Source: Serpentinicella alkaliphila (lineage in GTDB: Bacteria; Bacillota; Clostridia; Peptostreptococcales; Natronincolaceae). From it: a stretch of DNA of 64,000 nucleotides. Numbering within the stretch: the first letter of the stretch is position 1; each line of letters starts with the position of its first letter. Positions 1-64,000 of the stretch are shown in pieces. The DNA lies in the NCBI RefSeq assembly GCF_018141405.1, contig NZ_CP058648.1, positions 2,878,502 through 2,942,501 on the forward strand. Direction: 5' to 3'. The position numbers were made by a program, and so were the translations under genes. The notes beneath the pieces were generated by a model, which made no database searches, had not been told where the DNA came from, and saw only the letters and a list, made by a program, of their open reading frames with translations.

Positions 1-1351
1 TATGAGTCTCTCCTTTCCTAACTGCCATTATCCCACCTAAACTTCCAACATGGGCAGAGGAAACAGTATAGCCATCTCTTGCTTTAGACATAAAATCATT
101 TAAATAATCCATTAAAATATCATGACTTCCTATTGATACTAAGGAACGATCAATTAAATCTACTGGCTTTAATAGCTCTACTTCTACTATTGCACCCGCT
201 TCATATCCTTCTGATGCCTTAGGAATTCTCAATAACCCATCAGCATTAACAAGAGACATAGTCGCTCCGGCACCACGATTTAATGGTGTAGCTATTCGTT
301 TTTCACCAACTTTTCCAACCTTCATCCTTACGATTTCTTCATGCTTTAATGCGGAAACTATTCTTTTAGACAGGGTTACTTCAATTTTCACGTCCTCTTT
401 TTTTGCTAAATTTGGGTTTAAAAGTGGAAGCACAAAGGTTTTAAAGGCTATATATGCTGAAACCGGATAACCAGGTATACCAATAACTGGTTTGCCAGCT
501 ATTTTCCCTATAATTGTAGGTTTTCCTGGTTTAATCGCAATACCATGAATGTATACATCTCCTAATTCCCTAATTAAACTCACAGTGTAATCCTCTGAAC
601 CAGCAGAAGATCCTGCATTGATGACGGTTATATCATTTTCCTCAACTGATTTTAATATAGCCTTCCTTAATTTATCTATTTCATCAGGTACTGGATCGTA
701 GCGATTTGGTATCCCGTTTGTTTCTTTTACCATACTTTCGAAAACCCTGGAGTTTGAATCAATTATTACACCTGGCTTCAAAGACTCTCCAGGATTAACA
801 ATTTCTGTTCCAGTTGGAATAATCCCAACAGTTTTTAGCTTGTATACCTCTAATTCTAAAACCCCACCGCTAATTAAAGCTCCAATATCCACTGGAGTTA
901 TACGGTAATTGGATGTTAAAATCATATCACCACAGGCTATATCCTCCCCAACAACTCGAACATTCTCCCAAGGATAGACAGATTTAATTGTTCCAATCTG
1001 ACCTTCACCTTTTGGGATTACATCTTCAATCATTAATACAGCATTAAAACGTTGATCTATATAATCTCCTGTATCCACATACATGAAATCTGCACCCTCA
1101 CATAAAATTACCTCATTCCTTTCATGAGCACCATAAGTGGATTCAGCCTTCAGAGCGATACCATCCATAGCAGAGGCATTATAATGGGGATTTGAAATAG
1201 TTGCAAATATAGGTTCTTTCGTTATTCTTCCTAAGCAATTGAAAACTGAAATAACTTCTGACTCCTCGTATAATGGCTTAATAAATTGGCTTCTTAGTAT
1301 TTTTTCTGCCTCTTCTAAATCTACAGTATCTAAATATACATTTCTTTTCAT
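1..1351 (-). CDS. MoeA-like molybdopterin enzyme fused to a PBP-like domain (partial)
   Basis: This is a second MoeA paralogue, incomplete at the left window edge. The 450 visible codons begin MKRNVYLDTVDLEEAEKIL and follow the MoeA order: the N-terminal half has NASAMDGIAL, and the central MogA-like fold has IIPTGTEIV, NAGSSAGSEDYT, IHGIAIKPGKPT and IGIPGYPVSAY. A MoeA C-terminal domain follows (LRIPKASEGYEAG). The chain then continues into DRSLVSIGSHDILMDYL and VSSAHVGSLGGIMAVRKGE, which match the periplasmic-binding-like (LysR-substrate/PBP) domain found fused to MoeA in many anaerobes. It probably acts in metal insertion into, or sensing of, molybdopterin. It lies 16 bases after moeA, so the two are probably cotranscribed. 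ATG at 1351 was chosen; an in-frame ATG at 1363 would sit too close to the AAGG site. Confidence 0.88.
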   Translation of the reverse strand, partial: MKRNVYLDTVDLEEAEKILRSQFIKPLYEESEVISVFNCLGRITKEPIFATISNPHYNASAMDGIALKAESTYGAHERNEVILCEGADFMYVDTGDYIDQRFNAVLMIEDVIPKGEGQIGTIKSVYPWENVRVVGEDIACGDMILTSNYRITPVDIGALISGGVLELEVYKLKTVGIIPTGTEIVNPGESLKPGVIIDSNSRVFESMVKETNGIPNRYDPVPDEIDKLRKAILKSVEENDITVINAGSSAGSEDYTVSLIRELGDVYIHGIAIKPGKPTIIGKIAGKPVIGIPGYPVSAYIAFKTFVLPLLNPNLAKKEDVKIEVTLSKRIVSALKHEEIVRMKVGKVGEKRIATPLNRGAGATMSLVNADGLLRIPKASEGYEAGAIVEVELLKPVDLIDRSLVSIGSHDILMDYLNDFMSKARDGYTVSSAHVGSLGGIMAVRKGETH

Positions 1352-1367
1352 CCCATATCCCATCCTT

Positions 1368-2597
1368 CTATTCAAACATATATACCCTTAGAGGGGTTCC
1401 CACCTCTATACCTTCTTTCTCCATAGGTATCCTTATATACCCTTCTGCTTTCGACAAAAGTGAAACCATACCTGATTTTCCATTCACTGGATAAGCTATA
1501 TATCCAGTATCAGTTTCATCTAGGGTGACCATGTAGTAAACCTCCCTACCAGAGGAAACATGGGCTTGAAATCCTGAAGTAGCCACCATATAACGTTCTT
1601 TTTCACTAGACTTTAACAATATTTCTCTAATAAAGGGCTCAACAATTGCCTTATATGAAATCATGCATGATGCTGGGTGACCTGGTAATCCAAATACAGC
1701 TTTATTGTTTACTCTTGCTATAATGGTTGGTTTTCCTGGCTTTATTGCTACACCATGAACTAAAACACCTGGCTGTCCTAATTGATTTATTATATCTGGA
1801 GTCATATCCTTTGTCCCAACAGAACTACCTCCAGAAACCAACAGAACATCAGAGACAGCTAAGGCCTCCTCCATATGTTTTTTTAATAACTCTGAATCAT
1901 CTTCAACCATATTTATATATGTAACCTCACAACCGATAGACGTTAGCATGGATTTCAAGCCATAGGTATTAACATCTCGTATCTCACCGATTTCAGGAAT
2001 CTTCCATATATCCACCAATTCATCACCTGTTGAAAGTATAGAAACCTTCGGTCTTCGATAAACCTCTACTTCACTATAGCCAAGGGCAGCTAATACACTA
2101 ATATGTTGAGTTTTTATAACAGTTCCCTCCGTCAATACAACCTCATTATTCTTCACATCATCACCAACTGATATGATGTTTTCTAAAGGTGCTGCGGGGC
2201 GATAAACCATAACTTCCTCTAAAATTTGTTCTGTATTTTCGATCATACAAACACAATCAGCACCATTTGGCACAACTCCACCAGTCGGAACATGGACAGC
2301 CTCATATTCTTTAACGTACAAATCTGTTCCAGCTCCCATTAAAGTCTCACCAATTATCTTTAGGAAAGCAGGCATTGACTCTGAACAACCGATTGTATCT
2401 TTTGATCTCATAGCATATCCATCTACTGTTGAGCGTCTAAATGCAGGTATATTCTCTTTAGAAACTAAGTCATTTTTTAGGATTCGTCCACAGGCATCAT
2501 TAATGCCAACTAACTCTCCTTCATTTCTAGCATTCTTGAATTCAGTAATTAATAATGCATGTACTTCCTCTCGTTTCATAACTGTAAACATATCCAT
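1368..2597 (-). CDS. moeA: Molybdopterin molybdenumtransferase MoeA
   Basis: MoeA ligates molybdate or tungstate to adenylated molybdopterin in the cytoplasm. The 409-residue length is normal. Visible landmarks are the N-terminal RRSTVDGYAMRS, the MogA-like central domain with ILSTGDELVD, LLVSGGSSVGTKDMT, LVHGVAIKPGKPTI and FGLPGHPASCM, and a C-terminal domain with GYIRIPMEKEGIEVG. It follows tupC by 31 bases and precedes a MoeA-PBP fusion, completing a block in which metal uptake and metal insertion are encoded together. Because the neighbouring enzyme is an aldehyde:ferredoxin oxidoreductase, tungsten is the likelier metal; that is inference from context. Confidence 0.95.
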   Translation of the reverse strand: MDMFTVMKREEVHALLITEFKNARNEGELVGINDACGRILKNDLVSKENIPAFRRSTVDGYAMRSKDTIGCSESMPAFLKIIGETLMGAGTDLYVKEYEAVHVPTGGVVPNGADCVCMIENTEQILEEVMVYRPAAPLENIISVGDDVKNNEVVLTEGTVIKTQHISVLAALGYSEVEVYRRPKVSILSTGDELVDIWKIPEIGEIRDVNTYGLKSMLTSIGCEVTYINMVEDDSELLKKHMEEALAVSDVLLVSGGSSVGTKDMTPDIINQLGQPGVLVHGVAIKPGKPTIIARVNNKAVFGLPGHPASCMISYKAIVEPFIREILLKSSEKERYMVATSGFQAHVSSGREVYYMVTLDETDTGYIAYPVNGKSGMVSLLSKAEGYIRIPMEKEGIEVGTPLRVYMFE

Positions 2598-2628
2598 AAT
2601 CTACACCCCAAACCTTTTATAATCAAGT

Positions 2629-3318
2629 CTAAAACATATGCAGCTTAGTCTTTTCTCCTACACTCTTCATAACATAATTTTGACTACAGGCTACTAAATT
2701 CCTGTCCTTCAAAAGGGATACTTGTTTACATACTCTCATTGCCTGATTAATGTTATGAGTCACTAAAATAATATTGACTTCCGTTCCCTGTTGATATTCC
2801 ATTAATATCTCCTCAAGAAATTCTACAGTTTCAGGGTCGATATTTGCCGTAGGCTCATCAAGTAGCAATAGCTTTGGTTCAAAAATAATGCCTCTGGCCA
2901 AGGCAACCTTTTGCCGTTCACCAGCTGACAAAACCTCTGCTTCCCTATTTCTAAGTTGTTCAATTCCAAACTTTTTTAAAAATGTCTTTACTTTCCCCTC
3001 TATACTATCCTTAGAGTATCCCCTGATTTTAAGTGGATAGGCTAAATTTTCAAAGACACTACGTTTGAGCATATATGGTTTTTGACTAATATATGTAATA
3101 TCTTTAATTAATGAATCAGCATATAGCCTACCATTGTAAAGGATGTCACCATTATAAGACCTATCTAGCCCTGAGAGCATTCTTAATAAAGTTGTTTTTC
3201 CAGAGCCATTGTCACCAATTATTCCATTTATAATATTTGTTTTGAATTCAAATTCATTTATAGAGAATATATCTTCTTTCCCATAATTCTTATTTACTTG
3301 ATTTAACTGAATTTTCAT
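2629..3318 (-). CDS. tupC: Tungstate ABC transporter ATP-binding protein TupC
   Basis: This is the ATPase of a tungstate importer on the cytoplasmic face of the membrane. The ~230-residue protein has a Walker A (GDNGSGKTTLL, about residues 35-45), the ABC signature in the variant LSAGERQKVALARG, Walker B LLLLDEPTANID, and a switch histidine in VTHNINQA. The best start is ATG at 3318 (MKIQLNQVNK), preceded by AGGTGA; an earlier ATG at 3327 is also in frame. The start lies inside the end of tupB, so the two are probably translationally coupled. The TupA-TupB-TupC arrangement and the adjoining moeA identify the substrate as tungstate or molybdate. The ATPase alone would not show this. Confidence 0.9.
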   Translation of the reverse strand: MKIQLNQVNKNYGKEDIFSINEFEFKTNIINGIIGDNGSGKTTLLRMLSGLDRSYNGDILYNGRLYADSLIKDITYISQKPYMLKRSVFENLAYPLKIRGYSKDSIEGKVKTFLKKFGIEQLRNREAEVLSAGERQKVALARGIIFEPKLLLLDEPTANIDPETVEFLEEILMEYQQGTEVNIILVTHNINQAMRVCKQVSLLKDRNLVACSQNYVMKSVGEKTKLHMF

Positions 3319-4012
3319 TAACATCACCTGAAATCCTAAGAATAATTGTATTTGTTAATATAGCTATTCCTATGAGGACCATACCCATAGCAATTGATTC
3401 AGAGTAATTCCCCATGGAATTATTCATTGCAATAAATGTGGTCATAACTCGTGTATGGCCTTTTATATTACCACCAACAATCATTACTGCCCCCACTTCA
3501 GATATACCTCTACCAAAGCCTGTTGTAATTGCAATCGCTATGGTTCTTTTTAGCTCGCTCACTACTAAAATCATCTGGTCTATTTTATTCCCACCTAAAA
3601 CTAATGACACTTCCCTAATCTCATTACCATATTCCTTAGTTTGGTTGTATATAATACCTGTAATAATAGGTGTTATAAGTATAGTTTGGGCAGCAATCAT
3701 TGCGAAAGGAGTAAACATCAATTGGTACCCTCCCAAAGGGCCCCGTCTCGATATAATTAGCATAACAAATAATCCAACAACCACCGGTGGCAATGCCATA
3801 AATGAGTAGACAAATTTTACAATCGTCTTCTTGAAACGAAAATCAGTTAGTCCTATCAAAGTTCCTAAAAGAATACCAATAACTGATGATATAATTGTTG
3901 CTGATAGAGACACAAAAATTGATAGACCGATAATTGAGTAAATTTCTTTATTAAATGATGCTAGTAGATAAAATGCTTCAATAAATCCTTCAAGGATTGT
4001 AACCATAATCAT
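3290..4012 (-). CDS. tupB: Tungstate ABC transporter permease TupB
   Basis: This is the membrane-spanning subunit, 240 residues with about five or six hydrophobic helices. The cytoplasmic EAA-type loop is visible as REVSLVLGGNKIDQM, followed by GRGISEVGAVMIVGGNIKGHTRVMTT, which is characteristic of TupB/ModB-type permeases. It is 17 bases downstream of tupA, and its 3' end overlaps the start of tupC. The first codons (MIMVTIL) offer two near-equivalent ATG starts, at 4012 and 4006. It works with the TupA lipoprotein and the TupC ATPase. Confidence 0.92.
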   Translation of the reverse strand: MIMVTILEGFIEAFYLLASFNKEIYSIIGLSIFVSLSATIISSVIGILLGTLIGLTDFRFKKTIVKFVYSFMALPPVVVGLFVMLIISRRGPLGGYQLMFTPFAMIAAQTILITPIITGIIYNQTKEYGNEIREVSLVLGGNKIDQMILVVSELKRTIAIAITTGFGRGISEVGAVMIVGGNIKGHTRVMTTFIAMNNSMGNYSESIAMGMVLIGIAILTNTIILRISGDVNENSVKSSK

Positions 4013-4029
4013 TCCAACTTTCTTATATC

Positions 4030-4860
4030 TTACTTTGCATTAGGAATAAATAAAGATTGTCCAAAAGTATCAACGCCAAATTCTCTAATTAGTTCCTGAG
4101 TGCTGTCAGATAAAATCCACTCAACAAATAAATTCGCTCCTTCTGAATTGATTTTATCATTTTTATTTGGGTTGACTGCAATAACTCCATATTGATTAAA
4201 TAGCAATGAATCACCTTCTAATAGAATTACAGATTCAACTTTATCGACCATACTCAAGTAAGTTGCTCTATCAGTAAGGGTGTAAGCCTCTAGTTCATCT
4301 GCCATCATAATTACATCACCCATACCACGACCAGCGGATATATAAAAATCCCCTTGAGCTTCAACATTTAGCTTTTTCCACAAAGATAACTCTTGCTTAT
4401 GAGTACCAGAATCATCTCCCCTAGAAATGAATTTACTACTGCTATTAATAATTGCTTCAAAACCTTTCAAAACATCTGCCTCAATATCTTTCAGTTTTGC
4501 AGGGTCTGAATCTGGACCTATAATAATAAAATCGTTATACATTACATCAAAACGCTCCAACCCATGTCCATCTGCTACAAAGGCCTCTTCTGACGCCTTA
4601 GCATGCACTAATAAAACATCAGCTTCTCCATCCATTCCCATTTGAAGTGCTTTTCCACTACCAACAGCCACTACCTTAACTTCTATTCCTGTTTTTTCAG
4701 TGAAATCACCTAAAATAGCATCTAGCAGACCGCTATTCTCTGTAGAAGTTGTTGTCGTTAGGATAATCTCTCCCTTTACATCTGTACTCGGACTCGTACT
4801 TGGTCTCCCACATCCTACAAGCAGGCTAACTAAAACTAAAAGAATTAAATATTTTTTCAT
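4030..4860 (-). CDS. tupA: Tungstate-binding lipoprotein TupA
   Basis: This is an extracellular solute-binding lipoprotein. The ATG at 4860 has a GGGGAGA ribosome site and gives a clean lipoprotein signal (MKKYLILLVLVSLLVGC), so a longer upstream reading frame is rejected. The oxyanion-binding signature TTTSTENSGLLDAILGDF follows the lipid anchor, as in characterised TupA proteins. ISRGDDSGTH and the AYTLTDRATYL segment are further TupA hallmarks. The mature part is about 255 residues. A probable Moco/Tuco riboswitch and a terminator lie directly upstream, so tungstate uptake is probably shut off when cofactor is plentiful. Confidence 0.94.
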   Translation of the reverse strand: MKKYLILLVLVSLLVGCGRPSTSPSTDVKGEIILTTTTSTENSGLLDAILGDFTEKTGIEVKVVAVGSGKALQMGMDGEADVLLVHAKASEEAFVADGHGLERFDVMYNDFIIIGPDSDPAKLKDIEADVLKGFEAIINSSSKFISRGDDSGTHKQELSLWKKLNVEAQGDFYISAGRGMGDVIMMADELEAYTLTDRATYLSMVDKVESVILLEGDSLLFNQYGVIAVNPNKNDKINSEGANLFVEWILSDSTQELIREFGVDTFGQSLFIPNAK

Positions 4861-4902
4861 CGTACTATCTCCCCTATTTTTTCTCTCCCCATTGGAATAA
4901 AC

Positions 4903-4936
4903 AAAAAACGTCCTTTTGAAAAGCAAAAGAACGTTA
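4903..4936 (-). terminator. Intrinsic terminator, probable riboswitch expression platform
   Basis: On the minus strand a 12-base-pair stem (AACGTTCTTTTG with CAAAAGGACGTT, one G-T pair) around a 5-base loop is followed by a run of six T. It lies between the riboswitch-like element and the tupA ribosome site, which is where a transcription-attenuating platform would be. Confidence 0.85.
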
Positions 4937-4940
4937 GTAA

Positions 4941-5038
4941 AAAAATTCTTCCTTTCCAAACACGGGAGGCAATTAAATTTCTTTAATTACCCATAGGTCA
5001 TTCATTCATAGTTTCCCTTAGAATAGAATGACTCGGAA
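4941..5038 (-). promoter_or_regulatory. Probable Moco/Tuco (molybdenum/tungsten cofactor) riboswitch
   Basis: The intergenic RNA reads, on the minus strand, TCCGAGTCATTC, then GGGAAACTATGAATG, then AATGACCTATGGGT, an AT-rich paired arm, and GCCTCCCG followed by TTGGAAAGGA. These blocks resemble my memory of the Moco RNA motif; no covariance search was possible. It sits between the moeB-like gene and tupA and is followed at once by a strong terminator. Moco/Tuco riboswitches upstream of tungstate transporters are known in Clostridia. The aptamer begins about ten bases after the moeB-like stop, so it would act on read-through from the sigma-54 operon as well as on any local promoter. Confidence 0.65.
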
Positions 5039-5049
5039 TAATTATTTAA

Positions 5050-5730
5050 TTATTTATTAATATTTAATACAAATATCTCATTATCCAATAAGTCGATCAT
5101 CAATAGCTTTTTACTTAAGGTTTCTCCTAGTCCTAAAAGCACTTTAAGCACCTCAGAAACTTGGAAAGAAGCGATACAAGCCGGTGTAAAGGAAGGGTTT
5201 CCTATATTTTTTTCAACCCCTTTACTAACCCTAGTCTTATAAATAGCCGCTAATGTTCGATCCCCAGGCATTATGGTTGTAACCTGACCGTACCATCCCG
5301 CTATAGCTCCATGGACTAATGGTATTTTCATTGATTCACAAGCCTTTTCTAGAATAAATCTTGTATCAATAGAGTCTAGCCCATCAACAACAATGTCATG
5401 CCCCTCAATTAGACCATTTACATTCCCCTCATTCAGAAAAATTCGAATCCCATTGATCTGAACTTCAGGGTTAACCTGTTTCATACGCTCAATAGCTACT
5501 TCAACCTTTCCCCTGTTAATACTTTCGGAAGTTGCAAGGATTTGTCTATTCAGATTTGTCTCATCAAAGACATCTCCATCTATTATCGTTATACTTCCTA
5601 CTCCTACTCGCGTTAACATCTCAAGAATATAACCACCAAGACCTCCTGACCCAATGATACAAACCTTTTTTTTATCAAGTTTACTCATATCTTCGCTAGA
5701 AAATATACCATTTTTTGCATATCTCAGCAT
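5050..5730 (-). CDS. MoeB/ThiF-like adenylyltransferase activating the MoaD-like carrier
   Basis: This is an E1-like enzyme of 226 residues, at the short end for the MoeB/HesA/ThiF family. The ATP-binding GSGGLGGY is near residue 30, followed by IDGDVFDETNLNRQ (the conserved D and N-R of the adenylation site) and VDGLDSIDTR. The CxxC zinc pairs of full-length MoeB are absent. PACIASFQVSEVLKVLLG carries the conserved C-terminal-side segment. It starts one base after the stop of the moaD-like gene, so the pair is tightly coupled. It is expected to adenylate the C-terminal Gly-Gly of the MoaD-like protein for sulfur transfer to molybdopterin. Confidence 0.88.
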   Translation of the reverse strand: MLRYAKNGIFSSEDMSKLDKKKVCIIGSGGLGGYILEMLTRVGVGSITIIDGDVFDETNLNRQILATSESINRGKVEVAIERMKQVNPEVQINGIRIFLNEGNVNGLIEGHDIVVDGLDSIDTRFILEKACESMKIPLVHGAIAGWYGQVTTIMPGDRTLAAIYKTRVSKGVEKNIGNPSFTPACIASFQVSEVLKVLLGLGETLSKKLLMIDLLDNEIFVLNINK

Positions 5731-5961
5731 TTAACCACCTCCAACCGGTGGAAAAACAGATATATAATCTCCTGAAGTTAAGGTTTGATCAAAGTTTCCG
5801 TCCTGACCATTAATTAACAGTATTGCAACATCTTCCTCTGTGATTCCAATCTCACAAAGCAATGAACGAGGCGTTGGTTCCATTTGTTCTAAAACAAGCT
5901 TCTTACCTCTACCGTTACGAAATGTTGCAAACAATCGGATTTCTATATTCACAGCTTCCAC
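5731..5961 (-). CDS. MoaD-like molybdopterin synthase small subunit / sulfur carrier
   Basis: This is a 76-residue ubiquitin-fold protein: IEIRLFATFRNG at the start, ILLINGQDGNF in the middle, and SGDYISVFPPVGGG at the C-terminus. The terminal Gly-Gly-Gly is the thiocarboxylate-forming tail. A small carrier next to tungsten aldehyde oxidoreductase genes is common, and it probably serves the tungstopterin of that enzyme. It lies 7 bases after aor and directly abuts the MoeB-like gene. Confidence 0.9.
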   Translation of the reverse strand: MEAVNIEIRLFATFRNGRGKKLVLEQMEPTPRSLLCEIGITEEDVAILLINGQDGNFDQTLTSGDYISVFPPVGGG

Positions 5962-5968
5962 TCCTACC

Positions 5969-7783
5969 TTAGCTTAGTCCCAATGCTGCAGTTTTTAATC
6001 CTAACGCTTCTAATTTTTCATCTGTTGGAATCCCCTCAGCAGTCCATCCCCTTAGAGCATAATATTCCGGTAGCAATTCATCTAATTTAGTAACCCAACC
6101 TTTAGATGGTCCTTCTGGAATACCCTCTTCTAATAAACGTTTTGGCAATGTATCTTCATTAGGTGAAATACCAGCTTCTAAATTGAATAGCTTTTCAATA
6201 TTCCATACGCGATCTCCAGCTTCCAATATACTTTCGGCTGTATGTTCAGTTCCAGCTACTGCATTTAATAATTTTGCATAGTCTTCAGCACCTAATGCAA
6301 AGGATGTAAATAGACATAGTCCTAGGGAGTCAATAGATGCAGTTAAATCTTGGAATATTTTTGCCCAGAATGCTTTTCCTTCTAAACTAAAACGATCAAG
6401 TTTCTCAGGTAATCCTAGAATCTCAGGAGATATTAAGTAACCTCTTACGTGACAACCTCCTCTATTTGATGTAGCATATTGTAAGCCTTGGCCTTGAATC
6501 CCTCTTGGATCATAGGCTGGTAATTCTTGTTTCTTAACACTCATAGATAAATCTGGACGACCATACATTTCCGCTAAACGATATGAACCCACTGCTAACT
6601 TATCTCCAAAACCATCCCTGTAAGCCAATTTCTTCGTCCACTCAACGATTGACTTAGGATTACCGAATTCTAATGGCTCACCTTCAATTTCTTCGGCTTT
6701 TACTAGGTCTAATTGTCTTAGTTCCATTGCAGCTGCCAAAGTAGTCCCTGTAGAAATAGTATCTAGTCCTAATTCATTACACCAATGATTTGCTTTAATA
6801 ACCTCTTTTAAGTCACTAATACCACAATCTGAACCAAATGCCCAAAGTGTTTCATACTCAGGACCAGCCATTTCAACCCCATCAACACTACACCATCTAC
6901 CACAGGCTATTGGACATCTATAGCAGGCAGTATTTTTCACTAAATATTTGTCCTTTAAGCTTTCACCACTGATATCATCAGCATTTTCATCAACTGCAGC
7001 TTGGAAGTTTTTATATGGATATACTCCGTTCTCATTTATAATATTTACTAAGACTGCTGTACCGTAAGTAGGTAAGCCCTGTCCAGTTACACCATTTTCT
7101 CTAATTTTTTGCATGCTTTCTTTAAAAACTGCTTTTAAAGCCTCTTCATCTTTAATTCCGACTTTATTTGATCCTTTAACAACTACCGCCTTTAGATTTT
7201 TAGATCCCATTACTGCACCTACTCCAGAGCGGCCAGCGGCACGGTCTTTATCATTCATAACCGCAGCAATTAAACTTAAATTCTCACCACCTGGCCCAAT
7301 AGCCAATACCTTTGCCTTAGCCCCATGTTCCGCTTGAAGTAAATCTGTTGCTTCTCCAACTAATTTCCCCCATAGGTGCTCAGCTGATTTAAGTTCCACC
7401 TGATCGTCAACAATATTTAAATAAACCGGTTCCTCTGATTGGTCTTCAAAAATAACCATGTCATAACCAGCAGATTTCAATTCTGCTCCAAAAAATCCAC
7501 CTGAATTTGAGCTAGCAATTGTACCTGTCAAAGGTGATTTTGTAACAACCATATAACGTCCACCAGTAGGTGTTGGTGTTCCTGTTAAAGCCCCAGTAAC
7601 TATCATAAGTTTATTTTCTGGACTTAAAGCATCTACCTTTGGATCAACTTCATCCATCATAAATTTGGTTCCTAAACCTCTACCACCAATAAACTTATTA
7701 GCTACGTCTAAATCCAAGGCTTCAACCTTAATCTCTTTTGTCTTTAGATTAATTCTTAGGTACCTTCCATTATATCCGTACAT
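5969..7783 (-). CDS. aor: Tungsten-containing aldehyde:ferredoxin oxidoreductase
   Basis: This is a 604-residue tungstopterin enzyme oxidising aldehydes to acids with ferredoxin as acceptor, or the reverse at low potential. The N-terminus MYGYNGRYLRINLKT and the segments FIGGRGLGTKFM and TGTPTPTGGRYMVVTKSPLTG are diagnostic of the family. The 4Fe-4S ligands are visible as ACYRCPIACGRWC (about residue 290) and the distant cysteine in DSLGLCLF (about residue 490). The length matches archaeal and clostridial enzymes. A good GGAGGGA ribosome site precedes ATG 7783. A sigma-54 promoter lies about 35 bases upstream and the regulator is the next gene. The MoaD- and MoeB-like genes follow at close spacing. 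Confidence 0.96.
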   Translation of the reverse strand: MYGYNGRYLRINLKTKEIKVEALDLDVANKFIGGRGLGTKFMMDEVDPKVDALSPENKLMIVTGALTGTPTPTGGRYMVVTKSPLTGTIASSNSGGFFGAELKSAGYDMVIFEDQSEEPVYLNIVDDQVELKSAEHLWGKLVGEATDLLQAEHGAKAKVLAIGPGGENLSLIAAVMNDKDRAAGRSGVGAVMGSKNLKAVVVKGSNKVGIKDEEALKAVFKESMQKIRENGVTGQGLPTYGTAVLVNIINENGVYPYKNFQAAVDENADDISGESLKDKYLVKNTACYRCPIACGRWCSVDGVEMAGPEYETLWAFGSDCGISDLKEVIKANHWCNELGLDTISTGTTLAAAMELRQLDLVKAEEIEGEPLEFGNPKSIVEWTKKLAYRDGFGDKLAVGSYRLAEMYGRPDLSMSVKKQELPAYDPRGIQGQGLQYATSNRGGCHVRGYLISPEILGLPEKLDRFSLEGKAFWAKIFQDLTASIDSLGLCLFTSFALGAEDYAKLLNAVAGTEHTAESILEAGDRVWNIEKLFNLEAGISPNEDTLPKRLLEEGIPEGPSKGWVTKLDELLPEYYALRGWTAEGIPTDEKLEALGLKTAALGLS

Positions 7784-7817
7784 AAAATCCCTCCTTTTAT
7801 ATTGTATCTATTTATAT

Positions 7818-7833
7818 AGCAAGAAGGATGCCA
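7818..7833 (-). promoter_or_regulatory. Sigma-54 (-24/-12) promoter of the aor operon
   Basis: The minus strand reads TGGCAT-CCTTC-TTGCT. The GG and GC dinucleotides are separated by exactly ten bases, as required for RpoN promoters. It is correctly placed and oriented for aor and lies next to a gene for a sigma-54 enhancer-binding protein. Confidence 0.9.
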
Positions 7834-7885
7834 AAGGCTACACTCCCCGGATTATAAGGATTATAATCATTATAGTTTTTTAAGA

Positions 7886-7952
7886 GTTCTATTATGGAAC
7901 AGTTTTTACATAAAAAGACGTTCCATTAAGGAACAATGTTCAACAATGGAAC
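7886..7952 (-). promoter_or_regulatory. Three enhancer-like palindromes (probable activator sites)
   Basis: Three 15-base copies share the pattern GTTCNANNANGGAAC: 7886-7900, 7920-7934 and 7938-7952. They lie about 50 to 120 bases upstream of the sigma-54 promoter, the usual place for enhancer-binding protein sites. The outer two of the right-hand cluster overlap the terminator hairpin of the regulator gene. That the neighbouring activator binds them is inference. Confidence 0.7.
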
Positions 7953-7960
7953 GTCTTTTT
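7912..7960 (-). terminator. Terminator of the sigma-54 regulator gene
   Basis: A perfect 16-base inverted repeat (7912-7927 with 7945-7960; core GACGTTCCATT/AATGGAACGTC flanked by A5/T5) surrounds a 17-base loop. It begins within the stop codon of the regulator. The A/T flanks allow termination in either direction. Confidence 0.8.
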
Positions 7961-9872
7961 AAACTCTTTCGTATTCAATTAAATACTCATTTAATTTTCT
8001 ATACAAGGTATTTCTACCTATACCTAGTACCTTTGCAGTATTTGAAATATTATGTCCTTGGTTATGTAGAACCCTCTCTATATGTTCTTTCTCAATGAAT
8101 TTTAGAGATACCATCTCGACGTTTTTATCCTTAAAATCTTCAAGTATATTTTCAGGTTTCAGAAACTCTACTGGCAACCTCTCTTTGTTAATTGCCAACT
8201 CAATGAAATTTTCCAACTCTCTAACATTCCCTGGCCAAGAATACCCTTTTAGCAAATCCATTTCATGCTCAGTAATAAGTAGAGGCTTTTTATTTATTCT
8301 ATAAGCTATCTTCTGCATAAAGTATTCTACTAAGAGAGGTATATCCTCCGGCCTTTCCCTTAATGGCATAATCTCCATTGGGATAACATATAAACGATAA
8401 TATAAATCCTGTCTGAAATTACCTTTTCTAACTTCATCCTTAAGGTTTTTATTTGTAGCTGCTATGATTCTCACATCCACGGTGATTTCCCTCGATCCAC
8501 CAACTCGAACAATAGTAGACTCTTCAATTGATCTTAATAGCTTAGTTTGCATTTCCAGTGGCATTTCACCTATCTCATCTAAAAAAATCGTCCCCCCATC
8601 AGCAACCTCAAACTTTCCAACCTGCCCTCCTCTTTTAGCCCCCGTAAAAGCCCCATCATCATATCCAAAGAATTCTGACTCCATAAGATTCCTAGGAATA
8701 GCACCACAATTAATGGCAACAAAGGCCTCCTTTGCCCTCCTACTATAGTTATGTATCGCTTGAGCAAAAATCTCTTTACCACAACCACTCTCACCAGTTA
8801 TTAAAACTGTAGATCTACTGTCTGCTACTTTTTTTCCAAAGGCTATAAGATCTAACATTTTAGGTGTACAACCAATAATTTTGTCAAATGTATAAACAGC
8901 TTTTCGTCCATATATCTTATGAGCAAGCTTCCTTACTTTCTTAATGTCATTAAACATTAGAATAATACCATGTACCTCTTTTCCTTCGTTTACTTTATAA
9001 GCATTCAAATTAAAATATAATTTATTTGTCCTAGCTTGAATAATTACATCTTCATTTTGATAGTCATCCATCGTTAATATGTCATGTTGTACTTTTTCCC
9101 AATCTGTAACTAAAGAACGAATATTTAATGCCTCAAAAACACCCTTTTGATACCCGAACATTTTACAAGCCTGGTCATTTGAACTTAAAACATCACCATT
9201 TAAGTCAACATGTACAATACCTTCTTTAATAGAATTAAACAAGGACTCAATTAAAACATTACTGTCCTTTAAAAGTCGATTTTTCTTATTCAATGACATA
9301 ATCGACTCAATAGCTGTGACAGCAGATACTACCATACCCAAAGTATGTGAATGAACAGCATCACAATTACCCGTTAAATCTAATGAACCAATAATATTTC
9401 CCTCAACATCATGAATAGGTGCTCCAGAGCAGGTCCACATATGATAAGCCTTAATGAAATGCTCTTTACCAGATATTTGAACAGGCCTATTTTCAGCTAT
9501 TGACGTTCCCATAGCATTTGTACCAATACAATCTTCACTCATATAAGCTCCGGGAATCATCTTATATCTTCTGGCCTTTTCTAAAATCAGATCATCACCG
9601 GTTACCATTAATATGCAACCCTCTTCATCAGTTAGCATCGTGAAAAAATCAGAGCCTTTAACAAAATCATATAATTTATCAATAAAAGGTTTTGCTGCAA
9701 TTATCAAATCCTTCTTTTTCAATAAACGTTGATTTAATTCATCGCCTTCTATAATCTTTTTGCTAATAACTTGGTCCTCAGAAATACCATAAGCGACACA
9801 CCTTCTGTGGGACTCTTCGAGAAAATTACTTTCTTTAACGTCATCAAGCACAAATTCATTTAAATTCAGCAT
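7959..9872 (-). CDS. Sigma-54-dependent transcriptional activator (AcoR-like)
   Basis: This is a 637-residue enhancer-binding protein. The N-terminal ~200 residues form a GAF-like sensor similar to the acetoin activator AcoR (SEDCIGTNAMGTSIAENRPVQ). A PAS domain follows (about 205-310: IKEGIVHVDLNGDVLSSND). The AAA+ domain has Walker A GESGCGKE, the sigma-54 contact loop GAFTGAK, Walker B GGTIFLDEIGEM and an arginine-finger segment. The C-terminus is a Fis-type helix-turn-helix (NISNTAKVLGIGRNTLYRKL). The ATG at 9872 has a GGGGGGAG site. Its neighbour is the aor operon with a -24/-12 promoter, so it probably switches on aor in response to an aldehyde or redox cue. The ligand cannot be told from the sequence. 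Confidence 0.93.
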   Translation of the reverse strand: MLNLNEFVLDDVKESNFLEESHRRCVAYGISEDQVISKKIIEGDELNQRLLKKKDLIIAAKPFIDKLYDFVKGSDFFTMLTDEEGCILMVTGDDLILEKARRYKMIPGAYMSEDCIGTNAMGTSIAENRPVQISGKEHFIKAYHMWTCSGAPIHDVEGNIIGSLDLTGNCDAVHSHTLGMVVSAVTAIESIMSLNKKNRLLKDSNVLIESLFNSIKEGIVHVDLNGDVLSSNDQACKMFGYQKGVFEALNIRSLVTDWEKVQHDILTMDDYQNEDVIIQARTNKLYFNLNAYKVNEGKEVHGIILMFNDIKKVRKLAHKIYGRKAVYTFDKIIGCTPKMLDLIAFGKKVADSRSTVLITGESGCGKEIFAQAIHNYSRRAKEAFVAINCGAIPRNLMESEFFGYDDGAFTGAKRGGQVGKFEVADGGTIFLDEIGEMPLEMQTKLLRSIEESTIVRVGGSREITVDVRIIAATNKNLKDEVRKGNFRQDLYYRLYVIPMEIMPLRERPEDIPLLVEYFMQKIAYRINKKPLLITEHEMDLLKGYSWPGNVRELENFIELAINKERLPVEFLKPENILEDFKDKNVEMVSLKFIEKEHIERVLHNQGHNISNTAKVLGIGRNTLYRKLNEYLIEYERV

Positions 9873-9891
9873 GTTTCTCCCCCCCTACTTA

Positions 9892-10155
9892 TCAACCGCC
9901 ACCTCTCATAAACTTGTAGCGGTACTTCATAATTATATCTCTACAAACAGTTTCATTACCATAAAACATCACTTTCGTTCTAGGAATGTTTAACCTTTGA
10001 TTACTAGATCTAGGTAATGGAGTCAGTTCAACAGTCCACCCATCCCCTACAAACCTATGCTCTTCCTTTTGAACCTTTGAGATCAGTTTAAAATATTCAA
10101 TCATTTCTTTCATTTCTATCCCACTTATAATTTCATAAGAAAACACAGCCCTCAC
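9892..10155 (-). CDS. Small AOR-associated protein with C-terminal RGGG
   Basis: This is an 84-87 residue protein immediately before the sigma-54 activator gene (19-base gap). It has an amphipathic N-terminal half, a block HRFVGDGWTVELTPLPR, the segment NIPRTKVMFYGN, and ends KYRYKFMRGGG. I do not recognise it with certainty. The size and triple-glycine tail recall MoaD-type carriers, and the GW-x-V-x-L-x-P block reminds me of the MoaD-related C-terminal domain (DUF1952), which a profile search could test. GTG at 10155 is weakly placed; GTG at 10146, with GGAGTGAGG upstream, may be the true start. Its place in a tungsten-enzyme locus suggests a role in cofactor assembly. Confidence 0.65.
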   Translation of the reverse strand: MRAVFSYEIISGIEMKEMIEYFKLISKVQKEEHRFVGDGWTVELTPLPRSSNQRLNIPRTKVMFYGNETVCRDIIMKYRYKFMRGGG

Positions 10156-10567
10156 TCCATATTTCTATTCTATATTATAAAACTTCTACCTTCAATAACC
10201 TTAATCCAATCAGTTATGTCCAAACCCAAACATAACCAAAACCAACAAATTTACACCTAGAAACTACCTACAAACACTTACATATTAATAATTCTCTTTT
10301 AAAAGATATACACTTGAAACAGATAATAATTAATTCCTTAGTTTACCATTTTCACTTCTATATCTATTTTAACAAATTTATCCGGACCAGTTATAGGAAT
10401 ACGCAATACTAAATTTTTTTTAAAAAAATGTAACCATTCATATTTTAAATCTAGAAAATAACAAAAGCATTTTCACGGGTATTTCTCTTATATTACATCC
10501 CTTATAATTACTATACAACAACTTAAGTTTCTTTTGTCCTCATTACCTACATATTAACATAAAAAAA
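10156..10567. other. Intergenic region without a gene
   Basis: This AT-rich stretch must hold the promoter of the small RGGG protein and the sigma-54 regulator. I see no convincing promoter, RNA or reading frame in it. The dctP terminator marks its left boundary. Confidence 0.5.
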
Positions 10568-10611
10568 GAGCAATCTCATATTTAGATCTTCCATCTATTT
10601 CGAGACTGCCC
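10561..10611 (-). terminator. Terminator after dctP
   Basis: On the minus strand GGGCAGTCTC pairs with GAGATTGCTC (two G-T pairs), followed by seven T. It lies 14 bases after the stop codon of the TRAP binding protein. Confidence 0.85.
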
Positions 10612-10624
10612 TTTAACTTATATT

Positions 10625-11635
10625 TTACTTTGCATCAATTATTTCTTGTAATATTTTTTCGCCATTTTCTAAGCCCACAGCATATTCACTCCAATATGGT
10701 TTAAATAAATCAAGTAAGGACTGTTTATCTTCAATATTTGTAATTGCAACTCCTGCAGCTTCCAATTTTTCAAAGGCAGCGTTAACATCTGTAAAGAAGT
10801 TGTTAATGTGAAAATCTTTTACTTCAAGAGCAACTCTTGATAGTATTTCTTTGTCTTCATCAGATAAATCATTCCATTTCTTTTCACTAACTGCTAAACC
10901 TAGAGTCGAAATAATATGTCTAGTATCCGTAAGGTATTTTGCCGATTCATAAAAACCTAATTGTTCCAGTAAAATTGGGTCCCCATCCACAGCATCAACG
11001 ATATGTGACTGTAATGCAGTAAAGGCCTCTCCCCATGGAATCGGTGTCGGTTTCATTCCTAAACGTTGAAAAGTATCCATATATAACTTTGCTTCTGGTG
11101 AGCGTACTAAAATATTATGAAAATCTTTAATTTCATAAATAGGCTTTTTAGTTAAAAATACTCTATTTGCATTCTGATGCCAACTAAGAGGTCTAATTCC
11201 CTTTAAAGTGATTAATTTATCTTCGAAAGCTTTCATTGTATCACTAGCCAATACAGCCTCTGCATGTTCAAAGTCTCTTAAAATAAACGGAAGTGCAATC
11301 ATTCCAAATTCAGGCACTATAGTACTCAACATAGAACCATCAACAAAAGCCATAGCAAGTACTCCAAACTCTAGAGCTTCCATATTTTCCGGTAGAGTGC
11401 CCAACTGTCCCGCAGGGAAAACTTCAACTACAATACGACCATTTGATTCTTCTAAAACCCTTTTCGCATACTCGTTAGCTGTTTTATCACCCAACGTGCC
11501 AACAGCCAATATATGCCCGAACTTTAAAACAACCTTTTCTTCTGTTTTGCTTGCAACGTTTGTTTTTTTTGCACAACCAATAACACTCGTACTAAGTAAT
11601 ACCAAAACTAACATCAGAGTAACTAGCTTTTTCAT
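10625..11635 (-). CDS. TRAP transporter solute-binding protein (DctP family)
   Basis: This is the extracytoplasmic receptor of a TRAP importer, 336 residues. ATG 11635 with a GAGGAGG site gives a lipoprotein signal (MKKLVTLMLVLVLLSTSVIGC). Family features are LKFGHILAVGTLGDKTANEYAKRV, VVEVFPAGQLGTLPENMEAL, and the ligand-carboxylate arginine region HNILVRSPEAKLYMDTFQRLG with PTPIPWGEAFTALQ. It is the last gene of the dctQ-dctM-dctP set. The neighbouring sugar-acid enzymes suggest a hexuronate, aldonate or related acid as substrate. Confidence 0.93.
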   Translation of the reverse strand: MKKLVTLMLVLVLLSTSVIGCAKKTNVASKTEEKVVLKFGHILAVGTLGDKTANEYAKRVLEESNGRIVVEVFPAGQLGTLPENMEALEFGVLAMAFVDGSMLSTIVPEFGMIALPFILRDFEHAEAVLASDTMKAFEDKLITLKGIRPLSWHQNANRVFLTKKPIYEIKDFHNILVRSPEAKLYMDTFQRLGMKPTPIPWGEAFTALQSHIVDAVDGDPILLEQLGFYESAKYLTDTRHIISTLGLAVSEKKWNDLSDEDKEILSRVALEVKDFHINNFFTDVNAAFEKLEAAGVAITNIEDKQSLLDLFKPYWSEYAVGLENGEKILQEIIDAK

Positions 11636-11747
11636 TTTATTCCTCCTCAAATTATTTATTAAATGAAGATTAATATTAAAATGCATTTTCGATGCATTTT
11701 TAATAACCACAAAGACAGCACACTTAGTGTTTCGTAAATTAAATTAC

Positions 11748-13019
11748 TTAAGACATTAAATTTGGAATAAATAGCACAACTTTAGGGAAAAACACCATAA
11801 AAGTAACTATTGCTAGTATCCAAATAACAAATGGTAATATGTGAGCAAAAGCTCTTTCAGTAGGTGTATTTTTAACTCCAGCCACTATGTATACCAGCAT
11901 TCCAACAGGAGGTGTTAAAGCACCGAGCACCAAAGTAATAACTATGATTATAGCAAAGTGTAGTGGATCATAACCAAATCGACCTATTAGAGGTACTAAT
12001 ACCGGAACAACCATAATAATAGCAGCTGTTGTATCAACAAACATTCCTAATGCCACTAAAAACCCTATTACAATAAATAAAACTATGTAGGCATTATCAG
12101 AAATTTGCAGGATTGAATTAAGTACTAGACTAGAGAAGTTTTCACGCGCCATGATGAAGCCAAAAATTGATGCTACAGCTATAACAAACATCGCTGGTAC
12201 TGTTGATAATGTAGCGTTAAGCAAAGCTCTTTTTATCTTCTCAATGGTTAAGCTCTTTGTAACCAATCCGTAAATCAATCCATAAACACAGGCTATTGCA
12301 CCAGACTCAGTAGCCGTAAATATACCCGATAAAATTCCACCCATTATAATAATTGGCATAATTAAAGCTCCAATGGCTTTTACAAAACCATTCCCTATAA
12401 CCTTTAAACTAGCCCTTTTACTAGGTACGAATCCATTCTTTCTCGCATAAAAATAACTTATGCCCATAAAACCAATACCGGCTACAATCCCTGGAAATAC
12501 CCCAGCTAAAAACAATTTACCTACCGATATATTAGTTACACTAGAATACATTATCATTATTATACTTGGAGGTATAATAGGACCTAAAGCAGCACAGGAA
12601 GCTATTAAAGAAACAGCAAACCCTTCATCGTAGCCATCCTTCGTAAGAGACGGCACCATAATACCACCAATTGCAGAGGCATCTGCGGCTCCAGAGCCAG
12701 AAATTCCGGCCATTAACATACCAGACATTACTGTAGTTTGGGCTAGTCCTCCAGTAATATGCCCCACTAGAGTTTTAGAAAAATCGAGTATTCTTTGGGT
12801 AATATTAGCTTCCGTCATTAGATGTCCAGCAAGCATAAAAAAAGGTATCGCCATCAAAGAGAAGGAATCTGTAGCCGTAAACATTTTTTGTGCCATAACT
12901 ATACCCGGAAGATTTGAATTGCTAGCGATAGAAAGAGTAGCAGAGACCGCCATTACATAACCGATTGGCATACCTAAAATTAATAAGATTAAAAAACTTA
13001 GAAATAATATGCTTAGCAT
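11748..13019 (-). CDS. TRAP transporter large permease (DctM family)
   Basis: This is a 423-residue polytopic membrane protein of the DctM/ion-transporter superfamily. It has the typical start MLSILFLSFLILLILGMPIGYVMA, the IPFFMLAGHLM segment, MSGMLMAGISGSGAADASAIG, and the C-terminal LVLGALTPPVGMLVYIVAG. It overlaps the stop of dctQ in a TAATG junction at 13017-13021, so the two are translationally coupled. DctM drives sodium- or proton-coupled uptake of the acid delivered by the binding protein. Confidence 0.95.
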   Translation of the reverse strand: MLSILFLSFLILLILGMPIGYVMAVSATLSIASNSNLPGIVMAQKMFTATDSFSLMAIPFFMLAGHLMTEANITQRILDFSKTLVGHITGGLAQTTVMSGMLMAGISGSGAADASAIGGIMVPSLTKDGYDEGFAVSLIASCAALGPIIPPSIIMIMYSSVTNISVGKLFLAGVFPGIVAGIGFMGISYFYARKNGFVPSKRASLKVIGNGFVKAIGALIMPIIIMGGILSGIFTATESGAIACVYGLIYGLVTKSLTIEKIKRALLNATLSTVPAMFVIAVASIFGFIMARENFSSLVLNSILQISDNAYIVLFIVIGFLVALGMFVDTTAAIIMVVPVLVPLIGRFGYDPLHFAIIIVITLVLGALTPPVGMLVYIVAGVKNTPTERAFAHILPFVIWILAIVTFMVFFPKVVLFIPNLMS

Positions 13020-13516
13020 TAGACTCCCCCTTTTCTAACAACTCTCTTAGCACTAACTATTTTAATATCGTCTACTAACTTCTCAAGACAATATAGAATT
13101 AATAGCACTGCACAAATAGGTTGCGCAGTATAAACATAGTTAATAGGTATATTAATTCCTTGGGCTATTGTTTTTGTCGATCTAAACACCAGATGCATGC
13201 TACTAAAAAAATAGTATCCTGCAAAAAACGTTATTAATAGTGTGTTAAATATATTGATAAAATCTACAATTTTTTTGTCCATGCGACTTGTAACCAAATC
13301 AAATGCCGCATTCATATTTTTTCTAAAAGTAACAGGAATGCCCAACATAATCATCCATATAAACATATACCTAGCCGTTTGTTCAGTCCAAGTTAATGGT
13401 GATTTAAAGATATATCTCGCCACAACTTGTACAATAACAATAGAGACGAATGTACATAGCAAAGCTATAAGCACCCTAGATACTAACTTTTCCGTTCCAT
13501 CAATTATTTTTTTCAT
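13019..13516 (-). CDS. TRAP transporter small permease (DctQ family)
   Basis: This is a 165-residue membrane protein with four hydrophobic helices. The DctQ hallmark is the segment FKSPLTWTEQTARYMFIWMIMLG with the conserved W-E-x-x-A-R pattern. The start ATG at 13516 is fixed by GGGAGGTAAAA just upstream, so the longer in-frame extension toward 13612 is untranslated leader. That leader carries TGAAAC/GTTTCA operator-like sites, suggesting control by the LacI-family regulator at 20656. Confidence 0.92.
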   Translation of the reverse strand: MKKIIDGTEKLVSRVLIALLCTFVSIVIVQVVARYIFKSPLTWTEQTARYMFIWMIMLGIPVTFRKNMNAAFDLVTSRMDKKIVDFINIFNTLLITFFAGYYFFSSMHLVFRSTKTIAQGINIPINYVYTAQPICAVLLILYCLEKLVDDIKIVSAKRVVRKGGV

Positions 13517-13600
13517 TTTTACCTCCCTATTAATCCATCCGAATTTGAACTTAATTCTCCTCTTGTTTTTTTGGGTCATATAGGTAGTTCTGTGTTTTTC

Positions 13601-13621
13601 TGAAACAATCATTTTGTTTCA
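13601..13621. promoter_or_regulatory. Operator-like inverted repeat upstream of the TRAP genes
   Basis: TGAAAC and GTTTCA half-sites are separated by nine bases, with another GTTTCA a few bases on (13627-13632). The half-sites match those of the near-perfect operator at 20385-20408 next to the LacI-type regulator. Confidence 0.55.
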
Positions 13622-13725
13622 TATGTGTTTCAAATAATTAGTTCATCTCATCTTCATTATATCACCTTTATACCAGTCTTTCAATATTGTTTTACCATAA
13701 ATTATCATTTTTTTGTATATGTTAC

Positions 13726-13774
13726 GTTTCATAAATTTGTAATATGTTTCATTGCATTTTCATTTTGAGTTTCA
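13726..13774. promoter_or_regulatory. Direct GTTTCA half-sites upstream of dctQ
   Basis: GTTTCA occurs at 13726, 13746 and 13769, spaced about two helical turns apart (20 and 23 bases). They lie between the epimerase and TRAP genes. They may be low-affinity operators of the same regulator, or chance in AT-rich DNA. Confidence 0.35.
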
Positions 13775-13811
13775 TAGTTCCTCTTTCATAAGTAACTTGA
13801 TCAAACAAATT

Positions 13812-14687
13812 CTAACCTATCGTTATACTGTAACTCAAATCCAAAGCCTTTCCAACTTCTATTCTTTTAATTCTAGGTTTATCTCCGAACTCACAAGGCA
13901 ACGAACCCTCTAAATCATCTATTCCACACCACGGCTCTATACAGATAAATTCAGCATCATCAACCATACTCTCTCTGGTCCATAATCCCAAAACTTCAAA
14001 TCCATCAAAATTTAGGATCACTTTGAAGTTAATTTCTTCATTAATAAGCATAGCACTGCTAACTAAGTCTTCAATGATTATTGGGCCATTTCTAAAATCA
14101 TCAGGTTTTAATTTGTATCTATTCACATCTAGTTCAATTATCTCTTTTGTCAAAGAAAGTAAGTCCCTATACCTCCTACGTGTAATAACATCTATTCTTC
14201 TATTAAAAACAATTGAATAATCCTCTAGTTTCGTGTTCTGTTCAAGCTTAAAACCAGGATGCCCACCAACACTTGCATATATCGTTTTATCATCTTTATT
14301 AACTATTTTATACAAGACACGCAATGTTGAATTTTCGATACTATGAGTAACAAAAAAATCAAACTTATAAGGAAAGACTTCCAAGGTTTCAGAACTATGA
14401 CTCAACAACATCTTTACGTGCGAGTCAGATTCTTCAACTTTTTTAAAAAAACAATCCTTAGCAAAACCATGCACAGGCATACCGTAAGCTTCACCTTCAA
14501 CAATTATACTATCATTGTGTAGCCTTCCAATCACAGGAAAAAGTATTGGAGATTGGCGACTCCATCCCTCAGATTTCCCCTCGTACAAATAATTCCTATT
14601 CCCATTCTTATCAAACAAATAGGAGAGTTCACAACCTCTTGCATTTATTTTAGCGATAATATGTTGATTTTCTAGATGATAAATCAT
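13812..14687 (-). CDS. Aldose 1-epimerase family protein (LacX-like)
   Basis: This 291-residue galactose-mutarotase-fold protein is of the LacX type. Landmarks are the N-terminal IINxRGCEL-like block (IAKINARGCELSYL), RQSPILFPVIGRL, GMPVHGFAKD with the conserved histidine, SVGGHPGFKL with the second histidine, and FICIEPWCGIDD with the general-base glutamate. Such proteins interconvert sugar anomers. In this cluster it would prepare an acid sugar or its aldose precursor for dehydrogenation. The ATG at 14687 has an AAAGGAG site. Confidence 0.85.
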   Translation of the reverse strand: MIYHLENQHIIAKINARGCELSYLFDKNGNRNYLYEGKSEGWSRQSPILFPVIGRLHNDSIIVEGEAYGMPVHGFAKDCFFKKVEESDSHVKMLLSHSSETLEVFPYKFDFFVTHSIENSTLRVLYKIVNKDDKTIYASVGGHPGFKLEQNTKLEDYSIVFNRRIDVITRRRYRDLLSLTKEIIELDVNRYKLKPDDFRNGPIIIEDLVSSAMLINEEINFKVILNFDGFEVLGLWTRESMVDDAEFICIEPWCGIDDLEGSLPCEFGDKPRIKRIEVGKALDLSYSITIG

Positions 14688-14890
14688 ACAAAAAACTCCT
14701 TTAATTTTCTACAAACGATGTAACACTTAAAATTCCAACCTTCATTTAATTCTTAGGGTGTTTTGTTAATCAACAGTATATTTATTACACAAAAGAAATA
14801 CCAAAACTAGCGAGCATATCAAACCAGGTAGTTTATAGCAAAATGTATTTTTTCTGCAAAACTTTCTCCATAGTTAGCGCAGTTTAACCC

Positions 14891-15913
14891 CTACCTCTGA
14901 ACTCTTCCAGAACCGTCACCCGCCATCAAAGCTTTAACATCCTTAATACTTACCTGATTAAAATCACCTTCAATTGTGTGTTTTAAGCAAGATGCTGCAA
15001 CTGCAAACTCAACTACTTCTTGAGGATTATCTATTTCTAATAACCCATACAACAACCCACCAACAAAAGAATCCCCACCACCAACTCGATCAACTAGTTG
15101 AATATCATACTTCTTCGAGAAGTATGCATTACCCCCAGTATAAATCATCGCAGACCAACCATTCACACTAGCCGAGTAGCTTTCTCTAAGAGTTATAGCA
15201 ATCGTTTTACAACCAAACCGCTCTTCTATCTCCTTTGCTACAAGAATATAGCCGTCTTTGTTTATTTTTCCACCAACAACATCAGTGTCGTTGGATTTAA
15301 TTCCAAAAACCTTCTCCGCATCCTCCTCATTAGCAATACATACATCCACATATTCCATAAGACTGGTCATAACTTGCTTCGCCTTTTTCTCGGACCATAA
15401 ATTTTTTCTGTAATTAAGATCACAACTTACTTTAATCCCCTTTTCTTTACAAATTTTCAGTGCTTCTAACGTAATTTCTATGCAATTATCCGACAAAGCA
15501 GGTGTAATACCAGTAACATGAAACCACTCTACCCCATCAAGAATACTATTCCATTTAAACTCACCGGATTCTGCCATGGATATAGAAGAATATTTACGAT
15601 CATATATTACTTTAGAAGGCCTTTGAGAGGCACCTTTTTCAACATAATACATACCAAGCCTTTCTCCACCAACCAATACATTACTTGTATCTACCCCATA
15701 GCTTTTCAACACCCTTATAACCGATTTGCCCATATCATTATCCGGAACCTTCGTTACAAAACTCGAATCAATCCCATAGTTAGCCAAAGACACCGCAACA
15801 TTAGCCTCTCCTCCCGCAAAAGTCAATTCAAACAAGTTTGTTTGAACTACCTTTTTAAATCCAGGGGGACAGAGCCTCCCCATTATTTCTCCAAAACATA
15901 TAACTCTACTCAT
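14891..15913 (-). CDS. kdgK: 2-keto-3-deoxygluconate kinase (PfkB family)
   Basis: This is a 340-residue ribokinase-fold sugar kinase. It starts MSRVICFGEIMGRLCPPGF after AAAGGAGG. The substrate-side motif FAGGEANVAVSLANYG and the PfkB signature 2 with the catalytic aspartate (LVDRVGGGDSFVGGLLYGL) are intact. The long insertion around residues 205-235 (KSNDTDVVGGKINKDGYILVAKEI) is seen in KDG kinases. It would make 2-keto-3-deoxy-6-phosphogluconate for the Eda aldolase encoded next. Confidence 0.88.
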   Translation of the reverse strand: MSRVICFGEIMGRLCPPGFKKVVQTNLFELTFAGGEANVAVSLANYGIDSSFVTKVPDNDMGKSVIRVLKSYGVDTSNVLVGGERLGMYYVEKGASQRPSKVIYDRKYSSISMAESGEFKWNSILDGVEWFHVTGITPALSDNCIEITLEALKICKEKGIKVSCDLNYRKNLWSEKKAKQVMTSLMEYVDVCIANEEDAEKVFGIKSNDTDVVGGKINKDGYILVAKEIEERFGCKTIAITLRESYSASVNGWSAMIYTGGNAYFSKKYDIQLVDRVGGGDSFVGGLLYGLLEIDNPQEVVEFAVAASCLKHTIEGDFNQVSIKDVKALMAGDGSGRVQR

Positions 15914-16057
15914 ATGTATCCTCCTTTACATTTTTAATTTATACATAATAGACCTCTACATTTTTATAGTTATATTTTTTCTAAATACTCAATCTTGGGT
16001 AAATAGCTAATTTTTAAATCCGCCAAATAAGATTAATTATAAATCCAAGGAATCCCA

Positions 16058-16702
16058 CTACTCAAGGCGATCACAAAATCTCTTTGCCAACTCCGTTAAC
16101 TCATGAAACCTACCTTCACTTATCAACTTCTTATTCACTAGACTTGATCCAACTCCAACACCAACTATACCAGTATCCATATATAATCTCAGATTATCTA
16201 AATCTATACCACCTACAGCTAGCATAGGTATATGACTAACAGGGGATCTTATAGATTTAATATATTGTGGTCCAAAAGCATCTACAGGAAATATCTTTAC
16301 AAAGGAGGCACCTACATTATAAGCATTCGTTATTTCAGTTGGGGTCAAAACTCCAGGTATAGATACCACACCCAACCCAACAGTCTTTACCACTACATCT
16401 GCATCAAAATTCGGAGAGATTATATATTTCGCACCAGCCTTTACAGCTAATTCCACTTGTTCAACCGTCATAACAGTTCCTGCCCCCACACAAATCTTAT
16501 CCCCCAAACAAAGAGATAAGTTTTTAATAGCCTCAAAAGTATCTTGGTTCCCCGTAGCACTTGATTGATCAAATGTAACTTCAATAAGTTTTATACCTCC
16601 AGCATATAGCGCTTCTGCAGTCATAATAATTTTGTCAGACCCTATACCTCTAACTATTGCAATTATTTTGTTTTCTTTTATACATTTTATTGTATCTTCC
16701 AT
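16058..16702 (-). CDS. eda: KDPG aldolase (Eda family)
   Basis: This is a 214-residue class I aldolase splitting 2-keto-3-deoxy-6-phosphogluconate (or the galactonate epimer) to pyruvate and glyceraldehyde 3-phosphate. The family core is clear: IIAIVRGIGSDKI, GIKLIEVTFD with the catalytic glutamate, VGAGTVMT, SPNFD, PGVLTPTEI, and the Schiff-base lysine in ASFVKIFPVDAFG. ATG 16702 with GGGGTG upstream is preferred over the GTG at 16711. It follows the DapA-type aldolase and precedes kdgK. Confidence 0.92.
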   Translation of the reverse strand: MEDTIKCIKENKIIAIVRGIGSDKIIMTAEALYAGGIKLIEVTFDQSSATGNQDTFEAIKNLSLCLGDKICVGAGTVMTVEQVELAVKAGAKYIISPNFDADVVVKTVGLGVVSIPGVLTPTEITNAYNVGASFVKIFPVDAFGPQYIKSIRSPVSHIPMLAVGGIDLDNLRLYMDTGIVGVGVGSSLVNKKLISEGRFHELTELAKRFCDRLE

Positions 16703-16759
16703 ATTCCACACCCCTTATTTTACCGCAAGCGAGCAAACCACATCTTTACACCAAAGCTT

Positions 16760-17665
16760 TTAATACTCAAAATACTCTTTGATTTCATTGAAGTAATATT
16801 CAAATAGTTTTTGATAATAATCATCACTATCGAAAGTCGGCTTTCTACAATAATCACTCTCTATAATTCCTCGTTTTTTCAATATCTTTTTCTCAAAACT
16901 TATTATCATTTCAACATTTTGCCTAATATGATTAAGTATCTCAATAAGCTTTGTATGAATCTTAATAGCTTCAATCCTTTTACCTTCTAAATAAAGGTTA
17001 TAGACTTTAATATATACATCATACATAGAACAGCCTGGCATCGCACCAATAGCACCCCTATCAAAAGCCTCTATAAATTGGTACCCTGCATTTCCAATAA
17101 ATATTTTAGCCTTTCCATTAGTCTCTTTTAGCATCGTACTAACATATTTTCCATTTGGTTTGTTTTCTATTTTAAAATACTCTATATTAGGAACTGTATT
17201 ACTTAGCTCAATAAAAACATCCGGCGTAATAGTTACACCCGTTTCTTCCGGCGCATATTGAACCATTATAGGTATGTTAACCGCCTCTCCTACAGCCTTT
17301 ATATGCTCATATATTGGTTTAGCCCCTGGCTTTAAGTAGAAAGGCGGCAAAAGCATAAGTGTATCCGCCCCTTGCTCCTCAAGGAACTTAGCTCTCTCTA
17401 CCGCAACCTCAGTAGCATGAGATGTGACCGATATTATGGATGGTACATTTGCTTTTTTACACTCATCAACTAAAATTTTAATTTGTTGGTTTCCCTCACC
17501 TTCAGTTACCTTGTAGTATTCACCAGCAATACCAAAAAGTGTTAATGCGCCACATCCTCCCTCTATTAAAACTCTAACTAAATTTCTCATACTGTCATAA
17601 TCTACATTCCCTTTGTCCGTAAACGGCGTCGCTACTATCGGACATATTCCTTTTAGTTCAACCAT
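16760..17665 (-). CDS. DapA-family aldolase or dehydratase (KDG aldolase-like)
   Basis: This is a 301-residue member of the dihydrodipicolinate synthase/N-acetylneuraminate lyase superfamily. Visible are the N-terminal GICPIVATPFTDKGNVD, FGIAGEYYKVTEGE, the active-site tyrosine in IMVQYAPEETG and the Schiff-base lysine in YFKIENKPNG (about residue 165). Real DapA usually has G-T-T-G-E near residue 45; here GIAGEY points to a sugar-acid enzyme. A KDG aldolase or keto-deoxy-aldarate dehydratase is likely. It sits between the enolase-superfamily dehydratase and eda. Confidence 0.85.
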   Translation of the reverse strand: MVELKGICPIVATPFTDKGNVDYDSMRNLVRVLIEGGCGALTLFGIAGEYYKVTEGEGNQQIKILVDECKKANVPSIISVTSHATEVAVERAKFLEEQGADTLMLLPPFYLKPGAKPIYEHIKAVGEAVNIPIMVQYAPEETGVTITPDVFIELSNTVPNIEYFKIENKPNGKYVSTMLKETNGKAKIFIGNAGYQFIEAFDRGAIGAMPGCSMYDVYIKVYNLYLEGKRIEAIKIHTKLIEILNHIRQNVEMIISFEKKILKKRGIIESDYCRKPTFDSDDYYQKLFEYYFNEIKEYFEY

Positions 17666-17677
17666 TCAACCCCCCCC

Positions 17678-18844
17678 TTAATAAGTATATTTTTGTAAAA
17701 ACTCATTCCTTGGTTCAACTCCCAAACCCACTTCTTGCGACAAATAAAAATACCCTTCACTACAACTCATGTTACCCGTTAAATACTTAAGATTTTTATC
17801 AAATATAGAATGTTGATATTCGTGATACACACAATTAGATAAAGTAACCGAAGCATGCAAGCTTGCAGCTTGAAAAATCCCAATCCCAATACTCGCATGT
17901 GGCATAACCAATTGATTAAAACCCATAGAAGTTCTGCAAATATCTACAAATGCTGTTATGCCAATCCTCCCCATTTCAGGTTGTATTACATTCATACATC
18001 TATTAACAAATCTAGGTATATACTCGTGAATAGTTCTCAACTCCTCACCTATACCAACATTAGTCTTAACACTCCTAACCACATGGGCTTGCCCTTCTAC
18101 ATCTTCTGGTTTCACAGGGGCTTCAGCAAGATATAAATCATATTGATTCATTCTTTCAATTAAGTTAATCGCCTCTAAAGATGTATATCTCCAGTGCATA
18201 TCTACAAGTATTTTAGCTTCCTTCCCCATAGCATCTCTCAAGGACTTAACCTCAACCTCTGGCTCATTAACATTAAGTACAATGGGAAGTTTTACAGCGT
18301 CGAACCCTTTATCCTGCCAAAACTTTGCCATTTCAGCTCTCTCACTAGTTGTTGGAACCGGAAGTCCAGATATATAAGCCTTTACTTTCTGCGTTTCCGA
18401 GGCCCCTAAAAGCTCACACACCTGTTTTTTTAGTATTTTGCCCTTCAAATCCCACAAAGCAATATCAACAGCACTAATTGCATCTAAATAAAAGCCTCCA
18501 AAATAACCCCTAACCCTCATTGCGTTATACAAATCCTCATATATAGCAACTACATCAATCGGGCTTCTTCCTAGTATTTGAGGTTCAATAATTGTTTTAA
18601 CAATTGCCTCAGTTACTTCAGGGCCCACAAAAGCGACACATTCACCCCAGCCAACCTTACCACTTTCCGTGGTAATTTTAACCAAAAGGGATTGATCATA
18701 AATACTATATATACTTTTATTTGCCCCACGAACAAAGTACCCATTGGCATTTACATACTCATCCTTATTTAACTCACCTAAATAAGGCGTATCTCTAGGT
18801 ATCCTAACTTTATACGTTTCGACTCGTGTAATCTTATCCTTCAC
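17678..18844 (-). CDS. Enolase-superfamily sugar-acid dehydratase
   Basis: This is a 388-residue mandelate racemase/muconate lactonizing-type protein. The capping domain (ITRVETYKVRIP) is followed by the barrel with a catalytic-lysine region (FDAVKLPIVLN), metal ligands in ILVDMHWR, LYLAEAPV and VGIGEEL, and a late histidine in LVMPHASIGIG. The combination resembles galactonate/gluconate-type acid-sugar dehydratases making 2-keto-3-deoxy acids; exact specificity cannot be read off. GTG at 18844 with GGGGTGG upstream is preferred. It overlaps the stop of the lactonase gene by 11 bases, indicating coupling. Confidence 0.87.
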   Translation of the reverse strand: MKDKITRVETYKVRIPRDTPYLGELNKDEYVNANGYFVRGANKSIYSIYDQSLLVKITTESGKVGWGECVAFVGPEVTEAIVKTIIEPQILGRSPIDVVAIYEDLYNAMRVRGYFGGFYLDAISAVDIALWDLKGKILKKQVCELLGASETQKVKAYISGLPVPTTSERAEMAKFWQDKGFDAVKLPIVLNVNEPEVEVKSLRDAMGKEAKILVDMHWRYTSLEAINLIERMNQYDLYLAEAPVKPEDVEGQAHVVRSVKTNVGIGEELRTIHEYIPRFVNRCMNVIQPEMGRIGITAFVDICRTSMGFNQLVMPHASIGIGIFQAASLHASVTLSNCVYHEYQHSIFDKNLKYLTGNMSCSEGYFYLSQEVGLGVEPRNEFLQKYTY

Positions 18845-19565
18845 TCTTCCACCCCTTATTAAATTCAAAGATTTTATAATTATCCAATATCAAAACCTTT
18901 GTATCCTCACCTACCAACATCGAATAATTGCAAGGGTCTTCTCCATACTTTTCGAACATATCATAGTGGTAAGGTATTGCGATAATAGGTTTTAATCTAT
19001 TCGTTAACCTTGCTGCATCTACGCAATTCATGTTGTTCCCAGCTCCATTAATACACGTTATTAAAACATCTATCTTCTCGTTTATAAAATCAAATATCTT
19101 GCTTGTATAAAGAGTATCCCCCGTGATATAGACAGTTCTGTCTTCCAGCGTCATGCATATACCTACAGCATCAACATCTTCATGCTCTGCATATATAGCT
19201 TTACACAAAACATCACCTAAAGAGATCTCTACTCCAGGATTAAAAAGTATAAAGTTATGGTTATAATACTTAGGTTTTAATTTTTCATACACACTAGTTG
19301 GACAAATCACAGTTATTGTTTTTCTCTCTAACAACATTTCATCTAAAGTATCAAAATTCATATGATCTTCATGAGTATGTGATATGAACAATATATCAAT
19401 GTCATAACTATAAAAATTCATATTAACAGGAACCAACCTTCTAAAAGCATCTCCTTTTTTAACAAACAGAGAATTTGATAAATACGGATCTATCATAATC
19501 TTAGTTCCTAAGTCGCTTTCAACAACCAATCCCGCTTGACCTATCCTCAAAATTTTCAAAACCAT
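18834..19565 (-). CDS. UlaG-like metallo-beta-lactamase-fold hydrolase (possible lactonase)
   Basis: This is a 243-residue metallo-hydrolase. It has the zinc motif SHTHEDHMNFD, a further ligand in AIYAEHEDVDAVG, the aspartate in VYITGDTLY, and the late histidine in IPYHYDMFEKYG. The pattern is close to L-ascorbate-6-phosphate lactonase (UlaG) and its relatives. In this operon it probably opens a sugar-acid lactone made by the SDR dehydrogenase upstream, before dehydration. Confidence 0.8.
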   Translation of the reverse strand: MVLKILRIGQAGLVVESDLGTKIMIDPYLSNSLFVKKGDAFRRLVPVNMNFYSYDIDILFISHTHEDHMNFDTLDEMLLERKTITVICPTSVYEKLKPKYYNHNFILFNPGVEISLGDVLCKAIYAEHEDVDAVGICMTLEDRTVYITGDTLYTSKIFDFINEKIDVLITCINGAGNNMNCVDAARLTNRLKPIIAIPYHYDMFEKYGEDPCNYSMLVGEDTKVLILDNYKIFEFNKGWKSEG

Positions 19566-19583
19566 CCACCCTTTAATTATTTA

Positions 19584-20363
19584 TTATTTACCCGGTAAAA
19601 CTCGCTTCGAGTAAATATTATCAATGCCACTAGGCAAGACCTTCCCTCCATCAACAAGCATATCTATGCCCGTTATAAAAGACGCTTTATCAGAAACAAG
19701 AAAAGATACTACTTCAGCCACTTCTTCAACTTGACCACAGCGTTGCAAAGGGGTTTTTGAAATAACAAAATTCTCTCTATTTGATAATTGGTTATTATGT
19801 ACTTGAATAAGCCCCGGAGCAACAGCATTTACCCTAATTCCATACGGCGCAAGTTCAAGGGCTGAGTGCTTTGTAAATTTTGAAAGCGCAGCCTTTAAAG
19901 ACCCATAAACGCTAGTTTCAGGAAATATTGATTGTTGATGATGAGATGTTATATTAACAATACACCCCTTAATATTATTACAAATCATGTTTTTAGCAGC
20001 ACGCTGCGTTGCAAAATAGTGGCTTTTAAAGTTTGTTCGAAACAACTTATCCATCATTTCCTCCGTTGTATCAATAAGCTTGCTCGTTCTTGTGATCCCT
20101 GCATTATTTACTAAAACATCAATTTTTCCATAGGTTTCAAAAAAAACATCAAACATTTTACCTTGTTCTACCAAGTTTCCTATATTAGCTCGAATGACAA
20201 TAGCCTTTCTACCCTTCTCCCTAACCAACCCAGCAACCTCTTCAGCCTTCTCAACGCTACTTTCACAATTTATTCCCAAGTCATACCCATCCTCAGCTAA
20301 CTTTAAAGCAATCCCCCTCCCTATACCACTAGAAGATCCAGTAACCAATGCAGTTTTTTGCAT
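19584..20363 (-). CDS. Short-chain dehydrogenase/reductase
   Basis: This is a classical 259-residue SDR: cofactor motif TGSSSGIGRG at residues 8-17, NNAG at about 90, catalytic serine in VNITSHH, YGSLKAALSK with the Y-x3-K dyad, and the C-terminal SFITGIDMLVDGGK. It is the first gene of the catabolic block, just downstream of an operator, and divergent from the LacI-type regulator. It likely oxidises the sugar or a sugar acid at one carbon. The substrate is unknown. Confidence 0.92.
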   Translation of the reverse strand: MQKTALVTGSSSGIGRGIALKLAEDGYDLGINCESSVEKAEEVAGLVREKGRKAIVIRANIGNLVEQGKMFDVFFETYGKIDVLVNNAGITRTSKLIDTTEEMMDKLFRTNFKSHYFATQRAAKNMICNNIKGCIVNITSHHQQSIFPETSVYGSLKAALSKFTKHSALELAPYGIRVNAVAPGLIQVHNNQLSNRENFVISKTPLQRCGQVEEVAEVVSFLVSDKASFITGIDMLVDGGKVLPSGIDNIYSKRVLPGK

Positions 20364-20384
20364 TTATAACACCTCTTATCTTTC

Positions 20385-20408
20385 TGAAACATTTTTGGTT
20401 ATGTTTCA
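20385..20408. promoter_or_regulatory. Palindromic operator between the SDR gene and lacI-type regulator
   Basis: Perfect 8-base arms TGAAACAT and ATGTTTCA are separated by eight bases. It lies 22 bases before the SDR start codon, within its leader. Additional GTTTC half-sites cluster at 20524-20565, nearer the regulator gene. A LacI-family protein is encoded divergently, so autoregulation plus control of the operon is likely. Confidence 0.7.
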
Positions 20409-20655
20409 TTTGTTTTCAAAGCCATTCTATTTATGTTGAGTTGTTTTTGTATTGTGCTTGATATAATAATAACACGTGTTTTTGGGGTTTTCAATATAAA
20501 ATGAGTGTAAAAAAACTTTTTTTGTTTCATTTATATTTCATTGTGTTTCTTAATTGTTTCTTAAATTTTCACTATTATTGTGAAATTATTTTTAAAACTC
20601 ATTGAATTTTTCTTTTTTTTTTGTTATTCTAAAAAAAAACTCGAGGTGCTTTTTA

Positions 20656-21654
20656 ATGGTAAATATAAGAGATATAGCAAAAATTGCAGGGGTATCACCA
20701 AGTACAGTATCCCGCGTACTAAATAAAAACTCAAATGTTAAGGACGAAACTAGGGATCATGTTTTATCTGTTTTAGAGAGCTTGGATTATGTTCCAAAAC
20801 AAAAACCACAGGAGATAGTTAAGAAACGTATTGGAATTATCGTTCCAAAGTTTACTGCACATGACTTTGAACAACATCCAACAATCTACTCAATTGTCAC
20901 CTATTTTATAGATGCACTATCTCACTTAAACTATGAAAATTCAATTGTAATATTGGATGAAACTATAGATAGTGTTTCTTTGCAACAATATGACGGTCTA
21001 TTAATAACTGGTACAGGTCTACAAGAAGAAGATTTACTTATTTCCATACTTCAATCTAAAAAAATTCCTTCTGTATTTATTAACCGACTAATTTCTAACA
21101 AAAATATTAGTTCTGTGAACATAGACGATGAGCACGCAACATATATCGCCACCAAACACTTAATAGATTTAGGTCATGAAAGAATAGCTTTAATTAATGG
21201 TAACGAGCAATTTAGAAATTCTAAACTGAGACTGAAAGGATACAAACAAGCTTTAAGTAACCATAATATCACTTTAAAACCTGAATATATTAGGCACGGT
21301 ATATTCGATGAGCATTCAGGTTATGTATTGTGTAAAGAATTACTAACTTTGGAGGATAGGCCAACTGCAATGACTATAACGTCTGATACCATAGCTTTAG
21401 GAGCCCAGAGAGCTTTAAAAGAAGCTAATTTATCACTACCAAAAGACATGGCTATGGTAGGCTTTGGAGACATTTCGATTGCATCCCAACTACAACCTAG
21501 TCTTACAACTATTCAAATACCAACAAAAGATATTGGCGAGGAAGCAGCTTCAATTTTAGCTCATCTAATTAGCAAACCTATATTAAGATGTGTTCAGATA
21601 TTAGCCGATACTAGACTTATCATCAGAGAGTCTTGTGGATTCAGAAGCCAATAA
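20656..21654 (+). CDS. LacI-family transcriptional regulator
   Basis: This is a 332-residue regulator on the plus strand. It begins MVNIRDIAKIAGVSPSTVSRVLN, the standard LacI helix-turn-helix plus hinge helix, and continues into a periplasmic-binding-like effector domain (KRIGIIVPKF, HLIDLGHERIALING, AMTITSDTIALGAQRAL, MVGFGD). ATG 20656 with GAGGTG nine bases upstream is the start; a longer in-frame extension is leader. It faces the sugar-acid operon and probably represses it until an intermediate such as KDG binds. The inducer is inferred. Confidence 0.93.
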   Translation: MVNIRDIAKIAGVSPSTVSRVLNKNSNVKDETRDHVLSVLESLDYVPKQKPQEIVKKRIGIIVPKFTAHDFEQHPTIYSIVTYFIDALSHLNYENSIVILDETIDSVSLQQYDGLLITGTGLQEEDLLISILQSKKIPSVFINRLISNKNISSVNIDDEHATYIATKHLIDLGHERIALINGNEQFRNSKLRLKGYKQALSNHNITLKPEYIRHGIFDEHSGYVLCKELLTLEDRPTAMTITSDTIALGAQRALKEANLSLPKDMAMVGFGDISIASQLQPSLTTIQIPTKDIGEEAASILAHLISKPILRCVQILADTRLIIRESCGFRSQ

Positions 21655-21799
21655 TATAAACGCTATATATAGTTGCTAGCGATTTTTAACTAAGGAACTA
21701 ACATATTTATAGTAAGTTATCACAAATTATTTAGTCATTTTTTATTGCCGAATGTTCATTAGGGATTATAAAAAAATAATGATACATTTAATTCAACAA

Positions 21800-22436
21800 C
21801 AGACGGACTAACTAACGAATTACTTTCTTTAGGTTGAGTATATTGCTAAAGATGGAGGATGACTCTATTAAAAAAGTAGTTACACCACCTAAATTAATCT
21901 AACAACAATTATTAGAGGAAGGATTCTCATTAAAACTTCCAAGCCTTAGAAAGAATATCTGAATTATTAACCCACATCAGTGATTTTGAACTAGAAATAG
22001 ATAAAAAAATCCATGGTTTTTCAGTACCATTATTCGAAAACGAAAAGCAGGATTGCTAGGTACGGACTTTTTATTTGTGTTTGATATGGAGTTGATTTCT
22101 AACGATAACAATTTAAAAGAAATTCATGAGTATAATAGGAAATTTGCAAATAGTTTTTCTAAAATGCCCAAATCCCTACGCCTCAACGTAACTAACATCA
22201 CTACATTTTTTATAAAAGATGGACCTTTTAGTGAAGCCCTAATCACGTGGTCTCAAGAACAGACCAGAATTGCAACTGGTGGTGAATTTCACTCTATTTT
22301 TCTAATTAATTGTAAGAATATGATCTTTCATGGACAGGTAAATCTAAAAACCACATACCTGGAATATCTGATATTGAATTTAAAAGTTTGGATCCACAGA
22401 ATCGTGGTTACTACCTCAAGAAATTATTCGTTATAA
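21800..22436 (+). pseudogene. Decayed gene of unknown function
   Basis: Plus-strand coding-like sequence is broken by several frameshifts and stops. Readable parts are ALERISELLTHISDFELEID, then FVFDMELISNDNN onward from 22053, ITWSQEQTRIATGGEFHSIF, and finally PGISDIEFKSLDPQNRGYY in another frame near 22400. I do not recognise the family. The protein-like quality of each piece across frames argues for recent loss rather than chance. Confidence 0.55.
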
Positions 22437-22579
22437 AATGGGATATTGGATTATATCTAACCAATACATTGAATCCGATACCCCATTACTTTGATCCGAA
22501 CTTCCCATCTCAATTGTCTTCTTCACCCTTAGGATATGATTATTAAATCTATCTCCTCCTAAATTAAATTTTCTATAAT

Positions 22580-22625
22580 ATAAAAACTCCCACTCTTTGC
22601 CAAAAACCTAAGAATGAGAGTTTAT
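22580..22625 (-). terminator. Terminator of the BMP-type ABC operon
   Basis: On the minus strand AAACTCTCATTCTT pairs with AAAGAGTGGGAGTTT (two mismatches) around a short loop and is followed by TTTTTATATT. It lies about 50 bases after the last permease stop. Confidence 0.75.
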
Positions 22626-22672
22626 ATTCATGAATACTAAAAAACATACATATGAATATTATTTTTAAAACC

Positions 22673-23764
22673 TTATTTTTTTCCTTTTCTTTGCCAAGCA
22701 TGTAGTAACAGGGCCAAACCTATAACTCCATACGCAACAAATACTCTAAAGAATTCTCCAATTTGACTGTCTCCCATCAGGTTTTGTCCAGCCATCGGGG
22801 ATATAATAAATAGCATATGGAAAAGGAAGGTTCCCAATAAAGCCTGACCATATGTAGCCTTTGTAACCGAAGCTCCACCTATTAATAGGGACGCTACAGC
22901 AAAAAGTCCTACTTGTTCATGACTTCCATAAGTATTTAAAGTACCAATATTTTGTAGGAAAATTATTTGCCCCCATGCAGCTAGCACTGTAGAAATAATA
23001 ATCGCGATAATTCTTGTTTTATCAACATTAATACCCGATACTTCTGCTATATGCATGTTTTGACCTACAGTCCTCATTTCTTGGCCTAATTTAGTTCTTA
23101 AGAAGAAAGTTAGTGCTAAGCACAGGAAACCTATGACTATTATAGTCACCATAGGTATAGCTAATCCTTGCATTGGTCTAATTTTCCAGATATTATCCAA
23201 AGACTGTCTAACAGCTATTAAATCTATACTATTTCTAACACCCATACCCGTGGACAAAATTAATTTCTCAGTTTTAAATGGAATAATAGTACCAGCAAGC
23301 ATTAAAAACACCAATTGGTACACCCCATTAGCAAAATAACCTAATATCATACTTGTAATCATTTCTTTGCCTTTGGCTCTATTTAAAACCTGTCCAACTA
23401 AATAGCCAAATATTATAGCTAAAGGAGTAGATACAAGAAAGGCTATGAGTACACCCCCTAATCCACCGAAGGAATTATCAGTAACAAAAATTAATGCAAT
23501 CTGACCAGCCATAGCACCTAATACAATTCCAAAATTAAGTCCCATTCCAGCTATAACAGGAATAATCAATGATATTACTAGGAAGGAGTTCCTAGCAAGT
23601 CTTATAATTACTTCATTTAAGACAAAAGTAGATTGCAACCCGGATAGGTTATAACCGATTCCACAAAGTACTACAAAAACAACAGGTACAATAAAACGGT
23701 ACATATAGTCTACTGTTATTTGCCTTTTTGTTTTTACTTCAACTACTTTCACATTCTGATCCAT
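22673..23764 (-). CDS. ABC transporter permease, BMP/sugar type
   Basis: This is a 363-residue polytopic inner-membrane protein, about nine or ten helices. It has family segments VIAGMGLNFGIVLGAMAGQIAL, AKGKEMITSMILGYFANGVYQ, GQEMRTVGQNMHIAEVSGINVDKTRIIAI and LFAVASLLIGGASVTKATYGQALLG. This layout belongs to the permeases of nucleoside (PnrA/BMP) and simple-sugar importers. It overlaps the next permease by one base. Confidence 0.88.
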   Translation of the reverse strand: MDQNVKVVEVKTKRQITVDYMYRFIVPVVFVVLCGIGYNLSGLQSTFVLNEVIIRLARNSFLVISLIIPVIAGMGLNFGIVLGAMAGQIALIFVTDNSFGGLGGVLIAFLVSTPLAIIFGYLVGQVLNRAKGKEMITSMILGYFANGVYQLVFLMLAGTIIPFKTEKLILSTGMGVRNSIDLIAVRQSLDNIWKIRPMQGLAIPMVTIIVIGFLCLALTFFLRTKLGQEMRTVGQNMHIAEVSGINVDKTRIIAIIISTVLAAWGQIIFLQNIGTLNTYGSHEQVGLFAVASLLIGGASVTKATYGQALLGTFLFHMLFIISPMAGQNLMGDSQIGEFFRVFVAYGVIGLALLLHAWQRKGKK

Positions 23765-24807
23765 TACGCTAGGTCACCTCCTGTTTTTCTTGTCAAGGCA
23801 TAAAGAATAATCCCATTCTGAACTATAGCTCGAATAACCTCCGACATACTTCCATCGGCTAATGTATTGAGTACAGGAAGAGCCACAACCAATAAAGCTT
23901 GGAATAAAAAGGTTCCAATAACAACATGACTAATTTTAACTTTTCTAATAGATGCTCCACCAATTAAAACAGCTGCAACAGCAGGCATTGCAGAAAAAAG
24001 CGGTGCGTTATATAGCTGCAAAAACCCAAAAGATTGACTGAAAACAATGATCCCAACTGCACCTAGTATCGTTGATAAGATGACACCTAGAATTCTCTGT
24101 CTGTTTACATTGATTCCGGTAGCACTTGCAAATCTTTCATTTGATCCAGCTGCGTTCATAATAACACCATTTTTACTTTTATTAAAGAGCCATACTATAA
24201 GACAACATAGGGCAAAAAACAATAGCAACCCAGTTGGCACCTGAATACCCGCAAATCTAAAGCTTAAAAATCTATTTAAAACTTTATCTATAGAGGACTC
24301 AAGGGAAACAGTAACTCTCAGACCACTACCACCAACAGCCCAAATTAACTCTGGACTTTTAAAGGGTGCTAACAGCCAAAAAATACACATACCTGATACA
24401 ACTGAAAAGCCAACATAAGTACCCACAGTCATTTCCTGCCCCTTCATTTTATTAAGCATCTGACCATAGAAATACCCAACAATCGCAGCTATGGGTATAG
24501 CCACTGCAAACGCAACGAAAAGGCCTGTAAAACCGGCTAATTTATATTCTATACTTATTAATGCTCCAATAAGGCCACATACAACCCCTAAAGGCAGGGC
24601 AAAATTTAAACCTACACCAGCTTGAATAGCAGGTACCATAGCTAAAACCAATATCCCATTCATACCTATACGTATAAGTATATCACTTATAAGTCCTGGA
24701 ATAGGGATTGACAACATAGCTGCGGATATACAGAGAACTAGTAAAAAGCCACCAATAATAAGTCTAGGATATCCTACTTTTTCTATGAAATTTTTAAAGC
24801 CATCCAT
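23764..24807 (-). CDS. ABC transporter permease, BMP/sugar type (second subunit)
   Basis: This is a 347-residue paralogue of the adjacent permease. It shares VQAGVGLNFALPLGVVCGLIG-type, KGQEMTVGTYVGFS, NAAGSNERFASATGINVNRQRILGV and MPAVAAVLIGGASIRKVKISHVVIG segments. Two non-identical permeases with a tandem ATPase is the norm for this importer class. It is one base downstream of the ATPase and is coupled to the second permease. The substrate is not evident. Confidence 0.88.
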   Translation of the reverse strand: MDGFKNFIEKVGYPRLIIGGFLLVLCISAAMLSIPIPGLISDILIRIGMNGILVLAMVPAIQAGVGLNFALPLGVVCGLIGALISIEYKLAGFTGLFVAFAVAIPIAAIVGYFYGQMLNKMKGQEMTVGTYVGFSVVSGMCIFWLLAPFKSPELIWAVGGSGLRVTVSLESSIDKVLNRFLSFRFAGIQVPTGLLLFFALCCLIVWLFNKSKNGVIMNAAGSNERFASATGINVNRQRILGVILSTILGAVGIIVFSQSFGFLQLYNAPLFSAMPAVAAVLIGGASIRKVKISHVVIGTFLFQALLVVALPVLNTLADGSMSEVIRAIVQNGIILYALTRKTGGDLA

Positions 24808-24808
24808 C

Positions 24809-26407
24809 CTACGACACCTCCTCTTTACCGTATTCTCCAGCCATCATTAAACCAAAATCTACATCACTGGCATTAGGAGCTAAGATACCTTCCAGCTTCC
24901 CTTCAAAGACAATAGCAATTCTATCAGAAATCGAACGGAGCTCCGCTAGTTCACTAGATGTTATAATTACTGTCATGCCTAGCTCTTTGTTAAGTTTAAC
25001 AAGCAAATCTAGAACAATCTTTTTTGCACCAATATCTATTCCCCTCGTAGGCTCTGACACCAAAATGATATCTGGATCTAACGTTAACGCTCTAGCTATA
25101 CATACTTTTTGCTGATTACCCCCACTAAGGCGTCTAGTTAACTGCTTTGGTCCAGTACAACGTATATCTAGCTCTTGAATCATACTTAAAGCATGTTCCC
25201 TTACAGCTTTTTCATCCATCATTTTAATACCGACTATTTTGTTTAAGAATTTTTCCTTTATTTGAAGTGCTGAAATAGCAATATTGTGTTCAATAGAATC
25301 ATCTAAAAGCAAACCTACTCCTCTTCTATCCTCGGTCACAAAGGCAACTCCAGAGTCTAATGCTTTTCTAGGTTGATTTAAAGGTAACGGTTTACCATCC
25401 TTTAAAATTTCTCCTTTTGTAGGGTATAGGCCCATTATTCCATTTGCAACTCCTATTTTGCCTTGTCCCCCTAAACCACCAATACCAAGAATCTCTCCTC
25501 TACGAACATTAAGATTCAAGCCTTTAACCATCTCTCCAGGCATATCTACATATAGATCCTTTATATTTAATATACAATCCTCATCTTCTGTTTCCTCTAT
25601 AAAGGTTTTATCCATATTAGTGTTTTCTATCTTTCTACCTACCATCAATTCTGCAATTTTATGGACATCTGCATCCTTTGTAGCTAGATTACATACAACT
25701 TCTCCATCTCTTAACACAGTAATATTATCAGTAATTTCTATAATTTCGTCTAGTCTATGGGAAATAAACAATATTGCAATACCCATATCTGAAAGCTTTC
25801 TTACTACTTTTAAAAATCTATCTGCTTCAGATTCTGCTAAAACAGCAGTAGGCTCATCGAATACTAATAGCTTTAAATTGTCTTTATCAATCTCCCTTGC
25901 TATCTCAATAAACTGCATATACCCGACAGGTAATCCTGCTACTGGAAGCCATTCATCAATAGACATTCCAAGCTTATCTAATGCCTCACGACTGTCCTGC
26001 CCCATTTTTTTTAAATCTAATGTTTTCATCTTTGGTCCTAATATTCTACTAAATAAATTCTCTTTAGTTATCTCTCGGTTTAGCTTAATATTTTCTGTAA
26101 TGCTAAATCCTGGAATTAACATAAACTCTTGATGTACCATACCTATTCCTAACTCCATCGATTCCCTCGGTGATTTAGGATTGGCAATCTTACCATCAAT
26201 CAAAATATCTCCGCCAAAGCCACCTGTACTATGAATAACTGGCATACCAAAAAGAATGTTCATTAAAGTTGACTTACCTGCACCATTCTCTCCTACTAAA
26301 CCATGAATTTCTCCAGCCTTAATATTGATATTAACGCCCTTTAGTACTCTATTGCCTGAATATTCTTTACTAACATCCTTCATCTGTAATAAATATTCTG
26401 TCGCCAA
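24809..26407 (-). CDS. Double-domain ABC ATPase (RbsA/YufO-type)
   Basis: This 532-residue ATPase carries two ABC modules. The first has Walker A GENGAGKSTLMN and Walker B LLVFDEPTAVL with a degenerate signature. The second has a degenerate Walker A (GGLGGQGKIGVANG) but a proper signature (RLSGGNQQKV) and Walker B (DIILVSEPTRGIDIG). Such asymmetry is typical of RbsA/MglA/BMP-type ATPases. A TTG start at 26407, after AAAGGAGGG at a six-base spacing, is preferred over the upstream ATG, which lies inside a hairpin. Confidence 0.9.
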   Translation of the reverse strand: MATEYLLQMKDVSKEYSGNRVLKGVNINIKAGEIHGLVGENGAGKSTLMNILFGMPVIHSTGGFGGDILIDGKIANPKSPRESMELGIGMVHQEFMLIPGFSITENIKLNREITKENLFSRILGPKMKTLDLKKMGQDSREALDKLGMSIDEWLPVAGLPVGYMQFIEIAREIDKDNLKLLVFDEPTAVLAESEADRFLKVVRKLSDMGIAILFISHRLDEIIEITDNITVLRDGEVVCNLATKDADVHKIAELMVGRKIENTNMDKTFIEETEDEDCILNIKDLYVDMPGEMVKGLNLNVRRGEILGIGGLGGQGKIGVANGIMGLYPTKGEILKDGKPLPLNQPRKALDSGVAFVTEDRRGVGLLLDDSIEHNIAISALQIKEKFLNKIVGIKMMDEKAVREHALSMIQELDIRCTGPKQLTRRLSGGNQQKVCIARALTLDPDIILVSEPTRGIDIGAKKIVLDLLVKLNKELGMTVIITSSELAELRSISDRIAIVFEGKLEGILAPNASDVDFGLMMAGEYGKEEVS

Positions 26408-26440
26408 ACTTTTCCCTCCTTTGACAAATGAAGTCCTAAA

Positions 26441-26470
26441 TATTGAGGTTGCCAAAGGGCAACCTCAATA
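26441..26470. promoter_or_regulatory. Perfect hairpin between binding protein and ATPase genes
   Basis: A 13-base-pair perfect stem (ATTGAGGTTGCC with GGCAACCTCAAT, plus a closing T-A) closes on a 4-base loop. There is no T run, so it is more likely an mRNA-stabilising or processing element. Such an element would let the binding protein be made in excess over the membrane subunits. Confidence 0.7.
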
Positions 26471-26508
26471 CATTATATCCCACTATTCTCTAAGATAAAT
26501 TACTATTC

Positions 26509-27636
26509 TTAGAATACTTCTAACTCAGCAACAAACATTAAGAAGTTTGACAGACCATCTAGTTCAGTTACTACAACATCTCCGCCAGTTTCTTGTGATA
26601 AGTATTTTGTTATTGCAGCTTTGTCAAATTTCTCAATCTCACCTTTAGCATAAGCAATACCATATTCTACTCCAGCTCTTACCATCGCCATACTAGCTGG
26701 TGCTTTCCAAGTAGCCATTCTTCCGCTGTTTCCATTTTCATCTACTTTTGAATCGATTTGTTGCAACATATAAGCCACATCTCCAGCTTTATCAGCAGGG
26801 ATTTCGATTCCTAAAGCCCCTGGATAAGCATGGTATGGTGAAGGACAACATTGCTCAGTGAAAATTGCACCTTCACTTAAAATAGTACGAATCATTGGTT
26901 CCATCATAGCACAGTTAGTTCCAAAGAATACAGTATTCTTTCCATAAGTTGCTACTTGTCTTGGAATATCTTCTAAAATAAATTGTTGTGTTCCTGGAAT
27001 ACCAGCATCACCTGTAGGATCTGGAGCATTTACTTCAACAAATTTTAAACCTAAATTTTCTGCAGTTTGTTTTAAAATATCTCTACGTTGAGATAAAAGC
27101 TCATAAGACATATGTCTTGGGAAAGAATAGTGTACAAAAGTTTCTGCTCCCATTTTTTTCGCGTTTTCTACGATTGTTAAACCACGAGTTAATTGGTCAA
27201 CATCTAATACTACATCAGCACGAGCAGCTATTAAATCTGGATCTTCATGAGGATTACCTACTACGAACACAATATCATCTCTTGTTTCTTTTATTGTATC
27301 AATAGCTGCTGCTGTTCCTGGTACAGCTTGAACAACAACAATTGCTTTAACTTCTGGATCTGATGCTAAAGCAACAATTTGAGCTATAGTAGTTTCCTGC
27401 TCTTGCATAAATCTATCTGGATATGTAACGTGCTTGATCATATCAACACCATATCTAGCTATCATTTCTTCTGCTGCTCTAAACTCTTCTTCGTTTTGAG
27501 AAACAGTTGAAGTTACTAAACCAATTTTAAAACCTTCACTTGCATTTTGAGGTGTAGTTGCAGGTTTTTGACCGCAAGCAGCTAAACCAAGTACCATTAA
27601 ACAAATCATCATTAAAGCTAATAGCTTTCTAAACAT
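26509..27636 (-). CDS. Solute-binding lipoprotein of the ABC importer (DUF3798-like)
   Basis: This is a 375-residue lipoprotein: MFRKLLALMMICLMVLGLAAC signal, then FKIGLVTSTVSQNEEEFRAAEEMIARYG. The fold looks like a periplasmic-binding type I protein (KAIVVVQAVPG, IVFVVGNPHEDPDL, TVFFGTNCAMMEPMI, EQCCPSPYHAYPGALGIEI). I associate it with the DUF3798 family, common in anaerobic Firmicutes and of unknown ligand; that assignment is from memory. It is the first gene of the importer operon and has an unusually long leader. Confidence 0.8.
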   Translation of the reverse strand: MFRKLLALMMICLMVLGLAACGQKPATTPQNASEGFKIGLVTSTVSQNEEEFRAAEEMIARYGVDMIKHVTYPDRFMQEQETTIAQIVALASDPEVKAIVVVQAVPGTAAAIDTIKETRDDIVFVVGNPHEDPDLIAARADVVLDVDQLTRGLTIVENAKKMGAETFVHYSFPRHMSYELLSQRRDILKQTAENLGLKFVEVNAPDPTGDAGIPGTQQFILEDIPRQVATYGKNTVFFGTNCAMMEPMIRTILSEGAIFTEQCCPSPYHAYPGALGIEIPADKAGDVAYMLQQIDSKVDENGNSGRMATWKAPASMAMVRAGVEYGIAYAKGEIEKFDKAAITKYLSQETGGDVVVTELDGLSNFLMFVAELEVF

Positions 27637-27954
27637 AAAAATCTCCCCCTATTTTTTTAAATATATTTTTTCATGTTACCAAATAATATTCTCTTACCAC
27701 TCCCCTTAACTTTTTTTATAATTAAATAGCTTAATCTTTTATTTTTGCAATAAATTTTAAGCTAATTAAAAACATTTAGATATCTCATAATATTCAGTTA
27801 ATAATGAATATTATGAGATCATAAATTCCTCTAGCCCCTTATCCTACTCAATGCTCAAAGGCACCTATTATGCTGAGATTTATTGCAGTTACGCCATATG
27901 TGTAATTTTCATTCTTTTTAACTCATATGCAGCTTATATTAATTTGGACGTATA
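27637..27954 (-). promoter_or_regulatory. Long structured leader of the ABC importer
   Basis: About 320 bases separate a likely promoter from the start codon. The RNA contains a purine-rich block (GGATAAGGGGCTAGAGG), a preceding CATATG/CATATG pairing, and a perfect 14-base-pair stem at 27782-27819 (ATCTCATAATATTC with GAATATTATGAGAT) followed some bases later by a T run. No known riboswitch class is recognised. It could be an unassigned attenuator; this is inference. Confidence 0.4.
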
Positions 27955-27960
27955 CTGTTA

Positions 27961-27966
27961 ATTATA
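27961..27966 (-). promoter_or_regulatory. Extended -10 promoter of the ABC importer
   Basis: The minus strand reads TGCTATAAT, a consensus extended -10 hexamer. The -35 (TTCCTT) at 17 bases is poor, as is usual for extended -10 promoters. Confidence 0.5.
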
Positions 27967-28019
27967 GCATACGCTTACTTAAAAAGGAAGAATATCCATT
28001 TATACAATTTTTTTGCCTA

Positions 28020-28547
28020 TTTTTAGTTAGAATCTATTACTTTTTTTAATACTCTTGATATATTGAACCGAGATGGAATAGAAAATCTATCAATGAGAAC
28101 ACTTGCAAAGGAACTAAATATTAAAGCAGCATCCTTGTTGATTTGATAGCTGAACATATTAATCAATAAATATCTTTGCCTGAATCAATAGATGATCCAA
28201 AAGAAGTATTTACTACTCTAGCTTTAGAGATACGGAGAGTTTTATTAAAAACCAGAGATGCTGTTGAGATACTTGCACACTCTATCCCCAGTATTAATTC
28301 AATTAAATTCTTTATAGGGGCATTAATTATATGGGGTTTCTGATAAAAACTGTATAACTGCCAGAAATCTAGTAAACAACTATATTCTATCCTTTGTAGC
28401 TGACGAATTTCGTGCGACACATATTTCTCCCGAGGAAGTTGAACAGTTTGGATTTCTTTTTGGTGAACAATATGAAATAAATTTGGATTTGAACAACAGT
28501 TTTTATATGGATTAAGAGTATTGTTTGCAGATTTGTTGATTGACTAA
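28020..28547 (+). pseudogene. TetR-family regulator, inactivated
   Basis: Readable in pieces: TLDILNRDGIENLSMRTLAKELNIKAASL (first helices of a TetR DNA-binding domain), a gap where the recognition helix and the Y-x-H-F/L-x3-K segment should be, LIAEHIN, then DDPKEVFTTLALEIRRVLLKTRDAVEILAHS and FVADEFRATHISPEEVEQFGFLFGEQYEINLDL of the TetR C-terminal domain. Several stops and a short internal deletion break it. It lies tail-to-tail with wrbA on the opposite strand, whose ancestral regulator it may have been. Confidence 0.8.
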
Positions 28548-28593
28548 TAAAAAGGATATTATTTCTAAATACCATAAGAAATAATATCCTTTA
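28547..28593. terminator. Bidirectional terminator between tetR remnant and wrbA
   Basis: AAAGGATATTATTTCT pairs perfectly with AGAAATAATATCCTTT around a ten-base loop. A and T runs flank the stem, so it can serve both converging genes. Confidence 0.75.
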
Positions 28594-28716
28594 TTAATTT
28601 TGAACTAATATCATGTAGTATATCAAAAGCTGTTTTTATTACAAATATTCCTACTAGAATAACTATTCTCTTACTTTCAGCAAATCTTATCTATTATCTT
28701 GTTATGTATCTTTTTA

Positions 28717-29328
28717 CTATTGATTGCCTTTTTGTACCCATTGAGCTACTGTAACAGTACGTATTGCCTGATGTTTAACAGCTGACCGCACATCTTCAAT
28801 CATCTTGCCATCCTGACCAACAGTTACGCTTGTTCCATAAGGATTTCCACCAGCTCCGAAAATGGCTGAATCTGTGTAGCCAGGAGGTACTATAATTGCC
28901 CCCCAGTGACACATAACAGTATATAGTGATAAAATTGTTGCTTCCTGCCCCCCATGTGGATTTTGTGCAGAAGACATGGCGCTTACAACTTTATTTACAG
29001 TTTTGCCCCGTGCCCAAAGTCCGCCAGTTAAATCAATAAACTGTTTCATCTGAGATGACATAACGCCATACCTAGTTGGGGTACTAAAGATAATTGCATC
29101 TGCCCATTCTAAGTCATTTAGTGTTGCCACTGGAACCTCTTTTGTTTCCTCGACATGAGCTTTCCAAACGGGATTTTTTTCAATAGAAGATTGTGGAGCA
29201 AGTTCAGGTACCTTTAAAACCCTTACTTCAGCTCCGGCTTCTTTTGCTCCTTCTTCAGCCCATCTAGCTAATTGATAGTTTGTACCACCCATACTGTAAT
29301 AAACTACTGCCAATTTTACATTATCCAT
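28717..29328 (-). CDS. wrbA: NAD(P)H:quinone oxidoreductase WrbA (flavodoxin-like)
   Basis: This is a 203-residue flavoprotein. It has the flavodoxin phosphate loop YYSMGGTNYQLARW, the WrbA motifs IIFSTPTRYGVMSSQMKQF and DLTGGLWARGKTVNK, AMSSAQNPHGGQEATILSLY, and the late AGGNPYGTS. It carries out two-electron reduction of quinones, protecting against oxidative stress. It lies alone, with a dead tetR gene facing it. The ATG at 29328 follows a GGAGAGAAG site. Confidence 0.93.
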   Translation of the reverse strand: MDNVKLAVVYYSMGGTNYQLARWAEEGAKEAGAEVRVLKVPELAPQSSIEKNPVWKAHVEETKEVPVATLNDLEWADAIIFSTPTRYGVMSSQMKQFIDLTGGLWARGKTVNKVVSAMSSAQNPHGGQEATILSLYTVMCHWGAIIVPPGYTDSAIFGAGGNPYGTSVTVGQDGKMIEDVRSAVKHQAIRTVTVAQWVQKGNQ

Positions 29329-29744
29329 ATGCTTCTCTCTCCTTTTCTAAAGTTTTTAATACATATTATTTAAATACCAAAATCTTAATTCCTTCTTGTA
29401 TATCTTATACCTCTGTTTAATCAATTTAAACAAAACCTATTGGAACAGATTTTAAAATTATATAAACGTATTTAGCAACAAAAAATATAGTATTGTTTTT
29501 AAGAATCTCAATATTCCAATAATTTTAAAATGCCTCCTACAAATTTTATTTTCAAATATTTTCTAAGAAAAACTCTTATAAAAGATAAAGACAACCTATC
29601 TTCTGCAGTACATACTCTATTAAATTCGTTACAAATTTGATTTTTGTTCGTAATTTCTAAAGTAATTCTGATAATCTATATATTTATACTAAACTCATTA
29701 CTATAATGCTCACTATATTGAAACTACCAACCATTTTATTATTA

Positions 29745-30108
29745 TTTCTTTTAACATTCTGCAGTTTTCTTCAATCTCATACTTTTAAAAGTAGCAACCG
29801 CTCTATCTTTTTCTTTCCATGTCAGAATACTATAATCTTCCTATAACAGTCTTTGTTCTGGCTGTTTTTTTACCTTTGATCCCCTATGGAAAACACCTTG
29901 TATTTGCTTTTGTGGATTTAACCTCAGGGTAATCCAATCTAATCTCATTCCCTATACTACAATTGGGACAATTCCATTTTATTCCTTCTTTTATTTCTAT
30001 TCTTGAACTCATGATTATTTTACGTAAGAGTTCGATCTCATTTCTCATTGGGTGGCCCAATGAATCAAGAACCTCGGTTACATCCTTATTTAACTTGTTG
30101 CTTTCCAT
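29745..30108 (-). pseudogene. DUF1801 (YdhG-like) protein, inactivated
   Basis: The first part reads in frame (VTEVLDSLGHPMRNEIELLRKIIMSS, IKEGIKWNCPNCSIG) and stops early at 29884. After a frame change the DUF1801 C-terminal half is recognisable: VFHRGSKVKKQPEQRLL, a stop, then YSILTWKEKDRAVATFKSM. So the gene has an internal loss plus at least one nonsense codon. The intact family is small and cytoplasmic, of unclear role. Confidence 0.8.
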
Positions 30109-30247
30109 AAACTTAGCCTACTTTAAGTTTTGGGTTGATAAACTTTAGATTTCATATTTCTATGTTATCATCTTATTATTTCCTTAAACTTTTAAACAAA
30201 ATCTTATTTATATACCATATTGGCGAGTTAAGTTATATGGCCTAAAA

Positions 30248-30292
30248 AAAGAAACGGGGTACTATCTCTTAATCATTAAGATATAATACCCA
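30248..30292 (-). terminator. Terminator downstream of the small frameshifted gene
   Basis: The minus strand forms GGGTATTATATCTTA / TAAGAGATAGTACCCC around a short loop, followed by a T-rich run. Similar GGGTA...TACCC hairpins recur at 32385, 41812 and 51289. Confidence 0.7.
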
Positions 30293-30430
30293 ACGTCAGT
30301 TTGTACAAATACACTCTATACATATTAAGGTTTCATAATACTAATGTACTTGTGAACCTTAGATTAAATTTTTTTTATATAATAGATATAAGGGTGAAAT
30401 TGCCTTATTTACTATTTGTGGAACACCCTT

Positions 30431-30657
30431 TTATAATTTAGTTGCGAAGTTTTCCATCGCTTCATTTACTTCTTCAACTGCTTCAGGTTTTATTATTAAA
30501 TGCATTTAGGCATTATTTCCTGAAAGTATGTTAAATTAAATGTCCCTTCAGCTTGTCTTTTAAAACCATCCTCTAAAAGTACTATCGCTACTTCTTTTTT
30601 ATCATCCTGTACTCGTTCTATGAAAAAATTATAAAACAATTTTTGTCCTTGGTTCAT
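30431..30657 (-). pseudogene. Small conserved clostridial-type protein with a one-base deletion
   Basis: A start codon at 30657 opens MNQGQKLFYNFFIERVQDDKKEVAIVLLEDGFKRQ and runs to QEIMPK, where one A appears to be missing. Reading on in the next frame gives HLIIKPEAVEEVNEAMENFATKL and a stop at 30431. Restoring one base would give about 75 residues. I recall similar small proteins in Clostridia, without known function. A sequencing error would look the same. Confidence 0.65.
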
Positions 30658-30845
30658 TAATTAATGCTCCCTTCAATATTTACATCTATATTCTTAACAA
30701 AACTTCTTAAATCTATATCTCTATTCTCAATAAATTTTAATCATACTTATACTTCTACAAGTCGCTTATCTTCATATTCTCCTTGGTTCAACTAAGTCGC
30801 ATTTTCATTTATATGAACTTAAAATCCAATACATTAACTTTCCCA

Positions 30846-32120
30846 TTAATTATATTTAGAAACTAATTTTTCAAGATAAACTGATTTCATTTGATTGCTT
30901 GCCATAACTTTTTTAACAGGTGGAAGTTTTAATATTACAGATAAAACTGCTGCCATAGCTCTATGACTTCCAAAGGCCTGATTATCAAAAATTAGTTCTT
31001 GCAGCTTTCCTTTTTCTATTGCCATAAGTACAATTCTATGAACTGAGTTTACAGGAGTTATGATTTTTTCATTTCTTCGCTTTAAGGATATACTTTTCTT
31101 AGAACAGGCTCTTACACAAATACCACAACCTAAGCATATTTCTTCGTTAATTTTTACAGCTCTTTCATTTTTTGTTTTACTCTTAGTATTTAAAAATTCT
31201 ACAGCTTCTATTGGACATACTTTTAGGCACTTACCACATTGGATACAGCTATTTTCATCTATCTTAGGTATATACCCTGTTGTTTGAACAGGATGTAACA
31301 TGCCAAATTTTTTAGCCGCAATCATAGCCTCACAACAGCAGCCACAGCAGTTACATATAAATGTAACTCCCTGCCTTACATTTTCTCCACATTGAACTAG
31401 ATTACTCTCATATGCTTTGTGTAAGAGTTCAGTACATTCATTACGATCTACCCTTCTAGCATAATTATGATTTATCAACGAAGAGGCAGTATTATTAAAT
31501 GTCATGCATATGTCCATAGGAGCGTCACATTCTTTACCTACATGATGCATTTTATGTCTGCAGTAGCACATGCTAATACCAATATCACTAGCTTCATTAA
31601 TTATATGGCTTGCTCTTTCGAAATCTAAGATATGAACTTCATTATCTTTTGTTAGTACTTTTTCTTGAACAAAAACTCTTCCAAGTCTAGTTTCTGTACT
31701 TAAAAATAGTTCCTTCACAAAATCCTCTTCCACATTTAAATACTGATGAAATAGCTCTCCTAAAAGCTTTTGATCAATACCATTTTGTGTTCTCATCATC
31801 GAAAACTCAAAAAAACCTGCCATAGGTGGAGGTAAAACATATTTCTGAGTACCATTATGATTCATGTCTAAAAGAATTGCTCTGCTTGCTAATCTTTCTA
31901 AAACTTTTCCTGCTTCTCCTTCAGTAGTTTTCCATATTGCAGCTGCTGTTTTAATTGTAAAAGGTTTTATTGGTAATTGGGCTACATATGCTGCTTCCTT
32001 TTCGCTAAATAATAGTGTAAGTATTTTATATAGAGTCTCTGATGGTGGCGCTCCTTGTGGAAATTTGTTTAATCTTTCCTCTAAACTTTTATATGCAGAT
32101 TTTCCTACTATATGGGACAT
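30846..32120 (-). CDS. 4Fe-4S ferredoxin-domain protein
   Basis: This is a 424-residue cytoplasmic iron-sulfur protein. The N-terminal ~150 residues look like a winged-helix or helical module (FTIKTAAAIWKTTEGEAGKVLERLASRAILL). The middle has cysteine-rich ISMCYCRHKMHHVGKECDAP and FICNCCGCCCEAM. Two classical 4Fe-4S motifs follow, CIQCGKCLKVCP and CLGCGICVRACS. The family is widespread in anaerobes, often annotated as 4Fe-4S binding protein, with unknown partners. It stands alone between a decayed region and a membrane-protein gene. Confidence 0.88.
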   Translation of the reverse strand: MSHIVGKSAYKSLEERLNKFPQGAPPSETLYKILTLLFSEKEAAYVAQLPIKPFTIKTAAAIWKTTEGEAGKVLERLASRAILLDMNHNGTQKYVLPPPMAGFFEFSMMRTQNGIDQKLLGELFHQYLNVEEDFVKELFLSTETRLGRVFVQEKVLTKDNEVHILDFERASHIINEASDIGISMCYCRHKMHHVGKECDAPMDICMTFNNTASSLINHNYARRVDRNECTELLHKAYESNLVQCGENVRQGVTFICNCCGCCCEAMIAAKKFGMLHPVQTTGYIPKIDENSCIQCGKCLKVCPIEAVEFLNTKSKTKNERAVKINEEICLGCGICVRACSKKSISLKRRNEKIITPVNSVHRIVLMAIEKGKLQELIFDNQAFGSHRAMAAVLSVILKLPPVKKVMASNQMKSVYLEKLVSKYN

Positions 32121-32607
32121 TATTCATCACCACCTATAAGTATTATTTTTATTGTTTTTTCTGTTGGAGTTAATCAACTTTCCAACTTCTTTATTTTTAG
32201 GAGAGTTAACACTTTTATTTATAATTATACATACTGTAAAAACTTTATCTATTTTAGGAAACTGTATTTTGTATATGAAAATTTTTATAAAGGCTTTACA
32301 ATGATTAATTAGAATAAAATGGATACTCAAAAGCTTTTACCATTCTAAAACGGTTATTGTATAAGATAGGTCGACTAAAAAAGGTATTGCTCTTAGTATC
32401 ACTAATGAAAATTACGATCCCATACCCTACGTCTGGATAACATTTCAGTTTTTAACTGTATTTCGATTAAGCTTGTTTAAAGACTAATGGTAACTAATCA
32501 CAGAAATACCTTAAGACATATTTCTAAAAAAGGCCAGCCCCAAAGGTTTTCATTTCATTCTAATAACATTTCAATTTTAAAATACTTTAAAGTATTTTAA
32601 ATTTAGA
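32121..32607. other. Intergenic region without a gene
   Basis: No coding signal is supported. On the minus strand a hairpin of the GGGTAT...ATACC type ends in six T at about 32385-32437 and may terminate the downstream-facing YkvI-like gene. Otherwise it is featureless AT-rich DNA. Confidence 0.45.
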
Positions 32608-33684
32608 TTATTCCTCTAGACCCATATTGATTTTCTGTTGTAAAGATAAAAAATGCATTAAAATACCTATCATTGCAAAGAACCCAATATAGCCACAAAC
32701 AGGAAAAAATATTGCTATGAGGTTTTTAAATCCTGCAATGCTTCCTATGAAAGCCATTACAGCGACTATAGGTGTCAGCATGTATGTGTTAGTGTTCTTG
32801 ATCTTTTTAACACGGATAGTTACACCAAAAATACAAGATAATGCACTTCCGAACATTCCACAGAACAGTAGAATTGCATAAACCGTCCCCCATAAGGGAT
32901 GTATTTTTTCAGCTAGTGTGAGCATAGGAAGCTCAACGTCCGCCAATATGTTTTGATTAAATGTTAACGGAAGTAGGATACATACAAATACTATTATTAG
33001 TTGTACCGCCCCCTGAAAAATGCCTTTATCAATAGTTTTTTCTTCTTCTACATCTGTGGCAATTGGTACTAAAATGGAGATAGCTGCCATCATATTATAT
33101 GACACAAAGGCAATGGTTGAAAACAGCCAGTTTCCAAGCAAAGGATTTGCACCTGAAAAGGGTTGTGCAACTATATTTTTTCCCTCAAAATAAAAAAACG
33201 ATAAAATGCTAGAAATCAATGCCGCAACAATCAATAGTGGGACAGTAATACTAAAAGCAGTAAGTACACCTTTTGCTCCGTAAAGTGCTACTATTGCAAG
33301 ACAAATTGCCATCAGTGCATTTCCCAAAATTATAGGAATTCCAAACAATTGATATAATAAGGCCCCTGCCCCTGCTATCATAACAACTACAAGTCCAAAC
33401 AAGAAAATAATAAATACACCACCAAAAATTGCTCTAAGCCACGGATTTTCTTTTTCTACAATTATTTTATCAAACTCAGTGATACCTGTTCGTTTTGCAA
33501 TTTTCATAACAGAACAGCTAAATGTAAATAGCATTAAAATAGCAAAAAACATTCCTATTATTCCAAAACTTCCAAATACCGCAAAAAACTGCATTAATTC
33601 TTGCCCTGATACAAAACCAGCTCCTAAGAAGCTCCCCGTAAATGCCATTGCAATCTGACGTGAAGATATACTTTTTAAATTCAA
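32608..33684 (-). CDS. YkvI-like APC/LeuT-fold membrane protein
   Basis: This is a 358-residue protein with about ten transmembrane helices. It has an N-terminal FTGSFLGAGFVSGQELMQFF (an unwound-helix glycine-rich motif of LeuT-fold carriers) and STIAFVSYNMMAAISILVPIA in the middle. This matches the YkvI family of Firmicutes, predicted transporters of unknown substrate. The ATG at 33684 has a GGGAGGG site. Confidence 0.8.
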   Translation of the reverse strand: MNLKSISSRQIAMAFTGSFLGAGFVSGQELMQFFAVFGSFGIIGMFFAILMLFTFSCSVMKIAKRTGITEFDKIIVEKENPWLRAIFGGVFIIFLFGLVVVMIAGAGALLYQLFGIPIILGNALMAICLAIVALYGAKGVLTAFSITVPLLIVAALISSILSFFYFEGKNIVAQPFSGANPLLGNWLFSTIAFVSYNMMAAISILVPIATDVEEEKTIDKGIFQGAVQLIIVFVCILLPLTFNQNILADVELPMLTLAEKIHPLWGTVYAILLFCGMFGSALSCIFGVTIRVKKIKNTNTYMLTPIVAVMAFIGSIAGFKNLIAIFFPVCGYIGFFAMIGILMHFLSLQQKINMGLEE

Positions 33685-33824
33685 AATAATCCCTCCCTTT
33701 AGCTATTATTATTTGTGCATTACCGCTTTTCAACTATTTTTTATTATAACATATATTTTCCAGTTCATATTAGTAATAGATTTCAGTAGAATAACTTACC
33801 AATTTAGCAATGTAATTATTTTAA

Positions 33825-34643
33825 CTATCTAAATACTATTTGAGATAACTCTTCAATTACCTCAGTTGCTTTTTTTGGATTCTCCCTTACTAAGAGATGT
33901 GTACAATTCTCAAAGGGAACTATTTTCGAATCTGGTATTTTTGAATTTAAAAAACATGCTGTCTCTGGGGAATAAAGTGATTCATTGGTACCATAGGCGA
34001 TTACCGCAGGAATTGTTAATCTACCAAGTATTCCTCTATAATCATTACTGGCCATAGCAAGCCACATTGCATACAAAATATGAGGGGTGTTAGACATCGC
34101 CGTTTCTATTGAAGCAGACAACATATCATCTGTCATATATGGAGCTACTTTTTTGAAGAAAATTTCTAAAAAGTCTTTTAAATTATCGCACATAGTAGTT
34201 AAGTCAACCAGTGCATTTTCAATTTTATAATTCCCATTATATAGCCCTAAATTCCAAGTATCATCGTTTATAAATTTTGGGGTCATGTCAAATAGAATTA
34301 TCCCTTGAAGTTTTTCAACTCCGTAGATTTTAGCGTATTCAAAAATTGTTGATGCACCCATTGACCAACCTGCTAGGACTATATTTTCAAGTTTCAAATA
34401 ATCAATTAACTCCCTTAAATCAACTGCAAAACGATTAAGAGTAAGTCCTATTTCAGGCCGGTCTGATCTACCATGGCCTCTAAGATCATAGGCAATAACC
34501 TTATACTTTTTACTTAGGCCTTCAATTTGTGGATTGTAAACAGAATGTTCCTGAGACCAACCATGTATCAGTACTATAGGTTTCCCTTCGCCCTTAGCTT
34601 CGAAAAATATTTTTATGCCATCAGTTGTATTAAAGTATGTCAT
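33825..34643 (-). CDS. Alpha/beta hydrolase
   Basis: This is a 272-residue cytoplasmic hydrolase. The oxyanion region is IVLIHGWSQEHSVY, the nucleophile elbow is GWSMGAS (Ser in G-x-S-x-G), and the catalytic histidine is likely in CTHLLVREN. DLRGHGRSDRP is a common family motif. ATG 34643 preceded by AAAGGAG is preferred over the upstream TTG. Substrate unknown. Confidence 0.88.
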   Translation of the reverse strand: MTYFNTTDGIKIFFEAKGEGKPIVLIHGWSQEHSVYNPQIEGLSKKYKVIAYDLRGHGRSDRPEIGLTLNRFAVDLRELIDYLKLENIVLAGWSMGASTIFEYAKIYGVEKLQGIILFDMTPKFINDDTWNLGLYNGNYKIENALVDLTTMCDNLKDFLEIFFKKVAPYMTDDMLSASIETAMSNTPHILYAMWLAMASNDYRGILGRLTIPAVIAYGTNESLYSPETACFLNSKIPDSKIVPFENCTHLLVRENPKKATEVIEELSQIVFR

Positions 34644-34683
34644 TTTTTTGACTCCTTTCAAAATAAATCTTAGTTACTGATAC

Positions 34684-35229
34684 CTATATATTATTTTGAA
34701 GTTTACCAAAACATAGTCTGTCGTAGTATACATTTTCTATAAAATGATAATCTCTTATGCGACCTTCAAGACTAAATCCGTTCTTTTCCATAATTCTAAT
34801 TGAACCAATATTTCCGCTTACCACATGTGAATGGACTTTATGTAGTTTAAGTGACTCAAATAAATAATTAGTCATTATCCCCACAGTTTCTGTTCCATAA
34901 CTATTGCCCCAAAAATCTTTATGAAAAACATAACCAATTTCAGCATGCTTTGCCATGAAATCAAAATTAAAAACCATAGCATTTCCTATAATTTCCTTAG
35001 TTGATTTAAGAACTATTGAAGCGTACATATGAGTCCCTGCTACCTCACGTCTGATCATTTCTTTGACGTACTCCTGGGTTTCATCCAAGTTATTCATTAG
35101 ATTCCATCCAATAAAACGTGAAACATCTATGTCCGAAGCATACTTATGTATTTCTATACAATCACTTATCTCTAATTTCTTAAAATAGAAATTGTTACCT
35201 TCAAGTCTATGAAATAAACTTGCATTCAT
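34684..35229 (-). CDS. GNAT acetyltransferase (RimJ/RimL type)
   Basis: This 181-residue GNAT protein has the usual order: ISDCIEIHKYASDIDVSRFIGW, EIIGNAMVFNFD, AEIGYVFHKDFWGNSYGTETVGIMTNYLFE (motif A, acetyl-CoA pyrophosphate loop) and VHSHVVSGNIGSIRIMEKNGFSLEGRIRDY. It likely acetylates a protein N-terminus or a small amine. Start at 35229 is set by GGTGGG. It lies 40 bases upstream of the hydrolase gene and may form a two-gene unit with it. Confidence 0.9.
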   Translation of the reverse strand: MNASLFHRLEGNNFYFKKLEISDCIEIHKYASDIDVSRFIGWNLMNNLDETQEYVKEMIRREVAGTHMYASIVLKSTKEIIGNAMVFNFDFMAKHAEIGYVFHKDFWGNSYGTETVGIMTNYLFESLKLHKVHSHVVSGNIGSIRIMEKNGFSLEGRIRDYHFIENVYYDRLCFGKLQNNI

Positions 35230-35423
35230 TATATTTCCCACCTTTTGTCTCTATTTTATTACGTTCACCAATCTACTGTTTCAGTAGTAGTTCTACAACA
35301 ATTTCCTCCATCACAAATATACCTGATTTGAAAGCATAAGGTTATGCTTTCAGTTATTATAGCTGATTCCAATTGAATAAATTAGTTGCTACTTATCAAT
35401 ATATCTTTCAAGCTAAAAACATA

Positions 35424-35466
35424 AAAAATAAAAGTTTAGGATGCTTGTAAGCATACTTAACTTTTA
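35424..35466 (-). terminator. Terminator after the DUF2721 gene
   Basis: Minus-strand AAAAGTTAAGTATGCTT pairs with AAGCATCCTAAACTTTT (one mismatch region) over a three-base loop, followed by a T-rich run. Confidence 0.75.
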
Positions 35467-35473
35467 TTCTACC

Positions 35474-35887
35474 TTACTGTTCTTGGTTATCATTATCTTT
35501 TTTATCAAAATCCTGCAATTGAATATTTAATGCGTTAATGGATACCTGCAACTCTAGTATTAGAAATCCTAAAGAAATCAATAACAATACTAAACTTAAG
35601 CCAAATACTATATGGCCTAAAAAAATGGTTCTTGCATACATTAAAATCATACTCATTACACAAAAGAAAAAGCTTAAAGCACCGAATACTTGCATATTCC
35701 TTATGATTTTCATTCTACTTCTTAAATTGTCAATTTGCTCGCTTAAAATAGTATCTGGCGCTTGCCTATACTTTGTATGTAATTCTCTTATCAACTGTGC
35801 AAGGACAACAAATCTATTCGTATATGCCAACATGAGTAGGGATATTGCTGGAAACAATAAAGCTGGAGTTGTAAGCGTAAGTTCCAA
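35474..35887 (-). CDS. DUF2721 membrane protein
   Basis: This 137-residue membrane protein has three hydrophobic helices: one at the N-terminus (TTPALLFPAISLLMLAYTNRF) and two in the C-terminal half (MQVFGALSFFFCVMSMILMYA and IVFGLSLVLLLISLGFLILEL). The cytoplasmic loop AQLIRELHTKYRQ and the overall pattern fit DUF2721. It probably starts at a TTG after AAGGAG. Function unknown. Confidence 0.8.
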   Translation of the reverse strand: MELTLTTPALLFPAISLLMLAYTNRFVVLAQLIRELHTKYRQAPDTILSEQIDNLRSRMKIIRNMQVFGALSFFFCVMSMILMYARTIFLGHIVFGLSLVLLLISLGFLILELQVSINALNIQLQDFDKKDNDNQEQ

Positions 35888-36206
35888 AAATTCATCATCT
35901 CCTTATTAAATGATTATAAGAATATTATGTTATTTTAACACAAAGTCTAAGTGGACTTAACCTTATTATATCATAAAATAAGGATTTTTTAGAAAAAACA
36001 TCCATTAAACAAATAAAAAGTTGTTGTTTCATGCTTAGAATATAGCTATAATTTTCATAAAACTCAACCCATCTCTCAACAGACTCTAGCCTTCTGCTCA
36101 ATATATTCATAAGTATGCTTCTACTACACGTTAGCACCTATTGACAATTCTATCTTCGGAATAGATTTTTAAATTATATATATCTAAATAACAACCTTAT
36201 CTCACA

Positions 36207-36237
36207 GAACCGGACTTACGTTTGCCGTATCCGGCTC
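36207..36237 (-). ncRNA. Group II intron domain V
   Basis: A 31-base hairpin has an outer 8-base-pair stem, a two-base AG bulge on the 3' side and an inner 4-base-pair stem capped by GCAAA. It lies 19 bases after the reverse transcriptase stop codon, the expected place. Confidence 0.8.
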
Positions 36238-36255
36238 CTGAAATTTCTCTCCGAA

Positions 36256-37517
36256 TTAATAATAATTCGACAACAACCCAACTTCATATGTTCCAATGTC
36301 TATGAGGCCTAGTTCTTCAAAGTATTTATTGGGCAATATCTGGTGTATAATATGAACGTTTGAGTTCTTCCACTTAGTTACAGCCATCTTAAGTCCATTT
36401 CCTTTGATTCCTAGTTTCCTCATTTCTTTATGCATCGCCTTATAGGTTTTCCATTGTTTCATCTTTATCATTCTTAATCTTCTGCGTAGCCAACCCATAA
36501 ATCCTACTATAAATCCTTTAATATTTGCTATTCGATAGTAATTTATCCATCCTCTTAGCTTAGGATTTAACTCTTTAATAATTTCTTCTAGTTTTCTCCC
36601 TGAGTTTCTTCTAGTAATTCGTCTTATATTTTCTTTAAAACGCTTTATCCTTTTAGAATTGACCGTAAGTATTCTTTTGTATATTACAAATCCTAGAAAG
36701 GCTACTCCTTCATTCACACTTGTTAGTTTAGTTTTCATATCATTAACTTTTAGCTTCAACTCTATCTCTAAGACTTTTGTAGCATAAGTTTTATAATCCC
36801 CTGCTGTTTTCTTATCTTTTGCAGAGATAAGAATATCATCAGCAAAACCCACTATTCTTATGCCATTATCCATCATCTTCTGGTCAAACTGATTAAGGTA
36901 TATGTTGCTAATCAATGGAGAGATTACTCCCCCTTGCGGAGAGCCGATTTCCGTTTCGCAAAAATTGTCTCTATGCATTACACCTGATTTTAGAAATTTC
37001 TTAATCAAGTCTAGCACTTTACTATCACTTATTCTCTCTGATATTGCTTCTATGATGATTTCATGGTCTAGAGTGTCAAAGCATTTGCTTAAGTCCATAT
37101 CTACTACATGTCCTAATCCATATTTATTCATAAATCGCTCTGCTTTTGCTACTGCCTGATGTTGTGAATTAGGCCTATATCCATAACTAGATGGATGAAA
37201 GGTAGGATCAAATATTGGTTCTATTATATTTACAATGACTTGTTGTACTACTCTATCTCTCACTGTTGGAATACTAATAATCTTATGCCTCCGTCCGGTT
37301 TTTCAATTTCTACTCTTCTTACTGGACTTGGTGCATACTCGTTGGTTTTCAGTCTTTCATGAAGAAACTCAATATTTAATTCAAGTCTTTCAGCAAAATC
37401 AGTAACAGTTTCCCCATCTATTCCTGGGGCTCCATTGTTCTTCTTTACACTTTTGAAAGCTAGTTTTAAATTTTCTTTTCGGTAAATTTTATCGATAAGG
37501 CTGTACCATTTCTTCAC
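36256..37517 (-). pseudogene. ltrA: Group II intron reverse transcriptase, frameshifted
   Basis: The N-terminal part (from GTG 37517 after AAGGAGG) reads KKWYSLIDKIYRKENLKLAF, NNGAPGIDGETV, and KPDGGIRLL, then leaves the frame near 37263. The rest continues in the next frame with RDRVVQQ, SSYGYRPNSQHQAV, DLSKCFDTLDHE, GSPQGGVISPLISNIYL, the catalytic FADDILIS, and the maturase region GWINYYR. A single G seems to be missing in LLGIPTVRDR. There is no endonuclease domain, as usual for class C. Restored, the protein would be about 420 residues. Confidence 0.9.
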
Positions 37518-38233
37518 GTTTTTCCTCCTTTGTTGCTGTATCTTTCAGTACCTCTTGCTTAAGCTATATGTTCTTTATTAGGCTCACTTGACGTCTCTAG
37601 CTCTATGGCTATCTTATCTTTACTTACCTGACTACTTCATATCTGTGTCATCGAGATAATTCGCAAGTTTCTTATGCCAATTATTCGTATCTTCCAGCAT
37701 TTCAGCTTTCTTTTAACACCTTCACTCTTACTTAAGGTACCTTCCAATACACTTTGAAATCTCTTCCACCCTTCGCATCTATCATAGATTTTTGACCTAT
37801 GATAGTCACATCAACTAGATGATATGTCACCTATATTTTCTCCTCCACACTATTACTAGCTTTCATTGGTATAGGTTTATTAACTACTACGGCTTCATCT
37901 GCATACTGCACCCTCATCTTACCTCTTGCTTTCGCTTGTAGGTAAAATTTACAGCTCAAGTACAGCACTTCCGAGGTTAATTTGCTCCACCTGTTACTAA
38001 AACGACCATCTTAACACATATGACTAAGCTAATTTTAGGACGTTCCCACTTTTAGGAGGGTTATCCACCATATGTGCCAACATTGGTTCACTTTCGTTCC
38101 GTTCCAGCAACCGCCATCAGCTTCCTTCAGACCCTTTTGTCACCAAAAGCGCCCTTGCCTACAGCTTGCCTTCACATTAGCAAGGTAGCAGGTTTTCTTT
38201 TAAACCATCGGCTCCGCAACATGCCTCGCAAAC

Positions 38234-38262
38234 TAAAAAATCCTCCCAGTCATCGGGAGGAT
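38234..38262 (-). terminator. Terminator that served as the intron target
   Basis: TCCTCCC and GGGAGGA form a 7-base-pair stem with a seven-base loop, followed by six T on the minus strand. The intron 5' end follows within two bases. It presumably ended the nrdDG transcript. Confidence 0.85.
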
Positions 38263-38512
38263 AGTATCTTAACAATATATAAACTTAATTCATCAGAAGT
38301 AAAATCAGACATAATTAAGTTAAATTATTCTTATAAGGTTAAAATATTAGAAATACTGTGTACAGAAATTCATTTGTACATTTTAAAATGTAAACCCTGG
38401 TATAAAATATATTCTCAACAAGCTATCTATCTAAAAAATATTATCCACTACAAATTTTTATAAAAACTCTCTTAAATATTAAATATGAGTAGTAGTTTTA
38501 ACATGTGATTTT

Positions 38513-39034
38513 TTATAGTGCATAATCCCATTCAGCAATAATTATTTTTTTATTTAGTTCTGTTTTTCTCACATCAATAACTCTTTGATTTTCAGAACCT
38601 CTAAATCTTAAGTTTAGATTTATCTTTTCAATTTCAAATGGTCCATCAATTAATATATCCGTATGTTGAAGTAGCTCAGTCCAGCCCTTCATTTTCTCAG
38701 AATTTTCTACCAAATATTCATAGGTATATCCTGAATAAGTGATGATATTATGACCTAATTTCTTTAACTCCATAGAAAGACTTGAAAGTACGTTTGCTTG
38801 TTCAAAGGGTTCTCCTCCACTTAATGTCACCCCATCTAAAAGTGGATTTTCTTTTACTTTACTAATAATACTTTCAATACTGATTAATTTTCCATTATTA
38901 AAAGAATGTGTATGCATATTATGACATCCTTGACAGTTATGCCTACATCCCTGTGTAAAAATAACAAATCTTATTCCTGGACCATCTACAATTGATTCTT
39001 GAACGATTCCTGCAACTCTTACCATACTATTCAT
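38513..39034 (-). CDS. nrdG: Anaerobic ribonucleotide reductase activating enzyme NrdG
   Basis: This is a 173-residue radical-SAM activase. The cluster motif CRHNCQGCHN (C-x3-C-x2-C) is near residue 30, preceded by ESIVDGPGIRFVIFTQG. The glycine-rich SAM site VTLSGGEPFEQ follows. It generates the glycyl radical on NrdD. It lies 24 bases after nrdD, in one operon. Confidence 0.95.
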   Translation of the reverse strand: MNSMVRVAGIVQESIVDGPGIRFVIFTQGCRHNCQGCHNMHTHSFNNGKLISIESIISKVKENPLLDGVTLSGGEPFEQANVLSSLSMELKKLGHNIITYSGYTYEYLVENSEKMKGWTELLQHTDILIDGPFEIEKINLNLRFRGSENQRVIDVRKTELNKKIIIAEWDYAL

Positions 39035-39058
39035 TAATACTCACCCTATATTCAAAAG

Positions 39059-41380
39059 TTATACTATATGTGTGTGCTTTAATCTATCTCTTTCCTCGGA
39101 TTTTTTAGCATCGTTAAATCTATCTAGAGTCCCCACTAAATATCCTGTTATTCTTCTAATTCTTTCAAATTTCACATCACCTTCTTCTCTACCACAGTTC
39201 GGGCACTTATCGCTAATTATTCCAGAATACCCACAAACTGGGTCTCGATCTACTGGGTGATTGATTGAACCATACCCAACTCCTTCTTCCTTCATTACTC
39301 TTATAACCTTTTCAAAAGCTTCTATATTTCTTGAAGCATCTCCATCAAATTCAACGTAAGTAATATGTCCTGCATTTGTAAGATTATGATATGGAGCCTC
39401 TTTTCTTATTTTATCGAACATATTTATCTTGTAATAAACTGGAACATGAAAACTATTTGTATAATATTCTCTATCCGTAATGCCCTCAATCTCTCCAAAT
39501 ATTTCTCTATCAATTTTTACTAGCCTTCCAGCTATACCTTCAGCAGGTGTAGCAATTAAAGAATAGTTCATTTTATATGTTTTTGAAGCGTCATCCATAC
39601 GTTTTCTCATATGTTCTATAATATTAATCCCAAGTTTTTGAGACTCTTCTGACTCTCCATGATGCTTCCCAGTTAAAGCCTTTAGACATTCGGCTAATCC
39701 TATGAACCCCAAAGTTAAAGTTCCATGCTTTAATACCTCTCGAATTTCATCTTCATAACCAAGCTTATCAGAATCAATCCAAACCCCTTGTCCCATAAGG
39801 AATGGAAAGTTTTTAACTTTTTTCTGTGCCTGTATTTCAAATCTATCCATAAGCTGTTTGATGATCAGATCAATCTTTTCATCCAGCTCTTTATAGAAAT
39901 TTTTTATATCCCCACAACATTTTAATGCAATTCTTGGCAGATTTACAGTTGTAAAGCTTAAATTCCCTCTTCCAAATACAACTTCTTTTGATGGGTCATA
40001 TTCATTTCCCATTACTCTGGTTCTGCAACCCATATATGCTATTTCTGTATCAGGTTGTCCTTCTTTGTAATATTTTAAATTAAATGGAGCATCGATAAAT
40101 GAGAAATTAGGAAATAATCTTTTTGCACTAACTCTACATGCTAGTTGAAACAAATCATAATTAGGGTCATCTATATTATAATTTACCCCTTCTTTAACTT
40201 TAAATATCTGTATAGGAAATATTGGAGTTTCCCCATTTCCTAAGCCCGCTTCCGTAGCTAATAGAAGATTTTTAACCACCATTCTACCTTCTAATGATAT
40301 ATCGGTTCCATAATTAATAGAGCTAAATGGCACCTGGGCCCCAGCTCTGGAGTGCATTGTATTTAAGTTATGAATTAGTCCCTCCATAGCCTGGTATGTA
40401 CTTTTGTCCGTCTCGTTATAGGCCCTTTGTCTTGCAAACTCCTGAGCTTTCTTTACTATTTCTAAATCTTTGAAATATTTAAAAAGATATTGTTTTTCAA
40501 CTTCTACATACTGATCTTCCATTTTTAAATTAGGTTCAATATTGTATTCTTCTTTTATTTCTAATAAAACCTGCTTTACTAAACTTTCTGCCTCCACATT
40601 ATCAAAGAGTAGCTCAATGCTATTAATCAGATTTTTTGTATATAACTTTCTATATGTCTTTTTAACCCCCAGTGCAATTCCATAATCAAAGTTTGGAATA
40701 CTTTGTCCACCATGCTGGTCATTTTGATTGGATTGAATTGCAATACAAGCAAGCGCTGAGTAACTTTGAATATCATTTGGCTCTCTTAAATAACCATGTC
40801 CTGTACTAAAACCGTTTTTAAATAACTTTTCAATATCGATTTGGCAACATGTCGTAGTAAGAGTTAGGAAATCAAGGTCGTGTATATGTATATCACCAGT
40901 TTTATGGGCATTTGAATATTCTTGTTTTAAAACAAACAGATTATAAAACTGTTTTGCTCCTTCAGAACCATACTTAAGCATTGTTCCCATAGCTGTATTG
41001 CCATCTATATTAGCATTTTCACGTTTAATATCATTATCTTCAGCATCTTTAAATGTTAAATCCTCATATATTTTCATGAGCCGAGTATTCATCTCCCTCA
41101 ATCTCGTTCTCTCAGCTCTATATATGATATAAGCTTTAGCAATTTCTGCCTTTCCATTATCTATAAGTACTTTCTCAACAATATCTTGTATTTGTTCAAC
41201 CGTTGGATTAGTGTTCTGAATTTCCTTTTCTATATATTTCACTGCTTTTTCAGCTATATTAAAAGCAGCTCCGTAGTCTTCTTTTCCTACAGACCTTGAA
41301 GCTCTAAAAATGGCATTTGCAATTTTTTCAATATTAAAGGGAACTTCTCTCCCATCTCTTTTTACGATTTTAGTAATCAT
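39059..41380 (-). CDS. nrdD: Anaerobic ribonucleoside-triphosphate reductase NrdD
   Basis: This 773-residue enzyme makes dNTPs anaerobically by glycyl-radical chemistry. An N-terminal ATP-cone (ITKIVKRDGREVPFNIEKI) gives allosteric control. The catalytic barrel shows HIHDLDFL, GGQSIPNFDYG and NLPRIALK. The C-terminus has a zinc motif (CGYSG and CPNCGREEGD) and the radical glycine in RRITGYLVGTLDRFN. ATG 41380 with AAGGAGG is the start. Two NrdR-box-like palindromes lie about 70 to 120 bases upstream. Confidence 0.96.
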   Translation of the reverse strand: MITKIVKRDGREVPFNIEKIANAIFRASRSVGKEDYGAAFNIAEKAVKYIEKEIQNTNPTVEQIQDIVEKVLIDNGKAEIAKAYIIYRAERTRLREMNTRLMKIYEDLTFKDAEDNDIKRENANIDGNTAMGTMLKYGSEGAKQFYNLFVLKQEYSNAHKTGDIHIHDLDFLTLTTTCCQIDIEKLFKNGFSTGHGYLREPNDIQSYSALACIAIQSNQNDQHGGQSIPNFDYGIALGVKKTYRKLYTKNLINSIELLFDNVEAESLVKQVLLEIKEEYNIEPNLKMEDQYVEVEKQYLFKYFKDLEIVKKAQEFARQRAYNETDKSTYQAMEGLIHNLNTMHSRAGAQVPFSSINYGTDISLEGRMVVKNLLLATEAGLGNGETPIFPIQIFKVKEGVNYNIDDPNYDLFQLACRVSAKRLFPNFSFIDAPFNLKYYKEGQPDTEIAYMGCRTRVMGNEYDPSKEVVFGRGNLSFTTVNLPRIALKCCGDIKNFYKELDEKIDLIIKQLMDRFEIQAQKKVKNFPFLMGQGVWIDSDKLGYEDEIREVLKHGTLTLGFIGLAECLKALTGKHHGESEESQKLGINIIEHMRKRMDDASKTYKMNYSLIATPAEGIAGRLVKIDREIFGEIEGITDREYYTNSFHVPVYYKINMFDKIRKEAPYHNLTNAGHITYVEFDGDASRNIEAFEKVIRVMKEEGVGYGSINHPVDRDPVCGYSGIISDKCPNCGREEGDVKFERIRRITGYLVGTLDRFNDAKKSEERDRLKHTHIV

Positions 41381-41449
41381 AATAAATATCCTCCTTATGT
41401 AAGAAATTATGCAATTCATAAAACTAAATTAATTTAAGCAATACATCAA

Positions 41450-41498
41450 ACTACTATATATGGACTATATAAATATTATCATGCACTATATTTTGTGT
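41450..41498. promoter_or_regulatory. Tandem NrdR-box-like palindromes upstream of nrdD
   Basis: Two 16-base sites (41450-41465, ACTACTATATATGGAC; 41483-41498, GCACTATATTTTGTGT) resemble the NrdR consensus ACACWATATATWGTGT. Their starts are 33 bases apart, about three helical turns, as in known NrdR pairs. The right-hand copy is the better match. Confidence 0.5.
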
Positions 41499-41811
41499 CA
41501 AACTATATATCCTTTAACTTAGATAGCAGTTTGTTATTTTCTAGTGTAATTGCCCTAAAGATGTTAAACGAATCATTAGAAAAATTAGATACTTTTATGT
41601 ATAATATTTTAGTAATGTTTCTGTAAATTTAGATCACTTGAAATCGAAACTTTCTCTTACTAATGTAAAAAGCCTATATAACAAGTACATAGACTTTTGA
41701 ATTTTCACGCATTTAATTAACATATTGCTTCATGTGTTTTTATTTATATTTACACAAATTGAACACCTATATGTTAATAAAAAAGTTGAAGAAAAAACTA
41801 CTATAATCAAA

Positions 41812-41852
41812 AAGGGCATTATCTCTTAAAATATAAGAAATACTACCCTTGT
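41812..41852 (-). terminator. Terminator of the AlbA/Schlafen-type gene
   Basis: Minus-strand GGGTAGTATTTCTT pairs with AAGAGATAATGCCC (one mismatch, two G-T pairs) and is followed by TTTTTG. Confidence 0.75.
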
Positions 41853-41932
41853 TTCATTTATATAAGTCTCCAAAATCCCCCTGACACGTCACAATCCCCT
41901 AACATTGCCAACTTATGTCTTTAACTCTTCTC

Positions 41933-43132
41933 TTAAATGTTTTTGAATATTTTATCCACCTTAAATCCTGGAAGTATTACCTTGAAAAGGTTTCGTCTTT
42001 CAATATTTAGTAATCTCAAGGTATTTTTTGGAAACATACCAATTAAATTTTGCAGGCTATAATTTGTCCCCAGAAATCTATTTTCCTTATCTAATGTCAT
42101 CAGCCTTTGATATAGCCAATTGTTCCTTTTGGCTGGATTCAGCTCTCTAATAATGGTCTGTGGATTAGTTCCCTTAGGTAGAGTGCCTGGATTACTAACT
42201 TCTATCTTTGTACTTCCAATAACCACCACTATCTCCTTGGTTAGATCAAAATAATCCCTATGAACAACTGCATTTACAATGCATTGAAATACAGGTTCTA
42301 TGGGATAATCATAGGGCTTAAAATATGTTTGCAAAAATTCTTGTGACCTATTAAGCATATCTATTATATTACCACCAATATTTGTTATCTTCTTCATTTT
42401 CTGATCATATGTAATTATTTTAATCCCAAAATAAGGCATATATATTTGAGGGTGCTCACAAAACAGCAGAAGTCCCCCTAGGGTTGGATAAAGTTTATTT
42501 GTATCATCATCATAATAAGTAATTCCAAGACTTAACCATATATCCTTTTCCACAGATTCATTTAATGATAACCCTAATTTTTTGATATATTCTTTTATTA
42601 ATTGTCTATTTAATACATCGATACCAAGATTATATAGAGGAATTAACTCATTGCTTATTAAACCAATCTCTTGAAACATGTTGGCAATTTCATATCTTCT
42701 GGCAAAGTCTGTAGTAGAACCTCTACGTATATAAAAGGCACCTGTTTGTCGCATCTGATGAGGTTTAAGTGGACTCTTAAAAATAGTGATTACTCCAACA
42801 TATTTGTCCTGATAATTCACCGTTTCTACCAGGAGGTTTACAGGTGGGTCACATCTATAGCTAATTATTTGTTGTATCCTCTCTTCGTTTAGATCCTCAG
42901 GATTAATCCCTTTTATTTCTTTTGTCGTATCTTTAATACCAATAATCAAATATCCTCTGCCACCTACAGAATTGGCTATTGCTATTACATCCTTAACAAA
43001 TTCTTTTTTATCTGACTCTGTTTTTAAATTCAATATTTCCTTAAAATCTAGTTTTACTCCTTCTTTATTCTTTATTAAAGCCTTTAGTCTTTGTATATCC
43101 AAAGATTGACTCACCCCTCTCTGATGAAACAC
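41933..43132 (-). CDS. AlbA_2/Schlafen-domain ATP-binding protein
   Basis: This 399-residue protein starts with an AlbA_2 (Schlafen-like) nucleic-acid binding module: EGVKLDFKEI, KEFVKDVIAIANSVGGRGYLIIGIKD and GAFYIRRGSTTDFARR. The C-terminal half has HRDYFDLTKEIVVVIGSTKIEVSNPGTLP, the HATPase-like segment of COG2865 (RecG-related) regulators. Such proteins are often linked to defence or mobile DNA, but no single role is established. Start is uncertain; GTG 43132 and internal GTG or TTG codons are alternatives. Confidence 0.8.
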   Translation of the reverse strand: MFHQRGVSQSLDIQRLKALIKNKEGVKLDFKEILNLKTESDKKEFVKDVIAIANSVGGRGYLIIGIKDTTKEIKGINPEDLNEERIQQIISYRCDPPVNLLVETVNYQDKYVGVITIFKSPLKPHQMRQTGAFYIRRGSTTDFARRYEIANMFQEIGLISNELIPLYNLGIDVLNRQLIKEYIKKLGLSLNESVEKDIWLSLGITYYDDDTNKLYPTLGGLLLFCEHPQIYMPYFGIKIITYDQKMKKITNIGGNIIDMLNRSQEFLQTYFKPYDYPIEPVFQCIVNAVVHRDYFDLTKEIVVVIGSTKIEVSNPGTLPKGTNPQTIIRELNPAKRNNWLYQRLMTLDKENRFLGTNYSLQNLIGMFPKNTLRLLNIERRNLFKVILPGFKVDKIFKNI

Positions 43133-44280
43133 TATTATTTCCTATTTTTAGCTTAACTTTCACTTCTATTTAACCTCTCTCTAAATTTTCTTTTTTCCTC
43201 CTAAATAAAAACTATATCCTTTCAGTATGATTCCAGTCTTGCTACCTTTCGCATTTTAAAGAGTTCTCTTAGCTTCATTACGTACTTCTCTGTATTTATT
43301 CATATATTCATTACTCCGATAGATTATGTTAGCAATGCTGATTATTTCGTAGAATACCCATGCTTTTTGGAATTATAGCATGTAAAGTTACTAGAGTCAA
43401 CGGAGTTGCAAAATAGAATGAGGATAACCCTCATATCTTTATTCAAAACATATTCTACACTATCCACTCACAAAAACTCTAAACTACGGTTGTTGATGCT
43501 TTGAAGACAAAATACCTACGTTTCAGCGTTGTTTATCCTAATCTAATAATAATTAACATTATTATTTAATGCATTGTAGCACTCCTATCCAAAATATTAA
43601 TTAAATAAAGTAGTATGTACTTAAACAATTCAAGATCTATTGAAGAACTTAGTAGCAGCACCTTAAGTTTTTGCTAGGAACACAGAACTGTTTATCTATC
43701 CCACTAATATATACATATAATTTTACTTAATTATTATATTATTTCCTTGCATAGTCACAAATTCCTTTAATTTTTTTCTACAATAGTATTGATAATAAGG
43801 CTTTGCCCTATATTAGTTACATTAGTCTTATTTTGATTGATCTTTGTTGATAATCGTGACTTGTGCTACAGCTAACAAAATAGACCAACCGACTTTTTTT
43901 ACTATTATGAGACACTATTTGTTATTAAATCAGAATTTTAATAATTGAAAACATTATTTTATTATTAGGTTTTGTAACGTTCTTTTCTATCATCAACAAT
44001 ATTTCCTTTTGGTTCTATTACCAATGAAAAAATCTTACATAATCAATATATGTCTAAGTCTAATTTAAATAAATTACAATAATTTTAGACTAAACCAGTG
44101 TCTCAAGAGCTCCCCTCGTAAGGTTGATAATTTTGCTCAGTTTCTTCATCATTACACTTATAAAATTCTTAACATATTTTTATAGACAAGCTAATATATA
44201 TTAATATTACAATTAATATGTTTATGGTTATGGATATACCATAAAATAGAATCTTATATTTATGTTAGGAGGAAATACAA
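43133..44280. other. Gene-free, probably decayed accessory DNA
   Basis: No reading frame with a ribosome site is supported across this 1.1 kb. It contains one copy of the dispersed repeat (43861-43916). Short coding-like scraps occur on the minus strand (for example a 20-codon frame at 44090-44152) but lack a start signal. Confidence 0.5.
43861..43916. repeat. Dispersed repeat R1, copy A
   Basis: This is the first of four copies sharing, on the plus strand, GCTACAGCTAACAAAATAG, then ACCAATCG, a T-rich spacer and TATTATGAGACACT. Similarity to copy B extends a further 20 bases to the left (TTGTTGATAATC). Confidence 0.8.
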
Positions 44281-44700
44281 ATGAGGAAATTTTTTCAATT
44301 AGATCCCAATACCTTTATCTTTATTAATTATATAAGCTTAGTGGGATTATTAGCTTTCTCTTTATTAAATCTGGCGGCACTGGTTACGTATATAAAATAC
44401 ACGTTAGGTGTATCTAACCAATTCATTGTTCTCTTACCTGCAATTAAGTTACTATTAAATATTGACTTTTTGTTTCTGGTGGCACTCATTTTAATGTACA
44501 ATGCAATTGAGAAATTTTTTGATTTTAAACTTGTCTTAATAGGAGCAATGATAGGTATTGTCAGTATCTTATACATTCTAGTTAATAACAAGCCTATAGT
44601 CATGATTGCAACTCTAGGTTTATACGGACTATCAATTCCTCTATATGCCATTATTGTTGGGCCTAATATACTCACTTCAAAACGATATCATCCGTACTAA
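44281..44700 (+). CDS. Four-helix membrane protein of unknown function
   Basis: This is a 139-residue protein with four hydrophobic segments (about residues 15-37, 48-68, 78-98 and 103-125) and a short polar C-terminus. AGGAGG lies eight bases before the ATG, so it is very probably translated. I do not recognise a family. It is on the plus strand, alone in a decayed region. The opposite strand also has an open frame here, which I regard as a shadow. Confidence 0.7.
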   Translation: MRKFFQLDPNTFIFINYISLVGLLAFSLLNLAALVTYIKYTLGVSNQFIVLLPAIKLLLNIDFLFLVALILMYNAIEKFFDFKLVLIGAMIGIVSILYILVNNKPIVMIATLGLYGLSIPLYAIIVGPNILTSKRYHPY

Positions 44701-44837
44701 AGCAAATACTAAAAATATTTATGAAGTGCAAGAAATAATAATAAAGTCTACCTTAGAGAAATGGCATTAAATTGTGTTAGTCACTTATATTTAAACATAT
44801 TAGCCATATATATACAGATATCCTATTTTAAAAAAAC

Positions 44838-44872
44838 ACTTTGATCTGAATTAATCAGCCAAAGTGTTTTAT
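44838..44872. terminator. Bidirectional terminator
   Basis: AAAACACTTTG pairs with CAAAGTGTTTT; T-rich flanks occur on both strands. It closes the minus-strand 58-residue gene and may also close the plus-strand membrane-protein gene. Confidence 0.75.
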
Positions 44873-44902
44873 TGGTTTTACATAATAATATTTTAATATT
44901 TA

Positions 44903-45079
44903 TTAATCTTGATATCCTGATAGTTGTTGCTGAGCACTATTAAGTGAATTTATTGCTTGTTGAATCTTATTTTTATTATCTGGTTTTTCTGCAGAATTAA
45001 GCGCTTGTTGTAATGTGTTAACAGTATTTTGTACTGATGACATACTTTGGTCAACGTACTGTTTAGCTTTTCCTGGCAT
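44903..45079 (-). CDS. 58-residue glutamine-rich small protein
   Basis: A strong AAAGGAGGTG site precedes the ATG at 45079. The protein starts MPGKAKQYVDQSMSSVQNTV, continues LQQALNSAEKPDNK and ends INSLNSAQQQLSGYQD. It is helical and coiled-coil-like, rich in Q, N and S, and has no cysteine. I do not recognise the family; a spore or coat-associated small protein is conceivable but unproven. It has its own terminator, so it is probably a genuine single-gene unit. Confidence 0.75.
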   Translation of the reverse strand: MPGKAKQYVDQSMSSVQNTVNTLQQALNSAEKPDNKNKIQQAINSLNSAQQQLSGYQD

Positions 45080-45440
45080 ATATTACACCTCCTTTAATAA
45101 TGTATTCAAAAATATTATCTACTGCAGATTTAAATAATATTCGTTATTATAAACAAAAAACACCATTATTTTTGAAACGGTACACCGTAGCGATGTGCAC
45201 CTGTGATTTTTATTTATTATTTATATAGTGTAAATATATGCCTTTGAAAACTTCGTAATAGCCAATCTATGACTCCTCTTATGATTTTTATTAATATTAT
45301 ACATATAAATGAAATTAAGTTTCAATACCTGTTCTTTATCTAAGCGTAGATTATCTCAAATATCCACTCTATAAAAATTATTAAGTTTACATGTACTACT
45401 TGCCCTATTATTTCTATTGGGCCTTGTTGATTATCTCCGC

Positions 45441-45495
45441 CTGTGCGGCAGCTATCAAAATAGATCAATCGACGTTTGTAGCGTTATGTAACACT
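45441..45495. repeat. Dispersed repeat R1, copy B
   Basis: Second copy of the R1 family (GCGGCAGCTATCAAAATAG, ATCAATCG, then GTTATGTAACACT). On the minus strand it begins directly after the stop codon of the gene relic at 45497. Confidence 0.8.
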
Positions 45496-45496
45496 T

Positions 45497-45740
45497 TTAA
45501 ATTTCATTCTTATGCTTTGAAAACCAGTCTTCCCAATCAAAGTCCTCTTGTTTTTGTAGTGCTTCTTGCATCCTTTCAAAGGATGCATTCTATATATAGG
45601 CACAAAAGTCTCTCCTGGTCTAGGACGAAACTTGGGAAGCCCCAATTCTCTTATTTCTTCTAGCCCTAACCCAAATTTATTAGATATTAGCAATTTGTGA
45701 GGTACAACATAGGGCTATCTGGCGCATTATCTTAAAAATA
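45497..45740 (-). pseudogene. C-terminal relic of an unidentified gene
   Basis: On the minus strand SPMLYLTN, then (after a stop) ISNKFGLGLEEIRELGLPKF and RPRPGETFVPIYRMHP read as protein; after a frame change ERMQEALQKQEDFDWEDWF and SKHKNEI end at a stop at 45497. This has the look of an intact protein tail. I cannot name the family. Repeat R1 copy B abuts the stop. Confidence 0.5.
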
Positions 45741-45761
45741 TTAGTAGTGTAATTTTTATTG

Positions 45762-46505
45762 TTATTGAATCCTTGGATTGATAGGGCGTGTTTTAGAGAT
45801 ATCATTATTCCCGTCAAAAAAATGTTTCATTCCTCTGACTAAAGAGTCATCTTCCAAAACACTCCATAGATGATACCCTAAATCTTCACGCTTAAGTAAA
45901 ACCTCTTCTAAAACCTGAACAGTACCAAAATCCTTAAGTTCATGTGCACGTGCAATTGTTTTTCTTAACATATGTTGAATTTTAATTTCATGCTCAAGGT
46001 CATTACGTAAAAAGTCGCGCATCGTATATCGACCTTCAACTTCATGTTTGATATAAGATAATTCATGTTGAGTCACAGGATGTGCCGTTGGAACGACCCC
46101 TAATCTTGCTACTCGCTCACCTACTCTATCGATATGATCCTGTGTAACATCAATATGTTCATCTAACAAATGATGTAAACTTAAGAAAGATTCTGCTCCC
46201 TCCGTTAACCAGTGATGCTTTGTGTATTGGTGTAATGCGACATTTAAAGCGCATAAGTGATCATCAAGCATTAGCCCCATTTCTAAACGAACATCAGCTG
46301 GAAGACTGATCCCAGACCCTTCAGATCTTACGGTTCTTGGCTGCTGACGTAAAACCATGTTTTGTGGATGGTTTGTTGTATGACCTGGCATAGTTGTGTC
46401 AAAACCAGATTTTGATAATTTGAAATCATCTTGAAACTCACTTACGTTTTGTTGAACTATTTTAAAGTCCTCGTTCAAAATCTCATTATGGTTTTCATTT
46501 TGCAT
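45762..46505 (-). CDS. dps: Dps-family ferritin-like protein
   Basis: This 247-residue protein is of the Dps (DNA protection during starvation) superfamily, with an unusually long N-terminal extension of about 75 residues. The ferroxidase region reads LCALNVALHQYTKHHWLTEG and SLHHLLDEHIDVTQDHIDRVGERVARLG, with the H-x12-D-x3-E-like ligands expected in Dps. ATG 46505 with AGAGGTGG is preferred over an upstream in-frame start. It would store iron and consume peroxide, useful for an anaerobe exposed to air. Confidence 0.88.
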   Translation of the reverse strand: MQNENHNEILNEDFKIVQQNVSEFQDDFKLSKSGFDTTMPGHTTNHPQNMVLRQQPRTVRSEGSGISLPADVRLEMGLMLDDHLCALNVALHQYTKHHWLTEGAESFLSLHHLLDEHIDVTQDHIDRVGERVARLGVVPTAHPVTQHELSYIKHEVEGRYTMRDFLRNDLEHEIKIQHMLRKTIARAHELKDFGTVQVLEEVLLKREDLGYHLWSVLEDDSLVRGMKHFFDGNNDISKTRPINPRIQ

Positions 46506-46568
46506 ATTTCCACCTCTTAATTTTTTTATCATTAATTTTACCCTGCTTAATTTTTCCCTGTTCAGCAT

Positions 46569-47217
46569 TAATTATGTATAGGAAAAAGGAAGAATTTTAT
46601 TTAAATATAAATTACATATGTAAGAATGATTAGAGTTTTTTCGAGTGTTAAGAACAAAAAATAAATCGAATTAGAAAAAAAGATTATGTATTTTTATTTT
46701 GTGAATGTAGAAAGCGAAGTGTCTCTTTTTTGTTGAAGTAAAGGGCAGGTTAGCTTAATAAGGGATAAACTAATACAGAGGGAGAAAATATAGAGTTTGA
46801 TATAGTGCTTGTGTGGCAGCTATCATAATACACCAATCGCCTTTTTTCAATTATGGAACACTTTTTGGCATTCAACACAACTTATAATTTTCCTCACATA
46901 ATATTTGTATTTTAGTTTTAATATCAAGTCTCCTTTCTCTAGGTTTCTATTTATAGATTCGATAGTTTTTCAAGCAGTCCAGTATTCTCGCTCTAGTGTC
47001 AGAGTCCTCAAATCCTTATACTATATGCCAGGGATTCATACTCTTGTTTCAACTTTTGATTTGCTTGGGTAAATATAATATAAATCTGCATACGCGTACG
47101 CGTATCTGTATTCGTAACAAATCAAGCTACGCAACTTGTACTGACCTTGTCTCGATAAAATTCTTATCATATCAAAAGAACAGTCCCTTTCACATGGACA
47201 TGATATATTCTAGGCAT
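46569..47217. other. Region without a supported gene
   Basis: It holds repeat R1 copy C (46809-46862), a CpG-rich 16-base palindrome at 47090-47105, and a minus-strand scrap (QANQKLKQEYESLAYSIRI near 47000-47060) that may be a leftover coding segment. No ribosome site or full frame is seen. Confidence 0.45.
46809..46862. repeat. Dispersed repeat R1, copy C
   Basis: Third and most diverged copy (GTGGCAGCTATCATAATAC, ACCAATCG, T run, ATTATGGAACACT). Confidence 0.7.
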
Positions 47218-47430
47218 CTATGATTTCCTCCAATAATAGATTGCCAATTGTGTTCGATCCCTTATTTGCAATTTTTCCAGGATAACTGACAGATTATTAC
47301 GTATCGTTCCTTCACTAATAAATAACTGCTCAGCGATCTCACGATTGGAAAGACCCTGTGCTATTAATTCTACAATATCCTTTTCTCTAAATGACAATTT
47401 TGTAAGTCCTTCTCTATCGGGAGATGCTTA
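47218..47430 (-). pseudogene. LuxR-type helix-turn-helix tail of a response regulator
   Basis: The frame reads LSFREKDIVELIAQGLSNRE, IAEQLFISEGTIRNNLSVIL and EKLQIRDRTQLAIYYWRKS, a complete GerE/LuxR DNA-binding domain with its natural stop at 47218. The receiver domain is missing; upstream sequence switches to an IS110 relic near 47440. It is a NarL-type regulator remnant. Confidence 0.85.
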
Positions 47431-47432
47431 CA

Positions 47433-47930
47433 TTATCCTGACTTTGCAAGAGTTGACAGAATTACTTGCCAGCCAAGGTCATAATATTCCCTTGAGAGAT
47501 TTCTTAAATTAAGGGCAAGCTGCGACGGCATAAGAGAAACCTTTAAATCAGGCTTTAAACCGATTAAAGCAGCTTTTTTTGAATCAAATCTGTCATTATG
47601 CACTTTTCTAATGTTAATGTTTGTGCTATTCTTAGTGATGATAGGATTAATCACGGAGACATGAAATCCTTTATCACGAAGATAGCAGAAGAGGGGGTAA
47701 TGATAAATTCCCGTGGATTCGATGAAAATACGACTTTCCAAAGAATACAACTCTTCTGCTTCTTTTATTTTTGAAACAGTCATAGCAAGGGAATTTAAAT
47801 CAGAGTGTAGGATTTTAAAAGGCTTACCCACAAAGGTTTGGTTAGGTAGTGCAATAGACATCTAACTGAAATCTGCACCTACATCAATACCAACTGAAAT
47901 AAATAAATCATATTTAGTAATGTTTGACAT
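47433..47930 (-). pseudogene. IS110-family transposase, truncated and with nonsense codon
   Basis: The frame opens at ATG 47930 after AAAGGAGC with MSNITKYDLFISVGIDVGADFS, hits TAG at 47862-47864, and continues SIALPNQTFVGKPFKILHSD, RIFIESTGIYHYPLFCYLR and HNDRFDSKKAALIGLKPDL. The DEDD residues of the RuvC-like domain are all present (GIDVG, IESTG, NDRFD). The C-terminal serine domain is lost; the frame ends at 47433 in foreign sequence next to the LuxR tail. Confidence 0.88.
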
Positions 47931-48240
47931 GAGCGTTAGCTCCTTTCTGATAGGAATCCATTTCCAAGCAATGAGTACACATCCTAGCATGTGATACGGG
48001 TATAGCCTGAGGCTCCCAACCAGCCTAAACATAAAGCCTCATTGAATGGACTAATTGACTTAATTGTAGGTATAGGTCAGTAAAAATTGACTTCCCAAGC
48101 AGGCTTACATTTTTTGTCCTATCCTTAAGGATTATACATTATGAATAGTCTGGAGTCTATCGGGAACCATCAGACATGTTAAATAGAAAAGCAACATCTG
48201 ACGAAGGAAGAACTCCTTCTTCTGTTACTAAATAATAGAA
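47931..48240 (-). ncRNA. Structured IS110 flank, candidate bridge RNA remnant
   Basis: About 300 non-coding bases precede the transposase start. They contain TGAGGCT...AGCCTCA (48008-48041) and a CAG-ATGTT/AACAT-CTG stem (48171-48200). IS110-type elements encode a bridge RNA in the non-coding end before the transposase gene, which is where this lies. The assignment is positional inference only. Confidence 0.4.
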
Positions 48241-48314
48241 ATGTTTTTTAAAGAAATTGTATTTACTGCATAGTCGTTAGTGACTATGACATTATTATAC
48301 TAGGAGGTTTTCGT

Positions 48315-48551
48315 ATGAATATATTAGAGGGTTTTACTAAAAACGATGATTTAATTGAATTTATTTGTAAAAAATGCAGCTATACTTTATGGGTACCACG
48401 TTTTATAGTTCAGCAACTTGAAGAAGATAACTTATTTAATGGGCTAGATAAATCTGTTCCACCGGAGCCATTCTGCCAAGTATGTGATGGTGTAATGACA
48501 CCCGTTTCATATACTGGTATACATGGTATTAAATATGAATACAAAAAGTAA
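48315..48551 (+). CDS. Small zinc-ribbon-like protein
   Basis: This is a 78-residue plus-strand protein with AGGAGG before the ATG. Two cysteine pairs, CKKC (about residue 18) and CQVC (about residue 54), 34 residues apart, suggest a four-cysteine zinc site. Between them lies a helix-like acidic segment. No family is recognised. A terminator follows the stop. Confidence 0.75.
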   Translation: MNILEGFTKNDDLIEFICKKCSYTLWVPRFIVQQLEEDNLFNGLDKSVPPEPFCQVCDGVMTPVSYTGIHGIKYEYKK

Positions 48552-48585
48552 TTAATATTAAGCTTAATATTATATTGGTAATATT

Positions 48586-48609
48586 AGTCATTGCACGATG
48601 GCTTTTTTG
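48586..48609 (+). terminator. Terminator of the zinc-ribbon gene
   Basis: AGTCAT pairs with ATGGCT (one G-T pair) over a six-base loop and is followed by TTTTTTG. Confidence 0.65.
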
Positions 48610-48691
48610 TTTTTCCTGAAATTTTTTTTACAATATATGGTTGTAGTTGCAACTACTTGCATAAAACTAGAACTTTCCTATTAAATTAAAT

Positions 48692-48726
48692 GAAAAAAAA
48701 AGACCTTCTCCTTTGAGAAAGTCTTA
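48692..48726 (-). terminator. Minus-strand terminator downstream of hepT
   Basis: AAGACTTTCTC pairs with GAGAAGGTCTT (one mismatch) over a short loop, followed by nine T on the minus strand. Confidence 0.75.
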
Positions 48727-48798
48727 GTAATTAGTAAAATACTCTTCATTACCTTATATATATATGCACATATTCTTTTTTAACCAACATTAGATTTA

Positions 48799-48870
48799 TA
48801 TAGAGAACTATAGTTTTTGGTTACACATCTAAGTTTACGTGTATACATCTCCAATTAAATAGGAGGGCGT
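48799..48870. repeat. Dispersed repeat R2, copy a
   Basis: A 72-base sequence is shared with 51442-51513 at 64 of 72 positions by my hand alignment. It contains TTTTTGGTTACACATCTAAG and CTCCAATTAAATAGGAG, the latter a small hairpin. Confidence 0.85.
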
Positions 48871-48900
48871 TGTTAATTAATTTGAAAGACGTATTGATGC

Positions 48901-48956
48901 TTGGGCTACAGCTAACAAAATAGACCAATCGCTGCTTTTTAGTATTATGAAACACT
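48901..48956. repeat. Dispersed repeat R1, copy D
   Basis: Fourth copy of R1, nearly identical to copy A over GCTACAGCTAACAAAATAG. It begins 20 bases downstream of the hepT stop codon on the minus strand, and R2 copy a is only 30 bases away. Confidence 0.85.
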
Positions 48957-48975
48957 GTTGATAGTGCAAATCAAT

Positions 48976-49374
48976 CTATCCATAAAAATACCTAACAATT
49001 TCCTTCATATATAACATTAGATCCTCAATGTCCTCAGTAATAATTTTATAAACCACTCCCCGATCTATCTTAACATAGTCATGAACAAGTATATTTCTAA
49101 AAGAAGCCATGTCACTAAGGTTTTCTTTTAGTTCTAAAGTTATAATTTCATTTTCATATAGTATTTCAAACACATCTCTATTAGTCTCTGGCTTTCTGTA
49201 TCTCATATCACATTCTATAGCTAAGTGGAAAAATCTCTCGCTAGATCCATATATAAAAGGATTTTTTACGTACTCAACTTCAGTATATTTTTTTATATTA
49301 TCTAAAAAAGCTATATTTTCCTTTAACTTGTTTAATCTAGTCATTAATGTATCTTCATTCACCACAAATAGCAC
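48976..49374 (-). CDS. hepT: HepT-type toxin (DUF86)
   Basis: This ~130-residue HEPN-domain protein has the RNase motif R-x4-H-x-Y in FRNILVHDYVKID, as in HepT toxins of HepT/MntA pairs. SERFFHLAIECDMRYRKPE matches the first helical half of DUF86. The start may be GTG 49374 or GTG 49362 (VNEDTLMTRLNKL). The partner antitoxin gene immediately upstream is frameshifted twice. HepT is normally silenced by MntA-mediated AMPylation of the motif tyrosine, which is retained here. Confidence 0.85.
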   Translation of the reverse strand: MLFVVNEDTLMTRLNKLKENIAFLDNIKKYTEVEYVKNPFIYGSSERFFHLAIECDMRYRKPETNRDVFEILYENEIITLELKENLSDMASFRNILVHDYVKIDRGVVYKIITEDIEDLMLYMKEIVRYFYG

Positions 49375-49386
49375 GCGCTTTCTGAG

Positions 49387-49804
49387 TTACATCTCTTTTT
49401 TTATTGCTTGTACCATAGCTTCATTATAAACTTCCGCATAATATTGGAAGTCAAAGTACTCTCGTAGGGCTAAAGATTCTAATTCTGCTCTTCTTTCACT
49501 TTCAATTAAATATTACCATTTTTTACTACTTCATACTTTAGCAGCGGTGTAGCACTGTTAAGAGTTATAACATCTAGTTTTCTCTGAAAATACTTTGTTC
49601 CCATATCAATTATATTTCCTTTAATTATAACTTCCTTCTTAGATTCATATTTTCTTGAAACATAATTGCAATATCAACATCACTTTCATTATTATTTTTT
49701 TCTATTGCAAAAGATCCAAATAGATAAGCAAACTCTATAGGATATTGCAAGTTAACTTGAACTAGAAATTCATCTAATTTTTGTAGCAGACTCTCCTTTT
49801 CCAT
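49387..49804 (-). pseudogene. mntA: MntA-type nucleotidyltransferase antitoxin, frameshifted
   Basis: The frame begins MEKESLLQKLDEFLVQVNLQ and includes FAYLFGSFAIEKNNNESDVDIAIMF, the G-S-x9-S-D-x-D active site. It is then broken near 49650. The next frame gives GNIIDMGTKYFQRKLDVITL and KYEVVKNGN, and a third frame ESERRAELESLALREYFDF to a stop at 49387. Two small deletions are enough to explain it. The catalytic part survives but the protein cannot be complete. Confidence 0.82.
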
Positions 49805-50009
49805 AGTGCCTCCTTCATATAACTGAATGATTTAAAAGCATTTTTGACTATTTTACTACCTATAGCTCTTGTTATAATTAAAATAATTGATCATTAGTGA
49901 TTCTACTTCCTTTATTTTGCTTAAATTTAACAGCTGCATAATAAATTCTAATCTACCGATTTCTTTTCTAAAGTTCTACTCAAATACAATTAGTTGCCCA
50001 TCCTCTTCC

Positions 50010-50228
50010 TTACTCTTCAAAATACTCTAACAAATCCCCTGGCTGACATTTTAGAAACCTACAAATGGCCTCTAGTGTAGAAAATCTTATAGCCTTTACT
50101 TTGCCCGTTTTTAAGTTAGATAAATTTACAATACTTATTCCTACTCCTTCAGAAAGCTCACTCAGTTGCATTTTCCTATCTGCTAGCACTCTATCTAGCC
50201 TTATAATAATTGCCATGTCCATCTCCAC
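50010..50228 (-). CDS. XRE/YozG-family helix-turn-helix regulator
   Basis: This is a 68-72 residue Cro/C1-type repressor: IIRLDRVLADRKMQLSELSEGVGISIVNLSNLKTGKVKAIRFSTLEAICRFLKCQPGDLLEY by segments, the standard YozG form. The start is one of three close ATG codons. It follows the DUF2975 gene by three bases; this pair is common in Firmicutes and the regulator probably controls it. Confidence 0.92.
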   Translation of the reverse strand: MEMDMAIIIRLDRVLADRKMQLSELSEGVGISIVNLSNLKTGKVKAIRFSTLEAICRFLKCQPGDLLEYFEE

Positions 50229-50231
50229 CCT

Positions 50232-50831
50232 TTACAATGTCGAATCGTATTCTTCTTGAAGATAATTTCCATATTTAAAAATACCTGCCAGAATCAGCAT
50301 CATAAAACCTGTAAAAGCCATAAAGAGGTCAATGTTTATATTTATATCTAAATTCGTTATATTTAAGGTAGTAATAATCGTTTTTGCTGCCATAGCACCA
50401 GTAATTCTTAAAATAATAGACCCCAGTATTAGTATTACCCCAATAATAGTTAGTCGCTTTTCATTTTCCTTAGCAAAAGGCTTATCAGTTTCAACAGTTT
50501 CCAGTAGTGATATCAACTGCTTGAGTATAATAATGAAGCCTCCTGACGTAAATGCAGCTATCCAAGCAATGGATCTATAAATTGATTTTACAGAAACTCC
50601 CACATGAGATGCATCCATTCTGTATCGAATTAAACTGTCCATAGATAAAGTAAATCCTTTGTTGTTAGCTTCTTTTACTATAAAAATATCATCAGATAAG
50701 AATGGAACAACGATCGCTGCCACTATTAGTAAACCCATTCCTAACAAAGTAATCCAAAAAAGCCCTCCCATCACAACTCTTAAATAACCAGCGATTTTTT
50801 TTACTTTTAAAGCATATGGACTATCTTTCAT
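50232..50831 (-). CDS. DUF2975 membrane protein
   Basis: This is a 199-residue protein with four hydrophobic helices (about residues 18-42, 88-110, 125-150 and 168-188). DUF2975 features are the second-helix region SIAWIAAFTSGGFIIILKQL and KPFAKENEKRLTIIGVILI. ATG 50831 with AGGAGG is chosen over an upstream frame extension. It is paired with a YozG-type regulator. Function unknown. Confidence 0.85.
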   Translation of the reverse strand: MKDSPYALKVKKIAGYLRVVMGGLFWITLLGMGLLIVAAIVVPFLSDDIFIVKEANNKGFTLSMDSLIRYRMDASHVGVSVKSIYRSIAWIAAFTSGGFIIILKQLISLLETVETDKPFAKENEKRLTIIGVILILGSIILRITGAMAAKTIITTLNITNLDININIDLFMAFTGFMMLILAGIFKYGNYLQEEYDSTL

Positions 50832-51288
50832 GAACTTTTTCCTCCTATTATCCTTATATAACTTGTATATAATCATTATATTCATTTATTATATGTTTGT
50901 AAATAATTTTTTAATGATAATCATTAAATATTTAATGCAATATAATTTTTAATTTAGGAATTTAGTTGGTTTTGAGTAATGAACTATATTAGCAAAGGTA
51001 CTGGCTATTTCTATGTCTAAATTTATAGTAGTATATGAACCTATTGGTATTTATAAATTGCAAATCGATATTATAGATTTATTGAACACTAGTGAGATGC
51101 TTTATAAAGTTGTCTTTGTATAATAAAATTCCTTTTATAAAAAACAGTTTAGGTGTTTTTAACTGTCTTCTTAAATGAATTTATCATTTATGGAACGATT
51201 CAGCATTATTAATCCTTAATGAATATAATGATACAATAATATAATTAATCTCAATCTGATTAGACTTCTTTGTAAAAAATTAATAAAA
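50832..51288. other. Intergenic region without a gene
   Basis: AT-rich DNA carrying the promoter of the DUF2975/YozG pair, not identified precisely. A 36-codon plus-strand frame near 51014 lacks a ribosome site and is not called. Confidence 0.4.
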
Positions 51289-51345
51289 TAGGGTATTAAA
51301 CTTAAAGTCATTAATGAAATCAAGCTCAATACCCTACACTTTTTA
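51285..51345 (-). terminator. Hairpin, probable terminator of the ppdK transcript
   Basis: Inverted repeat TAGGGTATT/AATACCCTA encloses a second pairing (AGCTTGATTTCATTA / TAATGACTTTAAGT) and is followed on the minus strand by a T-rich stretch. It belongs to the same hairpin type seen at 30248 and 41812. Confidence 0.6.
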
Positions 51346-51441
51346 TATTATAGTCCATTTTAGGCATTTAGACTATTTGTCTTATTGTTTTAATTAATAT
51401 TTGTTGTTTATCCCAACACTTTTGTAATCATATACCGCCGC

Positions 51442-51513
51442 TATAGAGAGCTATCGTTTTTGGTTACACATCTAAGTTCATGTTTATACGTCTCCAATTA
51501 AATAGGAGAACGT
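51442..51513. repeat. Dispersed repeat R2, copy b
   Basis: Second copy of the 72-base R2 sequence. It ends two bases before the stop codon of ppdK, so it lies directly behind the gene. Confidence 0.85.
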
Positions 51514-51515
51514 GT

Positions 51516-54152
51516 CTATTTTTGAGGTAGACGTAGCGCCGCCTGTGCAGCTGCAAGTCTTGCTATTGGCACTCTAAACGGTGAACATGACACATAGTCT
51601 AATCCTAATTGGTGACAGAACTCTATTGATGATGGGTCTCCGCCATGCTCTCCACATATACCTAGCTTAATATTGGGTCTAGTTTGCTTTCCTAAATCTG
51701 CAGCTATTTTTATTAACTTACCTACCCCAGCTCTATCTAATCTTTGGAATGGGTCTTTTTCTAATATATTCTTCTCAACATATTCTCCGATAAATCTACC
51801 AGCGTCATCTCTTGAAAATCCAAATGTCATTTGAGTAAGGTCATTTGTACCAAATGAGAAAAATTCCGCTTCTTCAGCAATTTCATCTGCAGTAATAGCT
51901 GCTCTAGGAACTTCAATCATTGTTCCAATTAAGTAGTCAATTTTTACACCCTTTTCTTGAATTACTTCATTTGCTGTTTTTATCATAAGGTTTTTAATAT
52001 ATTTTAACTCAGTTAACTGCCCAACTAAAGGTACCATTATTTCTGGTATTACAGTTAGATTTTCTTCTTCTTTAAGAATAATAGCAGCCTCTAATATTGC
52101 TCTCACTTGCATTTCATAAATTTCTGGATATGTTACTGCTAGTCTGCAACCTCTGTGACCAAGCATAGGGTTTACTTCTTTTAATTCTGCCACAACATTT
52201 TTTAGTTGACTAACTGAAATATTCATTTTTTTTGCAAGTTTTACAATATCCTCTTCCTCATGAGGTAGGAATTCATGTAAAGGCGGGTCTAGTAATCTAA
52301 CAGTTACTGGTCTACTTCCCATTTCTCTAAAGATTTCAATAAAGTCCTGTCTTTGCATCGGCAATAATTGTTCTAAAGCATCCTTTCTTTCTTCAACATT
52401 TCTTGAAAGAATCATTTGTCTAACTACTGCAATTCTTGACTCTTCAAAGAACATATGCTCTGTTCTACATAATCCAATTCCTTCAGCACCAAAAATAATT
52501 GCTTGTTTCGTATCCTTTGGTGTATCAGCATTAGTTCTTATTTTTAATTTTCTAATTTCATCCGCCCATGCCATTAAAACTTCGAAATTACCTATTAATT
52601 CAGGGCTTTTAGTAGGTATCTCCCCATCATAAACATCACCAGTATTACCATCTAATGAAATAGCATGACCTTCGTTGTAAACTCTACCATTTATAGTAAA
52701 TGTTTTGCTCTCTTCATCAATTCTAATTTCCCCAGCTCCAACAATACAACATTTACCCATACCACGGGCAACTACTGCCGCATGTGAAGTCATACCTCCT
52801 CTGGCTGTTAGTATACCTTGGCAGGCTACCATACCTTCTAAATCCTCAGGAGATGTATCTGTACGAAGTAGAATTGCTTTTTCACCTAAACTATTTGCAT
52901 GAACAACATCCTCAGGAGTAAAATATGCTTTTCCTGACGCTGCCCCTGAAGACGCTGGTAGACCTTTAGTTAATAATGTGGATTTTGCTAGTTGTTCACT
53001 ATCAAATGTAGGATGTAATAATTGATCCAATTGGTTTGGTTCAACTCTCATTATAGCCTCTTCTTTAGTTATTAACCCTTCTTCTACCATCTCCACTGCA
53101 ATATTAATTGCTGCAGCAGCAGTTCTTTTTCCATTTCTAGTTTGTAGCACATATAGATTTTTATTTTCAATTGTAAATTCAATATCCTGCATATCCCTGT
53201 AATGCTTTTCTAAAAGATTGCATACATCAACAAACTGTTGATATGCTTCAGGCATTAATCTATCAAGTTCAGCTATTGGTTTTGGCGTTCTTATTCCAGC
53301 AACAACATCTTCACCTTGTGCATTTAGTAAAAATTCTCCATATAATAGATTTTCTCCGGTTGATGGATTTCGAGTAAATGCAACTCCTGTTCCACATGTG
53401 TCTCCCATGTTACCAAATACCATTGATTGAATATTTACTGCTGTCCCTAGATGATTTGGAATATCATTTAATCTACGATATATTATTGCCCTAGGATTGT
53501 TCCATGATTTAAATACAGCTTCAGTAGCCATTAATAGCTGCTCTCTAGTATCTTGAGGAAACTCTATATTCTTTTCTTTTCTAACTACTTCTTTATATAA
53601 TTCAGAAATATCTCTTAAATCTTCCCATGTTAACTCGGTATCATGTTCAATTCCTTTATCATTTTTTCTTCTATGAAGTATAGTATCAAATTTATATTTA
53701 GGTATCTCCAAAACTACATCACCAAACATTTGAATAAATCGTCTATAGCTGTCATATGCAAATCTTTTGTTATCAGTTGCATTAGCCATTCCAACTACTG
53801 ATTTATCATTTAGACCTAAATTTAAAATTGTATCCATCATTCCAGGCATTGAAAATACACTACCTGATCTAACAGACACCAACAGTGGATTATCTAGATC
53901 CCCTAGCTTCTTACCAGTCTTCCCCTCTAATTCAGCAAGATGATTAAAAATTTCTTCTTTGAGCTCATCCCAAAGCTTTGCACCTCTAACATAATATTCG
54001 TTACAGGCCTCAGTTGTAACAGTAAAACCACCTGGTACAGGTAGTCCTATTTTAGTCATTTCTCCCAAGTTAGCACCTTTACCACCTAATAGGGATTTCA
54101 TCTCTGCAGTACCCTCATTAAAATCATATACAAATTTTTTCAATTGCTGCAC
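51516..54152 (-). CDS. ppdK: Pyruvate, phosphate dikinase
   Basis: This is an 878-residue enzyme interconverting pyruvate, ATP and phosphate with PEP, AMP and pyrophosphate. The N-terminal ATP-grasp domain begins FVYDFNEGTAEMKSLLGGKGANLGEM. The phosphohistidine swivel domain has GGMTSHAAVVARGMGKCC. The C-terminal PEP barrel has GLCRTEHMFFEE, GTNDLTQMTFGFSRDD and the catalytic cysteine in LGICGEHGGDP. Full length. Its regulator gene is next upstream, so activity is likely controlled by phosphorylation of the swivel-domain threonine. Confidence 0.97.
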   Translation of the reverse strand: MQQLKKFVYDFNEGTAEMKSLLGGKGANLGEMTKIGLPVPGGFTVTTEACNEYYVRGAKLWDELKEEIFNHLAELEGKTGKKLGDLDNPLLVSVRSGSVFSMPGMMDTILNLGLNDKSVVGMANATDNKRFAYDSYRRFIQMFGDVVLEIPKYKFDTILHRRKNDKGIEHDTELTWEDLRDISELYKEVVRKEKNIEFPQDTREQLLMATEAVFKSWNNPRAIIYRRLNDIPNHLGTAVNIQSMVFGNMGDTCGTGVAFTRNPSTGENLLYGEFLLNAQGEDVVAGIRTPKPIAELDRLMPEAYQQFVDVCNLLEKHYRDMQDIEFTIENKNLYVLQTRNGKRTAAAAINIAVEMVEEGLITKEEAIMRVEPNQLDQLLHPTFDSEQLAKSTLLTKGLPASSGAASGKAYFTPEDVVHANSLGEKAILLRTDTSPEDLEGMVACQGILTARGGMTSHAAVVARGMGKCCIVGAGEIRIDEESKTFTINGRVYNEGHAISLDGNTGDVYDGEIPTKSPELIGNFEVLMAWADEIRKLKIRTNADTPKDTKQAIIFGAEGIGLCRTEHMFFEESRIAVVRQMILSRNVEERKDALEQLLPMQRQDFIEIFREMGSRPVTVRLLDPPLHEFLPHEEEDIVKLAKKMNISVSQLKNVVAELKEVNPMLGHRGCRLAVTYPEIYEMQVRAILEAAIILKEEENLTVIPEIMVPLVGQLTELKYIKNLMIKTANEVIQEKGVKIDYLIGTMIEVPRAAITADEIAEEAEFFSFGTNDLTQMTFGFSRDDAGRFIGEYVEKNILEKDPFQRLDRAGVGKLIKIAADLGKQTRPNIKLGICGEHGGDPSSIEFCHQLGLDYVSCSPFRVPIARLAAAQAALRLPQK

Positions 54153-54194
54153 CTCCGGTATTATGTAATATCATATATTTATCAATTTTTATTA

Positions 54195-55037
54195 CTAAAA
54201 GGATTTCCCATTAGAAAATTTATGACCCTTTTCTCTAAATATTTCAAGTATTATACTTGCACTTTCCTCAACTGCTTTAGTCGATACATCAATTACTGGA
54301 CAACCTAATCTCTTCATTATTCCTTCAGCATATTCTAATTCTTCTAATATTCTTTCTATACTTGCATAGTTTGCTTCACTTTTTAAACCTAAAGCCTTTA
54401 ATCTTTCCTGTCTAATTTCAATAAGTTTAAAAGGATTAGTTGTAAGTCCAATTATTTTAGCAGATGACACCTCGTATAATTCCTTTGGCACTGGAACTTC
54501 AGGTACTAAAGGCACATTTGCTACCTTTAAATGCTTGTGTGCTAAATACATACTTAAAGGAGTTTTAGAGGTTCTGGATATACCAGTTAATATTATATCA
54601 GCTTTTTTTAAACCTCTTGGGTCCTTACCATCATCATACTTTACAGCAAATTCTATAGCTTCTACTTTTCTAAAATATTTTTCATCCAGCTTTCTTATAA
54701 TACCTGGTTCACGTTTTGGCTCTGTTCCAATTACTTTTGTAAAACCAGTCAAAATTGGCGACATTACATCAATTATAGAGATATTATTTTTAGTTGCTTC
54801 TTCTACAAGAAATCCTTTTAAACAATCCTTCACAATTGTGAATATTATTATTGAATTTTCGTGTTTGGCTTCCTCAACCAGGTCTAAAATCTGTCTTTGT
54901 TCATTAATAAATGGAAATCTTCGAATGTCATAATCTTGAATGTTAAATTGACTTATTGCTGCCTTTGAAACTTGTTCTGCTGTTTCCCCAATGGAGTCAG
55001 AAACTACATAAATTGCTAACTGATTATTTATTTCCAT
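54195..55037 (-). CDS. PPDK regulatory protein (DUF299, bifunctional kinase/phosphorylase)
   Basis: This 280-residue protein adds or removes phosphate on the active-site threonine of PPDK, using ADP or phosphate. Family marks are IYVVSDSIGETAEQVSKAAISQF, the P-loop-like LTGISRTSKTPLSMYLA, NVPLVPEVPVPKELY and LTTNPFKLIEIRQERL. It lies between ppdK and a CcpN-like regulator, the usual arrangement in Firmicutes. Confidence 0.95.
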   Translation of the reverse strand: MEINNQLAIYVVSDSIGETAEQVSKAAISQFNIQDYDIRRFPFINEQRQILDLVEEAKHENSIIIFTIVKDCLKGFLVEEATKNNISIIDVMSPILTGFTKVIGTEPKREPGIIRKLDEKYFRKVEAIEFAVKYDDGKDPRGLKKADIILTGISRTSKTPLSMYLAHKHLKVANVPLVPEVPVPKELYEVSSAKIIGLTTNPFKLIEIRQERLKALGLKSEANYASIERILEELEYAEGIMKRLGCPVIDVSTKAVEESASIILEIFREKGHKFSNGKSF

Positions 55038-55052
55038 ATTTATTTCCTCCTC

Positions 55053-55682
55053 CTAACCTTTACAAAGTTCAACAAATAGTTTTGTAATGTTACTTTTCGA
55101 AATTCTTCCAATAACTCTTTGTTTGATTTTACCCTCATCTTCAAAATCCTCAATTACTGGCAAACTATCTATTTCATATTCTATTATTCTATTAGCTGCT
55201 ACAATAACATTTTCATTTTTTCGTATCGTTACAATAGGCTTTCTAGTCATGACCATTCCTACTGGAATTTTATTAATATCCGAGCCACCAATAATACTTT
55301 TAAGCAAGTCTTTACGTGAAACTACACCACTCAAACTACCATTAGTATTTACATATATTGTACCTACATCCTCTAAAAATAAAGTGACAATAGTATCATA
55401 TAATGTTGTTTGGTCATTGACCACAATTGGTAGTGACATAATATCTTCTATTTTAATATTAGATATTTTTTGTAGCATTATATTTTGATTGGCATTTCCA
55501 GTATAGAAATAACCTACTTTTGGTCTTGCATCTAATATACCCATCATTGTTAACACAGACAAATCAGGCCTTAAGGCAGCTCTTGTAATATTTAAGCTAC
55601 ATGCTATTTGCTCACTAGTAACAGGCTGTTTCATTTTTACAATATCTATAATTTTCTCTTGTCTTTTAGATAATTGAATCAT
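55053..55682 (-). CDS. CcpN-like regulator with HTH and two CBS domains
   Basis: This is a 209-residue repressor: N-terminal winged helix (LSKRQEKIIDIVKMKQPVTSEQIACSLNITRAALRPDLSVL by segments), then two CBS repeats (IMSLPIVVNDQTTLYDTIVTLF and GMVMTRKPIVTIRKNENVIVAANRI) that may sense adenine nucleotides. CcpN of Bacillus represses gluconeogenic genes. Here the neighbour is ppdK. ATG 55682 with GAGGTG is chosen. Confidence 0.92.
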   Translation of the reverse strand: MIQLSKRQEKIIDIVKMKQPVTSEQIACSLNITRAALRPDLSVLTMMGILDARPKVGYFYTGNANQNIMLQKISNIKIEDIMSLPIVVNDQTTLYDTIVTLFLEDVGTIYVNTNGSLSGVVSRKDLLKSIIGGSDINKIPVGMVMTRKPIVTIRKNENVIVAANRIIEYEIDSLPVIEDFEDEGKIKQRVIGRISKSNITKLFVELCKG

Positions 55683-55784
55683 TATCACCTCTTTATTGTG
55701 CTACACTAATAATCATATGTGCTATAGTATATAAATAATTTATCATAATTATTTTATTTTTTCCATAGTATTTTTAAATTATTT

Positions 55785-55824
55785 AAAAAAAATCAGTCGA
55801 AATTTGTTTTTTCGACTGATTTTT
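55785..55824. terminator. Terminator of glyS
   Basis: AAAATCAGTCGAA pairs with TTTCGACTGATTTT around a short loop, with T runs on both strands. It begins four bases past the glyS stop. Confidence 0.85.
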
Positions 55825-55827
55825 ATA

Positions 55828-57213
55828 TTAAAATCTTAGTTTATTATTTAAGTATACTTCTAATTCTGATATATTAATTCTTTCCTGCTCCATAGTATCT
55901 CTATGTCTAACTGTTACTGCATTATCTTCTAAAGAATCATAATCAAAAGTAATACAGAAAGGAGTTCCAATCTCATCATGCCTTCTATACCTTTTACCTA
56001 TACTTCCAGCATCATCATAATCCACATTAAAGCTTTCAGATAAGCTATCAAATATTTTTAAAGCATCATCCTTTAACTTTTTAGTCAATGGTAGTACTGC
56101 TGCTTTAAAAGGTGCTAAGAATGGATGTAATTTTAAAACTACCCTAGTATCATTCTCATCAATTACTTCCTCGTTGTATGCATCTACTAAAAATGCTAAT
56201 GTAACCCTATCCGCACCTAATGAAGGTTCTATACAGTATGGTACATATTTTTCATTTGTAATTGGATCTTGATATGTAAAATCTACTCCTGAATGCTCAC
56301 TATGTTGTTTTAAATCAAAATCTGTTCTGTCAGCAATTCCCCACAACTCGCCCCATCCAAATGGGAATTTGAATTCTATATCAGTAGTAGCATTACTATA
56401 ATGAGATAATTCATCCTGCGAATGAGCTCTTAATCTAATATTTTCTCTGTTCATATCAAGACTTACTAACCAATTTTCACAGAAGCTTAACCAGTATTCA
56501 AACCACTCTAAATCTTCACCGGGTTTACAGAAAAACTCAAGCTCCATTTGCTCAAACTCTCTAGTTCTGAAAGTAAAGTTACCTGGAGTAATTTCATTTC
56601 TGAAAGATTTACCTATTTGACCGATACCAAAAGGTACTTTCTTTCTAGATGTTCTTTGTACGTTTTTAAAGTTTACAAAAATACCCTGTGCAGTTTCTGG
56701 TCTTAAATAGATTTGAGTACTTGTATCCTCTGTAACTCCTTGGAAAGTTTTAAACATTAGATTGAATTGTCTAATGTCTGTAAACTCTTTGGCTTCACAC
56801 TCTGGACAGACAATACCCTTTTCCACTATAAACTGTTTCATTTGATCGTTTGACCAACCATCTACAACTTGATTTAAGTTGTTTTTATGGAAATAATCTT
56901 CAATCAACTTATCAGCTCTATGTCTTGCTTTACACTTTTTACAATCCATTAATGGATCATTAAATCCTCCTACATGACCTGATGCAACCCAAGCCTGGGG
57001 GTTCATTAAAATTGCAGAATCTAATCCTACATTATATGGACTTTGCTGAATAAATTTTTTCCACCAAGCCTTTTTAACATTATTTTTAAGTTCTACACCT
57101 AATGGACCATAATCCCAAGTATTTGCCAATCCTCCATATATTTCTGAACCAGGGAAAATAAACCCTCTTGATTTAGCCAATGAAACTATCTTTTCCATCG
57201 ATTTTTCTGACAT
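55828..57213 (-). CDS. glyS: Glycyl-tRNA synthetase (single-chain, class II)
   Basis: This 461-residue alpha-2 type synthetase charges tRNA-Gly. It has [28 protein letters not shown] (motif 1 region) by segments, [15 protein letters not shown], the zinc-ribbon-like CKKC and CPEC, motif 2 ([25 protein letters not shown] by segments) and motif 3 ([14 protein letters not shown]). The anticodon-binding domain is C-terminal. ATG 57213 follows AAGGAGGAG; an earlier in-frame start is rejected. Confidence 0.96.
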
Positions 57214-57249
57214 GATTTCACTCCTCCTTAGTAACACTTAAAAACATAA

Positions 57250-57281
57250 AGCCTTTCACCCCACAACTGGAACGAAAGACT
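57250..57281 (-). promoter_or_regulatory. Hairpin in the glyS leader
   Basis: AGTCTTTC pairs with GAAAGGCT, followed by TTTATGTTTTT on the minus strand, about 40 bases before the start codon. It resembles the terminator half of a T-box leader, but no AGGGTGG-type antiterminator core is seen. Confidence 0.45.
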
Positions 57282-57482
57282 TATAGCTAATCTTCCACAT
57301 CTTATAATAAAATTTATCAAATATTGTGTCTATTGTCAATAAAATGAGACTTAATTCAGAGGAAATTTTAATTTCTCTAAATTATAGCCTAATCTTTTTA
57401 GGGCTATTGTACTTACTCTTTTTTCATTTACTATACCAATATTAAACTACGAAATTTTATTTTTATATATTAGTTGTTATAA

Positions 57483-57959
57483 TTAAAAATCTCTATCTTC
57501 TTCATCGTCAATATTTATTGTTATATTATTTCTTAGATTATTAATTTTAGACTCTGCCATCTCATTTATATCTACTACTTCCCCATCTTTTTTAACAATT
57601 TCAACTTTCATTCTAGATACTAAGGCAGCAGATACACCTAAAATAGCTGCAACTGGTGCAAGAATAACTCCTATAGCCCCAGCTGTTACGGGAATATTCA
57701 ATATAGTTTCGTCATCCTTTTTAAGTATGACCTTTGTTACATTACCCTTTTCAATTACTTTTTTTAGCTTTTCTAACATTTCACTACCAGTCTCACTGGC
57801 ATTTTTAGTCCAGCCTTTATCTACTTCTTCTTCCTCTAAGCTAATAAGAGCATCTACGACACTACCATTGTTAGCTTCTAAAGCTTCCTTAGCCTTTTTG
57901 TATGACACTCCTGTTCTGTCCCTTACGATATCAATTTTTTCTAAACTAATATCTACCAT
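57483..57959 (-). CDS. DUF4342 protein with UBA-like N-terminus
   Basis: This 158-residue protein begins with a UBA/TS-N-like module (LEKIDIVRDRTGVSYKKAKEALEANNGSVVDALISLEE by segments), as in EF-Ts and NAC. The DUF4342 domain follows (VTKVILKKDDETILNIPVTAGAIGVILAP by segments), with one hydrophobic helix, and then an acidic tail. It overlaps nothing and lies 15 bases after recO. Function unknown. Confidence 0.85.
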   Translation of the reverse strand: MVDISLEKIDIVRDRTGVSYKKAKEALEANNGSVVDALISLEEEEVDKGWTKNASETGSEMLEKLKKVIEKGNVTKVILKKDDETILNIPVTAGAIGVILAPVAAILGVSAALVSRMKVEIVKKDGEVVDINEMAESKINNLRNNITINIDDEEDRDF

Positions 57960-57974
57960 ATTACCACTCCTATT

Positions 57975-58715
57975 TTAAATTTTTTCGATTATGTCTAAAC
58001 TCTTAAAGCTTTGTTTATTAATATGTACAAAAATATACTCTTTTAGTACTTTACTTAATTCTAAATTTAAAAAATTACTAATTTTTAGCTTTTGAATTTC
58101 ACTTATATCTTTAACAAGAAGATATTTTGCTAATTTTAAAGTATAATCAGACATTTTTATAGCCTTATAATCTATACTATGACAATTACTACACAAAAGC
58201 CCACCCTCTTTAGGACTAAATTTCCAACCTGTTTGTTGAGTACTTCCACAGTTTACACAATCATTTAGCTGAGGAGTGTAACCTGAATAGTGAAGAAATT
58301 TAATTTCAAAGGCTCTTAGCACTGTATTTAGCTCCGCTTCAGGATTTGACATAATTAATAAAGTTTTTCCAAGGAGATTAAATAGTCTATTGTTAGTTTG
58401 TCCTTCTCGAGTCTCGGCGCTAACAAGTTCCAAAAGGTAGGCAGCATATGTTAATCTATCTAAGTCTTCTCTAAGTTTATAAAAACTTTGCTTTACATCA
58501 CACTGTGACACTGTGTAAAGACTTTTACCTTTATAAAGAACAAAGTCACTATAACAAAAGGGCTGTACGCCCGATAAAAGTACACTCTTCGGGTTACGAG
58601 CACCTTTAGCCACAGCACTTACTTTTCCTAATTTTCTAGTAAATATAACTAGCAGGCTGTCATTTTCATTAAATTTTGAATTCTTTAATACAATACCTGC
58701 TGTTTTTATTAACAT
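57975..58715 (-). CDS. recO: DNA repair protein RecO
   Basis: This 246-residue protein has an N-terminal OB fold ([40 protein letters not shown] by segments) and a C-terminal helical domain with a four-cysteine zinc motif (CVNCGS and CSNC). It loads RecA with RecR during recombinational repair. Its place after yqzL and era is the conserved Firmicute order. Confidence 0.95.
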
Positions 58716-58733
58716 AAGAACCCCACTTTATTT

Positions 58734-58883
58734 CTATCTCACCTGATCATTTACAGCTATTTTTTCAAATAGTTTATCTGTCAATAGATCACCTTTATTT
58801 AAATCTTTAACCTTATTTAAGTATAAAATCGCCTCGATATTTCCTGTATTTTTAAATATGTTCCAAATAGATTCGTTTAACAT
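58734..58883 (-). CDS. YqzL-family small protein
   Basis: This is a 49-residue protein, MLNESIWNIFKNTGNIEAIL onwards, matching the YqzL pattern of an N-terminal W-x-x-F-x-x-T-G-x-I-E-A-Y/I-L. It lies between era and recO, exactly where yqzL is found in Firmicutes. It ends 19 bases before recO. Function unknown. Confidence 0.85.
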   Translation of the reverse strand: MLNESIWNIFKNTGNIEAILYLNKVKDLNKGDLLTDKLFEKIAVNDQVR

Positions 58884-58964
58884 TTCAAAGTCCCCTTTCG
58901 AAATTTATTTACTACTATTTTTTGTAAGGGGACGATGTTTATGCATTGTAATTTTTAGTAAAAT

Positions 58965-59852
58965 TTACTCATATCCAAAATTTCTTAAATTGGATTGGTT
59001 ATTTCTCCAATCTTCTTTAACTTTAACCCAAGTTTCTAAAAACACTTTTGTGCCTAATAGCCTCTCTATATCTTGTCTTGCACTTTTACCGATGCCTTTT
59101 AGCTTTCTTCCATTTTTTCCAATAATAATTCCCTTATGGGAGTTTCTTTCACAATATATGGTCGCACTAATATCAATTATATCACTATCTTTTCGTGGTT
59201 TCATATGCATTATTTCGACTGCTACACCATGAGGAACTTCCTGATCAGTGTAATGCAAAACCTTTTCTCTAATTATTTCAGCAACGATAACTCTCTCTGG
59301 CTGATCTGTAATCATATCACCAGGGAAGTACTGAGGTCCTTCTTCAAGAAAGTCTTTAATCTTTTCAACTAATGCATTGAGATTAGCATTCTCCAATGCT
59401 GAAATACCAATAATATCAGCAAAGATATTTTGATCTTTGAATTGCTCATATAAATTTTTAAACTGCTCTGGATTCATTAAATCAATCTTATTCATTACTA
59501 AAATTATTGGAGTTTTAATCTCCCTTAATTGTTCCATAATGAATTGATCTCCAGGGCCAATATCTTTCGATTCATCTACAACAAATAGTACTACATCAAC
59601 TTCTCTTAAGGTCTCCTTAGCTGTATTTATCATATACTCCCCAAGCTTATGCTTAGGTTTATGCATACCTGGTGTATCAATAAAAATTATTTGACAATCC
59701 TCAGATGTATATATACTTTGAATCCTATTTCTTGTTGTTTGAGGTTTATCTGACATAATAGCGATTTTTTCGCCTATTAGCTTATTCATTAATGTTGATT
59801 TCCCAACATTAGGCCTACCTATAATTGAAACAAAACCTGACTTAAAAGTCAT
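58965..59852 (-). CDS. era: GTPase Era
   Basis: This 295-residue GTPase acts in 16S rRNA maturation and 30S assembly. G1 is GRPNVGKST, G3 DTPGMHKP, G4 MNKIDL, and G5 SALE. The C-terminal KH domain carries GIIIGKNGRKLKGIGKSARQDIE by segments. Full length. Confidence 0.97.
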   Translation of the reverse strand: MTFKSGFVSIIGRPNVGKSTLMNKLIGEKIAIMSDKPQTTRNRIQSIYTSEDCQIIFIDTPGMHKPKHKLGEYMINTAKETLREVDVVLFVVDESKDIGPGDQFIMEQLREIKTPIILVMNKIDLMNPEQFKNLYEQFKDQNIFADIIGISALENANLNALVEKIKDFLEEGPQYFPGDMITDQPERVIVAEIIREKVLHYTDQEVPHGVAVEIMHMKPRKDSDIIDISATIYCERNSHKGIIIGKNGRKLKGIGKSARQDIERLLGTKVFLETWVKVKEDWRNNQSNLRNFGYE

Positions 59853-59869
59853 TCCTTAACACTCCTTTG

Positions 59870-60262
59870 TTATTTAAGATCCTCTGACGAAAACGAATGA
59901 GGTAATAATTCACTTATATCAAATACTTTATACTCTGTTTCAGATTTTGCTATAATTAATTTTATATCCTTTCCAAATTCCACTATTACCTGTCTACAGA
60001 TTCCACAAGGGAAAGTATACTCATCCTCTGCCCCAACTACTGCAATAACCGCTATATCCTTATGCCCTTCAGATACTGCTTTAAAAATAGCGGTTCTTTC
60101 CGCACAATTTGTAGCACCGTAGGACGCACATTCAATATTGCAACCAGTATATATTTTTCCAGATTTCGTTAGTAACGCAGCACCAACATTAAAGGATGAA
60201 TACGGGGTATAAGCATATTTTTGGGCTTCGAAAGCCTTTTTAACTAAATTACTATAGTCCAT
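59870..60262 (-). CDS. cdd: Cytidine deaminase
   Basis: This 130-residue zinc enzyme deaminates cytidine and deoxycytidine for pyrimidine salvage. The zinc ligands are in CNIECASYGATNCAERTAI (C-A-E) and PCGICRQVIVEF (P-C-G-x-C-R-Q). AFEAQKYAYTPYSSFNVGAAL is the typical N-terminus. It lies 17 bases upstream of era. Confidence 0.97.
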   Translation of the reverse strand: MDYSNLVKKAFEAQKYAYTPYSSFNVGAALLTKSGKIYTGCNIECASYGATNCAERTAIFKAVSEGHKDIAVIAVVGAEDEYTFPCGICRQVIVEFGKDIKLIIAKSETEYKVFDISELLPHSFSSEDLK

Positions 60263-60278
60263 GTTTACCTCCTATTTA

Positions 60279-61343
60279 CTACCTTAATTCAATTTCTTTA
60301 TTACTAGGGAAAATTCCAATATATGTTTTTCCTGTGTTAATAATTAGCTCTTTACCTGACTCATCTTTAAAAACAGTTGGAGTATTATGATTTTTTTTAC
60401 TCCATGTTATCTCTTTAGCCATTCCATTAGTTATATAAAGACCCTTACCTTCTCCAATTAATTTAACATCTCTTCTACCTTCTGCATCTCCAGGAATTAG
60501 ACGGATATCTGTAAACTGAACAATTATATTTTTGAATTCTAATTGTTTATAATTATTTTCATCTATATGTGAATTTTTATGATGACTTTTTTTATATAAA
60601 TGTAATTGTTCATCATAAATAAATTCAGAAACATATGTTTTAGAAAACGGTATAATCACTTCATTTGCTTCTTTTCCTATTGGTATAATTTCTTCCTCGC
60701 TAAAATTAAAAAATGGTTTAGAATCTTTATTTCTTTCAACTCTATACTTCACTTTATCCCAACCAGCTAATATTCTATCCCCACTTGTATATAGACTGTG
60801 CTCTAGCATCCCTTTTTGCTTCCTTCTAACAGCATCTCTCCATGTCATAATACCTTCTAAGCCAGATAGAGTATTTATATTTGACGGTTTTAAAGTTTTT
60901 ATAGCCTCGAATGCCTGTGGGCTTCCACCATGGTGTATTATTATAGCGTCATGATCAAAGCTAATATTAAAATAGTAATCCCGTATGCTTCTTACTGGAC
61001 CAATTTTTTCAGACTCTAACTCTTGAAATATAGCTACTAATCTAGTTATATCTCCTTCAGCTAACACTTCATATATTAAATCAGCTTCAGAAATACCACT
61101 TTGGGGTAAAGCCATTTTAATATTGTTAATCATTATAGCCACAGGTCTTCTACTAGCAACTTCTTCATCAATCCAAAGACCTGTTAATGGGTTTTTAGCT
61201 AGACCCTCATAAGAAAAGGATTCTTCTTGAATAACTTCTTCATTTATTTCTGGTACATTAGTTTCTTTTTTAGTAGAACACCCAGTTAAAACAATAGAAA
61301 AAACCACTAATATTAGAAGCATTGTTCTCAATTTATTATTCAT
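60279..61343 (-). CDS. DUF3048 (YerB-like) lipoprotein
   Basis: This 354-residue lipoprotein has the signal LVVFSIVLTGCS. The DUF3048 core is clear: NPLTGLWIDEEVASRRPVAIMINNIKMALPQSGISEADLIYEVLAEGDITRLVAIFQ by segments, GPVRSIRDYYF and ITWRDAVRRKQKGMLEHSLYTS. The C-terminal half includes the conserved GEGKGLYITNGMAKEITWSKK. It is exported to the outer face of the membrane; role unknown. Confidence 0.9.
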   Translation of the reverse strand: MNNKLRTMLLILVVFSIVLTGCSTKKETNVPEINEEVIQEESFSYEGLAKNPLTGLWIDEEVASRRPVAIMINNIKMALPQSGISEADLIYEVLAEGDITRLVAIFQELESEKIGPVRSIRDYYFNISFDHDAIIIHHGGSPQAFEAIKTLKPSNINTLSGLEGIMTWRDAVRRKQKGMLEHSLYTSGDRILAGWDKVKYRVERNKDSKPFFNFSEEEIIPIGKEANEVIIPFSKTYVSEFIYDEQLHLYKKSHHKNSHIDENNYKQLEFKNIIVQFTDIRLIPGDAEGRRDVKLIGEGKGLYITNGMAKEITWSKKNHNTPTVFKDESGKELIINTGKTYIGIFPSNKEIELR

Positions 61344-61371
61344 TGTTATCCCCCTCTTTTGTGATATCTTC

Positions 61372-62070
61372 TTAGCTAAAAAATTGAAAGAAAATTACTG
61401 TTACTATAATCCCTATTACCGCCCCAACTAAAATTTCATAAACATTATGTATTCGCGTTTCAATTCTACTTTGGCAAACTAATAAAGCCATTAATAGTGA
61501 CAAAGTTCCTATAAACATATTTTCCGAAATAAAAGTAATAGACGTGGCTAATGCAAAAGAAATAGCTGCATGTCCGCTGGGCATTCCCCCCTGCATTGCT
61601 GTTCCTTTTCCAAAATATGCCTTCAATCCAATTGTTATAAAAATTACAACTAAAAATGCGATAAAAGTAATATGTATCGGAGATTGTCTAACCCTTGTTA
61701 ACACCATATGTGTATATGGATTAAGTCTATGAAAAAAAATTAAATATGCCACAACAACAGCATTAAGGGCAGCAATTAAAACTGCCCCGGCAGCAACATT
61801 TTTAGCAATTTTAGCAAAAATATTGTATTGATCAGTTATCAAATCTATTGTCGACTCAATAGATGTGTTAATCATCTCTGCAATAAGAACTAAAGTAATT
61901 GTGAGCAGCAGCAAAATAATCTCTACTTTACTAAAGTTAAAAAACAAACTTGCAACTAACACAAATACCGTGACAATAAAATGTATTTTCATATTTCGCT
62001 GCGTCTTTAATGCATATATAATTCCCTCAAAGGCATAGTTAAAGCTATCAAGTAATTTTCTAACTCTCAT
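61372..62070 (-). CDS. Undecaprenol kinase (DgkA) fused to a PAP2 phosphatase
   Basis: The first ~115 residues form a DgkA-type lipid kinase (SFNYAFEGIIYALKTQRNMKIH, AEMINTSIESTIDL). The remaining ~115 form a PAP2 superfamily domain with GMPSGHAAISFALAT and SRIETRIHNVYEILVG, which hold the catalytic histidines. Three helices in each half are hydrophobic. The fusion would recycle undecaprenol and its phosphates for cell-wall synthesis. Such fusions occur in clostridia. Confidence 0.92.
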   Translation of the reverse strand: MRVRKLLDSFNYAFEGIIYALKTQRNMKIHFIVTVFVLVASLFFNFSKVEIILLLLTITLVLIAEMINTSIESTIDLITDQYNIFAKIAKNVAAGAVLIAALNAVVVAYLIFFHRLNPYTHMVLTRVRQSPIHITFIAFLVVIFITIGLKAYFGKGTAMQGGMPSGHAAISFALATSITFISENMFIGTLSLLMALLVCQSRIETRIHNVYEILVGAVIGIIVTVIFFQFFS

Positions 62071-62082
62071 ATTTTACTCCAC

Positions 62083-62547
62083 TCATTCCCTTATTAATCC
62101 TAATTCCGTTAATACTGCTTCTTCTTTTTCTCTCATCTCATTTGTACTTTCTTCATCAAAGTGATCATAGCCCATTAGATGGAACATAGAATGCACAAAT
62201 AGAAACACTAGCTCTCTAATTAATGAATGATTATATTCTTTTGCCTGCTCAATAGCCTTTTCTGTTGATATAACTATATCACCTAAGGCCTTTTCTTCAT
62301 CAAAAACCGGTGTTTCTCCATTAAATTCAACTAATGGAAAAGATAGAACATCCGTTGCATAATCCTTTCCCCTATACATTTTATTCAACCGTTGAATTTC
62401 TTTATTACTCACTAATGACAGACTTATTTCAAAATCCCTGTCCCATTTTTCATGCTTTAAACATTTTACAGCTGCTTTCTTAAACATATCAATTATTTCA
62501 TTGTTTAATTCGATAAATTTTTGCTTATTTCTAATTACTAGTTTCAC
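62083..62547 (-). CDS. ybeY: Endoribonuclease YbeY
   Basis: This 154-residue rRNA maturation and quality-control nuclease shows the zinc motif H-x3-H-x5-H in HSMFHLMGYDH, and the upstream LNKMYRGKDYATDVLSFP. It overlaps the end of the PgpH-like gene by 17 bases, so translation is coupled. Confidence 0.97.
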   Translation of the reverse strand: MKLVIRNKQKFIELNNEIIDMFKKAAVKCLKHEKWDRDFEISLSLVSNKEIQRLNKMYRGKDYATDVLSFPLVEFNGETPVFDEEKALGDIVISTEKAIEQAKEYNHSLIRELVFLFVHSMFHLMGYDHFDEESTNEMREKEEAVLTELGLIRE

Positions 62548-64000
62548 TGGCTTTCCTTCCCTTCAAATCCTTTACATCTAAATCTGGATATTCAATTCTC
62601 TCATGGAATATACCTAAAATAATTTTAATAAAGGTTTGTTTTATTAGTTCGAGTTCCTTTAAGGTCAAATCACATTCATCTAACTGACCATCTTCTAGTT
62701 TTTCTTGAATAATTTTTGATACAAGTTTTTCAATTTTTTCCTTTGTTGGCGAAGAGATACTTCTTACCGCTGCCTCTGCTGAATCTGCTAACATTACAAT
62801 TGCTGTCTCTTTAGTTCTAGGTTTAGGACCATGATATCTAAATGTATGCTCATCTACACAATCTATGCTATCATCATTTTTTGCCTTATGATAAAAATAT
62901 GCTACTAGAGTATTCCCATGATGTTGTTCTATAAAATCAATGATCTCCACAGGCAGTTTGTGTTTTTTTGCTAGTTCCACACCATCTCTTATATGCCCCG
63001 TAATAATTAAGCTACTTAAAGATGGATTTATTTTGTCATGGGGGTTCTCTGATGTAAGCTGATTCTCTTTAAAAAAGTACGGCCTTTTAGTTTTACCAAT
63101 ATCATGATAGAAGGCACCAACTCTTGCCAAAAGGGGATTTCCACCAACTGCATCAGTTGCAGACTCACTTAAATTACCTACGATTATACTATGGTGATAG
63201 GTTCCCGGAGTTTCTAATAAAAGTTTTTTTAGTAAAGGATGATTTGGGTTTGCTAATTCTAAGAGTTTTAGTGGCGTTACAATACCAAATAAATTTTCCC
63301 AGAGTGGTAATGTCCCTATAGTTAGTATTGCACATAAAACACCATTAATAAACCCATATATTGTAAGGCTAATGACCTTTGCAAATTCATTACTATATAT
63401 GAACCATATTCCTATTATTATAGCGACATTTACAATTCCAACTACAAGACCAGATAAAAGTAGACTTGAACGTTGATGTGTGTGTAGAACACTAAATACA
63501 CCTACTGTACCACCAACAATTGCCATTACAATGAAAATTATATCATTTCCAGTTAAAATACTTATTAATATAGTTAAACATATATTTATTAATAATCCTA
63601 GCCTAGGTTCGATTAATATTGATAAAAGCATTGCACTTGCCCCAACAGGTATAAGGTAGATAGAAATATTTGCAATTGCCTCGGAAATAATTAATGTTGT
63701 AATAAATATAATTGATATCATTAAAAGCTTATCAGTTTTTAATAAGAGATCTTTATTAAAAACATAAATATATGCAATAATCAATAACTCGAAAGCTATA
63801 CCTATTAGCAAAATCCCTAGATAAAGCATAAAGTCAATTTTATTCTCTTCCTCTAATATTGAAAGTTCACCTAACAACTTATATTTATCTAAAGTAATGA
63901 CTTCCCCCTGCTCAATAATTAAGTCACCCTTTTTTACCATTACTTTAGGTATGCTTTCCATAGCCTCTTGTTTTTTTTGCTGAGTCAACTCTAAATCTAA
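62531..64000 (-). CDS. 7TM-HD phosphohydrolase (PgpH-type), partial
   Basis: About 490 C-terminal residues are visible; the gene continues past the right edge. After an extracellular stretch come seven hydrophobic helices (about residues 50-240 of the visible part), then the HD domain (FYHDIGKTKRPYFF, GHIRDGVELAKKHKLP, IEQHHGNTLVAYFYHKA, MLADSAEAAVRSI). Proteins of this type hydrolyse cyclic di-AMP. It is the first gene here of the ybeY-dgkA-cdd-era string. Confidence 0.93.
   Translation of the reverse strand, partial: LDLELTQQKKQEAMESIPKVMVKKGDLIIEQGEVITLDKYKLLGELSILEEENKIDFMLYLGILLIGIAFELLIIAYIYVFNKDLLLKTDKLLMISIIFITTLIISEAIANISIYLIPVGASAMLLSILIEPRLGLLINICLTILISILTGNDIIFIVMAIVGGTVGVFSVLHTHQRSSLLLSGLVVGIVNVAIIIGIWFIYSNEFAKVISLTIYGFINGVLCAILTIGTLPLWENLFGIVTPLKLLELANPNHPLLKKLLLETPGTYHHSIIVGNLSESATDAVGGNPLLARVGAFYHDIGKTKRPYFFKENQLTSENPHDKINPSLSSLIITGHIRDGVELAKKHKLPVEIIDFIEQHHGNTLVAYFYHKAKNDDSIDCVDEHTFRYHGPKPRTKETAIVMLADSAEAAVRSISSPTKEKIEKLVSKIIQEKLEDGQLDECDLTLKELELIKQTFIKIILGIFHERIEYPDLDVKDLKGRKASETSN

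Follow-up and report, generated by a model that had tools for sequence, protein, structure and literature searches.

Repeats downstream of ppdK in Serpentinicella alkaliphila as probable attachment-site junctions of small, integrase-less cassettes

The use of the 3' end of ppdK, the gene of pyruvate phosphate dikinase, as an attachment site in Bacteroidota and the growth of accretion arrays at other loci are already known. PvCTn-like conjugative transposons of Bacteroidota have an experimentally characterised attB, GYSGCNCARGCKGCHRTHGA, at the 3' end of ppdK, and their description includes no arrays of small units lacking an integrase (PMC11005914). In Dehalococcoides, islands at ssrA form tandem arrangements in which displaced ssrA 3' ends are preceded by a conserved motif (PMC3146451). 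CIMEs, another type of accretion island, are usually decayed ICEs or IMEs that lie beside an intact one (PMC5704250). Integrons and CALINs have a fixed entry point for small, mostly co-oriented cassettes with a recombination site and diverse cargo, and Firmicutes very seldom carry integrons (PMC9024848).

Here we describe a locus in Serpentinicella alkaliphila that has features in common with each of these systems. The window analysed spans 64 kb (positions 2878502-2942501) of the closed 3.26-Mb genome and contains a repeat, R1, which very probably is the attachment-site junction of cassettes targeted to ppdK, as judged by sequence comparison. The R1 core, GCNGCNCAGGCGGC, sits at the AAQAA codons of ppdK, as does the published PvCTn-like attB motif. 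The attB of the PvCTn-like elements covers the codons of the R1 core and the ppdK stop is regenerated on insertion; unlike the R1 units, those elements are large and conjugative, encode their own integrase, and belong to another phylum (PMC11005914). The ssrA islands likewise stand in tandem behind one conserved gene and many are without an integration module, but their target is tmRNA and many carry a CcrB-like serine integrase (DsiB) together with DsiA (PMC3146451), whereas none of the ppdK arrays examined carries an integrase. Shared with CIMEs are the combination of attL and attR, the lack of integration and transfer genes, and the stacking at one target gene (PMC5704250); the ppdK units differ in having mostly one to few cargo genes and ends that are conserved across many genera. 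The general layout of integrons is shared as well, but the ppdK arrays have no IntI and no attC structure, and cassettes enter them at a housekeeping gene, which each insertion rebuilds.

Four copies of R1 are present in the window (43853-43918, 45434-45498, 46806-46865, and 48893-48959), all in one orientation, with the minus strand as the functional strand. A 23-base core pattern allowing up to three mismatches has exactly four matches in the 64 kb, all of them R1, and no match in dinucleotide shuffles (n = 100). This agrees with the initial annotation, which had reported four co-oriented copies and none elsewhere in the window. It had also placed two copies right behind gene stops, and these are the stops of hepT (48976) and of a small relic (45497). 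The whole-genome BLASTN comparison that it proposed finds R1 at a single locus; neither blastn nor a profile of 88 positions, built from 35 copies, recovered a further full copy from the closed genome. A single target site, the ppdK 3' end, accounts for this confinement to one zone.

On the minus strand, R1 consists of an arm of about 45 bp (AAGTGTTCCATAATA...GATTGGTCTATTTTG) and a short core (TTAGCNGCNGCNCAGGC), followed in three of the four copies by a displaced ppdK 3' end. Written out, the arm AAGTGTTCCATAATAGTAAAAAATGGTGATTGGTCTATTTTG is joined to the core TTAGCAGCAGCCCAGGCGGC and the tail GATTAACAACAAAGACCAATCGAAATAA, and then to a terminator-like stem. The reading frame through core and tail, LLAAAQAAINNKDQSK-stop, translates to the C-terminus of PpdK, which in the window ends ...ARLAAAQAALRLPQK and in several relatives ...ARLAAAQAAINNKDQSK or similar. 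The original of this ppdK-derived part, which like the functional strand had gone unnoticed in the initial annotation, lies at 51516-51557, the 3' end of ppdK itself, where the R1 profile gives a weak match (51537-51556). Variation in core and tail concentrates on third codon positions (entropy 1.42 versus 0.57 and 0.41; p = 0.0003, permutation), and the arm has no codon periodicity in the R1 alignment. Our reading is that core and tail were once part of ppdK and that the arm does not code for protein. The initial annotation had named membership in a conserved coding sequence as a refuting condition; this holds in part, since core and tail do descend from ppdK, but the copies are displaced fragments only. 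R1 was also considered as a coding repeat of the plus strand and rejected, the frame holding stops (TGG/TGA/TGT variation at one codon).

Two further interpretations bear on this anatomy. If R1 had a regulatory role or acted as RNA, for instance as a terminator or a small RNA retained after genes, its sites behind gene stops and the terminator-like stems after the displaced tails would be expected. However, Rfam has no family at R1, the fold signal is absent, and ppdK coding sequence makes up the conserved half, so that we regard such a role as highly improbable. Many type-A copies contain, at the same place, a 54-bp imperfect dyad (ATTGGTCT...GCCC|AGGC...AGACCAAT) with up to 21 of 27 positions paired, compared with an average of about 13 in shuffles; in the dozen highest-scoring copies the pairing equals or surpasses that of nearly all their own shuffles, which is not so in the others. 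Small cassettes that stand in tandem, mostly share one orientation, differ widely in function, and are each followed by a palindromic site are reminiscent of a chromosomal integron or CALIN, in which R1 would be attC and the units integron cassettes. This is scarcely credible for the ppdK arrays, in which no integrase was found: by eye, the RYYYAAC...GTTRRRY boxes are missing from their places, folding as a single strand is unremarkable (z -1.44 to +0.79), and the conserved half of R1 is, again, coding sequence of ppdK.

The array begins directly downstream of ppdK (51516..54152, minus strand), which was identified by a TIGR01828 match and whose 3' end, at 51516, is the target site. The junction at 51182..51557 (minus strand) is attR-like, comprising the ppdK core, a type-B tail, the stop, and the terminator region, with the core centre between 51545 and 51544. 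Over the 333 bases past the ppdK stop it is 86-88% identical to DNA that lies behind internal R1 copies in genomes G006 and G012, of two other genera, and these alignments begin at the core. Such a match would be expected if the resident tail had arrived with a cassette, and we take this junction for the newest unit's left end. Unit 1 (48903..51544, minus strand) contains a DUF-like membrane protein (50232-50885), an HTH protein (50010-50228), a broken MntA (49625-49804), and HepT (48976-49374), and is bounded by R1 copy 4 (48893..48959, minus strand), in which arm and core are followed by a displaced type-B ppdK tail. Unit 2 (46811..48902, minus strand) holds a 78-aa ORF (48315-48551, plus strand), an IS110 transposase relic (47433-48032), and a GerE HTH fragment (47218-47397). 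R1 copy 3 (46806..46870, minus strand) has arm and core but no ppdK tail, perhaps after a later deletion, and runs straight into unit 3. Unit 3 (45443..46810, minus strand) encodes a Dps/ferritin-like protein (45762-46568; Pfam Ferritin) and the relic that ends at 45497, and R1 copy 2 (45434..45503, minus strand) has arm, core, and displaced ppdK tail. Unit 4 (43863..45442, minus strand) contains a 58-aa ORF (44903-45079) and a 139-aa membrane ORF (44281-44700, plus strand). R1 copy 1 (43853..43924, minus strand), with arm, core, and a displaced type-A tail, is the outermost and would be the oldest if the array grew by accretion.

The IS110 relic in unit 2, together with an inverted arm motif (TATTATGGAACACTT) at the start of some units, could be taken to indicate that an insertion sequence or a MITE ends in R1. 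This is almost certainly incorrect, because R1 occurs at one locus per genome with no dispersed copies, has a host gene tail on one side, and adjoins cargo that is wholly different among units. The related suggestion in the initial annotation, that R1 represents the ends of a lost mobile element, captures part of the structure: each R1 includes one unit end, but that end is joined to the displaced tail of a host gene.

The best reading of these sequences is that cassettes of about 2 kb were integrated successively at the ppdK 3' end and that R1 is their attL-type junction. We infer a circular cassette whose attachment site would combine three parts: the arm (AAGTGTTCCATAATA...ATTGGTCTATTTTG) on the outside, a core matching the ppdK codons LAAAQAA exactly, and an extra ppdK C-terminus bringing its own terminator. 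Conservative site-specific recombination at the core centre would give ppdK a new tail and push the old tail outward behind the cassette arm, the resulting composite being R1. Repeated insertion would then produce an array ordered from the newest unit, beside ppdK, to the oldest, with the recombinase supplied in trans or since lost. What sequence comparison demonstrates is that core and tail are ppdK sequence, where the target lies, how the copies are oriented, that breakpoints fall at the core, and that cassettes have passed between genera. Two observations count against this model, namely that neither a tyrosine nor an intact serine recombinase was found in the arrays and that the ppdK tail is missing from R1 copy 3.

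Homologous arrays with different cargo are located behind ppdK in over a dozen relatives. The blastn search of relatives, also proposed in the initial annotation, returned R1 matches, mostly clustered, in 19 of 60 genomes (E <= 0.01, own genome included), and an iterated profile over stretches of up to 20 kb yielded about 53 copies. On every family or order contig where both were found (G001, G003, G004, G005, G006, G008, G009, G012, G015, G017, G019, G026, G038, G115, and G123), R1 is downstream of ppdK, and all 41 of the 41 copies counted are in ppdK orientation. Strong matches are present in 18 genomes of an order sample (n = 297, own genome included), mostly from the window's own family, and in nine other genomes of a class sample (n = 391). 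Among the carriers identified by pattern scan are Natronincola, Anaerovirgula, Alkaliphilus, Geosporobacter, Anaerosolibacter, Proteocatella, Sinanaerobacter, Desulfosporosinus, and Syntrophomonas MAGs. No R1 was found in the viral contigs, plasmids, and phages searched. In some relatives the array is placed between ppdK and a dgt-dnaG-rpoD cluster (several of these names are inferred from gene size and order). The R1-free genomes G030 and G016 have compact ppdK-dgt-dnaG-rpoD and ppdK-dnaG-rpoD loci, respectively, with genes named by size and order, and these look as empty sites would look.

Across 32 units, the median spacing of successive junctions is 2.0 kb, with extremes of 0.7 and 9.8 kb, and in G123 R1 follows the ppdK end after only about 290 bp. 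The units lie between R1 copies and R1 itself is not a unit, which makes the earlier suggestion that R1 is a small non-autonomous element incorrect as stated. Most island ORFs of at least 100 aa (115 of 144) run with ppdK. The cargo includes defence genes (HepT/MntA, Gabija GajA/GajB in G014, and a SIR2-STAND protein) along with M28 peptidases, AzlCD, DUF2935, GGDEF proteins, and others; a flavoprotein/two-component module is cargo in five genomes.

Individual units have been exchanged between genera, as indicated by DNA identities of 80-94% for cross-genus units versus 74-77% for ppdK. Unit 3 (45426-46806) has 92.4% identity with G005 (1387 bp), 91.9% with G006 (1012 bp), and 93.7% with G011 (447 bp); identity across the ppdK bodies is only 75-77%. 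The hepT/mntA block of unit 1 has 81-83% identity with G012, G001, and G017, where it occupies other array positions, and pieces of unit 4 match G001 (80.5% over 745 bp) and G009 (90% over 328 bp). These blocks of homology start or stop at R1 cores. For example, G000, G005, and G006 share the right end of unit 3 up to and including the arm and GCTGCCGC[A/C]C, after which each continues into a different ppdK tail, with the switch point coinciding with the centre of the dyad. Displaced 3' ends of the target, in target orientation, mark the unit boundaries, and the breakpoints of units swapped between lineages lie at the att core, as in accretion arrays. The initial annotation had offered recombination sites that collected modules as one explanation, and the core-bounded homology bears this out.

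By another route, homologous recombination or natural transformation would shuffle the cassettes, with ppdK and existing R1 copies as anchors; no site-specific recombinase would act today, or have acted in making most copies. The arrays, in which no recombinase is linked, are vertical neighbours of a conserved gene, and repeats of 60-300 bp could act as anchors. However, the breakpoints are at the core and are not scattered across arm or tail, units of one genus occupy different array positions in others, and the first joining of an arm to ppdK tails would be left unexplained. We therefore consider this route improbable and favour site-specific integration at ppdK.

The enzyme responsible for such integration was sought in the arrays and in the genomes that carry them. 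Searches with PF00589 (17 and 16 genomes) place no tyrosine recombinase inside any array among the matches listed, in which weak ones are incompletely represented, and searches with PF00239 (17 and 22 genomes) place no intact serine recombinase there. No linked IntI integrase was found in the arrays by the PF00589 search, and no conjugation families were found in the part of the cargo scanned. Every R1 genome scanned for PF00589 holds tyrosine recombinases. Five R1-bearing genomes have no PF00239 match (G298, G300, G301, G308, and G310), which argues against a serine recombinase as universal partner, weakly so since they are mostly MAGs. Candidates for a trans-acting recombinase exist, and none co-varies with R1. 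A 377-aa tyrosine recombinase adjacent to lexA was rejected as the trans factor, being present in 59 of 60 genomes with or without R1 and therefore giving no co-occurrence signal.

Beyond tail and terminator, some units open with repeated TATTATGGAACACTT, which is the arm motif AAGTGTTCCATAATA inverted. In G014 and G038 this start is followed, directly or one gene on, by a resolvase-fold protein (L054 6072-6644; L057 9746-10228) that has close homologues at ppdK islands only and is found beside ppdK in two families. In an alignment to the Gin invertase, its catalytic Ser and both DRLGR arginines are replaced, and it was rejected as the recombinase. Because these residues are replaced, the protein is unlikely to cut DNA, and it could be a DNA-binding accessory.

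Our first choice for the recombinase is a tyrosine integrase acting in trans, because the same codons are the attB of the Bacteroidota elements' integrases, and because all scanned R1 genomes have such enzymes and several lack PF00239. For any particular enzyme the assignment would be tentative at best. A large serine integrase is possibly responsible, and the geometry of the 54-bp dyad would also suit such an enzyme, judged by the usual attP sites. One speculative scheme, which we consider unlikely in its entirety, is that a trans-acting chromosomal recombinase reads the dyad and loads integrase-less cassettes of a single or few genes at ppdK. This would amount to a clostridial analogue of the integron, with the ppdK tail rebuilt at each loading and the resolvase-like protein as an accessory factor.

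Insertion of cassettes at ppdK explains the R1 repeat almost completely, and with it Clostridia join the bacteria in which foreign DNA enters the chromosome at the 3' end of ppdK. Since more than 30 genomes lack a linked integrase, the question of what moves the cassettes can be put directly to the test. Arm and core together provide a sequence handle for finding a family of small mobile cassettes that carry defence genes (HepT/MntA, Gabija, and the SIR2-STAND protein) and metabolic genes, and that island finders based on integrases or integrons would overlook.

The third copy of the repeat R1 (window 46806-46870) retains the arm and core and lacks the displaced ppdK tail. Its core is joined directly to the interior of unit 3, one of the blocks between R1 copies, at a point corresponding to position 5102 of L037, a stretch from the relative G005. 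Immediately past the outermost R1 copy, window 41933-43132 encodes 399 aa that include an AlbA_2 (Schlafen-type) domain; this protein may be part of an older unit that no longer carries a mark. Within the window, HepT appears intact, while its partner, an MntA-like antitoxin, is disrupted by a frameshift or stop (49517-49804). Elsewhere, a molybdenum-cofactor riboswitch (RF01055, 78 bits) is present on the minus strand at 4933-5050.

Window 36040-38465 contains a group II intron, with a reverse-transcriptase ORF at 36256-37263 and an RF02001 match at 37984-38149. The interrupted gene looks like an ABC-F relic, and the two intron flanks are 69% to 81% matched to an ABC-F gene region of other ppdK islands.

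A three-gene module encoding an FAD/FMN flavoprotein, a response regulator, and a histidine kinase is common to the ppdK islands of five genomes (L030:4645-9939, L036:8650-14498, L038, L042, and L051). The G003 island encloses fragments of the ppdK 3' region that exceed the usual displaced tail in length (G003:C1:3038520-3038675 and 3044547-3044894). Resolvase-fold proteins without the catalytic Ser and Arg residues are encoded at L054:6072-6644 and L057:9746-10228, and remnants of this catalytically depleted family are present in the G009 and G019 islands. The family was seen only adjoining ppdK, in two bacterial families.
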